Origin: Cladochytrium replicatum | Taxonomy: Eukaryota > Chytridiomycota > Chytridiomycetes > Cladochytriales > Cladochytriaceae | Reading direction: 5' to 3' | Assembly: GCA_025526935.1 (NCBI GenBank) | Contig: JAHLKD010000112.1 | Location: forward strand, 106,640 to 170,639 | Length of the DNA: 64,000 nt | In this document: positions 1 through 64,000 of the stretch, piece by piece | Layout of the letters: each line of letters starts with the position of its first letter | How positions within the stretch are numbered: the first letter of the stretch is position 1 | Position numbers and translations under genes: made by a program | Notes under the pieces: generated by a model | Seen by the model: only the letters and a program-made list of their open reading frames with translations | Databases searched by the model: none | What the model was told of the DNA's origin: nothing

Positions 1-9
1 TTATCTTAC

Positions 10-382
10 CCGCCCACAACCAAGCAGCGTCAGACGTGACGCTCTCGACGAAGCACAGACCCTTCATCGCCTCGGCGCAAAGCGGACCCGACTGCGAGGC
101 GAGGTAGAACGCCGTCACGATCGCGGATTCGTAGCCTGATGTTGAACTTCCGCTTCGATTCGCCGACGGATCCAGTCTTGGCTGGGTTTTGCGCAGAGTC
201 ACCCAGCTCTTCGTCCGTGGCTGATTCGGTACCTTTGAGGCCTCAACTTCGTCCTTGAGCGTGGGTGCAGTCGCAATGACGATGCCGCCGAAACTCGGAC
301 GCACGGGCGTGGTGCTCAGCGTTCCTGTCTTGAGCACGGTAGTGTCCAACCCACCGATCCCGAAAATATTTATAGCGAGATC
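10..382 (-). pseudogene. EFL1: EFL1/Ria1 ribosome-assembly GTPase fragment (exon at window edge)
   Basis: The minus strand is open across this stretch and encodes an EF2-like segment: INIFGIGGLDTTVLKTGTL, then about 50 low-similarity residues, then SAIVTAFYLASQSGPLCAEA. Both blocks match elongation factor-like GTPase 1, which releases eIF6 from pre-60S subunits in the cytoplasm. A GTAAGA splice donor sits at 4-9 and an AG acceptor is possible at 383-384, so it looks like one exon. In the family these two blocks (domain II and domain IV) are separated by roughly 150-200 residues that are missing here, and no GTPase domain is found to the right, where a plus-strand coding stretch begins instead. 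I therefore read it as a truncated or internally deleted copy; a strongly diverged live gene running off the window is the alternative. Confidence 0.5.
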
Positions 383-679
383 CTTCGATCATGGTGTTTC
401 AGACTTGGGACGACAAAGATGATGGACAGAAGACGCTGTTTAACAGACTCTGCAAGATACGGTATTGTAGAATCCAAACGCTTGAATTTGTTTATTTGCA
501 AGACCAGTGCTTCATGCTTTCCAACGCTGAGGCACGATTTTTTATTTTCCCAATTTGATTACTCTCACTAGCTATTTTCGGCCATGTGTTCTCAATTTTC
601 AGTTCTTTCCCTCCTCTACGCTTGACGAAGCCGTGATTAAGTAATTCGAATGGTGGTGTTCAGTAAATACACGACGCGA

Positions 680-1148
680 GCAACTTTGCGGCTATTTACA
701 CGGTCGGCAAACCCGACAACGGCTGGCATCTTCAGAATGGACAGCTTGTCATCGGAAACGGCCAAACTTATGTGAGCACCCTTGACACATCAGCAATTTT
801 GATCTTGTCCGTCCCCAGCGGAGCGAGCCAGGTTTCTACTCACATAGTTGTGTAGGTTGCGTCGAGCTGGGCTTTGACTTTTTCAGCCTTTCTACTTAAG
901 ATCCTTCGACAGATGAGACACTGGCAACGCTCTTTTCACAATCTGGAACTGGAACACTATCGACAACTCAATCTGCACCGGTCGCGGGAAAGTCCGCAAT
1001 TGGAGTGAACCTTCGGTTCACAGCAGATGCGGGAGTAGTGGCGAGGTTGGGTCCAAATCAAGACCTTATGGGTCAGCTTCGCTTAGATTCAGCTCTATTC
1101 AAGGATATACTACTAGATCCTTCTGGTGCTAATGTTAAACAATATTGA
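680..1148 (+). pseudogene. 3' part of an unrecognised gene
   Basis: The plus strand is open from about 676 to 855 and encodes IYTVGKPDNGWHLQNGQLVI followed by GNGQTY. It ends either at a GTGAGC donor near 773 or at a TAG at 853. A second open stretch from about 912 to the TGA at 1146-1148 encodes a Ser/Thr-rich and then hydrophilic tail ending GANVKQY. Codon use looks coding, but there is no start codon or N-terminus in front of it and I do not recognise the family. It could be the final exons of a decayed secreted or surface protein. It ends 97 bases before the preferred TatD start and on the same strand. Confidence 0.3.
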
Positions 1149-1245
1149 GATACAAGTAGACTTTTGGGCACAATACACCCAGAGAGCTCAACAACCATAA
1201 ATCATCATTTAGGTGAACCATCGTTCTGCCGCTGGTTATTTCTGT

Positions 1246-2106
1246 ATGTCTTTTGCCGTTGTAGACACCCATAGCCATCTTGGTTCCCCGTCCTTTTCAA
1301 CCGATGAAATACCCGACCTTCTCTCTCGCGCCCGCAGCGCTCCCGCCTCAGTTAAATCCGTGATTGCGGTCTCCGAGTCTCTCGAAAACCTCCAGCTTCT
1401 CCTCGACATCGCATTGAACAATCCCAGCAGCATCCACGTCGCCGCAGGAATCCACCCCGTCCAACGCGACGGCACATCCTCCGACCCTTCGCTCCTCCCT
1501 CCCTTCCTCTCTTACGTTCAAAAAAATGCCGACCGTCTCGTAGCCATCGGCGAAATCGGCCTCGATTTCACCCCTCACGTCATCGGCAAACCAGGCGACC
1601 CTACCACGGAGCCCAAAAAGCAAGCGCAAAAGGAAACATTCGCCTCCCTCCTCCACCTCGCGAACGCCCTCAACCTCCCCGTCTCAATCCACTCCCGCAA
1701 CGCCGGCCACCACGCAATCGATGTTCTGGAAACGCACGCACGCACACCCGTCGTGCTGCACGCTTACGACGGTCGAGCGGCGACGGTCAGGAGGGCGCTG
1801 CAGCTCGGGTACTACTTTAGCGTCGCGCCGATCGTGGTGAGAGAGGAGAGGTTTAGAAAGTTGGTCGAACTTGTGCCGATCGAGAGGCTGGTGCTGGAGA
1901 GCGATGCGCCGGCGTTGGGGCCAGTGAAGGGGGAAAGGAATGAGCCGAAGAATTTGGAGGTTGCGGCGAGGGTGGTTGCGGAGATCAAGGGCGTGAGCTT
2001 TGAGCAGGTTTGCCGGATCACAACGGAGAACGCACTCCGAATATTTCCAAAGTTATCGTCCGGAATGTGGATGTATGATGATGTTTCCGAGGCTCACATC
2101 TTATAG
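1246..2106 (+). CDS. TatD-family metal-dependent hydrolase/DNase
   Basis: A 286-aa single-exon protein of the TatD amidohydrolase-type TIM-barrel family, metal-dependent deoxyribonucleases or hydrolases, nearest in length to TATDN3-like members. The metal ligands are all visible: DTHSHL near the N-terminus, GEIGLD in the middle, SIHSR, VVLHAY and the ESDAP aspartate near the C-terminus. The start at 1246 (MSFAVVDTHSHL) puts the first metal motif eight residues in, as is normal for the family; an in-frame ATG at 1213 would add 11 residues without homology. The last about 20 residues after the FPKL segment are unusual. A substrate cannot be told from sequence; DNA 3'-5' exonuclease activity is the family expectation. 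Confidence 0.88.
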   Translation: MSFAVVDTHSHLGSPSFSTDEIPDLLSRARSAPASVKSVIAVSESLENLQLLLDIALNNPSSIHVAAGIHPVQRDGTSSDPSLLPPFLSYVQKNADRLVAIGEIGLDFTPHVIGKPGDPTTEPKKQAQKETFASLLHLANALNLPVSIHSRNAGHHAIDVLETHARTPVVLHAYDGRAATVRRALQLGYYFSVAPIVVREERFRKLVELVPIERLVLESDAPALGPVKGERNEPKNLEVAARVVAEIKGVSFEQVCRITTENALRIFPKLSSGMWMYDDVSEAHIL

Positions 2107-2244
2107 CAACAATTTGCTACCACAAATACATTGAATCAGGGCACCTGGTGAATGAATGTCGTCAATCATATTCTTCAGTCGTAACTTTTGTCCAAATCAA
2201 TCAGGTGGACGATAAGTAGTTATCCATCGTTGTAAGAATTTATG

Positions 2245-4060
2245 AACTGCCCCTTTTCTTGACAGGATCTGCATCAAGGTAATCCCACATACCACAAACT
2301 CCACCAATAACAGCTTTTGTGGAATCTTGACAAGGAGATGCATCACAATAGACAATAGCATTAACTGTTTCATAAGTGTGGGATAAAGTTTTTATGTGTT
2401 CTACGGTTCAATTGCTTTTCACATCGGTCACAAGTACTCCTCCATTTCTCAACATCCTTCCAAATTAGGCCACCAATATCTACTAGATATCTTTTTGAAT
2501 TTTGCTTCTCTGCCTCCATGACCACCAACAACTCCTTTATGTAAAGGATAAAACGCATGTCATAACTTTTCTGCGCCAATAACTCTCCAAGGAATCTGAA
2601 AATAATAATTAGGACGTTTAAATAAATGACCTTTTCGAAGTAAAAATTGTTTAGTAAGTTTCCAAGTTTTTATCATTCAGAATCACTCAATTCTTCCCAG
2701 TATTCACCAGTTGCCAAATGATGACCTAAACCCCACCATTCTCTGTCATAATCTCCAACACTAAAATCTGAAGGCGTAATAAAGGGACTGAAGAGATAGA
2801 ATTAGAGTTAAAGAGGAAATCATCAAACCCTACTTCAACATCAGTAGAATATCATCATTAGGTAAGGCAATACAAGACATTGCATCTGCACTTCCGTTTT
2901 CTTCTGAGGTAACTGGTTGAATAATAAACAAATAATTGATGACCGTATAAGTCATATTGAAAATGTTTGAGATTCGTTCAAACAGCTAAGAGTTGATAGT
3001 AGCATAATTTCGTTGAGCAGAATTAGCACTTCCACCGGGCACCTGCATAGCTAATTGACCTCACATTGATCTTGTCAAGTGAACCTCTGCGTTGAAGTAA
3101 ATGACCATCCTAAATTTGACCAGTCACTCTCAACAATAAACATCCGTTTGTCCCGTTCTTCCCATTCAGGTAAAGAACAATCCACCATCATCACAAGCAG
3201 ACGAAAGTGCTTTAACAAAGTTCCTTTAAATATCAGTCCATCACCATAAAACATTTGTTCGCAGTAATTGCTGTAAAGCTTCGGCTTTCTGAACTAAAAT
3301 CTGGAATATGTCGTTTAATATATCTGACTAAACCTAAAATTACTGAACAAAAATCTGGATTGTGTGGTTTAAAATATCTGACTAAACCGAAAATGAATGA
3401 ACATCTGTAGGATTATCAAAATCATCTTTCCAATTCTGAATTGTAGAACTTTCTTTGGATTAGGTGCATCGCCTTTGAAGGGAACATAAAACCCTTAAAC
3501 AACTGCCTTAGGAATACAAATCTGAGACTTAATTCCAGAAGCAGTCAAGTTAGCTTGTTCTAAAGTATTTAAAGCTTCATCTACAAGATCGAAATGGTCT
3601 TTGAAAAATTTATCAATTCCATCTTCTCCTAAAGTGAAATCTGTATCTCTAAGTTTAGGTCCTACAATAGGAATATCATCTACGTAGATTGCAATCTTAT
3701 CAGGAAAGAATTTTGTTAAAACTACTGTCATCACTCGTTGATAGACTGCAATTAGCATTTGTCCAACCTTGAGAAACAACCATCATTTGCATTAATCCAA
3801 GTGGAGTATGAATAGATAAAAATGGAGATCTCTCTGATCAACACCCATTTCATGATATCCAGAGAAAAGATCAACTAATGTGTATACCATCCGACGGTAT
3901 ATTTATACAAGGTCTGCATATCTTGAATGAAGCTATAAACACCTCCTCTATTCTTTTCAAGGACAAACCATCTACTAACGTATGCTGAGTCAGATTCCAG
4001 AGGAGAATTCACTTCATCCGCCCACAGAACTTCTCCAGCAACGTTGTTGGGCTGAGAGTC
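2245..4060 (-). mobile_element. Decayed Ty3/gypsy LTR retrotransposon pol (RT, RNase H, integrase fragments)
   Basis: Minus-strand pieces appear in the order expected for a Ty3/gypsy polyprotein. Near 3890-4010 a segment reads RWFVLEKNRGGVYSFIQDMQ (RT N-terminal part). At about 3830-3895 there is DLFSGYHEMGVDQRDL (palm). After a frameshift come SIHTPLGLMQMMVVSQGWTN and, in the 3495-3779 stretch, the catalytic YVDD box followed by IPIVGPK. Near 3291-3398 there is a GLVRYIKRHIPDF connection motif, then VIYFNAEVHL and SADAMSCIALP (RNase H). At 2370-2579 there is an integrase zinc-binding-like IWKDVEKWRSTCDRCEKQ. Stops and frameshifts between pieces make it dead. I found no LTRs or gag. Confidence 0.75.
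3291..3398. repeat. Two tandem copies of a 54-bp unit inside the dead RT/RNase H region
   Basis: Positions 3291-3344 and 3345-3398 are a tandem duplication of 54 bp. Both copies begin GAAC, carry AAATCTGGA and end in ATATCTGACTAAACC plus a short A-rich tail. On the minus strand each copy encodes a version of the gypsy motif GLVRYxKxxxPDF. Members of the family have this motif once, so the duplication arose after the element stopped being under selection. Confidence 0.7.
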
Positions 4061-4230
4061 AGGAATAGTTTCCTGAGGGGCGTGAGGCAGAAGGAGCATG
4101 GGAGCGAGCAGGGCCAGAAACAAGGACAATTGTAGCAGGTGGCGTGTCAGACAGCTTGTCAGGTGGTGTGTCAGGCGGTGTGTAAGGTGGCTGTGCAGGC
4201 TGAGTACTGGGAGGCGCATAGAGAGAGACA

Positions 4231-4568
<338 letters not shown>

Positions 4569-4574
4569 TACAAC

Positions 4575-4656
4575 GTCAGTATGTCCGAGTGGTTAAGGAG
4601 ACAGACTTGAAATCTGTTGCGTTCTACGCTCACAGGTTCAAATCCTGTTGCTGACG
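4575..4656 (+). tRNA. tRNA-Ser (anticodon TGA)
   Basis: A class II cloverleaf: acceptor stem GTCAGTA pairs with TGCTGAC, the D-arm region is TCCGAGTGGTTAAGGA, the anticodon stem is ACAGA/TCTGT around loop CTTGAAA (anticodon TGA, reading TCA Ser codons). A long variable arm (TGCGTTCTACGC) follows, then the T arm ACAGG-TTCAAAT-CCTGT and discriminator G. No intron and no encoded CCA, as expected for a nuclear eukaryotic gene. Confidence 0.95.
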
Positions 4657-5137
4657 AGAAGATTTTTCTCGGATATCTATTGGTAATGAAGAGAATTTTT
4701 TGATCTTATGTAAATTAAGTATCCATCCTACAAGTTGTGCGTTAGGTATCGCTAGGTATCCTTCCCAGAGTTTGTGTGTTTTTCGTCAAATGAGTTGGTG
4801 CAAGGTCGGTCTGTGCATCCCGCTTTGCGAGACCCTTCCAGACACCTTTTCTCGTCTTCCAGGCACCGTTTCTCATCTACATTGTGTTTTACATTGGAGC
4901 TTGTACACTACACCAGCTATGCAGATTCAAAAATCATCATATATTTGCTTGTGTACTAGTGTGGTTCTTCTTTCCTAAGCAGTTTTGTCAAAACATGGCA
5001 TACTCGATTATAAGTTACTAAAGAGTCAGGGAGTATATTTAACTGTACATTTCAAGTTACAAATAAAGGCAATCCCAGCTGCAGAGAAACGGTCAAACTT
5101 GAAAGACCACCACATAACATTACACTGCAATCTTTTT
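4657..5137. other. Intergenic, nothing recognised
   Basis: This stretch lies between the tRNA-Ser gene and the stop codon of the SMP-domain gene. It is AT-rich with short unsupported open frames. The T-run directly after the tRNA (TTTTTCTC near 4663) is a plausible Pol III terminator. Confidence 0.5.
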
Positions 5138-8100
5138 TCAGATTGTTTCCGCGGATCCCATTCCACCGGCACCATCATTCTGCTCGCCTGGCGCTGCATG
5201 CCACGACTCCCTCAAATCGGTACGCGAATAAGTTGATGCGCCTGTCCCCTTCCGCCTCCGTAGTTGACCACTACCAGCAGCAGCAGTCTCATCACACCCC
5301 GTTCCACTTCCAGGTGGCAGAGATGTCGATATGCTTACTCCCAGCATGTCCAATACTGTAGAAGGTGGTCGCGCTCCTGATGCAGTTGCTGATGACGATG
5401 GAGCAGCGGCAGGGCTGCTCGGAAACCTTGTTTTCCAAGCCTGCGGGCCAGCTTGGGGTGGGGATGCGCCGTCCCGTCGGAAAGGCGTTGGAACAGACTC
5501 ACGACGGGTTGGATGCACGCCTGGTGTGTGAAGGTTGTTGTACATGCTCAAGGGTCGGTCACCACGAAGACGCGGAAAGCTGGCGCGATGAGGCAGCGAT
5601 CTGTTTGGGGTAAGTGCTGCAGCCGCCGCCGACAGTGTTGGCTTTGGCGTGGATGGTGCAGACCGACTTCCTTCCCCCAAACCACCCCCAACGCGCTCAA
5701 TCGCAAAGTCGAGCAACTCGTTCGCCGCCGCTGCAGCTGCTCCCGCGGCCGCGGTAGCAATGTCATCCCGTTGTGCCCCGTCACCGGCGGCGCTGGGTGC
5801 GGCACACGTGGATGATACCACACTGATCCCAGAGGGTTCGCGTTGCTTTGTAAACAGCGAGTTGTTCATCTGCACTTGCTCGTCGTTGATAGGAACGACA
5901 ACACCTGCGACTTCCAGCAACGACACAGTGGACGTCATTGCGCGAGCGGCCAGATAACCTGCCGTGCGCGCTACAGTGCTGGTCGCATCACGAGTCCGCG
6001 GGCTGGAGAGAATCTGAAGCGCTCTGGAGCTCCAAGTGTGTGCAGGAGAGGCAGTTGGGGTTGTTGTCTCAGACGCGGGCTCAGCGGACGGCAAGGAGCT
6101 CGATCCACCAGCGTTGAGCTCCCCAGGCGTTACCGGACTCTGCTCTCCTTCCCTCTCCTCCCCACCTTCGTCATCAGCTTCTACGCCCTCGTCGTTGTCC
6201 ACGTCGTCGCGATAGTAAACACTCCCACCATCACTATTTTCGTCGTCAGCGGGGTCTGGATCACCCGAGCTCCCATTCCTATTGCGAACCCATTCTTCAA
6301 TGCTCCTCGACCTTTCTGAATCCACGATCTCGCTACTTGGACGGCGCACAAGTTTCTTGACCGCTTCGTTCACAGTTGCAGATGGCGCTACTTTTGGCTC
6401 AGGAACTCCTGGCCGTTTCCGCCGAGCGACGGGCGTCAATTCGCCGTCCTCTCCATCTTCACCCTTTACCCAGCTCCCCGAATGTTTTGAAAGCTCTCCC
6501 ACCTTGGTCAAATCTACCACCGTCTCCCCCATGTCATACTCGTAACGACTTCTCGAAGCGCCACGAACGATCGGCTCATCTCTTGGTGTTTCCGCGGTCG
6601 TACTTCGACTCCTTGAAGATGTAGTCGCGCTGCCCTGAACAATGGTGCCTGTCACTGAGCTCGAAATCGGAGTTCTCGGTGGTGTGTGATACATCCCGCT
6701 AACAATGCCATTGATTCTCGCCCGCTCGTCCCCAAGCTCGTCGATCTCCGAGCGAGTCTCCTCAGGTATCCGCCCCATATGTCTTCGCAGCCACCTGTTC
6801 ACATCGTCCAACCCTACACAATCTTCTCCATCAGTAATTGCATCCTCGGTTCCATCTTCGTCGTCTTCGACAGGGTCATCTCCCCAAAAGATTCCGCCTT
6901 TGCCTTCAGGAAGAGGCCAGAAGCTCCAATCGTCCATGTTGGGCAACATTACGAATTCCTCGAGAGCGTCAATAACGCGACGCTCGATGACTTGATTGAC
7001 AAGGTGGAGCTTAATCAGTTTGTTCGATATGATCGGTTCCACTGGAAAACGATGGATTAGCATCGGACAGCGATAACAGCAGATGTACCCACCATCGAGC
7101 TCAAGCTGAATACCAGGGTCCCGGTAAAATCCAACCCATACGCGGTTCGTCTCCCAGTATGGCTTGACCTTCAACAGCACCCGCGCAGCAAACCTCTTTA
7201 CTCTGATCGCAACCACCAGCGGCACCTGCAGAGGCTTCACGCCGTAACGGTCCAAGCTCGGCACACTAATCGTCGCCAGCGTAGCAGCCTGAACCCTCGC
7301 CCCGCCAGTATACTCGATATCCATCTCAATCCTCATGTCCCCATCGACGCTGAGGTCAAGTAGCTTTGGATTTGAAAGCAACGGAATCGAATCTCCCACG
7401 TCAATGTCCTGAATCACAATGTCTCCGAGAAACCCGAATTGTTGCTGCTGTTGTTGCTGTTGTTTTGGATCAAGGGCGATGGGCGAACCCAATCGTGAGA
7501 ACCAGCCTTTCGCCGATGACACTCCGTCTTTGAAGGAAGAAACGGCGGGAACGCCGTGTTTAGTTCTTCTGGAAAGCTTTGCAAGTAACCATTCTTTGAT
7601 CCGCGGGTTAGAATGGATCGCCACGAACGCTCGCCCCACAAGCGCATTCAGCCACGCCGTTGCACTATAGGATTCCGCGCTCATAGATTGGGGTGATCCC
7701 GATGCTGTCGAAGGAATAGTCCCTGGCTTCTTCTCCCCTGACTCTCCTTCCGCTTCTCCATCACCTTTCACCCTCTCGACGAGTTTTTGCATGATCCGCC
7801 TGTAATTCTTCATCGCCATGCTTTCGACTCTCCCTGTTACACCGCTCCCGCTACTATTGCTCCCGGTTTCAGTTCCCGCTCCCGAGCCGTGTCTAGTGCG
7901 TAGCCTCGACGACCGTCTAAGCATCAAATACCAATCCTCCTTGTCGCACCCCGTCGGCGCATAAGCGTACATAGTCAGCATCCGCTGGGTAGAGAACTCA
8001 AGACCTGGCGACCCTTCCGCCCCGCTCGCCTCCCCCGTCGACCCGTTCCTCTTTCTCCGGCCCTTCTGAAGATCGAGAAGCACCTTGCTACGGATCCGGA

Positions 8101-9040
8101 CGGGATTCTCACGAGCGTATACCTCATTGTCGGGAAGATTCTCCGGAAACAAGTCAACACGGTATTGGGGCAGGAGCAACACATCCGTGCACTCGCGCTC
8201 GTCGTCAGATTCATACAACAGCAGCGTCTTCTGCTTCAAAACGCCATAGACGTCTCTGTATGGTTTTGGGAGGGGTTCAGTTGGGGCGTCGGTGGGTGAC
8301 GCGGGTGGGGAGGTAGATTCCGCTGGGGTATCGGAGGGTATGGAGAGTCCACGACGTTGTGCGACACCAAGGGACTGCGGGATGAATCGGGAGGCAAGTG
8401 TGGTTGCGATGGAAGCGGTAGAGAACGCTGCAGAGACGGTAGCAGAGAGCACTCGTCCACGAAGAGTAGGTGCAGGGGCGTTAGGAGCTGCGAATGCAGG
8501 TTGTGCGATTGGTGCTGGAGGAGAGTTTCCCAAGGCTAGGTTGTTACCAGGATGCGCAGGGACGTCAGAAGATGCCTCAGCTGCTGGTGGTGCTTTCGGA
8601 ACATCACGAGGGCTGGAAGAATGCGGCCCAAAGTCCGCCAGCTCGTCGGGGGTAAGTGGGCGAGTGGCCATACGGATCCAGCCAATTTTGCCTAGTTGGA
8701 CATCGCGCAAATCGCTGGGTCGACTACCGATGTCCTTTGAGCTGTCGATTGAGCGGAAGAGTGGAGGCCGCGGATGAGGTAGGGCCAACTCCGACTTTTG
8801 TGGTGCGAGGTAGTATGGAAGCCAGTAGACGAGGAGCACCATGCACAGGACCAGAGCACAAAGTGACAACGCACTTCCTATTGCAAATGCGAGCAGGTGC
8901 GAGGCGACTGTCCACAGGGACATACCTCCGAGTCTGATGGTGAGGGACTGAGAGGCTGACGTTAAAACGGACGTCCAATAATACCGGCAATAAATTAACC
9001 TTCTGTAAAGGTGGTGGATGAACTCCGAAAAAGTATCCAA
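5138..9040 (-). CDS. SMP-LTD domain lipid-transfer protein at ER contact sites (Nvj2/TEX2-like)
   Basis: About 1283 aa in two exons, 7093-9040 and 5138-7041, joined over a 51-nt GT-AG intron; the join restores the SMP sequence ELDVEPIISNKLIK. A strong N-terminal membrane segment (residues about 45-75, WTVASHLLAFAIG onward) is followed by a Pro/Ser-rich linker. Then comes a PH-like region (VYGVLKQKTLLLYESDDERE, residues about 265-380) and a synaptotagmin-like mitochondrial lipid-binding domain (about 475-730) ending in the family signature LPNMDD. The C-terminal 550 residues are disordered and acidic with Ala/Ser tracts. Family members tether ER to vacuole or other organelles and move lipids through the SMP tube. 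Start choice is uncertain: an ATG 39 codons in (MSLWTVASHLL) sits directly before the membrane segment. Confidence 0.8.
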   Translation of the reverse strand: MDTFSEFIHHLYRRLIYCRYYWTSVLTSASQSLTIRLGGMSLWTVASHLLAFAIGSALSLCALVLCMVLLVYWLPYYLAPQKSELALPHPRPPLFRSIDSSKDIGSRPSDLRDVQLGKIGWIRMATRPLTPDELADFGPHSSSPRDVPKAPPAAEASSDVPAHPGNNLALGNSPPAPIAQPAFAAPNAPAPTLRGRVLSATVSAAFSTASIATTLASRFIPQSLGVAQRRGLSIPSDTPAESTSPPASPTDAPTEPLPKPYRDVYGVLKQKTLLLYESDDERECTDVLLLPQYRVDLFPENLPDNEVYARENPVRIRSKVLLDLQKGRRKRNGSTGEASGAEGSPGLEFSTQRMLTMYAYAPTGCDKEDWYLMLRRSSRLRTRHGSGAGTETGSNSSGSGVTGRVESMAMKNYRRIMQKLVERVKGDGEAEGESGEKKPGTIPSTASGSPQSMSAESYSATAWLNALVGRAFVAIHSNPRIKEWLLAKLSRRTKHGVPAVSSFKDGVSSAKGWFSRLGSPIALDPKQQQQQQQQFGFLGDIVIQDIDVGDSIPLLSNPKLLDLSVDGDMRIEMDIEYTGGARVQAATLATISVPSLDRYGVKPLQVPLVVAIRVKRFAARVLLKVKPYWETNRVWVGFYRDPGIQLELDGGYICCYRCPMLIHRFPVEPIISNKLIKLHLVNQVIERRVIDALEEFVMLPNMDDWSFWPLPEGKGGIFWGDDPVEDDEDGTEDAITDGEDCVGLDDVNRWLRRHMGRIPEETRSEIDELGDERARINGIVSGMYHTPPRTPISSSVTGTIVQGSATTSSRSRSTTAETPRDEPIVRGASRSRYEYDMGETVVDLTKVGELSKHSGSWVKGEDGEDGELTPVARRKRPGVPEPKVAPSATVNEAVKKLVRRPSSEIVDSERSRSIEEWVRNRNGSSGDPDPADDENSDGGSVYYRDDVDNDEGVEADDEGGEEREGEQSPVTPGELNAGGSSSLPSAEPASETTTPTASPAHTWSSRALQILSSPRTRDATSTVARTAGYLAARAMTSTVSLLEVAGVVVPINDEQVQMNNSLFTKQREPSGISVVSSTCAAPSAAGDGAQRDDIATAAAGAAAAAANELLDFAIERVGGGLGEGSRSAPSTPKPTLSAAAAALTPNRSLPHRASFPRLRGDRPLSMYNNLHTPGVHPTRRESVPTPFRRDGASPPQAGPQAWKTRFPSSPAAAPSSSATASGARPPSTVLDMLGVSISTSLPPGSGTGCDETAAAGSGQLRRRKGTGASTYSRTDLRESWHAAPGEQNDGAGGMGSAETI

Positions 9041-9745
9041 GTATCCGGTTCTTTCAATGGAGATGGGGATTGAGTTTGGGATTAGCTGGTTGGAAGGGAA
9101 TGTTGGGTTTCAGTGGTGGCTAACGAAGCCCAAGAACTGTGCGATGTCAGAAATTGGTGAATGACCAGTGTGGGTTGATCCTGCTCCACAATGAAGAGAG
9201 CCGCCGACGGCAGAGTTTTACAGGTTCGGTGTCAGTGAGGTCCAAGGTGTTGCGCAACGATCACAGCTGAAAACGAGCAAACCTGATTGGATTGTGTTTG
9301 TGGGAGAGATACGACTGGAATGAGCAGACAAACAATGGACACCAATGAGAAATGAGGAGCGATCTTCTGAAGAAATACATGAAGCGCACAGCAGGGAATG
9401 GTGGAGGTGCAGATGTGGATGAAGTTGGGTGATCCCTTAGTGACGCAGCCGAGAGAATCGTCCTACTTCCGGGTGCAGTGAGGCGACTAGGACCGCAGTG
9501 CTCACTGCAGTCCAGCCGTCGTCAACCGTACAACTTGAGATTTCAAGTTTCCCGTGAATTAGCTTTACACACAACTGGGTAGAAAATGCCGATCGCACAG
9601 CTGGTGCGCTGAGAAACCACATTGAACAATCACTTTTAACATTGTGATCATAAACATGACTGGTTAAGCAACCAGTGATCTTTCCAAACAGCTGCATCCT
9701 AAATTTGGACATCCGTCTTCCGTTACAGCACAGCCAATTCAGGTC
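9041..9745. other. Intergenic: promoter side of the SMP gene and 3' side of the SR gene
   Basis: Both neighbours are on the minus strand, so this stretch must hold the SMP gene's upstream region and the SR gene's 3' end. I saw no convincing gene, repeat or structured RNA in it. Confidence 0.5.
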
Positions 9746-10813
9746 TCAGCGCGAACCAGAACGAGACCTGCTTCTCGCACTTCCACGCCTCTTGTAGTCA
9801 CGATCATCCTCTCGATCGCGACGACGGGGAGGGCTTCCACTCCGTGAGTATGATCGGCGTCGACCACTGCGTTCCCTATCTCTGTCGCTCCTATCGCGAC
9901 TTCTCGAGCGACTGCGGCTGTTGAACAACATATAATGAGTCCATCTCCGAGATATGAAGAGATTTTTGTATTACCCTCCACGAGGACGGTAACGATCGGA
10001 GCTGCGGTCCCTGCTGCGGCTTCGGTCCCTCCTGCTGCTGGTCCTGTCCCGTGCACGCATTTGTGCGGGTGCCTGACGCTCCCCTTTCGCCCATTCGACC
10101 ATGAGTTTGCGGTTGTTAATAGTCAGGTATTCGATTTTCTCGAAAGCCTTTTCGGCAGCGGGAGGATCGGCGAACTCGATGTAAGCTGGGAGTGGGACAA
10201 TTTGTAAGGTACGAAATGGACAATAAACGCAGAAGTTTTACCGAATCCCCGAATATCCTTGGTGTAGTAATCGCGAGGAATGTACACTAAAAGCGCAGAC
10301 CGACCATAATCCAACAAGTGAAATTCAGAGACAGTTCAGTGAGCTTCGTAGGGGGCACTTGACTGCAAAAACAGCTGTAATCTTGGAAAATAGACAGAGG
10401 TGCAAAATCTTTTGCGGCGGTGTAAAGAGTTGTCTTGACTCTTGACTCAAGAAGTGGTAGCACACACACGAAAAGTGAAAGCTCACTCGACCACAAATTA
10501 AAAATCCACCTCAATGAATTCTTCATAATCCTCGCCTGGTCTTGGTGAAAATGATCTTGCTTTTCTTGGCCCCCTGATCGGCAAATGCCATTCGCCTTGT
10601 AGCATCTTTGACTTGAAACTTGACGCTTCATGCCAAAATGCACTCCAATCCGCCTCACTAAAACCTCACTTGCACACTTGAAACTCTTGAAGCTTGTACC
10701 GTCAACATACCGTCCCTGACCTCTCCGTACTTCTCGAACGCCTCACGCAGCGAGTCAGCGCTCGTTGAGTTGTCGATGCCCCTGACGTGCAACGACTTCC
10801 TCCGCGCCGACAT
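9746..10813 (-). CDS. SR-type splicing factor with one RRM (SRSF2/SRSF10-like)
   Basis: Four exons, 10711-10813, 10242-10286, 9975-10185 and 9746-9917, join in frame to 176 aa. The RRM runs from residue 6: KSLHVRGIDNSTSADSLREA carries the RNP2-like strand and helix 1, and after two introns DIRGFAYIEFADPPAAEKAF contains the RNP1 consensus (RGFAYIEF). The C-terminal half is an RS domain (RSRSRSRDRSDRDRERS and further RS/RD dipeptides) that is expected to be phosphorylated. Family members bind exonic enhancers and recruit the spliceosome in the nucleus. The short RS tail and single RRM fit SRSF10/SRSF2 type proteins or yeast-type SR proteins. It shares a 190-bp divergent upstream region with the globin gene. 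Confidence 0.9.
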
Positions 10814-11003
10814 TTTTTTGAGGGCCAATGTTACACAGCCACTGGGATATTTATTGGTTTGAATGTGGTGCACGGACCTCACACAGCCACCGCGCTGGCG
10901 TGCCCGGACCTGCCATAACCGGGTTAATTACGTGTTTTGGCGTGCTGGTGTTGCTGAACCCCACCTCAATGGAGTAAACTTCCTTGCCAGATTTGCCCCC
11001 CAA
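10814..11003. promoter_or_regulatory. Divergent promoter between SR factor and split globin
   Basis: The SR gene (minus) and the globin gene (plus) have start codons only 190 bases apart, so this short stretch must contain both promoters and both 5' leaders. I see no strong TATA box; AT-rich segments lie at 10845-10860 and 10920-10940. Confidence 0.6.
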
Positions 11004-13093
11004 ATGCTGTCGTTCACCTCGTCGACCAACTCCACTCGAACTCGCTCGTTTAGCGGAATGTCGCGCTGGGATCGCGAGAAGGTTGCTCCACGGGACCCCG
11101 CATTCGCTCAAGAGGATGATCTATATCGCTATCCCACGGAGGACGAGTGCCGCATCATCAGGGACACTTGGAAGCTAATTTCGGACACAAACAGGTTCAA
11201 ATTGCTCAATTTGCACCTGCAAGGGAACATTCCACCTGTACCTTCCGCTCCTCCTCCCAACCCACACGATGAAACATCCATCAACACCGTTTCTTCAATC
11301 ACCCGTGTCAGCGTCAACCCGAATCTCAATGCTCAGCTCATGTCAATTTCAGCAAGTGTGGGCGATGTTGTTTCAAAAAATGGTAACACCGCCATGAACA
11401 ATGGTGCTCCAGGTAATTGCGTCGCTTCATGTCGTTAAATGCCACCAGTTCCTGATCTGGACCAGGAGCCGTTCCAATGCGTCGCATTCCATCTACTCGT
11501 TTTCGTGATTCGCCTTACCCGTACCCTAACGGTAGATCGAGCACCACAACATCAATCGCTGACGACCAACCATCAGGATCTCACTTTGCTTCCCCGACTC
11601 CAGGTTAATATCATTTGTTTTAGTGCTTTGAGATAAATAATCCTTCCTAACACACTTCCGCTCTCGGAAAAATTTCACACAGCCAAGATTACTCTGCCAA
11701 TCTCAGTCGATGAGCCTCCCACTCCAATTGTGAACCCATACCGTCACCATACTATGTCAACATTTGAACGACCACCAAAGGTTCCCCCTGCACCTGCTTC
11801 TGCTCCTCCAGAGCAAGGCGATCGCTATGTTGTGAGCGGCACAGGACACAACCGTGATAACAGTGCATTTTCTTTCAATGTTCGGAGGGACTCCTTTGGA
11901 TACGTACCCGTCCCTGCTCCTGTGAACCATCTCATGAACTATTCTGCCCCTGTCCCTCCTTTGCCCAACTCTCATCCTCCATCAGTTGTATCATGTACGT
12001 CTTAAATATTCCGCTTTTTGTTTCCTGGAGTTCTTACACTTTGGATTCAGGGAATCACGATTCGAACCGCGACACAGAGTCTGTGAACAGTTTCAGTGAG
12101 AACGGCTCTTCAGCCGCTGCGAGACCACCGCATATGCAACAGAATGGCTCGCGTGCTCCATCTACCTCAGCTTCAACGCAAGGAAACAACCCTTTCAGTG
12201 GTCTGACTCCCGAACAGCTCGCCCAAATTTCTCCTGCAACCCAATTCACCCTGCAGTTCTTCCAGAACTTGGTTGACTCGTATCCTTACATGTAAAGCTC
12301 GTGCTTGAAAATCACGTTGTTCTCTAACATCTCTCCATTAGGGGAGGAATATTTTCGGATGTCGTGAAGTAATCTTTGCTCCTTTCTGCTTGTTTATTCT
12401 GTGCTTACGTAAGTTCATTTAGGCAAAGCACAATGTTCAGCGGACTCCTGTAAGCAGCTCGATGAGTTTGTATATCCATAGTTCACTCATTTTTTTAATT
12501 GGTATTAGGGGGAAAATGGTACCATTCCACTTCAAGAATTTTTCAGACCATCTCTAACCATAATTTCAAAGGTGCGCGACGTTTACAATCTGCGTGACCC
12601 GAAACTTGCTGCAGAGGTTCGCAAGCTGGGATATCGTCACCGTGTGCTGTACCACGTATCGGACTCGATGTATGACGCACTTGGAACGTCACTCGTTCGG
12701 ACCGTGCGGCACTGGCTTCTTGCGGATGGGATGTGGACCCCTGAGATTGACTGGGCTTGGATGGCAGTATATAATCTCTTGTCGACGTGGATGAAGGAAG
12801 GAGGAGCGTGGGAGCACACGGGACCCCCACCTCAAGTGACCCAGCCGTCGCAGCCGGCCCTACAGCGTCAGCAAACGACCAGTAATGTTCGATACCGGAG
12901 GAGCGGAAGTGTGGCGGCTCCAAAGTCAACAGACACAAGCGGGGCAAATGACGGGTGGGAGCGGTACCGAGATATGATCAAAGCCCAGCAGGCGTCGCAG
13001 AAGAGCAGGGCTGCTAGTGCAGTGACCGAGGATGGTGGCCGTACGAGGCGGGAGAAGAGGAGGGAAGCTGAGAACAAATGCGTGATCAGCTGA
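11004..13093 (+). CDS. Globin with a large disordered insertion between helix A and helix B
   Basis: Seven exons join in frame: 11004-11412, 11466-11603, 11683-11994, 12051-12279, 12342-12368, 12423-12449 and 12547-13093, giving 562 aa. Residues about 46-60 (DECRIIRDTWKLISD) look like globin helix A. About 290 Ser/Pro/Asn-rich residues follow. The fold resumes with FTLQFFQNLVDSGGIFSDVV (helix B/C) and MFSGLLPSLTIISKVRDVYN (D/E). KLGYRHRVLYHVSDSMYDAL holds the F8-type proximal His, and WTPEIDWAWMAVYNLLSTWM is helix H. A basic 90-aa tail ends KCVIS. Exons 5 and 6 are 27-nt microexons. Family members bind heme; whether this one does is inferred from the proximal His. The distal E7 residue does not look like His. 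Signalling or oxygen sensing is possible but unproven. Confidence 0.75.
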
Positions 13094-15150
13094 GATTTGC
13101 TCGGCCTTTATCAGTTCGATATATTGCTTAATCTCAGCAGTTTCTTTCTTCGCGTTTCTGTCCCTCCGAATATGTGCGTTAGCGCTGGCGCAAGCATGAT
13201 TCTGAACTCTCCATTCTTATTCACACATTTCTGTAAGGCTACTGTCTTTTTGCTTAGAACACTCTATCAAAGCGCCTTTGCAGGGATTCAGATGATATCT
13301 ATTCTTCAGCTGCTTCGCCAGCGATCTCATGTATGTTTACACCCAAAGAGCAAGCAAATGCACGACTGACCTCTCTTGTTGTTCAGATATGCATTTTAAG
13401 ACGTTGTAATTGTCATCGAGTGGGGAGTGCGTTTGGACTTTGTGCTTTTGCTGTTGAGGGAGTAATTTTTCGCTCTTGTTGTTCCCAAGTTAAAAAAAGC
13501 AGTTCGTTTTGTAATAGCCAACGTTTGAGTGTTTATGTATCTCAGTTTGCTTCACCAGCTGTTTGTTGCTCAGCGGGGCATTGAAGGAACTCGCATTCCC
13601 ACTGTGGGAACTCAAGTTCTTCTTTGTTTGCCGATGCCATGGAAGTGCGGCTGCAAGATCGCGGATTCATCGCAGCTGTCCAGCACTTTGAACTTGATTG
13701 TCTACGCGAAGCATGTTCAACTTCACAACTTTGGGCCTTGGCTGTGGTCAGATCGACCCGTGTCAAAGCTCTGCAGTCTTCGCACTTGTGCGAAGTAATG
13801 AAGGGTCTTAAACCCCAACTTTTTTTTCAATTCAATTTGTTCCCTTCAAAAAAAAGTGCTGAAGTGAATGCAGCTCTAAAGTCATCAAATGGATGAACAA
13901 TAGCCTCATTTGACATCGCAGAATTGCAAATGATCGGATAATCGTCCCCACAGCGGATCAGATGCAAGAGCAGGGTCGACACTGTAACACCCGGTGCAAG
14001 ACCCGTTTTCGGAGTGAGCCCATCAGACTCTGCTTGATGCAAGGTTTCTGTCATCAAGATCTCCGCGTAGTCAAGATGTATATGTGTATATCTCACTAAA
14101 ACAAGTCGAACGCTTCCTCCACTTCCCATTGACAAAGACGAACAGAATGTAATGATGTTTTGGCACACGGAAGTCGTGGCTCACTGCTTCGAGAATTCGG
14201 GATAAACTTCTCTCCGGTCGGTCAGGCTCAGCAACGCTTTCCAGTCGCTGACCTGCGCCTTGCGGGATCTCCTCTGCAGCCGGTCATCGATCCTCGACGC
14301 TGGTGGTGTAGACGTGGCCCCCAGTAAGCGGCAGCGCTGTTTTTCGCGGAAGAGACTTGGCTCGTTCGTCAAATGGAAGATGATGTGGATACAAGGGGGC
14401 AGGTCCATTGCTTGGGCTACCATCGGAAAACAGCCTGACTACCGAACGCAGATCTAGAGACGGTGATTACAGGGAGAAAGAGGCATCCGATGGGCTCGTT
14501 GGGGCTACTAGATCGCGAAAAGCTGGCGAACACAAAACGATACTTGTGCAACCAAATGTAGATGCGATCGCTGCTTCTGTTCATGCTGCATTATTTGGGT
14601 CGCAATGGCTCCGTGGACGTAAAGACCGATCAATCTACTCTGCCCTGATGATCGACGGTTATCAAAAGCAGATCTGAATAGAAATTTTATTTATTTTCAG
14701 CACAGGATTGGTTCACAATCGAGGGAGGCCCCATTATGCCCCAAAAATTTCGAAATGGTTCAGAAGAGCCAAACTGGACATTCCGTCGTGTGTTGATCAT
14801 TTTAGTATTTTTGGCCAGCAAGAACTCTCTTGAGCACCATGGAAAGGTCAAGTGCAACCCTTGCGGCAGTCACCGAATAGGAAGATGATGTGCCCCACTA
14901 CTGTTCACGTTTGGCAAAATTGACACTTGTGTGGGTGCTGTGTTTGGTTCGTTTCGTGCCGTAGTCCTGGATGCAAACAGCGGACAACCTACAATTTAGT
15001 GACAAACATGGGACATAAACCCTAGCTTTCTGTTACAAGTTTTGTCGAAAGTGTGTCGGACCAATCAGTCACTGCATTCGAAATCACGGAACTAACGCGG
15101 ATGCATTGTTCAATAGATAATGCCGTATGATTTCTGCTGCCACTGCAAGT
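13094..15150. other. 2-kb gap without a supportable gene
   Basis: Only short open frames in all six frames, none with a recognisable domain, signal peptide or splice-linked extension. Ends of the globin (left) and zinc-finger gene (right) point toward each other, so it includes two 3' regions. Relics of old insertions are possible but I cannot name any. Confidence 0.4.
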
Positions 15151-16854
15151 TCACACCTTGACTACTTTCCGTGCCGCAGATGCCTCCTCCTCCTCGCCAC
15201 CAGCACTCCTCTTCCTCCCAACAAACTCTCCCACAAGCCCACTCTCGAACCCGGCGGCGCCTCCACCGCCGCCCCCTTTCACCAGATTCACGAGCAGCTC
15301 CCTCTCAATCTCGAGCCTGCTCACCCGGTTCTCAAGCCACTCCTTCCGCTCCCTCACCCGCCCAAGCTCCTCCTCCAACTCTACCACTTTGGCCTCCAGC
15401 TCCGCTTCTCTACCCCCGGCTGCCATCGTCGCATTCGCGGTCCGAGGTGACGACACGAGCGGCGTGTCCGTCACCGTTGTCCCGCCGTTAACAGCGCTGT
15501 CTGCCATAGCAGCAGCTACCGCGTTCGACGCCGCTGTGGCCGCGGCTGCTGCGGCTGCGAGCGCGGGACTGTACATGTACGACGGCGGTCCCTGCGTCGT
15601 TTGCTGGGCCGTGCTGCTCGTCGGTGTCGACTGGTCGTAGTATAGATATCGCTGATGCGCGTGGTGGTGGTGCTGTGGGAGGTTGTAGGAACCGTACACG
15701 GACTCGGCCCGCGTGGGCGTCGGCGCATTGGTCGTCGCCGTAGGGTATAGATGCGCGGCTGCTAGCATCGCCGCTCCAAAATGTGATGACGGCTGTGTCG
15801 GAGTCTCCGGTGCTCGCTGGCCGTCCGCCGCTGTAGTGTATTGCTGTTGTTGTTGTGATGCACCGCCGCTGTTGTCCGTTGCTGGTGTGTTTGTGATCTG
15901 AACAAGGAGAGAATGTTAGCCGACCACTGGAAAAGAAAATCCGTGTTCATAGCTGAGGAGTGTCCCTCACAGTCGCCTTCCCAAGGGTCCTAATATAACA
16001 GTACTCACCGAATGCTGTAATGATTGCAGCTGTTGCTGCTGCTGAGTATGCTGCTGCTGCTGCTGCTGCTGCTGTTGTTGATGCTGCATCGAGGGAACCT
16101 CTACCACACCCTTCTTCGAGTCAAGACTCTTGATCCCCCTCATCCTATTAAGGGTGTTCAGTCCGCAGCAGGGCGCTGTTTTCCCGTCGACCTTCTGGTG
16201 CCTGTTAAGGGCATCCAAGCGCGAGAATTCCCTCCCGCAGTGAACACACGGATATGGTTTATCACCGTTGTGGAGTTTCTGGTGACGCTTGAGATCGTGC
16301 TGGCGCGAAAACGCCATGTCGCAAGTGGAGCATCTGAAGGGGCGTTCACCGGAGTGGACGTACGAGTGTGATTTCAGGTTGTGCTGTCTGGAGAAGACCT
16401 GGTCGCACTGGTCGCAGTGGTAGAGTTTCTTGTCCGACGAGGGAGCGCGGAGACCGCCGGTTGGGTCTGGAGAGGACGTATCTCTGGGGGTCGAGACAGA
16501 GTCCGTAGTGGAAGCGGATTGGAGGAGGTTTGTGGTTGAGACGGTGGGAGGAGTTGAGGAAGGGTTGTTTCCGCGGAACACGGCTACAGCGGCAGCGGCA
16601 GCGGCAGCGGCGACCGCGTACTGAGAAGACGGGTCAGCGGGATCAGCGGAGGGATCGTGGTGGTGGTGGTGGTGATGGTGCTGCTGGTTGTGATTGACCA
16701 GGTAGGACATCTGAGCAGCAGCGGTTGTGGGGGAAGGATTGGCGGCAGGATGGGATAGATGGTGTCTTTCCAGGTTCAGATGCTGCGAGTGCAGGTGGTG
16801 CTGAACGGCAGCAGCGGATTGAGCAGCTGCAGCAGCGGCAGCCGAGTCAGACAT
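15151..16854 (-). CDS. C2H2 zinc-finger regulator with C-terminal leucine-rich coiled coil
   Basis: Two exons, 16009-16854 and 15151-15897, give 530 aa. The N-terminus has Ala, His and Gln tracts. Three tandem C2H2 fingers occupy residues about 145-228: YHCDQCDQVFSRQHNLKSHS begins finger 1, then FRCSTCDMAFSRQHDLKRH, then YPCVHCGREFSRLDALNRH, with TGEKP-like linkers (HSGERP, HNGDKP). After the intron come Gln/Ala-rich stretches, then a heptad coiled coil near residues 440-490 (AELEAKVVELEEELGRVRER then WLENRVSRLEIERELLVNLV) and a basic tail ending RKVVKV. It is probably a nuclear DNA-binding protein that dimerises through the coiled coil. The ATG at 16854 is the first in-frame one, but the frame stays open upstream and a 5' exon may be missing. 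Confidence 0.82.
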
Positions 16855-17129
16855 GAAGAGCTGACCGGACGGGCCGGAGGAGGATTGGTTGTACGCCAGG
16901 GTAGCTGAAGTTGCGAGCAAGCAAGCAGCAGGTCAGAACGAAACTGGAAGCGAGCAGCGATCAGCAACATTTGGATGGAAAGTTCAAGTTCACGGACAAC
17001 TCACAGCACGAGAGAGAGCCACTTGTGGAGGGAGAGAGTGTGGTGGCTGAGGAGAGGAGGGCTGGTAGGGCTGATGGATGTTCTAGCTGAACATATAATA
17101 ATATCAAAAAATGATAACAAATTTCACAG

Positions 17130-17201
17130 GGTGACTTAGCTCAGGGGTAGAGCATTTGACTGCAGATCAAGAGGTCATGAGTTCAATTCTCATAGTCACC
17201 T
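17130..17201 (+). tRNA. tRNA-Cys (anticodon GCA)
   Basis: A standard cloverleaf: acceptor GGTGACT pairs with AGTCACC, D arm GCTC-AGGGGTA-GAGC, anticodon stem TTTGA/TCAAG around CTGCAGA (anticodon GCA), T arm ATGAG-TTCAATT-CTCAT and discriminator T, the usual tRNA-Cys identity base. No intron. Confidence 0.95.
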
Positions 17202-18420
17202 TATGGGTTGAAGTAACCACTAGAAGTGAAATTATCTACTCTTCCAACATTTATGATGCTATAAGCAAATGATGGGAATCTTTTTGCGATATTCATAATC
17301 AGGTTTAATGTTAACTATTAAAACGTGTTGATTTCTGTGGCGTAGTCAGAAACATACACCGATGCAACTACGCGCAAGTTGGCAGCATATGGCTGGCTAC
17401 GCAAGCCGCAGGAAAAGTTATTAGTTTCAAAATACTAACCCATACCCAAATCAAGAAAAGCAGACAAGATAGAATCAGGAGCAGGAGACAAAACCAGCTC
17501 ATAACTAAGACAGTTTGTCAGATGTGATTAAGTGCACAAAGAACAAGAATCCAAAGCAGGCGAAGGGTGAAACAAACATCATGAAAACACATCAATTGCA
17601 ATGTCTTGACGAGAGGCTAGCGGGGATCGTCAGGTGGGTTCAGCTGCGGTGTGGCACAGGATATATGCCAAGCATTTGCAGAGGAGTGGCTGAATGAAAA
17701 GCCTAGCCTGCAAAATTGAGGGGACCAATTGGAATCAATGGTATGGGCCAAGACCAGAGGTTAGCCAGCAGACAAGGGAAGTGTCGACGGCTCCCCCCAC
17801 GCTCCGACGAAACAGGAGCTGGCTGAAGCCTATGTCTCCTTGGCTGCTGGGAAAGCCCCTCCAGGGGCTTCCTTGAAACCAAGAACACAAGCACAAAGTT
17901 TCTACTCTGAGCAATCCAGTGGCCAGTGACTCCTATGAAAGGTTTCCCAACTTGCTTGTCTATATGTCCAGTTCATGATCATTCACTTGTTCACCTGTAA
18001 GTCAGACTTGCGTTCAGAAAAACTATTCTCATCTCTGATGGTAATGCGGCATGGCTCACCTCGCGGATGCACGAGTACTCCATAGTCTCCCGCTACTCGA
18101 ACCAAAGACCGGAGAATAATGCCTGGATGACCTTTTCCGCCCCCTTCTTAGTGTTCTCCAGCAACAAGATCAGCCAGGTGCTCCAAACATCAGCACCCCA
18201 AGCTTCAAGCACCTTGGGAATGGGATAGGTGATCCATTGTGCAGTGGTCACTAGCTCCTGGCCAGCCCTGAACTCCAGACACGCACCTGGTGAAGGCCAC
18301 TGAACGCCTGTTCCCAAAGCAATTTCAACATAGTTTTCCTGACGCACCATGCCATATAGGCAAAGCAATTTGGGATGCATTTGTGTCCATTATTGATGAA
18401 TATAATCTTTTGAAAAGGTA
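17202..18420. other. Gap between tRNA-Cys and the hAT relic
   Basis: No supportable gene. Because it lies 5' of a decayed hAT transposase it may contain the element's lost N-terminal part, but I could not recognise a BED finger or a terminal inverted repeat. Confidence 0.35.
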
Positions 18421-19400
18421 AGAGTTCTTTGACAGCTCAACTTTCGATCATGATATCCTTACAGTTTGTTTATTAGATTGGCTGGATCACACAGATAATG
18501 CTTCGGACAACGAAACATTTACGGAAGCTTTACAAAAGACAGATCGCTCAAGAAATGTTGAGCAGCCTGCAAACGCAAATTTGTTCAGTGGTTTGCACAT
18601 AGCGTTAATTTGGTTTCCAAAGACAGAGTAGATGTAGTAAATTTTGAAAGGTGTAAAAAAGCATTTTTGACTGATTCTGATTTATTGCTCAAATTGCTTC
18701 GCAGCACTATGGTCAAGATTCGATTATCTCCGCAGAAGCAAGAAAAGTTGATATCGTTGCACGATCAAACCATGCTGGACACTCCACAGTGGGCCGTCAA
18801 AAGTACAGCAGACTGCAGCTGGATAATGAAACTGCTGGAACTCAACTTACACAATGATGGTGACGGCATTGAGGGTCTGCAAGGTAATTGTATGCAGCGA
18901 CCTTTGGGCATTGGGAATATCAATTATCTGGCAAGTAATTAAAAAGGAAACTGAATTACTGGTCAAATGCCGATCGAAAACTGCCTCCAGGGACCAGCAT
19001 TGATGATCAATTCTGGAAGGACATGGCCGATATTGTAGAATTTCTCGAAGTATTTGACCTACTCACAAATGTGTGCAGAGCAAAACTCAAGTTACACACA
19101 ACAAGCTCATTCCCCTGTTCAACATCATGTTCAACAAAGTTGAGGAAGCACAATCAAGCCAGGTCGAAGTTGTAAAAGAAGTAGCACACAGTATGTTAAG
19201 GTTATGAGCTTATTTGAACTCAAAGTGATACTTCATACTTTTAGCATGCTGGAGTACGATCCACGACTGTTATAATGCTACAAATGATGAGGTGACAGTC
19301 ACAGCACTGATGTTGGATCCATGTCATAAGCGAGTTTAGTTCAAGCAAAACAAGTGGGGTCACGTATAGCCAAGAGATAGAAAAGCAGTATGTATTCAAT
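18420..19400 (+). mobile_element. Decayed hAT-family DNA transposon (transposase remnants)
   Basis: Plus-strand pieces in several frames follow the order of a hAT transposase. HTDNASDNETF (hAT TDNASSN motif) lies near 18495-18525. QWFAHSVNLVSKDRVDVVNF (the RCFAHxxNL motif) is near 18588-18645. LRSTMVKIRLSPQKQEKL occurs around 18700-18750. A helix-rich piece, FWKDMADIVEFLEVFDLLT, lies near 19012-19070, and ALMLDPCHKRV followed by FKQNKWG near 19300-19360 corresponds to the LDPRxK motif. Frameshifts and stops (for example between KRV and FKQ) show it is inactive. No target-site duplication was found. Confidence 0.65.
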
Positions 19401-20394
19401 GTTTCACATCCAACCTTGCCCTAACCTGGTTGGGCATTGCTAGCTTGAAAACAACGGTTAAGCGGCAATCATGGGTCTGAAAATTGGGGGGCAGTTGGTG
19501 GACGTATGGAGCACTTGGACAAGTTCAGATGGTCGTGCAGGCTGCAGATGAGGGTTGCGTGGATAAGGACAATTTGGTAGAAATGGTTAGTATCAAATCT
19601 TAGGAAGTGCGGGTTGGGACAGGGTTAAGAACCTGAGGGGAAAATGATATTGATCCATTAAGATCTGTTGGTTGAAATTATTGAGACTTAATAAAGAGAG
19701 CCTTTTTTTGTTTCCAATTGTGAACAGTCTGAAATTTGAAAAGCAGAGCTTGTTTGAAGCCCTTGGTTTTCCACAGAGGACCAGATTTGGAAGCTCTTTA
19801 TTTGTCACAGAGAGCAGTGTAGAAGACTAAGCAGATCACTGGGGATGGTTGAACCAGAATAGTACCTGTGCACCCACGCATTCCCAGAACAAGTGTATCA
19901 AGATCTGTGTGATCCTAAAGGCCAAGTGATTTGCAGAACGAGAACAAAAGCCCCCTGGCTCTATGCTTGAGGCAAGGTATCATTTGCAAAGTGAGCAGTG
20001 TTCACAGACTGCCAGTGTGATCCATTATTAGTTTTAACTCCTGACTCGGTAAATTTGCACTCGTGTACCAACACTGACCTGTGGGGTAATATCACTCAAT
20101 CTATGAGGTCGAGTTCGTTGTGGTTTTGGTAGGTCATAAAGCACTTTGTCGAACTCACTGTTGCTGCTGCTGTACATAAATGCTCTCCCTCCGCCTTTGA
20201 ACATAACATAACTTAATAACAGAATGCACAGTCTCTGGCACCCAGATCCCACCATATTGCCCAACCACTCGCTAAGCACAAGCATTCACAAACACGAACC
20301 TGAAAAGGAGATGCTTTGGAAATCGGAAATATAATTGGAGAAAAGGTGAAACAAGAAAGACGACGAACATGAACCATAGGAAACTACCTAAACA
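19401..20394. other. AT-rich gap, nothing recognised
   Basis: No gene with support. It holds the 3' side of the small heat-shock gene at its right edge and the tail of the hAT relic at its left. Confidence 0.4.
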
Positions 20395-20793
20395 TCAACG
20401 CACTGTGATAACCTTCTTCACAGGCTTCTTATAAACCTTCAAAGTCAAAACCCCATCCTCCATCGCCGCAGAGATGTTTCGCACGTCCACGTCGTTAGGC
20501 ACCGACAGCTCCCGCTTATACTTCCAAACCGAGAAGTTGTCCTTGATCTTCCCCACCGTCGCACCCTCGATCGTCAGCACCCCGTTTGTGATGAACAGGT
20601 TCACGTTCTCTTTGGTGACGCCGGGCATCTTGACTACCATGATGTAGCGGAACCGGCCCTCGTGGAGTGTGAATTCGGGTCGGTAGACGAATCCAGGCAT
20701 GGAGCTGCGAAGGGCAACTTCCCCGGCTCTGAAGATCACGGGTACGACATTGGGATTCCCGTCACGCTTCCCCCCGTTGTGCGTTTGTAGCAT
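20395..20793 (-). CDS. Small heat-shock protein (Hsp20/alpha-crystallin), short form
   Basis: A single-exon 132-aa ATP-independent chaperone. The alpha-crystallin domain covers residues about 35-130: MVVKMPGVTKENVNLFITNG, VLTIEGATVGKI, YKRELSVPNDVDVRNISAAM and EDGVLTLKVYKKP (the family's GVLT signature). It ends KKVITVR, which contains an I-x-V-type C-terminal anchor. The N-terminal arm is only about 35 residues, short for the family. A TATAAAGT box lies about 60 bases upstream of the start on the minus strand. It is on the same strand as the HDAC gene and a second sHSP. Confidence 0.92.
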   Translation of the reverse strand: MLQTHNGGKRDGNPNVVPVIFRAGEVALRSSMPGFVYRPEFTLHEGRFRYIMVVKMPGVTKENVNLFITNGVLTIEGATVGKIKDNFSVWKYKRELSVPNDVDVRNISAAMEDGVLTLKVYKKPVKKVITVR

Positions 20794-20848
20794 TTGATCC
20801 CAACGTAGAGTGTATTGCGGTGGTTAATGATCGATCACACACTGATAC

Positions 20849-20857
20849 TTTATAAAG
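20849..20857 (-). promoter_or_regulatory. TATA box upstream of the short sHSP gene
   Basis: The minus strand reads CTTTATAAAGT about 55-65 bases upstream of the start codon at 20793, a fitting place for a TATA element of a strongly inducible heat-shock gene. No clear nGAAnnTTCn array was seen. Confidence 0.4.
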
Positions 20858-20993
20858 CTGACGCAGCGGATCTGAGTCTCGCTGCCACAGCGGTTAGTAC
20901 CGCCACCGCATTGCTATTGTGAGTCCATATGTGATGGCAGCTTAGTCACTTGGGTGTTCATTGGCCTTTTCTGAAAGTGATCAAATCTTAACA

Positions 20994-22767
20994 TCATCCC
21001 ATCTCAACATCAGCCATCGGCTCAACACCACCACTGATCCTCCCACCACCACCAACGACTTCACCACCCATCGCCTCCTCCTCATCATCCTCATCATAAT
21101 ACTCCAGCGGATTCACCGCCTTCGCCTCCCGATCCCTTCTGGTCCTCCCACCATGGCCGCCAAAACCCTCCCCGGCCCCATCGAACCTCACATCCCCCCA
21201 TCGGTCCTCGGCCCTATCGACCTCCCTGTTCCCGCTCTCGCTAAAACCCTGCAAGTCAGGCGGAATCTCCGCCATCTGGATCCCTGGCGCGCCATTCAAG
21301 TATCTCAAATACTCCGCCGCGCGCATCTTGATGTTGTCCAGGTACGACCGCGAGTTCTGGTTCTCCAGACCCGGGTTCACGATCTGCGGGTGGAGCGAAA
21401 AGTCGGGAGCGTAGTGGTCAAAGTACGCTGCGCGCGCGGGGAGTTCGTGCGGGAGTTCTACGCCGGTCGCGAGCCCGGTCTCGTAGGTCCAGCATCGAGC
21501 GACGTTGCGGATGGTGTAGCCGCCACCGCCCAGGACCATCATCGGGATCCCGAGCGACTTTGCGAAAGCCAGACACGCGCCGTGGCCGCGGATGGATAGA
21601 TTGAAGCACCCCAGCCGATCGGAGCCTAATGAGTCTGCACCGCATTGGTGCACGATCACGGAGGGTCTGAAGGAGTTGACGACGCGGGTCATGACGTCGG
21701 TGTAGATGTCAATGTACGACGCGTCGTCGATGGACTCGTTGAGGGGAATGTTGAGGGAGTAGTATTTTCCCTTGTTCTCGCCGATTTCGTGCAGGGCGCC
21801 GGTGGCGGGGAAGAAGATGCCGTTGTAGCGGTGGAATGAGAGGGCGAAGACGCGGTCCGATTCGTAAAAGGCTTCTTGTACGCCGTCGCCGTGGTGGACG
21901 TCGATGTCGACTATGAAGGAGTTTTGAGCAAATTTGAAGAATAGCGCATTTTCTTTTGTGTGGTCTAACCGTATAGTACTCGGGGAAACACCCTGTGATT
22001 TCGATACGTCGGTAAGGGATCACGTAACCATCTACCAACACGGTGTCTCACCTCAAGAGTTGGAGTATACCCAAGACGATGTCATTGACATAACAGAACC
22101 CTGACGCTTGGAACTTTTTCGCGTGATGAAGCCCACCCGCCCAGTTGATCGCGATATCCGTGTGGCCCCTGGCGATTCTGCGCGCCGCCTCTAGCGAGCC
22201 GCCGGCCGATATGGAGCAGAAATCGTACAGACCCGCAAATACAGGGCAATCATCCTCCACTGCGAGCCGAAACTTTTGAAGATGTTGTTGCATAGATTGA
22301 TTTGTGTGGTTGTCAGGCGTTACACTAGATGAACCCGATTCGAACAAAAGATCACTCGTCAGCGGCAAGAAATCAAGTAATTACGCCCTAATTTTCTTCG
22401 GCCTTCCCCAACGTCTCGCAGTTGCCCCATACCGCTTTAGAAAGTCAATGTAGTCCTCCGAATGGAAATCGCACATGTCCTCTTTCGTCGCGTGCCGTGG
22501 CCTGAATACGACCATGTTCTTGTGCAAGCCGTAGGCGAGGACGAGGTTGTGAGCGAGAGCGAGACGAGCAGGTTTCATTGGGTGGTTTTCGCCGTAGTGG
22601 AACTCGGAGACCACGTTGTCGTGAAAGTAGGATACGCGTGGAGAGGTGTGAGGAGCTACGAGGGGGTGCAGCGAAGCGTAGGGCAGTGGGGCAGGAGTCG
22701 AGTACGACATTTGGGTTGGCGAGGGGGCATGTTGGTAGGTGATTGTCGTGCGGTTGGCCTTGCCCAT
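20994..22767 (-). CDS. Class I histone deacetylase (Rpd3/HDAC1-type)
   Basis: Four exons, 22433-22767, 22052-22324, 21970-21992 (a 23-nt microexon) and 20994-21910, give 515 aa. The zinc-dependent deacetylase fold is complete: [20 protein letters not shown] near the N-terminus, then [18 protein letters not shown] and [20 protein letters not shown]. The active-site charge relay [10 protein letters not shown] follows, then [20 protein letters not shown] and [20 protein letters not shown]. The microexon completes [18 protein letters not shown], which matches the family without gaps. The C-terminus is acidic and Gly-rich as in yeast Rpd3. It should act on histone tails in nuclear corepressor complexes. 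A second in-frame ATG at codon 20 is possible. Confidence 0.95.
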
Positions 22768-23422
22768 CGAGTCTGGAGACGTCAGAAATTGGACTGCAGG
22801 GAGATGATATTTTATGTTGATGATGATGTTGAACGATATCTAACTAAATACGAGTGTAAATAATACAGCTACTGGCAGCACTGGCAGTTGTTGGATTATA
22901 CAGGTTACAGGACTCTGTCACAGATACTTTAACAACCACACACAAGACGCACTTCGACATAACTGATACACTGCAGAATTCCGGGAATTCTCGATGCGGG
23001 ATGCGGACAGACCTGTCGGTTATAATTGCTAAGGCGATAACGATCTTTCACTCGGGAAGAGTAATATGTATTTATGGTGGTGGAGTTGCGTCTTCAATGA
23101 CGTTACAGATCTGGTGATACTACTTATGTTACTCGTCAGACTCAATTCTCTAAATGGGAACTGGGAATACAACCATACGTTTAGTTACTATGCTCAAGCT
23201 GAAGAGGAGAAGCGATTCTACTTGGAATCTAGTTTGCGAAAGTCTGCTCTTCTTAGATTCGTGCTGGGGGTTCCGTTGTGGGAGTGGTACAAAAGAACTT
23301 TGTTGTGGTATCACACTTATAGAATACATAAACATGACTTGGATCTGATCGGGGGTATCTCTCTCGCCTACCAGCAGTACTCAATCTCTCTGCAAAAGAC
23401 GGACCACTCTACCAAAAAAGAA
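22768..23422. other. Gap upstream of the HDAC gene
   Basis: Holds the HDAC promoter and the 3' side of the second sHSP gene. A long plus-strand open frame from 23066 runs antisense through the sHSP gene and is judged a shadow. Confidence 0.4.
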
Positions 23423-23980
23423 TCAATTCACAGGAATCGCAAAACAGACCGACTTTTTCCCCAGCTTGACCGTCAAAACTCCATCCGCCATCGTCGCGCT
23501 AATCTTATCCGGATCCACATCTTCCGGCACCGTCAGCTGGCGCCTGTACTTCCCCACCGTCAACTCGTGCAGATACAACGTGCCCCCATCCGGGTTCGAC
23601 TCGCCCGTCTTCTTCGTCTCCGCGGACCCCTCGATCGTCAGCACCAAGTCGCACAGCGCGAGCTTGATGTTCTCTTTCGACGCACCCGGCATCTCGACTT
23701 TGAGTGTGTACCCGGTCTTCTCTTCCGTGACGGTGTACTTCGGTACGGTCATGAATGCAGACATTGTCGTGCGCGCTGTGACGTGTCCGCCCTGTGCGAT
23801 CACGGGCGGGCCTGAGGAGGACGACGGTGTTGCGACGACGACGGCCGTGGATGTAAAGGGTGCGGCGACGGCGTCGCTGTTCTTTTTGAACATCGAGTCG
23901 ACCTGATTGCGGGCGAAGGTCTCAAAGTCTTTGAAGAAGGGGTCCTTTTCAAAGATGGAGAATGCCTTGCTGAGAGCCAT
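23423..23980 (-). CDS. Small heat-shock protein (Hsp20/alpha-crystallin), longer form
   Basis: A 185-aa single-exon sHSP. The start is put at 23980 (MALSKAFSIF) rather than 17 codons upstream, because the extra residues have no sHSP character. A 75-residue N-terminal arm (FEKDPFFKDFETFARNQVDS, then Ala/Ser/Val) precedes the alpha-crystallin domain: GYTLKVEMPGASKENIKLAL, VLTIEGSAET, YRRQLTVPEDVDPDKISATM and ADGVLTVKLGKKS. It ends in AIPVN, a canonical I-P-V anchor for oligomer assembly. It is a clear paralogue of the 132-aa sHSP on the other side of the HDAC gene but differs in arm length and tail. Confidence 0.92.
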   Translation of the reverse strand: MALSKAFSIFEKDPFFKDFETFARNQVDSMFKKNSDAVAAPFTSTAVVVATPSSSSGPPVIAQGGHVTARTTMSAFMTVPKYTVTEEKTGYTLKVEMPGASKENIKLALCDLVLTIEGSAETKKTGESNPDGGTLYLHELTVGKYRRQLTVPEDVDPDKISATMADGVLTVKLGKKSVCFAIPVN

Positions 23981-24695
23981 ATTTTGTGCGAACCAGAAAG
24001 ACGCAGCCGTCAGTTCATGTGTGTGTGGCACAGGCTGTTGGCGAGGTAGAGTCGCTTAGAAAATAGAGGGGGAGTAGGATCTCTGGGATCAGGGCACTGT
24101 TGTTATTCGTATCATTATTGTTACTAGTGTACTAATCTCTTGTTTTCTATGAGTGTTGTATAGTATTGTAACCTGTTCTGAATCATCATTCTCAAATAAT
24201 CAAAGTCAAAGTCTTCGTTCCCCCGACACAAACAACGATCGGGCAGATCAGCCGAAAGTGTCGAACTGGACGGGGGGGGGGGGGGGGGGGCTAACACAGA
24301 CATTGAACTCTGCGGAAACGTTCCGCAATCGCAATGGTTTGCACAGGTCCCATTGTCGTTGCGTATGACCAATTGTAGCACTCATGCAGATCAGTCTTTG
24401 ATGGATTCACTTTCTCTTACAACCACAAATCGATACAATCAAGCGTACCAGCAGCATGACATTCACAATCACACCGCGCATAGCAATACAAACAAGACAA
24501 CAAAAATAATAAGTCTATGAAAGCACAAGAGAACATGGGCCGCTGGGTCTTGCTAACGCAGTCGGCGTAAGACATAGGAATCAGTTTCAAAACTGAAAAA
24601 AGGCTGCGAATGCAGCATCAAAAAGGCATTGAGATCACAAAGAAACTAGTAAGGAAAATAAATCCAATCCAAGGACGGCGTCAAGTATCGCGCCA
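23981..24695. other. Gap with a 19-nt poly-G tract
   Basis: Contains the upstream side of the longer sHSP gene and the 3' side of the chitin deacetylase gene. A pure G19 run lies at 24272-24290. No gene is supportable. Confidence 0.5.
24272..24290 (+). repeat. Poly-G (G19) tract
   Basis: Nineteen consecutive G residues. Such runs can form quadruplexes and are often mis-sized in assemblies. Confidence 0.95.
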
Positions 24696-26068
24696 TTACA
24701 AGGCAAGGCCAAAGGTAGCGACCAGAGCCATCGCGGCACCGACGACGAGGCCAGCGACGCTGCCAACAGATGAGGGTGCGGCACCGGGAGCGGCGGCGTT
24801 TGTGGTAGACCTGGCGGTGGTGGCAGCGGCGGTGGGAGCGCTAGAGACAGTAGTGGCGGTGTAAGGCGTTCCGACGGTCCTGTAAGCGGGGATAGCCATG
24901 CACTGTCCGACGGGCTGGGGCGTGATTGCCAAAGTTCCCGCCGCCCTCCTCGCCGCCATGGCGTTCAGCATTCCAAGGTCGAGCGCGATAGTCGTGTTTG
25001 AGATCTCGTGCTGCAGCGAGATGAAACCGGGGTTGGTAGCCGGCAGTGCTGTGAGAGCGATCTCCGCGGCCTGTATAGTAGCAAAGTTGGCTGCGGTGGC
25101 CGACGTGTCCTGCGTGTCGTAGGAGGTCGGGGTCGTGGTCCAGTGCACGACGCGGTAGCCGAGAGCGGAGACGATGGCGCGGACGCGGTCGTCGATGTCG
25201 CCATACGGAGGGCGGAAGAAGACGGGGATGCGACCTGTGATTTCGTAGATTTTGCGCTCGGAGTATTTGATCTCGGCGACGAGCTGGGCGTTGGTGAGGT
25301 TGGTTGCGGGACGGTGGGTCCAGCTGTGCACGGCGATCTCGTGGCCGTCGTTGAAGTGAGCCAGGAGCTCCTGGGGGAAGGAGTTGATTTGGGAGCCGAC
25401 GACAAACATGGTGGCCTTCACGCCGGCGGTATTGAGCGCAGAGCGAAGGTCGGCGGACTGGAGTCCAGTTGTAGCCACGAGGGGTCCTAAAATAACGCGC
25501 ATCAAGAGTGTCAGGACACTGTGAACTAATGCTAGTGTTCAAGGATTTCACCGAGAGTGCAGAGGTAGAGAATCCAGCTTTCAGCTCAAGAGTAACCTTC
25601 GCAGGGTGTTCCCTTGGAATGTTTCTAGCCAGCTAATCCGGCATTTCTCCACCATAATCGTCACTCTCAATGGTGTGTGCATCATAACTGCTTACCATCG
25701 TCAAAAGTCAAACCCCACTGACCAGCACCAGGGCACGCCGAGATGTCTGCTTTAAAATTTGCGGTATCGGTTTCCCTCTTGCAGCTACCCCCGTTGCCCC
25801 AGTAGCAGTTTGTGGAAAGGTTGTCATTGTACGTGACGTTTCCAAAGAGGATCTGGGTGGACGGGCGGATGTTGAGGAGGGCGGGCGGGACGACGGCGTT
25901 GACGTAGTCGAGTGCAGTTGTGACGAGGGGGTCCGTGAGGAACGAGCCAGTGATGTAAATCTGCTGGTCGCTCGGGGGGTAGACGGCTGGCGGCGGGGGA
26001 GGCAGGGGCAGCTGCGGTTGGGCCAGAGCGGCGGAAGCGAGGAACAGGAAGGCAGCGAGGGAAGACAT
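24696..26068 (-). CDS. Chitin deacetylase (carbohydrate esterase 4), secreted and probably GPI-anchored
   Basis: Two exons, 25696-26068 and 24696-25486, give 387 aa. A signal peptide (residues 1-16, SSLAAFLFLASAALA) and a Pro-rich linker precede the NodB domain. Motif 1 is created by the splice: LTFDDGPLVAT. Motif 2 is HSWTH, motif 3 is RPPYGD, motif 4 is around HWTTTPTSYD and motif 5 is SLQHE, so the metal triad Asp-His-His is present. The C-terminus is Thr/Ala-rich and ends in a hydrophobic stretch (VAGLVVGAAMALVATFGLAL), which fits GPI anchoring at the plasma membrane or wall. It would turn chitin into chitosan, the product of the chitin synthase encoded further right. Confidence 0.92.
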
Positions 26069-26446
26069 TGCTGAGGAGGGGCAACAATCTTGGTGGGGTT
26101 ATTTAAGGGGGTTTGTTGTGGTGGTTAGGGTCAGATGATGATGGAATGATGACGGGTGAACCTAAAACGTACGTCGCAAAAATTGCAAATGTCACTCTGG
26201 AGGTATGCTTGAGAGATACCAATGTTGAATGGAAGGGAGCTTTATAATCATCGTGTCCTATTATAACTCTATCATTGTGCCATCAGTGTCCATTGGATCT
26301 GCTGCATCCAGCGGTGTGAACACATTCTGTTGCCAATCCCCCTCCCATTCAATGCAGGTGAAAACATTCGAATCACAATCGGTCCCACACCAATTGAAGG
26401 CCGCAATAAGTGAATTGCTAAGCTGGACGGTTCGGGGAATGTTTAG

Positions 26447-26490
26447 CGAATTTGATTTCAAGGTATAACGAATTTGATTTCAAGGTATAA
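26447..26490. repeat. 22-bp tandem duplication
   Basis: CGAATTTGATTTCAAGGTAT (plus AA) occurs twice back to back with no mismatch, so it is a recent local duplication. Confidence 0.9.
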
Positions 26491-27071
26491 CAAGGTTCTA
26501 TCAAGATGTCTTGCGAGTTGTAGACGGTAAATCTAAAGCTTGCAGGTTTGACACTATATTTGACATTATTTGTGTTTGCAGCTCTGGTGCTATTTACGCT
26601 TTGCCTTTGCAGATTTGGTGAGCTGGCTCCATGGATCATTGGTTGGATCATCGTCTGTCTTTGTTGGTAGGTTCATGTAACCTACAGTATTCGCTTCGAC
26701 TGGTGTCACACAACTCTTCCGAGCAAATTGGACTGTAAGTTGCAAACTCTAGGAACATCAACGTAGTTAAGTCTCGATTTGTAGATGGCTCCCCTGATCA
26801 GGGACGAGGAATCACAGTCCATTGGTGTCACTGGCGCATACTTAAAGTTATGCCGCTCTCGTAGGGGCACTACTCATACCATTCATTCTTTCGACCGGAA
26901 TCAAACGTTCTTCCATCGTTCTTAACCTCCTCATCTGAATCACTGTTCTTGTGATCCTCATGTTCGTCTTGGGGGTACGATCGCCGTCTTGATATCAACC
27001 TGTGTCGTTCTCGTTGGCCTTATTCCCTACCCCCAGATCATTTCCTTCCTTCCTCTCGCTTTTGCTTTCGT

Positions 27072-27087
27072 CTAACCCTAACTAACC
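27072..27087 (-). repeat. Interstitial telomere-like motif
   Basis: CTAACCCTAACTAACC is identical to 16 nt of the C-rich strand of this chromosome's own 10-nt telomere repeat. Only about 1.6 units are present, so chance cannot be excluded. Confidence 0.5.
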
Positions 27088-27418
27088 GGAAAGCCGTTAT
27101 AATGGCAAGCAATGAATGCCCCGGTATTCAATACATTATTGTGCAATTGTCTAAAGATTTTTTAATTACGGCAAAGAAACAACAGATATGTCCACTAGAA
27201 CATACAAGCGGGCCACCGATCCAAACAGTTACAGCAGTGCGACCCCGCTGAATGTGGTTGGATACAATGAAACAAGAAAAAAAATCAAAACAAAGGTGCG
27301 AGAAAACCGCTGGAAAGGTCCTCATAGAATTGACAAAAGCATGACGGAGCAAAAAGAAATATGAGGAGCATATCTTGGTGTCATATTCCCAAGTGAGTGA
27401 TCAAAGTGGAGTGCCTTC

Positions 27419-29179
27419 TTAGAACCAGGTAAGGACGATGGTAACGTATCCGGTCTTGGCGGCAGAGCATCCAACCACCTGCGACTTCTTCCAGTACGTG
27501 CAGTCGACCGCGGTACCGTTCGTGGGGGTCACGACGGTAATGTTTGGGGAGGACGACACGAGTGTGGAGGGGAGGAAGAGCTCGGTGGTGAGACCAAGGG
27601 TGGCGGAGTTCTGGGTCCATGTGACGTTGACGGTCTTCTTGTCTGGGGTGTACAGGAAAGTGATCGGGGTTCCGGTGAAACGGCGAGGGTGGGGACGGAT
27701 GTCGACGAGCTGCTTGCGGGGCTGGTTGTTTTCGTCGACTACACTGAAATCCTCGTCGTTCCAGTGGTCAAGGTCCTTAGGGTTCCAGTCCTATGGGAAA
27801 GACGGATGAGTGACCGAGAATCACTGATAGTTACACATTGAGCGAGCTTACGGGGGTGTAGGTCCACTGAGTAGCCGAGGATATATCGGTATCGAGGTAC
27901 TCGTAGTAGCGTTTGATCAAGGTGTTGTCCTTGAAGGTTCCGAGACCGCCAAACTCGCCAAAGGAGATGGGCACACCTGCGCCGTCGTTCCAGGTTTGAA
28001 GGACGTCGATGACGATATTGTGCATGGTGGTGGTAACTGGGAAAATGGAAACGTAGTCGCCGAAAACAAAGAGGGTGGGGTCATAGTAGTGAGGTGCCCA
28101 CACAATGTTGCCAATGGTCCTAAAATGATTGATTAATATCGGTAGAGAAAAGAGTCGTGCTTGGTGCACATACTTGTGCAAGTCCAAAGGGTACTTTGGC
28201 TTCGGCGAGAAGATCTCGTTTTGAACGCCGTTGAAAGACGCGCATACGTATATCACGGCCTTGGGCTGGAACTTTCGGATCGCCTTCGCAGCGTCGATCA
28301 ACAGAGGCGCGATCTCAGTTACTTCGTCACCCCACGGCTCGTTCAAGGGCTCGTACGCAAACACACCAGGGATCTTGGACATGCGCTGGGCAACGCGTCC
28401 GACGGTCGCCAGGAACGCATCGCGGACGCCGGCTTTGTTTGCGTAGAAGGCGCTCACGACGGTAAGAATTTTATTCTTGAGGTCGCCGTTGAAGGTGAGG
28501 TTGACACCCCAGCCCTTGCAGGACTTGTCGTTGATGGGTGTGTCGGGGGTCGTAGCGTTGCTAACAGCCCATCGTGGTGCGCCGGAACCACAGCCGTTGG
28601 CGAGGTATCTAAGTTAAACAAGAAACGATTAGCAATGTTAAAGTGAGTTTGACAGCTTAGCCTTACCGAGAAAATCCGTCGGAGTGGAAGTCGACAATCA
28701 CGTATAACCCGCGGTCCCAGAGTGCCTGAGCAACGCCGGCGTAGTATTCAAGGTAGCTTTCATCGTAAACACCAGGTGCGGCTCCCTGAATTGCACGAAC
28801 GTCAACGCTCTCTCCAAAAAAAAATGCTAAGCCAACTGACCTCGTACGCTTCCCAGTTGAACAAAAGGCGTGCAACGTTGGAACCGAATGTGTCCCGGAA
28901 AATGTTGAGCTTGTAAATGTCCTTGAATGGTTTGAAATCGGGGACCTTGGACGAACCGCCGAGGTTGTAGCCACGGAGGACGACGGTGCGGCCGTCGGCT
29001 TCATACATCCAGCGGCCGGACGTGGTGATCGGCATGGAGGGCGCGGAAGGAGCTCCCGAGTCCGTCTGCTTCACCAGCTTTGCCGCATAGGATGTCTGCG
29101 AGGAGCCACCGGCGAGGACGGTAGTGGACAAGCACAGGGCACCGAGGGCGGCGACAAGAAGACGGCGAAGCGATCTCAT
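27419..29179 (-). CDS. Secreted GH5 glycosidase, endoglycoceramidase-like
   Basis: Five exons, 28841-29179, 28667-28785, 28174-28608, 27852-28119 and 27419-27790, give 510 aa. A signal peptide (SLRRLLVAALGALCLSTTVL) leads into the GH5 barrel: VVLRGYNLGGSSKVPDF, VARLLFNWEAYEGAAPGVYD and YVIVDFHSDGFSRYLANGCG. The acid/base site is YEPLNEPWGD, WAPHYYDP follows, and the nucleophile is ISFGEFGG. The C-terminal beta domain contains FTGTPITFLYTPD, as in endoglycoceramidases. The family cleaves the bond between glycan and ceramide in glycolipids, or related beta-glucosides. In fungi such enzymes act outside the cell or on glucosylceramide and sterylglucoside. The exact substrate is inferred only from the family resemblance. 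Confidence 0.85.
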
Positions 29180-30909
29180 GGTTCGTGTAGAGGCTTCGGC
29201 GAGTCCCTTGGAGCTTGCAGACCTACTGATAAAGAAAGCAAGTTTTTCTTGATTCAAATTTTGAACAACAAATTTTCATCTCTCGTGGCATTCATTCATC
29301 GGCATGAAACGAAATGAGGCCATTTTAGTCAGAAAATAGGACGATCGAGGGAAGGGATGGGGCAGCGACGATTGTTGATCAACGACAACCAAAGCAAACC
29401 AAAGTGGTAAGCGTGCCTTCCGCTATTGCGTATCTTGATCGGAAACTGAGCCCCACTGGATTGGGATTGGGCGAAACACGCGCTACATGCTAATGTTGCA
29501 CGCACTAAATAGGGGTATTAAGGGGATGAAGGCCGGGCTCCATCTTCCCTTATCCATTCCGTCCGGCGCACAACCTTAAAATTCGAGGTCTGTATTGACG
29601 ATGGTGGCGACGCTCGAGGCGAGCACTAAATAATTTTATCGCAACTTATTAGTGAAAGATTTAAATATTCACCGAAAATTCAGAAAAGGCTTTGTCTCCT
29701 TCAATGTCTTCATTGTCCATCCATTCGATAGAAAACTCCATCAGATCCCTCTCGGTGTCGCTCAAGTTAACCAACCTTCCTATCGCATCCACCGACTATG
29801 TCTAGGGTTGATGCAGTAGTGAACTCTTCATCGTTCTGAGTGCTGAGATATAAGTCGTTGATCTTGAAGCCGTACACAAATGGAAGTATCTCAACAACTT
29901 TCAGATGCCGTCGCACAACATCGTCCTTGTTCACTGTTGATTTCAGCGATAACTCTATTTCGAGTGGTGAGTTACCTCAACAACTAAATACTTCCCAGTT
30001 GAAGCTTTAATTGTATTCAACACGTCCTTGCTATTCTCATAAAATTCCTTGCCGCTCATCGCACTGACACATCCGAAACAATATGTACATGTCTCTGTGA
30101 ACATCGTAACTCCACAACTGCTCGTCCGCTTCGGTGAAAGTATATGGGAGAGCCACTCAATTAAGATTTCACCCACCCGTTGTCCGCCCAGGACGACGTG
30201 GAAACGATGTCGAGAGGGCATTTTGTGAGACTGAAATGCTTTTCATCAAGTGTCACAAAATGCTTTTCATCACCATCCTTTGAGATTGTTTTGGCGCTGA
30301 CGTTTTGGAAAGTCCCACTAAGTCTCGATCCCATTTACTCCTGAAAACCATGAATGGGTTGAAGAAAATGAGAAGCTAGGATTTTTTCATGCAAAACCAG
30401 AGCTGCGGTGTTCAATATTCTGGAAAAGTTGTCGGGTCAGCAGATCTTTCTTGTCTAACCTTAACCTTACAAAATAAGCGGTAGGTGTGCCAGCTGATCC
30501 GGACTTCTAGTTGCTCCTGGCAGTCCATCACAGGGGCACTCTTTTTCTTTCTTTGAGATTGACACTGGCTGTTCAACCAAAATGATGCGTTGGCCAGCTA
30601 CTTAAATGTACGGTGAACTAGATAAAAGGTATGTATTTGCAAGGAATACAACAGGTGCACATAGCATGCTCTAAGGCAACCGAGAGAAATTGGCATCGAA
30701 CACTAGACCGCCCGTTGGTTCTCATAGAAGTGTTATGTCAAGGATTCAAATTCATAAAATAATCACCACGAGACACAAGAAAAAAAACAAGAAAAAGGAG
30801 GATAATAGAAGACGATTCGTGAAACGAACAGAAAAAAAATCAAGGCGGCAGGGGAATCGAAGAAGGAATAAGGGGCAATTTCTTTCCTCTCACTCAACAA
30901 CTTCCGCAC
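29180..30909. other. 1.7-kb gap with a possible gene remnant near 29780-30221 (minus)
   Basis: On the minus strand an 88-codon frame (30221 to 29955, starting MPSRHRFHVVLGGQRVGEIL) could continue into an open segment at about 29810-29945 reading LKVVEILPFVYGFKINDLYL. No canonical splice joins them in phase, and I do not recognise the family, so I do not call a gene. The left part holds the promoter of the GH5 gene. Confidence 0.3.
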
Positions 30910-32184
30910 TTAAGCTGACACGGGGGGAGTCCAGCCGACAGGGATCTTAGCGAAGCGGACACGCTGGGGGTGGTCGCCGACGGGGACGGAGCCCCACTTC
31001 TCACCGGTGGCAAAGTCAATTGCGGTGATCTGGTCGGCGCCGGCCTCGGAGATGACGCAGTGCTTGCCGTCGCCGGAGATGGTTGCCCAGTAAGGCTTGT
31101 TTGCGGGGACGAGGGCCTTGTTCTTGAAGGTTGCGAGATCGACGATGGTTGCGTACGAGTCCATTGTCCCTGCGACGCAGAGGGCGGATCCGGAGGGGTT
31201 CATTGTGATTCCGTGGTGGCGGGAGTCGAGGAGCCACTTTGATCGGTCCGTTGTGAGGGTTGGGTCCTCGGGGAGGGTGACCTGGCGGGTGATCTTGTCG
31301 GTCGCAATGTCGTACTCGAAGAAGCCGTTGTAGAACGAGACCTGGAAGTAGAGCTTTGAGAAGTCGGGGAGGAAGACGGCGGGACGAACGGCGTCGGAGA
31401 AGTCCTTGAGGCCGATGGCGTTGAGACGGTCGCGCATGTCGATGGTCTTGATGATCTCAAAGGTGGTGGCGTTTGCGATGGTGATGTGGCGGTCGCCCTT
31501 GGTCCAGTCCCAGAAGGGGTCGTCGAGGGAAGTGTCGACGGAGCCGATGGACATGTTCCAGATGATCTTGCCGCCGTTGGTGAAGAAATTCTCGTGCGGC
31601 TTGTCGCCGGTTTTGAAGGAGCCGAGCTGCTTGCCGGTGTTGATGTCGAGGATGTAGACATTGTTGCCGAGCGAGTCGGAAACGGCGACGCGGGTGCCGT
31701 CCGGGGAGACAGCCATGTGGTCGGAGCGGTAACCGCTGACTTTGAAGCGCCAGTTTAGTTTGCCGGTGATCAAGCTGATCGAGGCGACGTCGCCGAATGA
31801 CGGGCGCGAGACGACGACGCTTTGGCCGTCGGGGGTCGCGTAGAGGTCGTCGACCATCTGGTCGTTGCCCTCACCGACGTTATTCTTGACAACGCTGTAC
31901 ACAATCCACTGGATAGGGTTGGCGTTGATTTCTTTAATGCGCTCGGCCTTGTCGGGGACAATGTTGACGACACCGATTTTGGTGAACGGAGCAGAGGCTG
32001 TTTTGAATTACATATCGTCAGTGCATCGAAAGATACTGGAAACGACTTTCCATGAATTACCGGTGACGACGGTGGCGGTTCCCTCCCAGTTGTTTCCAAC
32101 GAGCAGGACGGGCTGAAGGTCTGCAGCAGCTGCACCGGCCGCGATGGCAGAAAGCAAAGTGGTAACGACAAAGCTCTTGCGCAT
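30910..32184 (-). CDS. Secreted beta-propeller protein (YVTN/quinoprotein-like repeats)
   Basis: Two exons, 32061-32184 and 30910-31997, give 403 aa. A signal peptide (KSFVVTTLLSAIAAGAAAAD) is followed by about seven propeller blades with repeated patterns such as HMAVSPDGTRVAVSDSLGNN, VYILDINTGKQLGSF, HGITMNPSGSALCVAG and YWATISGDGKHCVISEAGAD. This is the YVTN or PQQ-dehydrogenase-like propeller fold. No PQQ-ligand set or catalytic residue is evident, so it is more likely a binding or lactonase-like protein than an oxidoreductase. It is the third secreted protein in a row on the minus strand. Function unknown. Confidence 0.82.
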
Positions 32185-33373
32185 TGTGTCTACTCTACTT
32201 CAGGATATGTTCCTGCAAAATAAGCACGAAACTAAATTAGCTCTTGTTCGACTTCACATCCTCATGCTCGGCTGTCGATTTATTCCCTGCTCCCCAAGAG
32301 AATGTGCGTGGGTCGAACGGCACTCCCCACTCAAGCCTTCATGATTCCAATACTCACCAAATACGAGCAGGCGTAGTATCTGGAGGGTCCGAGCTGGGAA
32401 CAGAGTGCTCAATTTGTAGGTGAAATTTCAACTGTTTTTCATATTTTTGGGGGCCATGTGGCTATCATCCCTTGATGGAGCGGAAAACTTTCCCAACACC
32501 GAGACCCCTTTTTCCGGGAGCAAGGAAAACCACACGCCCGATTGAACTTTATATACACCCAAGTCCAGGTCAACGATCCAAGACAAGAACAAGAGCAAGT
32601 CTGGATCACGTCTAACCGATCGCTCGGTGAGATTGAGTTCAATGATGACATTATGAAAATTTGTGCCATCAGCCCCACCACATACTTTGAGCTTGTTGAA
32701 GAGTTTCTCATTACTCCACCATTGGGGACGGAAGCGCAACGCGTAGACAATCCCGGACGGAAACTCACAGTAGTCTCCACAATGCCTTCTTTACTGGACT
32801 CGTAGAATGCAAAACATTGCACTGAGGAACTTTTGGTTGATATACAGATTCAGAGCAAAATTTCGGTGGCAGAGGTTGAAATGAAATGAAATGAAGGGCG
32901 AAACGCATCGGCAAGATATTTAACCAACATATCCACGCTACGAGAGGGCAGAATATTCGAGGTTCTGCAAGCAAGAACGCTCGAATTGATTCTGTCCCAA
33001 AAGTTAAGCCAGATCAGTCTGCCCAGGCCAATGTCCACCAAAGCTAGCCAGCAAACACGTTTATTCAAATTCATATGATATGGAATCGCCGACCCAAAAT
33101 TGGACGGTAGATATCCAGGCAAGCGAGTCCAATCAATACCAGCGCAGCACTACAGCACTGGATTGGTAGTAATCTACATTTCCGGCAGTGTCCCCCAGCC
33201 AAGCAAGCCGTCGTCAACAACCGCGGTTCGTGTGATGATCCTGAGCTGTGGCAGTGTCTCGTGGCGATCTCTCCAGCCCTAACTGCTCGGTAGTTACCCT
33301 ACCGTGTTTGTGTTTCGAAGATTTCCGCAACTCAGAGGATTTGACGGCGTCTTGAAAGGTGGGTTGCGGTGCG
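32185..33373. other. 1.2-kb divergent gap between beta-propeller and bZIP genes
   Basis: Should hold both promoters. A plus-strand open frame near 32542-32805 (hydrophilic, no recognised domain) and its antisense shadows are not called. Nothing else is recognised. Confidence 0.4.
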
Positions 33374-33470
33374 ATGCGATGCGATGCCTCATTCGCTAGT
33401 TGCGATACGCAAGTCATTGTGTCTCTCGTCTGACTTTGTCTACCTTCAGCCCTTGCCACAGTTAAACTAA
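33374..33470 (+). promoter_or_regulatory. Three nested upstream ORFs before the bZIP start
   Basis: Three ATGs spaced exactly 5 bases apart (33374, 33379, 33384) open all three reading frames. They give uORFs of 19 codons (stop 33431-33433), 6 codons (stop TAG 33397-33399) and 28 codons (stop TAA 33468-33470). All end before the bZIP start at 33522, and no other ATG intervenes. Whether the transcript starts left of 33374 is not visible. Short uORFs before a GCN4-like gene suggest translational control by reinitiation. Confidence 0.5.
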
Positions 33471-33521
33471 AGAACCAGCCTTCGTTTACGACCAGTGTAC
33501 CTTTTGTGAGCATCGTTAGCC

Positions 33522-34645
33522 ATGTGCTACGTTAAGAGTGGAAAGTCGGCGGCCGATATAGCTGCTTCCGCCGCCGCTGCTGCTGCCGCTGCCGCCAGCG
33601 CCTCAACGACCGCCCCAGTTTCCACAGACCCTTTTGCCTTCCCTGAACTGTTCAACCTCGGTGGTGATGCATTCGGAACCATTGGTTAGAGAAAAAAGTG
33701 TTCTGTCGAATGTTATGTGACTGCAGCTAACCCCACAATGCAGCAGATGGACTGGACAAGTGGAACTTTGGAGAGCTCCTGAACGGGGTCGTTGCCGACT
33801 CGATGATCCCCACAGAGCTCCCCATGCTCGACAACAACTCGTTTCTGACCAAGTGGTACGGCTCTGACTCGAACGCATCGCCTGCCGACTCGGTCGACGG
33901 GACCTTTACTACTCAGCAGCAGATCAACCAGCTTTCGCCGACCTCGAGCAGCGCGACGCTCGTGGGTTCGGGATTAGGTTATGACTCGCTGATGTGCTCG
34001 CCCAACTATACCTCGGTTAGTGTTAGTCCGTCCAGCTCGGCCTCGCCCAACTTGATCCCTGCCACTGGTGTTATTCCGACTGCTCCGGCTTCGTCGGTGA
34101 ACTTTTTCCCTCCCGAGGTCGCTTTGCCACCCTACCTCCAGTTTGCGCCCGTGTACCCTGCTGCCGCAGTAGCCCCAGCGTACCCCACCCCGGCGTCTGT
34201 GATCTCGACCCCCGCTGTCGAGAAAAAGGGCACGGCCACAGTCATTGCCCCCCCTGCCGTTGTTGCCGCCCCGGAAACCCCTTCGCTCTCTCCTGAGCCG
34301 GCGAAGCAGATCAAACGCGCGCACGACGACCACCACAGCGGAAGCGACTCGTGCGGGGACCCGCTCGCGGCCAAACGCCAGAAGAACACCGAGGCGGCTA
34401 GGCGGTCGAGGCAGCGCAAGGTGGTGCAGATGGAGACGCTGCAGGGCCAGGTTTCTGAGCTGCAAGGTGAAAACTCGAGGCTGAATGTGCGGCTTGCGGT
34501 CGTGGAGAGCGAGAGGGACCAGTGGGTCGCGAAGGAGAACGAGCTGATGGAGAGGATCAGGAGCCTTGAGAGGCAGTTGAACGAGAGTCATATGGCGGTT
34601 GTGTCGTTGGGGCTCAAGAAGGCGACGGCAGGTGGGAGAGCTTGA
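33522..34645 (+). CDS. GCN4/CPC1-like bZIP transcription factor
   Basis: Two exons, 33522-33684 and 33744-34645, give 354 aa. The N-terminal half is Ala/Ser/Pro-rich and has acidic-hydrophobic stretches (KWNFGELLNGVV, LPMLDNNSFLTKWYG) that may be activation segments. The C-terminal bZIP (residues about 282-345) has the basic region KRQKNTEAARRSRQRK, with the N-x7-R spacing and the exact NTEAARRSR core of Gcn4. A leucine zipper follows (METLQGQVSELQGENSRLNV). Gcn4/Cpc1 proteins activate amino-acid biosynthesis genes under starvation by binding TGACTC sites as dimers. The upstream ORFs at 33374-33470 fit this assignment. A Jun/AP-1-like or other bZIP role is the alternative. Confidence 0.85.
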
Positions 34646-35123
34646 TTGAGCTGTGTGTTGTTCAAGATATTGTTTATCATTTTTGGAGTGTGCTTGGATA
34701 TGGGTTGGGTGGATTTCCGTAGGATTGGACTTCTTGCAAACCGGGGGACACAACTTTTTTCTAACGTGGTGGTTTTGACTGCATGACACACAACGTACAG
34801 GCACCACGGACCCGGCATATTTTATTTCTTGTGATCCTGCAATAAGGAACCGTTTTTTGTTTCTTTCTTCTTTTTTGTCACACTTACTCGGTCGCTTTCC
34901 CTGTTCTGTTCTAGTAGTAAATCTCTGTTTCGCTGTCCTTTTCCAAAACCAATTTTAAAAAATAAACTCAAAATACTGTCTTTCCACTGCCACCACCCCA
35001 ATCTTTAATATAACCATTTTCGCTCCACTGACTCTTTAAAACTCCCCAATTTCCCACATTTTCTTTTGTTTTATTTTCAAACCTCAAATCCCAAAACCTC
35101 GACTTTTTTTCTCCTAAAGCAAA
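34646..35123. other. Gap between bZIP and USP genes
   Basis: T-rich pyrimidine tracts (34850-35115) occur before the universal stress protein gene and are typical of fungal promoters of highly expressed genes. No gene is seen. Confidence 0.45.
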
Positions 35124-35704
35124 ATGACCGCCGCTGCTCCCGCAAAGCTCGTTGTTTTCGCTCTCGACGAGTCCGACCACTCCGTCGCTGCTCTCAACTG
35201 GACCTTTGACTACATCCTCAAGGATGGTGACAAACTCACTGTCTCTGTCGTCATTGACAAGGAGGGCGACCGTGACGCCGTAAGACTGACTTGAACATCG
35301 CTCCCTCTATCTCCGAGCAGTTTTCTCATTTTTTATTGTGTTTTGCTCCTCAGACCATCTCCCGCGTCAAGACGCTCCTCCGTGCCGTGTGGCAGACCAC
35401 AACCCTCCAGGTCTCAATGTCCATGCGCGTCCTCGTCGGCAAGAAGGCGGGCGAGCAGATTGTCGGCCTCGTCGACGAGCTGAGCCCCGCCATGCTCGTC
35501 CTCGGCTCGGCTGGAAAGAACCACGTCACTGGCTTCCTCGTCGGGTCGACCTCAAACTACTGCATTGCGAACGCCAAGTGCGCTGTCATTGTCGCGCGTC
35601 TCGACGAGGAGGCGGAGGCCCGTGGACGCGGGTTGAGCGAGGCCGGTGGAAGAAGGAGGAGCAAGTCGCCCTTGCTCCAGATCGACCCCGTCAAGTTCTT
35701 GTAG
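35124..35704 (+). CDS. Universal stress protein (UspA-domain)
   Basis: Two exons, 35124-35279 and 35354-35704, give 168 aa. The fold begins KLVVFALDESDHSVAALNWT, where the family's ATP-binding Asp lies after the first strand. It ends with the nucleotide-binding loop LVLGSAGKNHVTGFLVGSTS, the G-x2-G-x9-G-S/T signature, followed by NYCIANAKCAVIVAR. So it should be an ATP-binding type of UspA protein. A 25-residue basic, Ser-containing tail (GRRRSKSPLLQ) is extra to the domain and holds a possible basophilic kinase site. The cytosolic stress role is inferred from the family. Confidence 0.9.
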
Positions 35705-36205
35705 ATTGTTGGGTGTTATGCGCGCGTGCGGGGGACGTGGGTTAGCTTTTATTGGATGAGGCGAGTGTGGAGCTGAAATTCGCTCATCCATAAGTTTGCG
35801 CCAGTCAATGCTTTGTCCCACTGGGCCTCTTCCATTTTGTTTGCGTCTTTTTTTTCCGCTGGATGGATGCCTTGTTCTCGTTTTTTGGCGGTTTTGATTT
35901 TTTCCTTTTCCTGTCAAACCATTAAGAAAGAACACTTTTCCTTCCCGGATATCACTGTGCAGCAAATCTCAAAACTGTTAATTAGGTTGAACTGAGCGAC
36001 CAAAAAAAAACGAAAGTAACATTCACCAGGAAAATTAGGAATTTGAAGGAAAGGAAGAAAGAAAAGGAGAGAGAAACTTAGTCCTGTCGACGAATCAAGA
36101 GTTGGCTCACTCCACTACACACTTGTTTCTTTCAAAATATTAACCCCACCAACTACAAGCCAAAATAAGAAATCTGTGAATGATCCACCCGAACTCTCCA
36201 TACAA
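35705..36205. other. Convergent 3' gap (USP and PKA)
   Basis: Both flanking genes end here. It is A/T-rich with no gene. Confidence 0.5.
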
Positions 36206-37970
36206 CTAAAAGTCCCTGAACTTGTCACGGTGCGGGTCGGGGCATATGACCCCATAGGGCTCATGGTCTTCCGGGTACGTGTCAAAGTTGCTCGTGTCGC
36301 CCTCGCCCTTGACCGGGGGCACGTACGGCGCCGTGTAGCCGACGCTCCGCACGCGGTCCCAGTCCACCCCCGTGAACCACTTATGCCTCTTGATATCCTC
36401 GATCCCGCCGCGCAGGTTGCCGTAGCGTTTCGTCAGGTCGGCGGTCAGAAGGCGCTTGACGAGGTCCTTGGCGTGCGGGTCAAAATGCGCCGGGAAGCGC
36501 GGTTTGCAGGCCAGGATCTTCTCGTAGAGCTTGAAGTGGTCTTCGTCGTAGAAGGGCGGGTGGCCCGCAAGCATCTGGAAAAGTGGAATGATGGTGAGAT
36601 GAATTCGAGTTTTCATGATTTCATGGCTCACTTCGTAGATGAGGACACCGAGTGCCCACCAGTCGACGGCCTTTCCGTAGGCCTTGGACTGGATGATCTC
36701 GGGTGCTAGAGAAACAAATCACAGTCAGCAAAAGAGTTCTGTTTGTCACTTCGGATGTGGGTTTCGACTTACCAAGGTAATCCGGTGTTCCGCAGAGCGT
36801 GAACGAGATGTTGTCCGGAATGTACTTTGCAAAACCGAAATCGGTGATCTTGATGTGACCTTGTGCATCAATCAACAGATTCTGCACACAGAGCAGTGAG
36901 AAATGCGACAGGTGAAAAAAACCCCCTTTCCAGATCCATCCGACTCGTACCTCTGGTTTGAGATCTCTGTACACAATGTCTTTGTTGTGCAGGTACTCGA
37001 AGGCGAGGATCACTTCTGCGGCGTAGAATCGAGCGACGTGGTTTTGGAATCGCTGCAAAAGAAAAAGAAATGAAGAAAGAGTTTTGGCGTCAGTAAACCG
37101 TCTCCTTCAGTCAGTCTCTCCCACTCGTAAATTGTTTGAGAAGTGCTCCTTGGATTATTCGATGCAAAGATCCTGCTCCGTAGAGTCCCTCCTTTCCACC
37201 ACAAAAAAAGCACCGTTCCTTCTCAAGCTCCCTCTACCGTTCCTCCCTACTTCCTCACCGAGCGCTGACAGACAAGTGGGGAATTTTGAGAGTGGTTAAC
37301 AATGACCTACCCCGCATCTCCTGAGGAACGAGAAAAGCTCTCCGCCTTGGACATACTCCATGACGAAATACAAGTTGCTGCAGTCCTGAAAGGTGCCGAG
37401 CATGTGCACGAGGAACGGGAAGTCGAGCTGGTCGAGGATCGCCCTCTCGTTGATCGTGTGCTCGACCTGCCTCATCTTCACGATCTCGGTCTTCTTCAGC
37501 ACCTTCATCGCATAAAACTTGCCCGACGACTTGAGCTGCACGAGATGCACCCTTCCGAAAGAGCCGGTGCCCAGGGTCCTGTTGATGTGAAAGTCCGCGA
37601 GCGAGTATTTGGGTCTCGACGACGCGCGCGAGGAGGCAGCTGCGGGTGCTGCGGCGGAGGAGCTCAGAGCGGTATTGCTTGCGAAGGCGTGTTGTTGTGT
37701 GTAGGAGTGGTCGTGGGTCGAGATGTTGCCGAGTGCGGCGGCCATGTTGGACAGTGGGCGGGAGTCGAGCTCCATGGCTGCTGCTGTGGATGGGGGGGAC
37801 AGGGGGTCCTTTTGCTTCAGAGTTGTGGGCGAGGGGAGGTCGATCTTGGGAGAGGAGGGCTCCTTTGAGAGCGGGAGGTCGATGGCCTTAGGGGTGGATG
37901 GGGACACGGGGCTGACCGCGTTGTTCTTCTTGCCAGAGGCCGAGTCTTTGATCTTTTTGAGGAAGGACAT
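36206..37970 (-). CDS. cAMP-dependent protein kinase (PKA) catalytic subunit
   Basis: Five exons, 37311-37970, 36951-37052, 36773-36881, 36632-36705 and 36206-36574, give 437 aa. A 115-residue Pro/Ser-rich N-terminal extension precedes the AGC kinase domain: [11 protein letters not shown] (Gly loop), YAMKVLKK (ATP lysine), [32 protein letters not shown] (catalytic loop), ITDFGFAK and the activation segment [12 protein letters not shown] with its phosphorylatable Thr. It continues [27 protein letters not shown] and NFDTYPED, and ends KFRDF, the PKA-type F-x-x-F tail that folds on the N-lobe. The start is the ATG at 37970 ([10 protein letters not shown]); the frame is open a little further left without ATG. 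It shares a 530-bp divergent promoter with the myosin-chitin synthase. Confidence 0.93.
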
Positions 37971-38502
37971 CTGGGGGTTAGCGGGGAGTTGGAACACCGG
38001 GGAGTTAATCTGGGACTGTGACAGCAATTATTAGGAAGAGTCCGTACCTATGCAACACTGGGACAGGAACCAGGACACCTGGAACAACAAACGTATCTTC
38101 AGCAGTATTCTGCCTTTGCGGACTTAATACAAGATCAGTAAACAAACGAATCTTGGGCCGATGATTGGCCTCGCTTATGGTGTTAATAATGCCTTGGAGA
38201 GGTCGACGATTGCATGCCTAAACACATACGGTACGCAAAGAGAAGCAGTCTTTGCGTAGATTGTACCGTTGCAGCTTGATACTACTGCTAACTGGACTTA
38301 CACTTAATAAAGCTCTATTTAAATTCTCGAGCGAAGCTCTGGAGCTTTATCATTGGTCGTTTCTGGTGAGCTTGACTCTTGAAGTTTATACTGACTCGTC
38401 CGATCACAGCCCAAAAATACTGATCGCTTGTTTTGCAACAAAAGCATAGTTTCTCCCAGTTAAGTTTTATAGGAGTCTTCTCCTTGCCTGGTGATTCAAA
38501 CA
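37971..38502. promoter_or_regulatory. Divergent promoter between PKA and myosin-chitin synthase
   Basis: The two start codons face away from each other over 532 bases. No gene is visible in between. Shared regulatory elements are possible. Confidence 0.5.
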
Positions 38503-41500
38503 ATGAACCGACCTGGGCGAGCACAGAAGCGTGCCACGCAAGTTGTCAGCCTCGCAGCCCTCGCCGTCACCGAAACCATCGGCGACAACATCACCGCATA
38601 CCGCAACATCCTCCCCGACGTCCCCGCCAACGCATCCACTGTGATCCCACCCTCGACCGAAGACGTCACGCAGAACTTTGTCGCTCGACATGCAAAGGAC
38701 GAGAACTACACTGCGATCGGAGACAGGGTACTTGTTTCCGTGAACCTCGGGATCACGCACGAGAGGTTCTCGGACAATGCGTCCAAGGCCGCTGCGACGC
38801 ATACGAAGGCGACGTCGAATGGGGTGCTTGGGGAGAGCGGGGCGAAGGCGCAGAAACCCCCTCATGTGTTTGAGATTGTGGGATCGGCGTATGCGCATAT
38901 GATTCGGCAGAAGGAAGATCAGAGCATTTTGCTTTTGTGAGTACTCGGAAAGAATAGCTGGATCATTCAAAACGTCTGATCTTGGGATCTGGTTTCAAGG
39001 GGAGAGTCGGGGTCTGGGAAGACAGAGTCGCATAGAATTGTCACGCGGAACCTTTTGGATCTGGGGAAAGCTGGGAAGGTCAAATCCAAGACACAGTCGG
39101 CGATCCTGCGTCTGGAAACCATCTTTGCGGCATTTGGAAACGCACACACTCGTGCAAACACCAATGCCTCCCGCTTCGGACGTTACTCCGAGTACCAATT
39201 CAGCGAAGAAGGTCACCTTATCGGTACCAAGATGCTCGACTATCTCCTTGAAAAGGAGCGCTTGACACACTGCGGTGCCGACGAGTTCAACTTTAATATC
39301 TTCTACCAGCTTTTGGCTGGTGCCACGCAAGAGGAACGGTCCGAGCTTTGGTTGACTGATCTGGCGTACTTCCATTACCTGAATCAGACGCGGGCCAAGT
39401 ATACCCGCCACGCAGAGGATGTAAAGGCGCTCGAGGAGCTGCGGGATAACCTGAAGGTCCTGGGGATCGGTCACAAGTCTCAGAGTGGGATCTTCAGGTT
39501 GCTTTCCGCCGTACTTCACCTTGGGAATGTAACTTTTGTCGACAACGTCAAGCACGCAAACGATTCATGCTCTGTGAAGAACTTTGAAGTTGTGGAGCAG
39601 GTATGAATGAAACGCTGTCAGATGAACCTCCTCTCACAGCCATTGTCAGGTTGCGGAACTGCTGAGTGTCTCCCCGGATGCCCTTAGCCAGACTCTGACC
39701 AGCCGCACTCTCATTGTAAACGGTGAGACGTTCTCGTTCCTGCTCAAAGCCGACGAAGCCGTCAAGCAGCGGGATGCCGTCGCTCGGACGCTGTACGCTC
39801 GTTTCTTCAGCTGGCTCGTGGAGCAGACAAACAAGAAGCTCTGTCGCCCCGAAGAGGAGATGGCGAACTTTATCGCCGTGGTTGAGTTCCCGGGAAGTTC
39901 GGGACAAGATGCACACGTCCACGGGTGCCACCAGTTGCTGACCAACTATGCCAACGAGCGACTGCAAGCGTTTGCGAACGACCAGCTCGTTTCGCTGCCT
40001 CAAAATGCGTTTTTAGCCGAAGGCATCGACTCGGTTCCGCCTCCAATGATCGCAAACTATCCTCTGCTTGAGCTTATGGGTGGTCCACTTCAAGCCGGGC
40101 ATCCGAATGCAAAACCCGGAATTCTGAACTTGCTTGACATCGAGAGCTCGAAGAAGCAGAATCAACGTGATCCTGATGAAGCCGTTGTTCAGTGGTTCAA
40201 GGATGTGCACGGCGACAACACACAGTTTGCGACACCGTCAAAGAAGTCAGTTACACATCAGTTTTCGATTCGTCACTTTGGAGGATTGGTCACTTACGAC
40301 ACGCACGGTTGGATCGAACTCAACTCAGAGACTCTCAACGCGGACGCTGTTTCTCTTGTTCGAGGCACGGCGCATCAATCTCCCTCCAGTGATGCTTTCA
40401 TCCGGAAACTCTTCACCTCGGTTCCCGCCATCTTCCATCCGCAAGCGAGCGAGAACATCATCGCAATCACGAGGAGCGATAGCATCAAGAAGAAAAGCAA
40501 CAAGCGCAAATCGCACATCTCGCATCTCAACTCGCCCATGGTTGGAGAAAGTGGGAGCCCTTCCCGCGCCGGCGGCGACTCGATTGACGTTGCTTCAGTC
40601 AAAGGTGCAGACACCATTTCTGTCCACCAGAGGGAAGAAGAAGATATCGTACTGATCCCGACAGTATCGACCGATCTTCAAACATCGCTTTCGCAACTGC
40701 TCGATGCACTCTCTGACACTCGCACTTGGTTCGTGTACCACCTTCGTCCGTCAAACTACGCATCAGCAAACTCTAGCAACCTGAGAAAGATCGATAGTGC
40801 TGCGATCCATCGCCAGGTGACCTCCTTTGGTATTACAGGGATGTCGGTCCTCGCAGGGACGTTGTACACAGCAACGATCCCGTGCGAGGAGTTCCTGACC
40901 CGATACGACGCGCTTTTGGCCGGAAACCGTGGCTTGAATCTCAAGTACGAGAACACGGCCCGCGACAAGTGCCGCAAGTATCTTATTGAGTTCAAGAGCT
41001 TGGGACCGCGCTACGTCGCTGTGGGCAAGTCTCATGTCTTCCTTGCGGAGGCGGTGTGGAGATCTTTGGAGGATAGTTTGAGGCGGATCGAAGACGATGG
41101 GGAGAAGCGCGGCGGGGAATTGAATAGGGATGTTGGAGATGAAGACGAGGAAGGAGACGATGTTGCGCTTGGAGCGGTGCGCGGTGCTCGTGGGACTGTG
41201 AAGGACGACGAAGACGATGCTTGGAATGATGCCATCAAGGATGAAGAATTGAGAGAGAGGGAGAAGGCCGGTGGTATGGGTGTGACTGGTGACTTTGAGA
41301 AGAAGAGGCTTCCTACGGCAGCATCAGATGGGACGCTTGTTTCTGTTGACGGGTTGGATACCAAAGAAAAAGTTGTGTTGGATATGGGAACTGGAGGCGA
41401 GGCACCGAGTGCGAAACGGAAGAGCAGGTGGCGGCGGGACGGGAAGAAAACCGAGGATGAGAAACGTGCGACGAAGGAGGTGGATGAGCAGCCCATGTCT

Positions 41501-44500
41501 CTGCAAAGGAAGCAGTGGGTGTGCTGCACCTGGTTCCTCACTTGGTGGATTCCAAGCTACTTCCTTCGGGTGTGCGGCAAGATGACCCGGCCAGATATTC
41601 AGATGGCGTGGAGAGAGAAGTTTGCTCTTAACCTTCTCATCTACTTCTGCTGTGTCGTTCTATTGTTCTACATCGTCGTGCTCGGCCGGATCATTTGCCC
41701 AAAACGAGCTGTCCTGGGACAGGGAGAAGTAGACGGCAAAATCAAGATCAACAACCCTTACGTCTCGATGTACGGCGATTACTACAAGATTAACGACATT
41801 GTAAAAACGCACGTCACGGTCAATGAGTACTTCAATGATCAGGCGATGATTACGGAAGTGCTTGGAAGAGATGTCTCCGCGCTATTCGACAAGACTTTGG
41901 TTTGGCAAAAGTACTGCCCGATGCTGTCAAAACGTGGTGGACCGCCTTCTGGGTGGACTACATACTATCTGAAAGAGATGTGGCCTTCGAACGACAAGTC
42001 TATCTGGGCTCAGCACATCAAAGACAGGACCCGGGACTACGTTGGTGAAATGTCGTACATGAAGAAAGGCCAGATCGCACGCGACGCAGCTTGGGTAGAG
42101 CAGTACATTTCCTCAGACCTTTTGCGCCATTATGTCCTCGTTGCTTATGACAAGGTCTACGACTTTACGGGATATATGCAGCTTGATTCGACACAAAAGT
42201 TCTTGGGAACTAACATGAACTCGATCATAGAGAGGGTGGGCCAAACGGGCAAGGATGCAACGCCGTTCATCGAGCAGCTGAAGACCATCTCCGGAGAAGA
42301 CTATGCCGGCATTAGGAAGTGCATGGATGGATTCTTCTACTACGGTGTTGTCGATCATCGCCTTGATGCTCAGTGTGTGTTTTCCAACTACATTCTGTTG
42401 GCGTCGACAATTGTTATCGTTGCTCTGATCGGAGTCAAATTCCTTGCGGCGATCAACTTTGGATGGGGAACCCGTGCACCGGAAGATTTTGATAAATTTG
42501 TCATCATTCAGGTTCCTTGTTACACTGAGGGTGCTGAGTCCCTTGCGAAAACCTTTGAATCAGTAGCACTCTCAAAGTATGATGATCGACACAAACTCAT
42601 GTTTGTCATTTGCGATGGTGGGAGTTTCGAAACACTGTTGGATCTTCAACGCTGACATTGTATTCGTTTCTTTAGGTATGATTATTGGAAGCGGGAATGA
42701 CCGTGCAACCCCCCGAATCGCGCTTGACATCCTTGGTGTCGATCCGTTCGTTGACCCACCTGCTCGTTCTTATCACGCACTTGGAGAAGGAAACAAACAG
42801 CACAACATGGCTAAAATTTATTCGGGACTGTACGAGGTGCAGGGTCGCACTATGCCCTTCGTTTGCGTGGTTAAAGTTGGAAAGCCGTCGGAGAGATCCA
42901 AGCCCGGAAACAGAGGAAAACGTGACTCACAGTTGGTTCTCATGCGCTTCCTCTCGCGAGTCCACTTCCAAGCTGAGATGTCTCCGCTTGATCTCGAGAT
43001 GTATCACAACATCAAGAACGTTATTGGGGTAGATCCTAGCTTGTATGAGTACGTGCTGATGGTGGATGCGGATACAGAAGTGTTACAAGATGGAATTAAT
43101 CGATTGATTTCGCACTGTGTGAACGACGCCAAGGTATGGAAAGTGGTATTTCTCTCCTTATTTATAACCTTTATTTTCAGCTTATGGGAATCTGTGGCGA
43201 AACTGTAATTGCAAATGACATGGACAGTTGGGTGACAATGATTCAAGTTTACGAGTACTTTATCAGTCACCATATGTAAGTACGGTCAATTTTCTGTGGT
43301 CATATTACTCAATATTTCTGTGCCGCAGAGCAAAAGCATTCGAATCTATGTTTGGAACCGTGACCTGTCTTCCCGGTTGTTTCTGTATGTACCGCATCCG
43401 AACTCCCGCCAAGAACCTCCCGCTTCTCATCTCTCCGGCCGTGATCCAAGACTACAGCGAGAACAACGTCGACACCTTGCACAAGAAGAACCTCCTCCAT
43501 CTCGGAGAAGACCGTTACCTCACGACACTAATGCTCAAGCACTTCCCTTACATGAAACTCACCTTCACGCCTGATGCCAAATGCATGACCATCGTACCCG
43601 ACCGATGGGACGTTCTTGTGTCACAGCGTCGTCGATGGATCAACTCGACAGTGCATAATCTTGTTGAGCTTCTTGCGCTCCCTCAGCTTTGCGGTTTCTG
43701 CTTCTTCTCGATGCGGTTCGTAATCTTCTTTGATTTGTTTGCGACGTTCGTGCAACCGGCTTCGCTTCTCTATATTGGATATTTGATCTATACTCTTGTA
43801 ACGGACGAGGAAGGATCGATTCCGTTGGTTTCGTTGATCATGATCGGTGCGGCATATGGCCTTCAAGTCATTGTCTTCATCTTGAAGAGGGAGTGGCAGC
43901 ATATCGCTTGGATGATCATCGTGAGTACTGTATGTTCAACTCTAGATGGCTACTAATGTGGGTGCAAACACAATAGTATCTACTGGCTATGCCTGTGTTT
44001 GGATTCTACCTTCCCCTGTATTCGTTCTGGCACTTCGACGACTTTTCTTGGGGTAATACGCGTCTCGTGGTCGGCGAGTCTGGGCAGAAAGTCCATGTCG
44101 GTGAAGGAGAAGAGGTACAAATTTGTGGTTTATAGGACTCAGATATCTCTGACGTACGTCTTGCAGTTTGATCCAGCCTCTGTCCCCTGGAAGACATGGA
44201 AGGAATACGAGCAGGAGCTCCTTGATGCCGCACAAAAGGAGGAACAGGATCCGAGTAAAAAGGTGTACACCGGAACTGTTTACGGAGGAGATCGCGGCGC
44301 CAGCGTGTATGGCGGAGCACCGGGAGCATATGCAGGAAGCGTCTATGGAGGTGCAACTATTGCCGGCAGTGTGTATGGCGGTGTACCTGTCGCTGGGAGC
44401 GTGTATGGTGGTGCACAAGTTGCAGGAAGCGTCTATGGTGGTGCTCCCGTGGCTGGAAGTGTATATGGCGGTGTTCCTCCGATTACAGGAAGTGTTTACG

Positions 44501-44904
44501 GCGGAGCACCAACTGCGAGTGTGTACGGAGGGTTACCACCCGTGCCATCTGTATACGCACAATCCCTGTACGGTGGAAAGGGTGCATATGTAGGATCTGT
44601 CTATGGAGCGGGAGTTGCATCGTCGCCTCACCTTGGAGCGATCCCACCAGCTCCATCAGCATACGGGGGAGTGGATTTGAGTGGATATTCTAGTAGTGCC
44701 TACGGTGGTGCACCTCTGGGTCGCCAGCCGACGGATCAGGAGCTTCTGGAGGAGATCCGAAGGGTTTTGGCGAAAGCGAATCTAATGACGGTGACCAAGA
44801 AGTCTGTGAGAGAACAAGTGGGAATGCGATTCGGAGTGGATCTTACTTCCCGCAAAGACGAGATCAATGCTATTATCGATGGGGTTTTGAAAGGCGGTCT
44901 TTAG
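38503..44904 (+). CDS. Class V/VII chitin synthase with N-terminal myosin motor-like domain
   Basis: Eight exons (38503-38936, 39000-39600, 39650-42617, 42676-43133, 43181-43275, 43329-43920, 43977-44114, 44167-44904) give 2007 aa. The myosin-like head (1-about 760) has P-loop [13 protein letters not shown] and switch-[11 protein letters not shown]. Switch II is degenerate (VVEFPG). A charged linker, TM segments and a cytochrome-b5-like domain ([18 protein letters not shown]) follow. The glycosyltransferase (about 1280-1760) has [13 protein letters not shown]-type start [26 protein letters not shown] and the product motif [11 protein letters not shown] helices come next, then a repetitive SVYGG linker and a C-terminal DEK_C domain ([20 protein letters not shown]). 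It makes chitin from UDP-GlcNAc at the plasma membrane; the motor-like head tethers transport vesicles to actin in characterised fungi. A further 5' exon is possible. Confidence 0.95.
44275..44560 (+). repeat. Coding tandem repeat (SVYGG, about 10 codons per unit) in the chitin synthase tail
   Basis: Eight SVYGG units and one TVYGG, mostly spaced ten residues apart (for example [20 protein letters not shown]), lie between the last TM region and the DEK_C domain. Codon-level variation between units shows the array is old enough to have diverged. Confidence 0.9.
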
Positions 44905-45065
44905 GCTGAACATTATGTTGTTTTGACATTTTGAAAAATTTGTCTCTATTGAACCAATAAAACTTTATCAAAAAGTTGAAATTTTTGCAGCCAGCCACTG
45001 GAGGGCAACAAATTGCATATCCGAGGGACCCTGGGGGGCAGAGAAGAGCAGACAAACGATGAACG

Positions 45066-46618
45066 ATGGTCGAGCTGGACGCAGAAGTGTATCTGGCGTG
45101 TATCATCACGATGTGCATCGGTGTGGGGGCGACGGTCGCACTCGTAGCTGTCTTGGCGTGGAGAGTCAGACAAGTGACGTTTCCAAACTCAGTCCCCTTC
45201 CATAGCTGGTCACGATTCCAGACACTCTCAATCTGCTCGTGCACTGGCGCAATCGTTTTCCAAGTGACCTCGATAAGTATGACGTGGATTGATTCTTGTT
45301 GAGCTGCCGCTTACACATTTACCAAGTTGAACTGATTCTTGTTATGAACATTTCTCCGGAGAACTTGACGAAATCACCAGCAGCGATACCTGGCGTCTGG
45401 AACAAGGGAGTGCAAAAGTGTGTTGCAGAAATTACACACTTCTCAGGCAGCGCTGATGTTAAATAGGTTCTTGGTGTCACTTACCGAATCGATTGGACAA
45501 GTTTCTCTCGCAACAACTGGTATGATTGCAACTTATATGTGCCAGCACGTCTTCTGATACTGCTCTCGCATTTGGGCAATAGTTTACTTGTACTTCCTCA
45601 TCCTGATGGAAAGGCTAGCTGCCTTTCGCTTTTTGTTATCAGGTATCCACCATAAACAGGCGATATATATTTGGCATACCCTTAACTCTTAAATCATGTT
45701 TCATCCAAAGCGCGACTCTTTCAAATTATTTACACCCCGATCTTTATTTTGGGGACGCTCCTTTTCCTGCTGATGCTACTGCCCACCTTTCTTATCAACA
45801 CGGTCTCCCTCTCGGATCCAGCGATCGAGTTTCTGGTTGTGGGGAGTGCCACGTTGATCTTTTTATCGAGTATCATCGAGTTGGCTCTCTCAATCGCGCT
45901 ATGCCGAACATTCTTCGTCAGGACATGGGGTCATAGGCACCAGGACTCCTGGAGTTTGGGCCACCGATTGCCCAATGGAGGTTTTTCAAACACAGAGGTA
46001 AGACTACGTTAGGTCCATAATCCTACCGATTCTCATCGAGAACCCACCAAACAGAGTCAACAGAAACCAAATACAGCATCCATACGATCGTCACGCTCCA
46101 ACGCACCGACGTTCCTGCCGAATTCGGTCTTTAACTCCCAGAGTCACCAAACCACTGACACATCTGCATCCAACCTATCGGAATCTCATTTCAGTGATCG
46201 TCCAAGCAATCACTCCAACACACTTATCGTGGCGCGTCCATCCGGTTTGACTATTCATTCCCGATCAGACGCTTTATCTACGCGCTCTCTCACCACAGTT
46301 CTTCGTGACACCTACCAGCGACGTACGCTGTTGCTTTTTGTCGCAATCGTGCTGGCTGATGCGGCGGGTGTTTTGTTTTATTCGCTTTCGATAATGCCTG
46401 AAGCACAATCGATGTCGCGACCACTGGAGGTAGGTGCTTTAGTTGTTATTGGAATAAAATCTTACAGTCTTGTATTCTGTGTTCAGATTATTGGGAGATC
46501 AACTATTGCTTTCCATATCATGCTTGCGTTGATCTTTCTGGAATCCTTCAAGCAGATATTGCATCCCAATTATTTTTCAGGAAGTGATCTTTCCACTGCG
46601 GTTCTTACCGTGCTCTAA
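45066..46618 (+). CDS. Seven-transmembrane protein, receptor-like, unrecognised family
   Basis: Seven exons (45066-45276, 45327-45417, 45467-45519, 45583-45642, 45711-45997, 46055-46429, 46487-46618) join in frame to 402 aa. Seven hydrophobic segments: LACIITMCIGVGATVALVAV, then about TGAIVFQVTSISIELILVM, GQVSLATTVYLYFLILMERL, IIYTPIFILGTLLFLLMLLP, FLVVGSATLIFLSSIIELAL, LLLFVAIVLADAAGVLFYSL and AFHIMLALIFLESFKQIL. A 120-residue Ser/Asn-rich loop lies between TM5 and TM6, the place of the G-protein-coupling loop in GPCRs. No DRY or NPxxY motif is seen. I cannot place it in a named family. Decayed copies follow directly downstream. Confidence 0.7.
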
Positions 46619-46829
46619 GAATGGCATGGGGAGTGGCCCACCTGCTTTAAATTCCCATTTTTATTCTTTAGATGTTCCCGTTTACTTCCTTTCCAAATTC
46701 GCATCGCAAAACTACTTGATACTTTTCCAGAATAATCTTTCACAAGTTGTTTGCAATCTTGAATAAAACTGTTTATCACATCACATAATTTTTGAGGAAG
46801 GAGCGACAAACCAACCAGAGAAGAAAGCG

Positions 46830-47545
46830 ATGAAGGATAGCGGCGTTGGATCCGGAAGTCTGGCGTGCATCGTAACAACATGCCTCGGTGTTGGGTTGAC
46901 GGTCGCACTTGTTCACGATTCCAGAAGCACATCGCCGTTTACACTTGTGTGGTCGGAATAACTTTCTACTCGACATCGATAAGTTTGAGAAGCTTTCAAA
47001 AATGCTTTGAAATCGCACTGACCGACGTCACCAAGTTGAACTAGTTCTGGTAATGTTCATCTCACAAGAAAACTTGCCAATGGCAGCGGCGGTGCCTGGT
47101 GTATGGAACTAGGGAGGTTCCAAGTGTGTTGCAGTGTGGTTGACAGCCCTGCTATTTTCGCACGCTCTGGGTATCGCACAAGGGATTGATTGGTCAGATC
47201 CTTCTGTCAGTTACAGGTGCGACCACGAAATGAACTTCTGATGCAGTCGGAGCAGTTTACTGTTACTTCCTCATACTCATGGAGAGACTGGCAACAGTTC
47301 GCCTTCTGTTGGTATTCAGCACCACAGCATCATCGTTGTAGCAATGCACTGAAAAATTTCCATCCAAAAGCGCGAATCTTCAGAACACTCTACACACCCC
47401 GGTCTTCGTACTGGGCACTTCCCTGTTTGTTCAGATGCTGTTGTGCGCCTCATCTACTGAGTTCCACAATCTCAGACGCCAAAGCCCAGATAGTGATTCT
47501 GTGTAGTGCCACGATGATCTTTGGATCAATTATCGGAAGGTGTTT
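46830..47545 (+). pseudogene. Truncated paralogue of the seven-TM gene (copy 1)
   Basis: Starts with LACIVTTCLGVGLTVALVHD, matching the first TM of the intact gene at the same distance from ATG. Pieces in shifted frames follow: VYCYFLILMERLATVRLLL (intact: VYLYFLILMERLAAFRFLL) and FRTLYTPVFVLGTSLFVQML (intact: FQIIYTPIFILGTLLFLLML). Stops and frameshifts make it dead, and the C-terminal half is missing or displaced. Confidence 0.7.
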
Positions 47546-47726
47546 AGAATAATCAAGTAGAGGGTCGTGCCGAGATTAGATATTAGTTTAGGACTTTGAT
47601 TTGGATTAGCCTCATGACGAACGTTGCATCAATAGGTACGTAAATGACATCTCTTGGAAAATGTGCGATCCTAATGAACATTCAATATAAAGCTGAACCG
47701 TCGCGGATGTTGAAATTTTCTGCGGA

Positions 47727-48751
47727 ATGACTAGTCATTCTGTGGTAGAAACTTTCGTTCCGGACCTGGGGACTCCGATGTATGTACATATGTTCAGCTT
47801 ATTTCGTACTGGAGCATTGATGATCTCGGGCAGCACTCTACTTTGGCTTGCAGACTTTCTGGGCCACGTTACCCTTCCAGGTAATTGGTGTGGGAGAAGA
47901 AAAATTGATGGCAGGCGTTTCTGAATCGATTGCATTAGTATTAGTATACTACCTGGGTTTTGATGGAGAGAATGGCCGCCTTTTGTTTCCTATGGCCGTG
48001 CAAGGGAACCAGCAGGAGACACAAATGTTTGCCAATATTCAAAAAAACAACAACAGGGCGCTACTTTAAAGTTGTGCACATTGCCGTTTTCGTTCCAGGG
48101 TCGTTCACTTCCTGATAATTCAAGTGCCGAATGTTGTGGTCGTTGTGACCCACGCACACGTCTCACCATTGTCACTGGCCGTTCTCTGTGATCTTGTTGA
48201 ATGGAATCTTGCGGTTGCGTTGTGTCGGGAGTTCTTCTTTGAGCGCTGATGGACGCCGCGCACAGTACACTGAGTTTGAGGTGTGTGGGATTAACGGATT
48301 TCTGACTCCGCCGTACAGTTCTGGATTTTATGTTGGTAGTTACGAAGTACCAACCGTGTGGGGCCTGCCGTGCAGTCGAAAACGGCTGGTCATCACCATT
48401 TCAGTGGCCACAAAACCACGCGGACTCTTCACGACGTAGCAAACGCCGAACGCTGTTCCTGCTGGTCGCCTTGGTGACTGTAGATTTGATCGGACAATCT
48501 TTCTATTTTTGGCGCATCTCCCAGAAGTACAAAGAGTGAAAGGGTCTCTTCAGGTTAGTGTTGTTGGAGCATCCTGAATGAGGTATGGGCAATTTTGTTA
48601 TTGGTTTCTGTCGAAGGGAATTGCAAGGTCTAAAGTAGTGGGATTCCATATTGTGATCGCTTTGCTGTTTTTGGACTCTTTCAAGCAGATACTGGATCGA
48701 AATAATGCTTTGACTACGGAAAACACCAAGCCTTCCTTCGCGGATAGGTGA
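47727..48751 (+). pseudogene. Decayed paralogue of the seven-TM gene (copy 2, or the remainder of copy 1)
   Basis: The clearest pieces are LCDLVEWNLAVALCREFFFE (intact: SIIELALSIALCRTFFV), RRTLFLLVALVTVDLIGQSF (intact: RRTLLLFVAIVLADAAGVLF) and VGFHIVIALLFLDSFKQIL (intact: IAFHIMLALIFLESFKQIL). The left part (47727-48060) is open and hydrophobic but resembles the intact gene only weakly. Frames are broken between pieces. Confidence 0.6.
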
Positions 48752-49816
48752 TCCCGTGCACTTTGTCATCAGAGATTGCCTGCATAATATAAGATGACAA
48801 GCGCACACATCGCACTAGCACTGAGCCCTGTTATCGTCCACCTAGATCGCATATATCTATTTACCAGGTACCACATGTGGATTTGGAGTGGATTTTATAA
48901 ATATTTCTTCAGTTAGACTATCTTGATTTCTCTAATTAATCCCAAAAGGGATCACATCCAATCATAACCCAAATATGGTATGGCAGTTGCACTCTTCCCT
49001 CGAGCACTTCCCGGTCATGCAGGGAATCTTGTGGGCTGTGGAAGGGGGGGGGGGGGAGAGGAGGATGGATGGATGGCTGTTGTGGGTTGGGGAGTGATGA
49101 ATGCCAATCATTCATTCTCGTTGCATTAGAGCGGATGGACAGATTGTGATTGGGACAGTTAATTGAGCAATCCACCATGGTAAGTGAGTGCAATCTAGCG
49201 ATTCAACAGGTATTGATGGTTCTGATAGGTTCTCAGTATTCGATTGGGAGTGTCGAGCACAGTCCACTGAGCAGTCAGCGTTATGACACTGATCCTTTCC
49301 GGATACTGAGCCTTGGTGGATTGAATGATTGATGAGGAAGAATGCGAGCAAGTCAGTGGATGATTGTTGAGCGGACTTCTGGTCCTTGGTCTTGCGAGAT
49401 ACTACTGAACAGGTTCGTTTTAGGTCAATTTTGGGTGCTTCAAGTGACTTTGATGTGGAATGGAGTTGGACGATTGATTGGACAACTCGTTGGGTCGAAT
49501 GGATCAGTGATTGACGCTCGACAGCAAATCGGGACAGTCTACGACATTTTAGTGGTGATCAATACTTCTTTTGGACAGCATCTCAGCGATCTATCACACC
49601 GATTCCCTTCAAGAGTGGATTTTTGTTTTTGGCCCGGATCAGCACACCGGCGGCAGTCCTAATATTTTCTGTCCCTCCAAGCGATCATCCGCAGCAATGT
49701 TACCATATATGGATGGACTTTGTGTGGCTTCGTTCACCGTGTGGGTCAACACGACTGCGCCAGTCGACCCGTTCAACCTTCATTCCGCCTTCCCTTCGTT
49801 TAGATCCACACTGAAA
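48752..49816. other. 1-kb gap with a 13-nt poly-G run
   Basis: No gene with support. A G13 tract lies at 49044-49056. The right end should hold the promoter of the large disordered protein. Confidence 0.45.
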
Positions 49817-52800
49817 ATGGACAGCAATCATCTTGCTGCGTGCGTCCACCAGCCCAGGAGAGCGGCTACCACTGCAAGACGGGCAATCGCTGTCTCGGAA
49901 TCGTCGACACGTACAAAGAAATCAACTGCGACACCACCACAACCCGCTTCCACCCCGCGATCTTCGTCAAGGAGGTCCAGACTCGCCACTCCACTATCAT
50001 CGTCGTTTCCATCCACCAACCAGGCAAGTACTGTGGTCGATTCTGTATACACAAAGCAGGTTCAAGCCCCACAATTGTGGTCTACACAATGTGGGACACC
50101 TGCTTCAATCGCCAGGCCAGCTTCAAGACAAATTCCCACAACAAAACAACATTCTCAGGACGGAAGACCTGTGAAGAATGAGGTCAGAGAACCACAACTT
50201 CAGGATGTCAAAGAAGAATTAAAATCGCACGAAACTGCGCAAGAACTCAGTCCGTTAGTCTCCACAAAACAAGGTATACCTAATTGTTTGACACACGAAA
50301 AGCAAGGCAAGAGACTTAAAATTCCATGACCTTTTCAGAATCTCCGTTATTTTCTGCTGTGCTCTCTTCCCCTACTCCTCCAAAAATGTCGTTCCCCCCT
50401 ACCACTTCCGCGTCTGTTGGCAAGGAAAATCTCGAAGTCCCGAATTTGCCTGCAAGGCCTAAGCGTCTCAGGACAACAAGCCAGAGCTCAGGAACGCTTC
50501 ATGCCTCCCCGTCACGCGATCATTCGGATTCTCGTGGGCGAACCATGTCCGTTGGTGATGTTGCACGGCACAGGATCAGCAATAACCCGTAAGGCAATGA
50601 TCCGAGTATGGCTCAAACAGATTCTTACCATGCATTTCAATTTGTCTGAAACGAACCTGACCAACGACTGGCCTCGGGAATCCTTGTTATATCCAGACAT
50701 GGTTCACTATTTGTCAACGATCGACCTGTCAACAAGCCTTCGTTCATTCAATCTTCTTTAACCGAGGGCATACTTTCCATTGAAGGGACTATTCCACTCT
50801 CGTCGATGGTCGAAGAATTCAACCTTACTCCACAAACACCTCCGAGGCTCAACTCACCTGCTGCATCGCCGGCGGCTGCACGTCGCCGTAATTTCTCTTC
50901 TGCACACCGGCCGTCCCTTCACCTTCAGTTCCGACCCAACCCCGATCCTGGAGCACCAAGCAGCCACTTGGACACTGAAGACTTCATCACATCGCCCATT
51001 TACTCAACTGCTCTCGTGGGAAAATTCTTTTCTTCTCCTAAGCGAGATTCAACTACCCACCATGAAGCCTCAACTCTGTCACTCACTCTTTCTCGCAATT
51101 CTTCACCCAATCCCCGTTCTCGTGGAGACCGTCTACCTTTGTCCGTGGGAACAACCCGCTCTAGGCACTATCGTCACTCTCCCATGATGGCCATGGAAAC
51201 GCAGCACCATTTCTTATCTTCACCAGCGCATCCCGCACAGTCTGCGTTTCCCACCTTCTTCTCGTCTCCACCTCGATTCAGTCAAAATAGTGCTGGTCAC
51301 AGAGGCGTAGGTATCACCATGCGGTTTGGAAGCCGAGCAGCGACCGAAGTTGGAGAGCATGATGGATTGTTGGACCCTATGTTTGCCGTCGATGTCGAAT
51401 CACTTTCGCTCATTTTTGATTCCGGGCGAAGCGCAACATCATGTGTTGGTGGAGATCACGGGGACATGAACGCTCGAGAAGATCCATTGGCATTAGAGAG
51501 AAGCTTGCTGTTGCTTGATGATGACGAGGAAGAGAAAGTTGATTATTCATGGCCCAGCGACCAAGTGGACGAAGCGGCGGTTCATTCAGACACGATGCAC
51601 GAGGACATTGAAATCAATGACATGGTTCGTTTCAGCACTTACTCCATTCTTTCCCGTTCTTATTCCTTTCCTAATTGATCAGATGTTTGGAGCAAGCGAA
51701 ATCGGGGTGCACATCCCATTAACGAGTGGTGAATACGAGGCAGAGTCGTTCTACACTGTTCCAGGCAACGCATTTACGGGCGAGAGAATGAATCAAGATT
51801 GTGATGTGAATGCTCTGAACTTTGTCGACGGCGATATTGACGGATTGCTCTCTGGGTCCGGGTGCGAACCGGTTACAGTTGTTTCACTTCCGGATCTTGA
51901 GGAAGAAGAGTTTGACCCCAAGGCGGAAGCGACGATGGAAACGACTGTTGTCTCTGTCGAATTGGAGAGGGCGACTGACGCCTCCGTTGATCCAATGGCC
52001 GAAGAGACCAAAGTTGAAGTAGCTATCCGAAAGGAGCTTACGACACCTGAGCCTGTTACGCCAGTTTCCAAAGAAAGCACAATGGTGGGAAGGAAGAGAG
52101 ATGTAAGCACGGATTCCAGAAAGGGAGAGACAGCTGCAGGGGACCCGAGTATGAGTAGGTTGAGGAGGAGTGCTCGTGCAGCGGCTGCGGTCAAAAAGGG
52201 GGGCCGTGGTCGAAGGGAGGAGACGCCAGTGTTGGAGGATCGAACCAACACTCGACGTGGTGGGCCGAAGGAGAAGGCGAAGGCAACTGGAGGAAAGAAG
52301 CGCAAGGGTCGAGTTGATTATGAGGAGACGACAGAGGCGGAGCAGGTTGCGACGGCGAGGAAAGGAAGCGATCCAAACGAGACAGCCGAACTCCGTCGAA
52401 AGAGGCAAAAGAAGGAGAAGGCGACACCCGTAAGTTTGAGGATCACGCCCGCTGCCGCTGCGGCGGCGGCGGCGGCAGCAGCAGCTTCATCCAGTGTGTC
52501 GTCGACTCCTGGAAATACCAAGATCACGCCGGCGGCAGCGGCGGCAGCAGCAGCAGCAATGGAAGCCGCTGTATCCGGTGACTTGGATGAGGACGATGTG
52601 GCGGTCGGTTCGGGGTCTTTCCAACGCGAGGAGATCAAACTCTCGCAAGGGGGCGACTTTTTGAGCATGAGCGGTGCATTTGGTATCGGCGATCCGGCAG
52701 GTGGGCAAGCATCAGTTGCAGCAGCAGCGGCCGCGGCGATGGCAGCGGCGATCTCAACGTATGGACCAGAGTCATTCGAGATGTACCAACATCTTGCAGT

Positions 52801-53047
52801 AGCAGCAGCAGCAGCGGGACTGTACGCAGATCCGACCGGTGGGCTGAACCCAGCATTGGTTGCGGGGATGTTGAACCCAGCAGCGTCACCGCCTCCGGGT
52901 ACGCCTGCGGCCAGCGCGAACGCTGGACCTGACAGCGCAGAGAGTGGGAGCGCGAAGAAGAGACGGCGTGGTGGGGGAGGGGGAGGTAAGGGAGTTGGAG
53001 CGGATGGAAAGCGGAGATGGGTATGGGTCAATTATCAACAGCCATGA
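49817..53047 (+). CDS. Large disordered, probably nuclear protein, unrecognised
   Basis: Four exons (49817-50273, 50339-50588, 50697-51624, 51683-53047) give 999 aa. No folded domain is evident. The N-terminus is Ser/Thr/Pro/Arg-rich; the middle holds many SP and TP sites (for example TPQTPPRLNSPAASP), suggesting proline-directed phosphorylation. Then come acidic stretches (LLLLDDDEEEKVDYSW) and basic nuclear-signal-like clusters, including KKGGRGRREE with an AT-hook-like GRGR core, and KKRKGRVDYEE. There are four Ala tracts and a Gly-rich basic C-terminus ending KRRWVWVNYQQP. The tail WVWVNYQQP is unusual and might be a peptide-docking motif. DNA or chromatin binding is inferred only from composition. 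Confidence 0.75.
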
Positions 53048-53387
53048 TCCATTTTAGAAAGTGTCTCGTCGAATGATTGATTAGGTTTCCAGTAGTTTTT
53101 CTTCCTTTTAATTTTCCGGGTTGAGAGGTTCACTGAAACGGACTTGCAGCACAAACGTTTCGTTCAGCGCCGGTCTCCCATTATTATTAATTAGCTATTA
53201 TGAATCAGATTCTATCATTATATACTCGTGAAGCCATTCGTCCATTCCCACAATTCCCACACTGATCTGCCAGCGGCGTGTCTGAGTCTGGGTCCGACAC
53301 CGTGGGCACGTGTACATCGATTGATTTTACGGCACACTAGTGACGATTCCGCGTTCAATTGGGACAACCTTTGGTTTTTGATTTGGG
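53048..53387. other. Intergenic, nothing recognised
   Basis: Between two plus-strand genes; AT-rich, no gene. Confidence 0.5.
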
Positions 53388-55106
53388 ATGAAAGAACTCG
53401 CCTTACCGGCTGCTGTGCTGCTTGCTATGGCTGCCCAGTCGGCTGTCGCCCAGTCCACCGCCTGCTTCGCTGCCTCGGGAACAACAATCTGCGACGTCTG
53501 GTCCTCATACCAGTCACGCTCGTTCTCCGGTCTCTTCACCACAGTCCCCCAGCTCGACGCTTACGTCCGTGAACAGACGCCTCTCAGCTCAAACTATACT
53601 GCCTTCTTTGCTGCAAAGTACCAGTGTCCCGGCTTGACGACCGCAGTGTCGAACCAGATGCGTTACCAGGCTACGCTTTTCTGCGGTTTGGTCTTTGACA
53701 TTGGCTCAGAAGCCAACTGTGCGGCCGGCTCTCCCCAGGTCTGCAGGACGCCCTTCTTGACGGCTTACAACGCTGTCAATGCCACATTCAGAAACACGGC
53801 TTACTGTGCGGCCTCGCCTGCGGCTGCCCAGCTCACCGCCAGGAACACCCTCTTCACAAACTTGAACCACATGATGGGAAGGCTGCCCGCTTCCGATGCA
53901 GCGTCCTGCATCAAAGCGGTTTCTGCAGAAGCAAGCACTTGCGGTGAGACCACACGAAGAACGTCATGGTAAAATAGCTGATTTGCCCCTTTTTTTGTAG
54001 GATTCGCAACGGCCGCTCAAAAGACGACTTACTGTGCGTCGAACGCAAGCGAAGTTTGCTGTGGAGGAACAGGTACCGGAGGCACTGGAAATGGTGGTGG
54101 TTCAACGGGTGGTACCACGACTACTGGCGGTTCTGGTTCGGGTGGACCCACATCCGCTGCGGGTGGTGATGGGTCGGTCGTCACAGCCGCTACCCATTCC
54201 CCGACCGGAGCTGCAAACTCTCAGAACAGCGGGTACACCCAGCCGGGCGGTTTCCAGTTCACCACTCCCGTCATCGTCGGAATCGCTGCCGGAGGCGCTG
54301 TGCTTATCGGCGGCATCATCCTCATCGCCCTTCTCGTCGGACGTCGTAAGCGGAACGCTGACCAGAGCTCGATGAGCAAGAAAGGTGATGCGACTGCAAC
54401 CTTCCCTCGTGGCGGCGGACCGTTGAACGGCAACAGCAACGCTTATGCCGCAAAGATGCAACAGAAGGGTGTCGGTGCTGGTGCGTTCGCCGGTGGTGGT
54501 GGTGCTGCTGCTGGAATGTTCAGCAATGCTTCTCAGCAGCAGAAATCTACCCCTCCGCCTCCGCAGCCTCTCACCCCCGGTATCGGAAACGCGCCAAACG
54601 AAGGCATGGCCATCTCGGAAACAATGGAGGTCGTCTACAACTACGTTCCCAACCTCAACGACGAAATTTACCTGTATGTCGGAGACCCCGTCATTGTCAA
54701 ATGCAAGTTCGACGACGGCTGGGCGTTCGGATTCAACATGACCACAAAGATGGAGGGTAGCTTCCCGTTGGCGTGCCTCGCGGCTTACAACGGTGGTCAG
54801 CGGCCCCCACAGCAGCAGCAACAGCAGCAGCAGCAGCAGCAGAAGAAGAAGGACTACAAGAAACGTCAGAGCTCGTTGTATGGTGTGCCGGACGGCTTGA
54901 AGAACGGAAGCGAGTGGGGACGGGATAGCCAGGCGTATGGCGGGTTCCACGGACAGCAGCAGGACTCGAGGTACACACAGTACACGGAGAAGACGGACCC
55001 GAGGTACACCCAGTACACTGATGCGACGAGAGACCCGCGATACACGCAGTACACGGATCAGAGCAGGATGACACATATGACCCACTACAACAACCCCAGC
55101 AGGTAG
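53388..55106 (+). CDS. Single-pass membrane protein with cytoplasmic SH3 domain
   Basis: Two exons (53388-53943, 54001-55106) give 553 aa. A signal peptide (ALPAAVLLAMAAQSAVAQ) precedes a Cys-containing extracellular domain (about 22-210), then a Gly/Ser/Thr-rich stalk. One TM helix follows near residues 283-308 (VIVGIAAGGAVLIGGIILIA) with a stop-transfer GRRKR. The cytoplasmic part has Gly-rich and Pro-rich linkers and an SH3 domain (about 405-465; AISETMEVVYNYVPNLNDEI, VGDPVIVKCKFDDGWAFGFN, GSFPLACL). It ends with a poly-Gln run and three RYTQYT repeats. The layout resembles fungal wall-sensor or polarity proteins of the Sho1/Fus1 kind, but with one TM. The ligand is unknown. Confidence 0.85.
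54951..55068 (+). repeat. Coding RYTQYT repeats in the SH3 protein tail
   Basis: The protein tail contains SRYTQYTEKTD, PRYTQYTDATRD and PRYTQYTDQS, three close copies with regularly spaced tyrosines. Confidence 0.85.
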
Positions 55107-56000
55107 ACGAGTTTTGGGCGGATCGATGCGGGTGGTTGTGACAACATTTGGCACAGTCCATTCGCTATATGTGAGATGTGGTAGATAGATATCTTGTTTG
55201 GGGCTGAATTTTTGTGTGCATGTCCGGTACGTGTCTTTTCTTTTCATTGCCAATTCCTTTTGCCTGTTGTTTTGCTTTTTTTTTTGTTTGCCTGGCTGCA
55301 TCTACTCCTTTTATATTCCCACCTGCCTTGAAGATGTGTCTACATTTGGTCCCAAAGTTCCGCTGCATAGATTCACTTGGGATCACCGAGTCTTTCAAAG
55401 TCTCTATTCACCTCTGACAATATACAATTTTTACAAAGATTCTCGTTTGCTTTATTTTAGAACCCGCTTGGCTTAACTTAATTAGGGAATGAGTTTGTGG
55501 ATTATTACATAAAATATTCTCATGCTTTTTTCCAAGATGTTTTGGCAACATCTGCATGGACTGATATCATCGACCGCACCGCCTAGAACAGCAGCACAAA
55601 CCCATTAAGTCTGGTTGAACGGGAACAAAATAGTATTGTCGGTGGGAGAAGCCTTAAAAGGAGTTGTCCGAATTGAGGATTGTACCAGCAGGCAGGTTTG
55701 TGGGGGTGACGCAGACAGCCAATCGGCGGACTCTGTCTGACTGGATCAGAGGTGAGCCAGCAGTGTAACTCATTGCTGAGATGACCATAGCCCAAAACAA
55801 AGATGTTTAGGGTGTCCAATCAAAAAAACAACAAACGTGCAGCTTCATCCGCACGAACGATTCCAACTTCATAAGTGCCATCAACTATTTGGAAACAGGA
55901 AACAAAGCATACAAAGTACAAACAGCGAGAACAGTACAACAGTAAGAAGTTTCTGGGCAGCCAAACGAAGGTCACAAACGCACAGTAAGCAGTCGCACTA
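55107..56000. other. Convergent 3' gap
   Basis: SH3 gene (plus) and CBS/PB1 gene (minus) end here. T-rich and A-rich tracts, no gene seen. Confidence 0.5.
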
Positions 56001-58182
56001 CTATCGTGTGAGCCGGTTCACTGCAACGATTGCAGCGACAACGATGGTAGCAGAGATGGCAACGTTCACAGCGATTGGAGCCTCTTTCAGGAAATCAACT
56101 ACCGGATTTCCCGCCGCCTTTGCAACTGTCAGATCGCGTTCCTTGACCTGCTTCGACGTTGTGGTCTGCACGACCCAACCCGACGTATCCTGCGACTGTG
56201 CTGCAGCCGGAGCACCGCCAGCACCTTCTTCTACATTGTTCGGCTCACCAAGGTACAGCATCAGTTTGGTCCATCCCAACCGTCTTGACAACGAGACCGC
56301 CTCCTCCAGGTCGTGATTTGAGTGGATCACGATTACATCGCCTTCATCGTCGACGTAGCTCACGCGCTCGGTCACCATCGCTGTTGGAGCATAGTTCACG
56401 CGAACGCCCGTCTTACTGTATACGATGTCCGCGAGCTCACGCAGTGCGTGTGGTGAGTCGGGGTTTAAGCCGAAACGGAAAACCTTGCCCGTTCGACCGT
56501 CACGCATTTTGAATGCAAATTGGGAGATCTCTGAAGGAGCTGGACCGCCATGTTGGGAAAGGAGATCTTCTGGGACAGTGACCATGCCACCGGTGGCGGG
56601 AGTTATGTTGCCGCCGTAACGAAGGACGGGGATGTGCGGCTCCCCTTGGACTGAGGGAGACCGTGCTCCACCGTACCCTGATGCAACGTAGGTGTGCGAA
56701 ACCACTGACGGGGCAATCGCACCAGGACCGTGGTCGGAAACGAGAGAGTGACGGTCGGATTGGTCATCATTTGCAGACCCGGCGAAAGTTGAGTTCCAGA
56801 AACGGTTCCACATAGGTCCTTCAGTTTCACCAGCCGTATCTTTGCTGACCTGTAGAAATTGTTTAGAAACCCCGCATAATCAGTGGGATGATTTACCAAG
56901 TAGTTCAACATGGCGATCGTTAGTTGCAGCACGTCAACGAGACCAGCTGGGACGCCGCCATCGACCACAGGCAGGTGTAGATAGTGGCCGACTGCAATAA
57001 TTAAATTTCAGCAGCAGCAAAACAAAGTCAACAAGGACGATCTCACCATGGAGTTTCTTCAGCGCATCCAAAATCGATGAGTCAACGTTGACAGTATCTG
57101 GATGAGGCGTCTAAAGAATGCCGAATGAATTTAACAGTTGATGAGGAAATCATTAAACGACCTACCATAACTCGCACCACTGAGGTGGTCTCGGGGTTAA
57201 GCCCCGCAGCAACCACACGGAGCACAATATCTTTCGTCGTAAAGATTCCACCAAGCTTCTCATCTCCCTCGATAGTGTTGAGGACCAGGACCGCAGTTGC
57301 GTGAATGTCTTTCATGACGCGGGCTGCCTCGCTAACGGTTGCACGGATGCCAACTTCGGGCAAATCATCATGACCGTTCTCGACAGCAATTTTGGACAAC
57401 ACGGAAGACAGGTCGGGGCAGGCATGCTGGATACGCATCTGGCCGACGTGTTCTGAGGCGAGAGTTCCACGACGCTCGAGCACCTCCATAGCCTGAACGA
57501 TTCCCTGGTCCTCATTGACTTTCCGCTCAAGGTCGTCCAAACGTTCAAACACGCACTTTGTGATGTCGAGAAGTCCCACCACGTTTGAGGTAACCGAGCG
57601 TTCCGAGAAAGCGTCATCGACATCCCCATCGAGATCATCCGAAATATCCGTAATGACCGGAAGGTGGCGGAACTTGCGCTCAACCATAATATTGAGGGCT
57701 TCATTTCGGTTGCCCTTGTCATACACAGAAATAGGGTTTGGGGTCATAACCTGTGCGACGGTTGTAACTCGCACATCCAAACCCTCCGCGACAACCCTGT
57801 AAGCGATATCCTTGTCGGTCAAGATTCCCGAGAGCTGTCCGTCCTCGTTAATGGCAAGCACGGCATCTGCACGCTTTGCAGCCATGAGTTGGGCGGCTTG
57901 AACAATGCGCGCTGTCTCGAGAACTGTGATGGCTGGTGCGGGCTTGAGAGAAGACACTGTCCCGCTTTTCGTTTTCGAGCGAGAGTTACCGGCAGCGTTT
58001 GTGCTGGAGCGACGAGCGGAGGTCTTTTTCGCCAGCTCTTGCTCCACTTTCTTGCGGATGGCATCGTCGCGACGTTTGTTTCGACTGCGAGCGTCGGTAC
58101 CGCCTGCCGTACTTGACATTGTCGATGGCGCACCAACCATCGACAGAGGGCGAGCGCTTCGTTGATTCTGTGGGGATTCCAT
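56001..58182 (-). CDS. Tail-anchored CBS-repeat and PB1 domain protein (S. pombe Mug70-like)
   Basis: Four exons (57166-58182, 57047-57110, 56897-56991, 56001-56849) give 674 aa. A basic N-terminus is followed by four CBS motifs (about 80-385), seen as LMAAKRADAVLAINEDGQLS then GILTDKDIAYRVVA, RHLPVITD, DIHATAVLVLN then GIFTTKDIVLRVVAAGL, and HYLHLPVVDG. CBS pairs bind adenosine nucleotides. A PB1 domain lies near 500-600 (FAFKMRDGRTGKVFRFGLNP, YVDDEGDVIVIHSNHDLEEA, an OPCA-like acidic motif), expected to mediate heterodimers. The C-terminus is one hydrophobic helix (IAVNVAISATIVVAAIVAVN) with a short basic end, so it is a predicted tail-anchored protein. CBS-PB1 fusions are known in fungi; the partner is unknown. 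Confidence 0.9.
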
Positions 58183-58737
58183 GACAGGTAGTCTAGTCTT
58201 TTAGTATGTAGGGAGAGCGGACGGGACTTCCGGCAGGAGAACAAGTCAAAGCCAGACGACGTGCACCTCCAGAGACTCCAAACGTTTAACGTTTGGGTGG
58301 CGAGAACTTTGAAGCGAGTTAAAAATAGAAGTTTTAGAAAATATTGAAATACATACTTAAAGGCAGTTTTGTTTAATCAGAGGGCTTGATCAATACTACT
58401 ACATCTTCTTTAACGAGTTTATGGTTGCACCAATTCGAAGATCAGAAAAGATTTTGTTTTCTTGATGAAGAAAGAATCCCACATTCCAAGACCCCGTCAG
58501 CCCTTCGAGAATACAGTCCTTTTTTGTATGGCGGATCCCGTCCGCGTCGAAAATGCAGTTTTTTTTTTGTACGGAGAGGATCCCGTCTGAGCTTTTCCAC
58601 CTACATCACCCATCCCACTGCGTATCCAGCGTTTTGTGATTTCAAAGTGCTCCATCCACCCCATATATTTCTTTTGATGATACAGTACTACATCCATCGA
58701 CATCAACTCTCCTTTCTGTACCAGGAGGTGAGGTAGC
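58183..58737. other. Start of subtelomeric region; imperfect 60-bp duplication
   Basis: Promoter of the CBS/PB1 gene on the left. At about 58513-58590 a segment GCAGTCC/GCAGTTT plus T-run, TGTA and GGATCCCGTC occurs twice in tandem (first near 58513-58543, second near 58552-58590). No gene. Confidence 0.5.
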
Positions 58738-58804
58738 TACGACGCGTTTTATTTGCCACGGACGGACGGTGCAACGCGTTTTTATTACCCACGGACATTC
58801 AACC
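58738..58804 (+). repeat. Degenerate 33-bp repeats, left of the OrsD-like gene
   Basis: Units with GGACGGACGGTGC at 58760 and GGACATTCAACC at 58793 are 33 bases apart and share the spacer AACGCGTTTTTATTA with the array at 61378-61522. They are in the same orientation as that array, about 2.6 kb away. Confidence 0.75.
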
Positions 58805-58930
58805 AGGTATCACTGCCACCATTCCTAAGTCTGCCCCTGGTGAGCTCCTCACCACACGTGAATATATCCAATCTCAACCTTTTTCAGCTAAAGGGCTCAT
58901 GTTTTTTGAGTAGCTGGGCCAATCTCGATC

Positions 58931-60739
58931 ATGTCCATGTTAGACCAGCTGAGCAACCGCATCAAGGAACCCAGGATGGAGTGGATCACCAGGGAAGATG
59001 GCATGCTCATTTGCACGATTTGCAATGGCAAGGACCACAGGGAATACAAGGAGAGAGATGTGTCGAGGAAGCATTGTTGAGCTTCCCATCCCGCCAAGGA
59101 AGGGTTGGGCACCAATCCTAGAGTTCATACTGAGGAGTTCCTACGCGACGCGTTCGAGGTTGCGGGCCTCCCGGCTGCTGGCCAAGAAGGGGTTGACATG
59201 GTTCTTCGCATTCTGCAAGGCACTGTCAAGAGAGATAAGAACAGCCTCAACAATGACAGTTACGAAGAGGACCTCGCCAACTTACGTGTAGCACCCCTTC
59301 ACAATGAGAACCCTGTGAACAACCCTCTGATTCAGAGCGCCATAGCTACAGGAAACCTTAGGCGTAAGCTTCCTTCATCAGGACTGCTGAAAGCATCTCA
59401 CCTCTATCATTTCCTATCCTCCAGGCATAGCCTTGGATTTCTTCATAGCAGAAGAGTTTGGGGTGCTGGTTTGTATCAGCTGTGGCATTCTCGTGGACGC
59501 GTCTTCATGCGGGGCCCATGTCCAAAAGTACCACCCACAGTCAGGTCGACAGGAGCACATGCCTGATTGCTTCAATAGCGCTTTCGAATCTAAATGTGCT
59601 TAACCAGCTTACACTGCTGTGGAAAAACAAGGTCATTCTGGAGCGTATAGACACAGACAACAACAACCTTGCCTCATTTACCCCAATCTCTGTGTACAGG
59701 ATGGTTTTCAGTGCCGAGGCTGCGGCATTGTGAGTGGCACCTTATCTACCTTTCAAAAGCATTGTTGCAAGTCCAAGTGCAATCCGGCAGCAAGAAATAC
59801 CTCTCCAACGCAGGTCAAAGTCCAGAGTATTGTCATGCTGTACTATGGACTTCACGGTTACTGGGTCGTGCAAATGGCTCCACTGGGACCCTATTCCCCT
59901 GATCCATCCTTGCAGCTCACCGAAATGCAGAAGGCAAGCCTGCAGATGCTGCTTGCTGATGCATTCACCTCTGTCCCTGCCTTAAACCTATCTGAAGAGC
60001 TTCCTCCCCAGATTCTTGGTTGCGACTTTCACCATGCGGATCCTAGGCACAGGAGCGGCCAAAAGATCAACGAGCGCATCACGTGGAAAGATGTTGTCGG
60101 GGAACAAAACCAGGACATTGGCCTGGGGTTCAACCGCAAGGAGCTGGGGAAGACTATGGTTGCCCACCACAAGGCACTGCAATCACAGATCATGCGAATG
60201 CCCTTCATGGTCAGGCAGGAAATCATGAAGCCCACGTTTGATCAGGAGCACCAAGTCAACAACAAGCAGAAATTCCGACAACTTCGTAAAGAAACACTGT
60301 CACACTATGCACAGACATGGACCTGTGTTCTCTGGCTGATGATCTTGGTGTGGAAGCGCGTTATAGAGACACCCTTTGTGCAGATCAGCAGCTCATTGGG
60401 AGCATCTTGGAGCAGTTTGCGAGAATGTTGAAGCAGAAGGTTGGAAACTCTGGACCTGAAGAACCAACAGGAATACCACTGTTTCATCCAGTAGGGGATC
60501 AGGGGCTAGACGTGGCACAGCTGCTGTCTGGGGACACCAATCATGAGGACGAGGTGGACTCTGAAGACCGCTCCAGTGATTCAGGCGACGAGGATCAGGA
60601 AAGTCCGGTAGGGCCCACAGATCTTCTCCCTGTTGGATCTGCGGCAGAGACAGAAGAAGAACTTTTCGCAGCTCTGCTTGCAGAGACGCGTTTAGTGCCA
60701 ACCAAGTGCTTGCCGGGCCACTGTCGAAGTTTGGTTTGA
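58931..60739 (+). pseudogene. OrsD/DUF3505-type zinc-finger gene, subtelomeric, interrupted
   Basis: Plus-strand pieces include LICTICNGKDHREYKERDVS (58931 on), RVHTEEFLRDAFEVAGLPAA and, after a GTAAGC intron at about 59365-59423, EFGVLVCISCGILVDASSCG then AHVQKYH. Next come LIYPNLCVQDGFQCRGCGIV then FQKHCCKSKC, and a long C-terminal part with WKDVVGEQNQDIGLGFNRKE and YAQTWTCVLWLMILVWKR. Two C/H clusters around a YPNLxVxDGFxC segment match the OrsD/DUF3505 region found in fungal telomere-linked RecQ-like proteins. A TAA at 59601-59603 interrupts the frame between the clusters, and frames shift at about 59080 and 60350. Introns could explain the shifts but not easily the stop. No helicase domain follows. 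Confidence 0.55.
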
Positions 60740-61377
60740 GGGCGATGTGATTTGATCAGTTTTAGTGCTGCTGATCTGGGACTTGCGCTAGAGATAGTCC
60801 TCAGGTTGATCTGTGTATGTGCAGAGTTTCGTGTTTCTCCAATCACGCTCTTGCGCCACAGCCACCCGAAATCTCATATCGCCACAGGCTCTTTGAATTG
60901 TGCAAACAATTCAAATATACTGTCGTTTCGGCTTTTATAATTAACCTGTGGCTATAGATATATGGAAATATCTGATATAAACATTATTCTCTCGAATAGA
61001 GAGATATAGATCCCAGTGATCGTTCACAATAACCATTGTGAGCAGAACATGAAGATTAGCTATAATCTTGTCTACAATGACATGTTCTCTATGAGAAATA
61101 AGTATGTAGTACCTTGCATTAATATCATATGAGATGTACTCGAGTATGATATAACTGTCAGCAGCAAACTGATTAGCATCACATTCTTTCTCAAACGCGT
61201 GATCACTCTCAGAACTCTACTAGATTCCAATGAGTAAAGGAGGATGTCTTCATGACCAATAGTTAGAAATGCCAGTTCTTTCATGTAATGTATGATTACG
61301 CATGAACTTGTCCCAGACGTCTCTGGTAAGGCTATTTCCCCTAACAGTTATTCCAAGCCGGAATGTTAATAACATTC
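60740..61377. other. AT-rich subtelomeric gap
   Basis: Between the OrsD-like relic and the 33-bp array. No gene or structured RNA recognised. Confidence 0.45.
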
Positions 61378-61522
61378 GGACGGACCGTCCAACGCGTTTT
61401 TATTAGGCGCGGACGGACCGTCCAACCAATTTTTATTAACCATGGACGGACCGTCCAACGCGTTTTTATTAGGCGCGGACGGACCGTCCAACCAATTTTT
61501 ATTAACCATGGACGGACCTTCC
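61378..61522 (+). repeat. 33-bp tandem array with GGACGGnCCGTCC palindromes
   Basis: Five palindrome cores start at 61378, 61411, 61444, 61477 and 61510, exactly 33 bases apart. The first four read GGACGGACCGTCC; the fifth is GGACGGACCTTCC. Spacers alternate between AACGCGTTTTTATTAGGCGC and AACCAATTTTTATTAACCAT, so the higher-order period is 66. An 11-aa repeating open frame is a by-product of the 33-bp length. The 6+1+6 inverted repeat looks like a dimer binding site. Confidence 0.95.
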
Positions 61523-62280
61523 AGATGCAATTTATTCGGCTTCAACTGTAATTCATGCTACCTCAGTCTCTCTTGTAGCTGGTTTTTCACTAAGTCTTTT
61601 CATTTCATGGGCCGAGCGATGATGCTGTTGGGCGAGAGTCCTTTGATTTCGTGGGCAAGAGCATGCTACTGGAGTAGAGAACTGATTCTTTGTATTTGAT
61701 TGTCCAAAATCTCCACCAACCTTACACCGCGATAACAAGCTTCTCAGCCACAACGGGAGATATCCTTGTCAGGAAACCAGAGGCAAGGCCAGACCACAGG
61801 GTCTTCCTGCTATAGATAGTGGATCCCACCTCCCTCTCCGTGTCCATACCACAGCTTCTCGAGGGTATTTCCAAACAGCGAAGTCCAGAAAGTGGCATCC
61901 ATGATCTGAGAAAGTTTCGGACAGCAGAGTAACATCTTCTTGAAGCTGAAAAAGACCACAGCAAATTCGAGCAAGCTCTGTAAACTTTTCCGTATTTTGT
62001 AGATATAGGAAGAGAAGGGACTTCATCGCGTATGCTGCATGACAATGGGTGGATGTGGCACGAAGTAGGCAATCTTTTTCAAGTAAAGGCACGGAATTTC
62101 CCTACTGTACGATAGGGTCAGTTAAAAGACGGACAGATTCAGACTGAACCGCGAACCGATTCCGACTCAGACAACTCAGAACGGCGCAATGTCCGTGGAA
62201 GATGGATAGGGTCTGACATCGATTGCATCTGCGCAGTGTAGAAGTTAATTTGGTTCGGGTGAATGTAGAGGAAACACAGC
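61523..62280. other. Subtelomeric gap, nothing recognised
   Basis: A minus-strand open frame near 61722-62072 has no recognisable domain and I do not call it. Confidence 0.4.
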
Positions 62281-62339
62281 AGTTTCAATGTGGAGTAGCT
62301 GTTCTTCTGTCCTGCTCTTGCACGCGGGAAAGTGGTTCC

Positions 62340-63500
62340 AACCGGGTACTATGAGTCACGCGACTTCGCGAGGTCCGTACCTCGCAAACTTTGGAGTTGG
62401 TTTCCGGCTCAACCGCGCTCGCGCGCGACTGGCACCCCATACAAGCCAAATAGATGAAGAAGGCCACTTTTGGTATACCGAGTCTGGCGAGCAGGTAAGA
62501 ATCCGTACCCGATCCTACCCCAGGGGTCGCGTGAGTTTAGCTACTCGAGGTCCAGATCTGTACCTTGATCCCAAAAGTTAACGTGATACCATACCCGCAT
62601 GCGAGTAGCGCCTCATACAAGCGGAATAGAAGTACGTCGATGGGGGCATACCGAGTCTGGCGAGCAGGTAAGAATCCGTACCCGATTACCCCAGGGGTCA
62701 CATGATTTTAGCTATTCGAGGTCCAGATCTGTACCTCGATCCCAAGGGTTACGTGATACCATACCCACAAGAAGTACATCGATGTTGGTATACCGAGTCT
62801 GGCGAGCAGGTAAGAATCCGTACTGGATCCCACTCCGGGGTCACGTGATTTTTCGAGGTCCGTACCTCGCAAACTTTGGAGTTGGTTTCCGGCTCAGCCG
62901 AGCTCGCGCGCGACTGGCACCCCATACAAGCCGAACAGAAGAAGTACACCGCTGGGTTTAATAACCAAGCTAAAAACGTCTTGTGGTTTGGATCTCTCTT
63001 GCCCCGGGGTCACATGATTTTAGCTATTCGAGGTCCAGATCTGTACCTCGATCCAAGGTCACGTGATACCATACCCACAAGAAGTACATCGATGTTGGTA
63101 TCCCGAGTCTGGCGAGCGTGTACAGATGCGTAACCGATCCTACCGCTGGGGTCACGTAATTTTTTGAGGTACGTTCCTAGCAAACTGCAAACTTTTGAGT
63201 TGGATTCCCGCTCAGCCACCCGAGCACGAGTAGCACCTCATACAAGCTCGGGTGAAGAAGTACCCCGCTGTTGGTACACTGAGTCTGGCCAGCGGGCAAG
63301 GTCAGTTCCTTCTCCAACTCCCCGGGGTCGCACGATTCTAGCTCTTGGAGGTTCAGATCGGAACCTCGATCTTGAAGGTTCACGAATTTCCCAACCACCT
63401 ACTTACTGCTGAGCAAAACTTGGGGGTCGGTTTCCCGGTCAACCACGCACGGGCGCGCGAGTTGCACTTCATACAGATAGGCGCGCGAATTGCACTTCAT
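62340..63500. repeat. Degenerate subtelomeric direct repeats
   Basis: Two block types recur. Block A (GGTCCGTACCTCGCAAACTT, then GGAGTTGG and a CGCGCGAC core, ending CCATACAAGCC) is at 62370-62450 and 62855-62939, with diverged copies near 63165-63247 and 63425-63480. Block B (ACCGAGTCTGGCGAGCAGGT, then AAGAATCCGTA) is at about 62477, 62650, 62791 and 63101. Shared linkers such as GAGGTCCAGATCTGTACCT sit between them. All lie in direct orientation, as in subtelomeric repeat families spread between chromosome ends. Confidence 0.85.
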
Positions 63501-63861
63501 ACAGATAGCAGAAGTAGAGAGCTCGGTGCAATGAATCAGCAAACATGGTACAAATATCTTCCTGCTCCAAACCAACCAGAGGTCAGGTTATTTTTTACCA
63601 GGTATGTACCTGGCGAATCTGGGTGTCAGGGCTCGGGACTAGCACTCTCACTCACAAGATGTGCTTTAGCCTAGGGCCAAGTAACATGTTTAGAAGAAAT
63701 AGCTAGGGATCGCAACGACAGGGGCCCTGGTATGGAATCAACTACTTTGGTTGATTAAACCATCACTCAAAGAAAATGTCAATCACAAAACCAAACAGGG
63801 GCCGTGGCTACAGTGACGGGGATTGCTCAAGGGATTGCGGAGATTCTCCACGGGGTGTTTG

Positions 63862-64000
63862 GGGTAGTTAGGGTTAGTTAGGGTTAGTTAGGGTTAGTTA
63901 GGGTTAGTTAGGGTTAGTTAGGGTTAGTTAGGGTTAGTTAGGGTTAGTTAGGGTTAGTTAGGGTTAGTTAGGGTTAGTTAGGGTTAGTTAGGGTTAGTTA
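63862..64000 (+). repeat. Telomere: 13 perfect copies of a 10-nt repeat (TTAGTTAGGG)
   Basis: From 63871 to the window end the sequence is GGGTTAGTTA repeated 13 times without a single mismatch, preceded by one imperfect unit (GGGTAGTTA, 63862-63870). The G-rich strand runs 5' to 3' toward the end, as required of a right telomere. The unit equals TTAGGG plus TTAG. Confidence 0.97.

Follow-up and report, generated by a model that had tools for sequence, protein, structure and literature searches.

Telomeres composed of 10-base units are described for the Yarrowia clade of budding yeasts, in which TTNNNNAGGG repeats were reported for 12 of the 13 species examined (PMC6746865). Seven species of this clade, including Y. 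lipolytica, carry TTAGTCAGGG, and five have one or two substitutions in the spacer (PMC6746865); in view of these five spacer variants, it may be that a yeast with the very unit described below, TTAGTTAGGG, has already been reported. In the chytrid Batrachochytrium dendrobatidis the ends carry (TTAGGG)n (PMC6284735, PMC11797018). A survey of fungal telomeres assigns TTAGGG to most of the Pezizomycotina and Basidiomycota examined, and Chytridiomycota are not mentioned in its main text (PMC10100673). Lengthened units have been reported for Allium (CTCGGTTATGGG), Aspergillus oryzae (TTAGGGTCAACA) and Bombus (TTAGGTTGGGG), with a matching telomerase RNA template in the case of Allium (PMC10767889).

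The window analyzed here, which is the whole stretch of 64,000 nucleotides, terminates in an array of TTAGTTAGGG. As in the Yarrowia clade, this is a homogeneous 10-base unit in which TTAGGG is interrupted by four bases. It fits TTNNNNAGGG and is one base off the Y. lipolytica unit TTAGTCAGGG; over the genome, the 10-base unit TTNNNNAGGG is represented by TTAGTTAGGG in 779 of the 841 complete units read. Yarrowia is, however, a budding yeast with a known RNA template, whereas the present genome contains a radial-spoke gene and its template is predicted from the repeat. The array shares with the telomeres of B. dendrobatidis the G-rich strand and the location at contig ends, and TTAGGG of the latter is contained in TTAGTTAGGG; the difference is that TTAGGG stands in tandem at the ends of B. 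dendrobatidis, whereas here (TTAGGG)3 occurs once and internally. The unit also resembles those of Allium, Aspergillus oryzae and Bombus in being longer than in related groups, as is seen in several lineages. These units involve other bases and other lineages, whereas the additional part of TTAGTTAGGG is an exact duplication of TTAG.

The initial annotation considered the repeat to be either lineage-specific or new. The kind of telomere is known, since 10-base TTNNNNAGGG units are present in the Yarrowia clade (PMC6746865), while the host lineage and the exact TTAG duplication look new within the literature searched. Among the open-access PMC matches listed, no title or beginning of an abstract presents TTAGTTAGGG as a natural telomere (figures, supplements and TeloBase lie outside this scope), and none of the titles and abstract beginnings listed for chytrid telomeres names this unit. 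No match to a 30-mer of the repeat was obtained in the collections of prokaryote and viral sequences, a result of little bearing on fungi.

The radial-spoke family PF04712 was detected in the genome by a profile search (best E 2.9e-47) and in 0 of 14 control genomes, and a myosin-motor chitin synthase is encoded in the window; both point to a flagellated fungus. Radial-spoke genes are not known from budding yeasts. Since the radial-spoke gene puts the genome far from Yarrowia, the likeness of the two telomeres is probably convergent. This gene, the genome size of 50.5 Mb and the apparently intron-split gene of telomerase reverse transcriptase (TERT) place the host outside the Yarrowia clade of Saccharomycotina.

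Terminal array and contig ends

The telomeric array (63865..64000, + strand; window sequence and TRF) has its G-rich strand running 5'->3' in the direction of the chromosome end. It forms the last 136 bases of the window without a single error and consists of a 9-base partial unit TAGTTAGGG, 12 uninterrupted TTAGTTAGGG units (63874-63993) and a 7-base partial unit TTAGTTA; the 13 units counted in the initial annotation are right to within these partial units. The corresponding TRF row extends over 63857-64000 (14.4 copies, 98%). The final base of the window is also the final base of contig C112 (170,639/170,639). The window very probably terminates at a genuine chromosome end, that of an apparently flagellated fungus with nearly homogeneous, template-encoded TTAGTTAGGG telomeres.

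The assembly includes 198 contigs (50.5 Mb) with 396 contig ends. The 20-mer TTAGTTAGGGTTAGTTAGGG is found in it at 743 places (382 + 361), and its read-backwards control at none, which excludes chance. Arrays were read at 67 contig ends (35 right and 32 left), all of them oriented with the G strand towards the contig end. These ends were gathered by boundary patterns and direct fetches, that is, by searching for TTAGTTAGGG, and are of the TTAGTTAGGG type by selection; ends with another repeat would be missed, the other units searched for being TTAGGG and TTAGTCAGGG. The independent facts obtained from this census are thus the purity of the arrays and the absence of other arrays. An array was also seen at the end of C68, outside the 67 ends analyzed. 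The length of the arrays in the assembly is 94-178 bases (median 135, 67 ends), and the contigs bearing them reach 926 kb. The array is absent from 8 of the 8 contig starts fetched without prior evidence; contig ends devoid of arrays are expected, because the assembly is fragmented. The same G-rich repeat is located at many ends, as for a telomere made by telomerase.

In the assembly sequence of the 67 arrays, 779 of the 841 complete units are exact TTAGTTAGGG and 62 deviate; 29 of the 67 arrays lack any deviation. The absence of errors claimed earlier thus holds for the window array and does not hold genome-wide. The commonest deviating units are TTAGGG (16), TTAGTTTAGGG (10), TTAGTTAGGGG (5), TTAGTTAGG (5) and TAGTTAGGG (5). 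The last four, with a one-base change in the GGG or TT run, make up 25 of the 62 deviating units and can be due to sequencing error or to biology. Changes of this type are typical of long-read error, which could be taken to mean that the arrays are an assembly or polishing artefact of true TTAGGG telomeres, or contamination. Such an origin is very improbable: a four-base insertion in one place, repeated in 779/841 units at 67 ends, is not an error of the homopolymer type, arrays stand on contigs of up to 926 kb, and the 10-base period is also found in 18 stretches (at least 16 bases) at 17 loci inside contigs. The 10-base TTAGTTAGGG telomere proposed in the initial annotation is thereby confirmed as real and genome-wide (67 ends, 779/841 units exact).

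No TTAGGG arrays were found at the ends: TTAGGGTTAGGGTTAGGG is present once in 50.5 Mb, internally on C114 (control 1 + 1). At the ends TTAGGG is represented only by scattered single units (16/841), which stand at unit positions 2 to 12 and are not confined to the inner edge. A search for ends carrying only TTAGGG thus leaves the earlier claim standing, with three consecutive TTAGGG units once, internally, and TTAGTTAGGG in the 67 end arrays; the chromosome ends do not have canonical telomeres of tandem TTAGGG. Units of the Y. lipolytica type, TTAGTCAGGG, were observed at three ends, either within the array or at its inner border, on C125 (L086), C10 (L016) and C109 (L148). A doubled TTAGTCAGGG is found at a single place of the genome, the inner border of the array on C125.

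Subtelomeric sequence, junctions and internal stretches

Subtelomeric blocks common to other telomeric contig ends were detected by BLAST at 61339..63434. Their length is 387-1610 bp and their identity 85-97% (25 of the 40 longest BLAST rows), and the 40 longest BLAST rows of the subtelomeric region lead to 21 contig ends. This region includes a tandem 33/66-bp repeat (61377..61540) with the palindrome GGACGG(A/T)CCGTCC at 61378, 61411, 61444 and 61477. The same palindrome is present in the flanks of 16/63 contig ends, the end of the window included, and also in the internal locus L001; it is a candidate for a protein-binding site or a hairpin of the subtelomere.

Similarity of the flank to that of another end was found for 57/67 ends. 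This, together with the wide sharing of subtelomeric blocks, would be expected if the ends were kept not by telomerase but by recombination, with a short tandem array or subtelomeric repeats spreading among them. The shared flanks are, however, cut at differing points, and a common junction was found in only 1 pair among the 67 ends, whereas recombination would copy junctions. The differing cut points at nearly every end suggest that ends are often lost and telomeres then seeded anew. The occurrence of independent junctions in narrow registers, considered below, points to addition by telomerase, and a TERT gene is present. Maintenance by recombination is accordingly left with hardly any probability.

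The register of a junction was defined as the number of array-phase bases that extend inward before the first complete-unit boundary. For registers of 2 to 10 bases the counts are 3, 6, 13, 17, 15, 4, 3, 5 and 1 (67 ends), with peaks at AGGG (13), TAGGG (17) and TTAGGG (15) and a drop to 4 at GTTAGGG. Merging of the single pair with a common junction gives 66 independent junctions, 44 of which are in registers of 4-6 bases (p = 9.4e-10 against 0.3 for an even spread over ten registers; this uniform null ignores chance extension by 1-2 bases, which would shift the counts slightly upward). The junction of the window, in which the flank GTTTGGGG (63857..63864, + strand) is followed by TAGTTAGGG, is in a less typical register, with 9 array-phase bases before the first complete-unit boundary, and is atypical compared with the other ends. 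The distribution looks as if the ends were seeded separately by telomerase, always from the same template edge. A break with a terminal A, TA or TTA would pair with the template at its 3' edge, and GGG would be added first. To judge from the sharp drop past TTAGGG, the predicted template has its 3' edge after CCCUAA.

Internal telomere stretches of at least 16 bases number 18 and belong to the 17 loci mentioned above. Registers 3-6 start 15 of these 18 stretches (p = 0.0002 against 0.4), although not all starts are clean, since a degenerate cluster (L139) contributes two of the 18 and L001 a further one. At lower thresholds the same registers start 17/25 stretches (at least 15 bases, p 0.004) and 24/35 stretches (at least 14 bases, p 0.0006), the shorter stretches being biased by the search patterns. 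L110 and L111 (duplicates of L108 and L109) and L132 (an end array) were left out of the internal set. The internal stretches may have been inserted by telomerase when breaks were repaired; such an origin has been proposed for interstitial repeats of vertebrates (PMC8537989).

The surroundings of C17:176725 and C60:287840 (L116 and L131), as well as those of L142 and L106, look alike by eye, without an alignment, so some internal stretches may ride on a repeat family and not represent independent events. Two perfect internal stretches start in an unusual register (TTAGTTAGGG): one of 27 bases at C47:128646 (L106 about 2641-2667) and one of 20 bases at C152:52345 (L107 about 2343-2365). L001 contains degenerate head-to-head telomere repeats at about 1480-1545 (C1 about 73,691-73,756), a short G-rich part followed by a longer C-rich one. 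They overlap a 5S rRNA match (L001 1413-1519) and are followed by the palindromic repeat common in end flanks (3 copies in L001). This site, 73 kb inside the contig, looks like a relict end or a telomere fusion.

Template of the repeat and components of telomerase

The unit can be divided into TTAG and TTAGGG, each of which could be copied from a canonical template. It could thus be produced by an enzyme with an ordinary TTAGGG-type template that stops alternately after TTAG and TTAGGG; plain TTAGGG (16/841 units) and TTAGTTAGTTAGGG (2/841 units) would agree with pausing in two registers. The number of TTAG copies per cycle is 1 in 20, 2 in 805 and 3 in 3 of 828 units, where copy classes were assigned by hand and 13 irregular units of 841 were left out. 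In these classed units the probability of a further TTAG is 0.976 after the first copy and 0.0037 after the second. The counts do not form a geometric series, which rules out memoryless stutter or pausing on a six-base template. To alternate so regularly, the enzyme would have to recognize six or more bases of the DNA that it has made, and this is in effect equivalent to a longer template. Pausing in two registers is hence unlikely. The initial annotation preferred a change of the template to such pausing, and this preference is supported by the unit counts, which exclude the memoryless form of pausing, with the template itself predicted from the repeat.

We infer from the repeat sequence that all 10 bases are encoded by an RNA template with four added bases. 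The predicted template would be close to 5'-(C)UAACUAACCCUAA-3' and would correspond to the usual CUAACCCUAA with one extra CUAA; its 3' edge would lie after CCCUAA. The DNA 3' end ...TTA(G) could pair with CUAA at the template 3' edge, after which telomerase would add GG(G)TTAGTTA(G) as far as the template 5' edge; the product would then slip back and pair again. Rare TTAGGG units could result from early slips after the first TTAG (about 2%), and TTAGTTAGTTAGGG units from very rare repeats of TTAG. If the template cycle is true, primers ending in TTA, TTAG and TTAGTTAG should give a 10-base ladder. The balance tips slightly towards a broader reading, in which CUAA was exactly duplicated in the template independently of Yarrowia, a telomere other than TTAGGG is seen for the first time in a flagellated fungus, and the 66 junctions together with the internal stretches record the template 3' edge.

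The TERT gene is located on C47 (L011). It comprises Telomerase_RBD exons (E 1.7e-6 and 5e-4; 5.0e-6 and 2.4e-5 in another search) and exons with reverse transcriptase motifs recognized by eye, all of them read as separate exons; the gene is apparently split by introns. The reverse transcriptase exon with motif-C residues matches the PDB telomerase reverse transcriptase 7qxa_A (29-114 to 837-908, E 1.8e-6), which we take to be the human enzyme. Two separate TERT exons of the open reading frame list carry VDVKTAFDCI and LLLRYVDDFLFIS, presumably motif A and motif C of the reverse transcriptase, respectively. Taken singly, the exons score below the Pfam cut-off for RVT_1. By the other matches the genome encodes a TERT with catalytic motifs, as for a telomere made by telomerase.

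Searches of the genome with template-like patterns did not reveal the telomerase RNA gene. Three patterns, which exclude most positions in long arrays and include places at contig ends in their counts, gave 96, 60 and 19 places against 5, 17 and 2 in the read-backwards controls. There are 55 distinct internal telomere-like places by count (37 + 14 + 4); since they are many and exceed the controls, a template match alone cannot identify the telomerase RNA. Contexts of 198 bases were read for 36 places of the first pattern (among them the one on C75, in fact an end array), contexts of 80 bases for the 14 new places of the second, and longer loci for C47 and C152; the four places added by the third pattern, C1:666455, C9, C40 and C152:47271, enter the count by their pattern match. 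Templates in which the excluded base happens to match escape these patterns, as do most of those shorter than 16 bases in other phases. No Rfam telomerase family had a match in the loci scanned, C47:128646 and C152:52345 included. C47:128646 is situated 3' of a gene taken for Sec23 by eye.

Several places were rejected as the telomerase RNA gene, partly by eye, and none of the contexts read favoured a candidate. Those on C2, C14, C33, C102 and C30 are situated in an open frame or reach one after about 100-450 bases. C1:73712 is a degenerate inverted array, C2:609470 lies within an open frame of 165 aa, and at C14:367788 a gene ends less than 100 bases away. A reading frame adjoins or crosses C25:256495 and the place on C19. 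C33:303158 has a secreted-protein-like frame about 430 bases downstream, and the fold of this stretch is unremarkable (z -1.39). The places on C102 and C30 have frames about 280-450 bases away, and that on C123 is self-complementary.

Telomerase RNA, telomere-binding proteins and the protection of chromosome ends are all linked to the sequence of the telomere, and a clean change of the unit represents a natural experiment. No telomerase RNA of a zoosporic fungus is named in the titles and abstract beginnings of the literature matches listed, and the 10-base unit could serve as a bait for finding it. The internal duplication would provide telomerase with two similar TTAG pairing sites, and exactly two TTAG copies are found in 805 of the 828 classed units (97%). 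With two pairing sites and yet a nearly fixed number of TTAG copies, the choice of repeat register would be directly testable in this genome.
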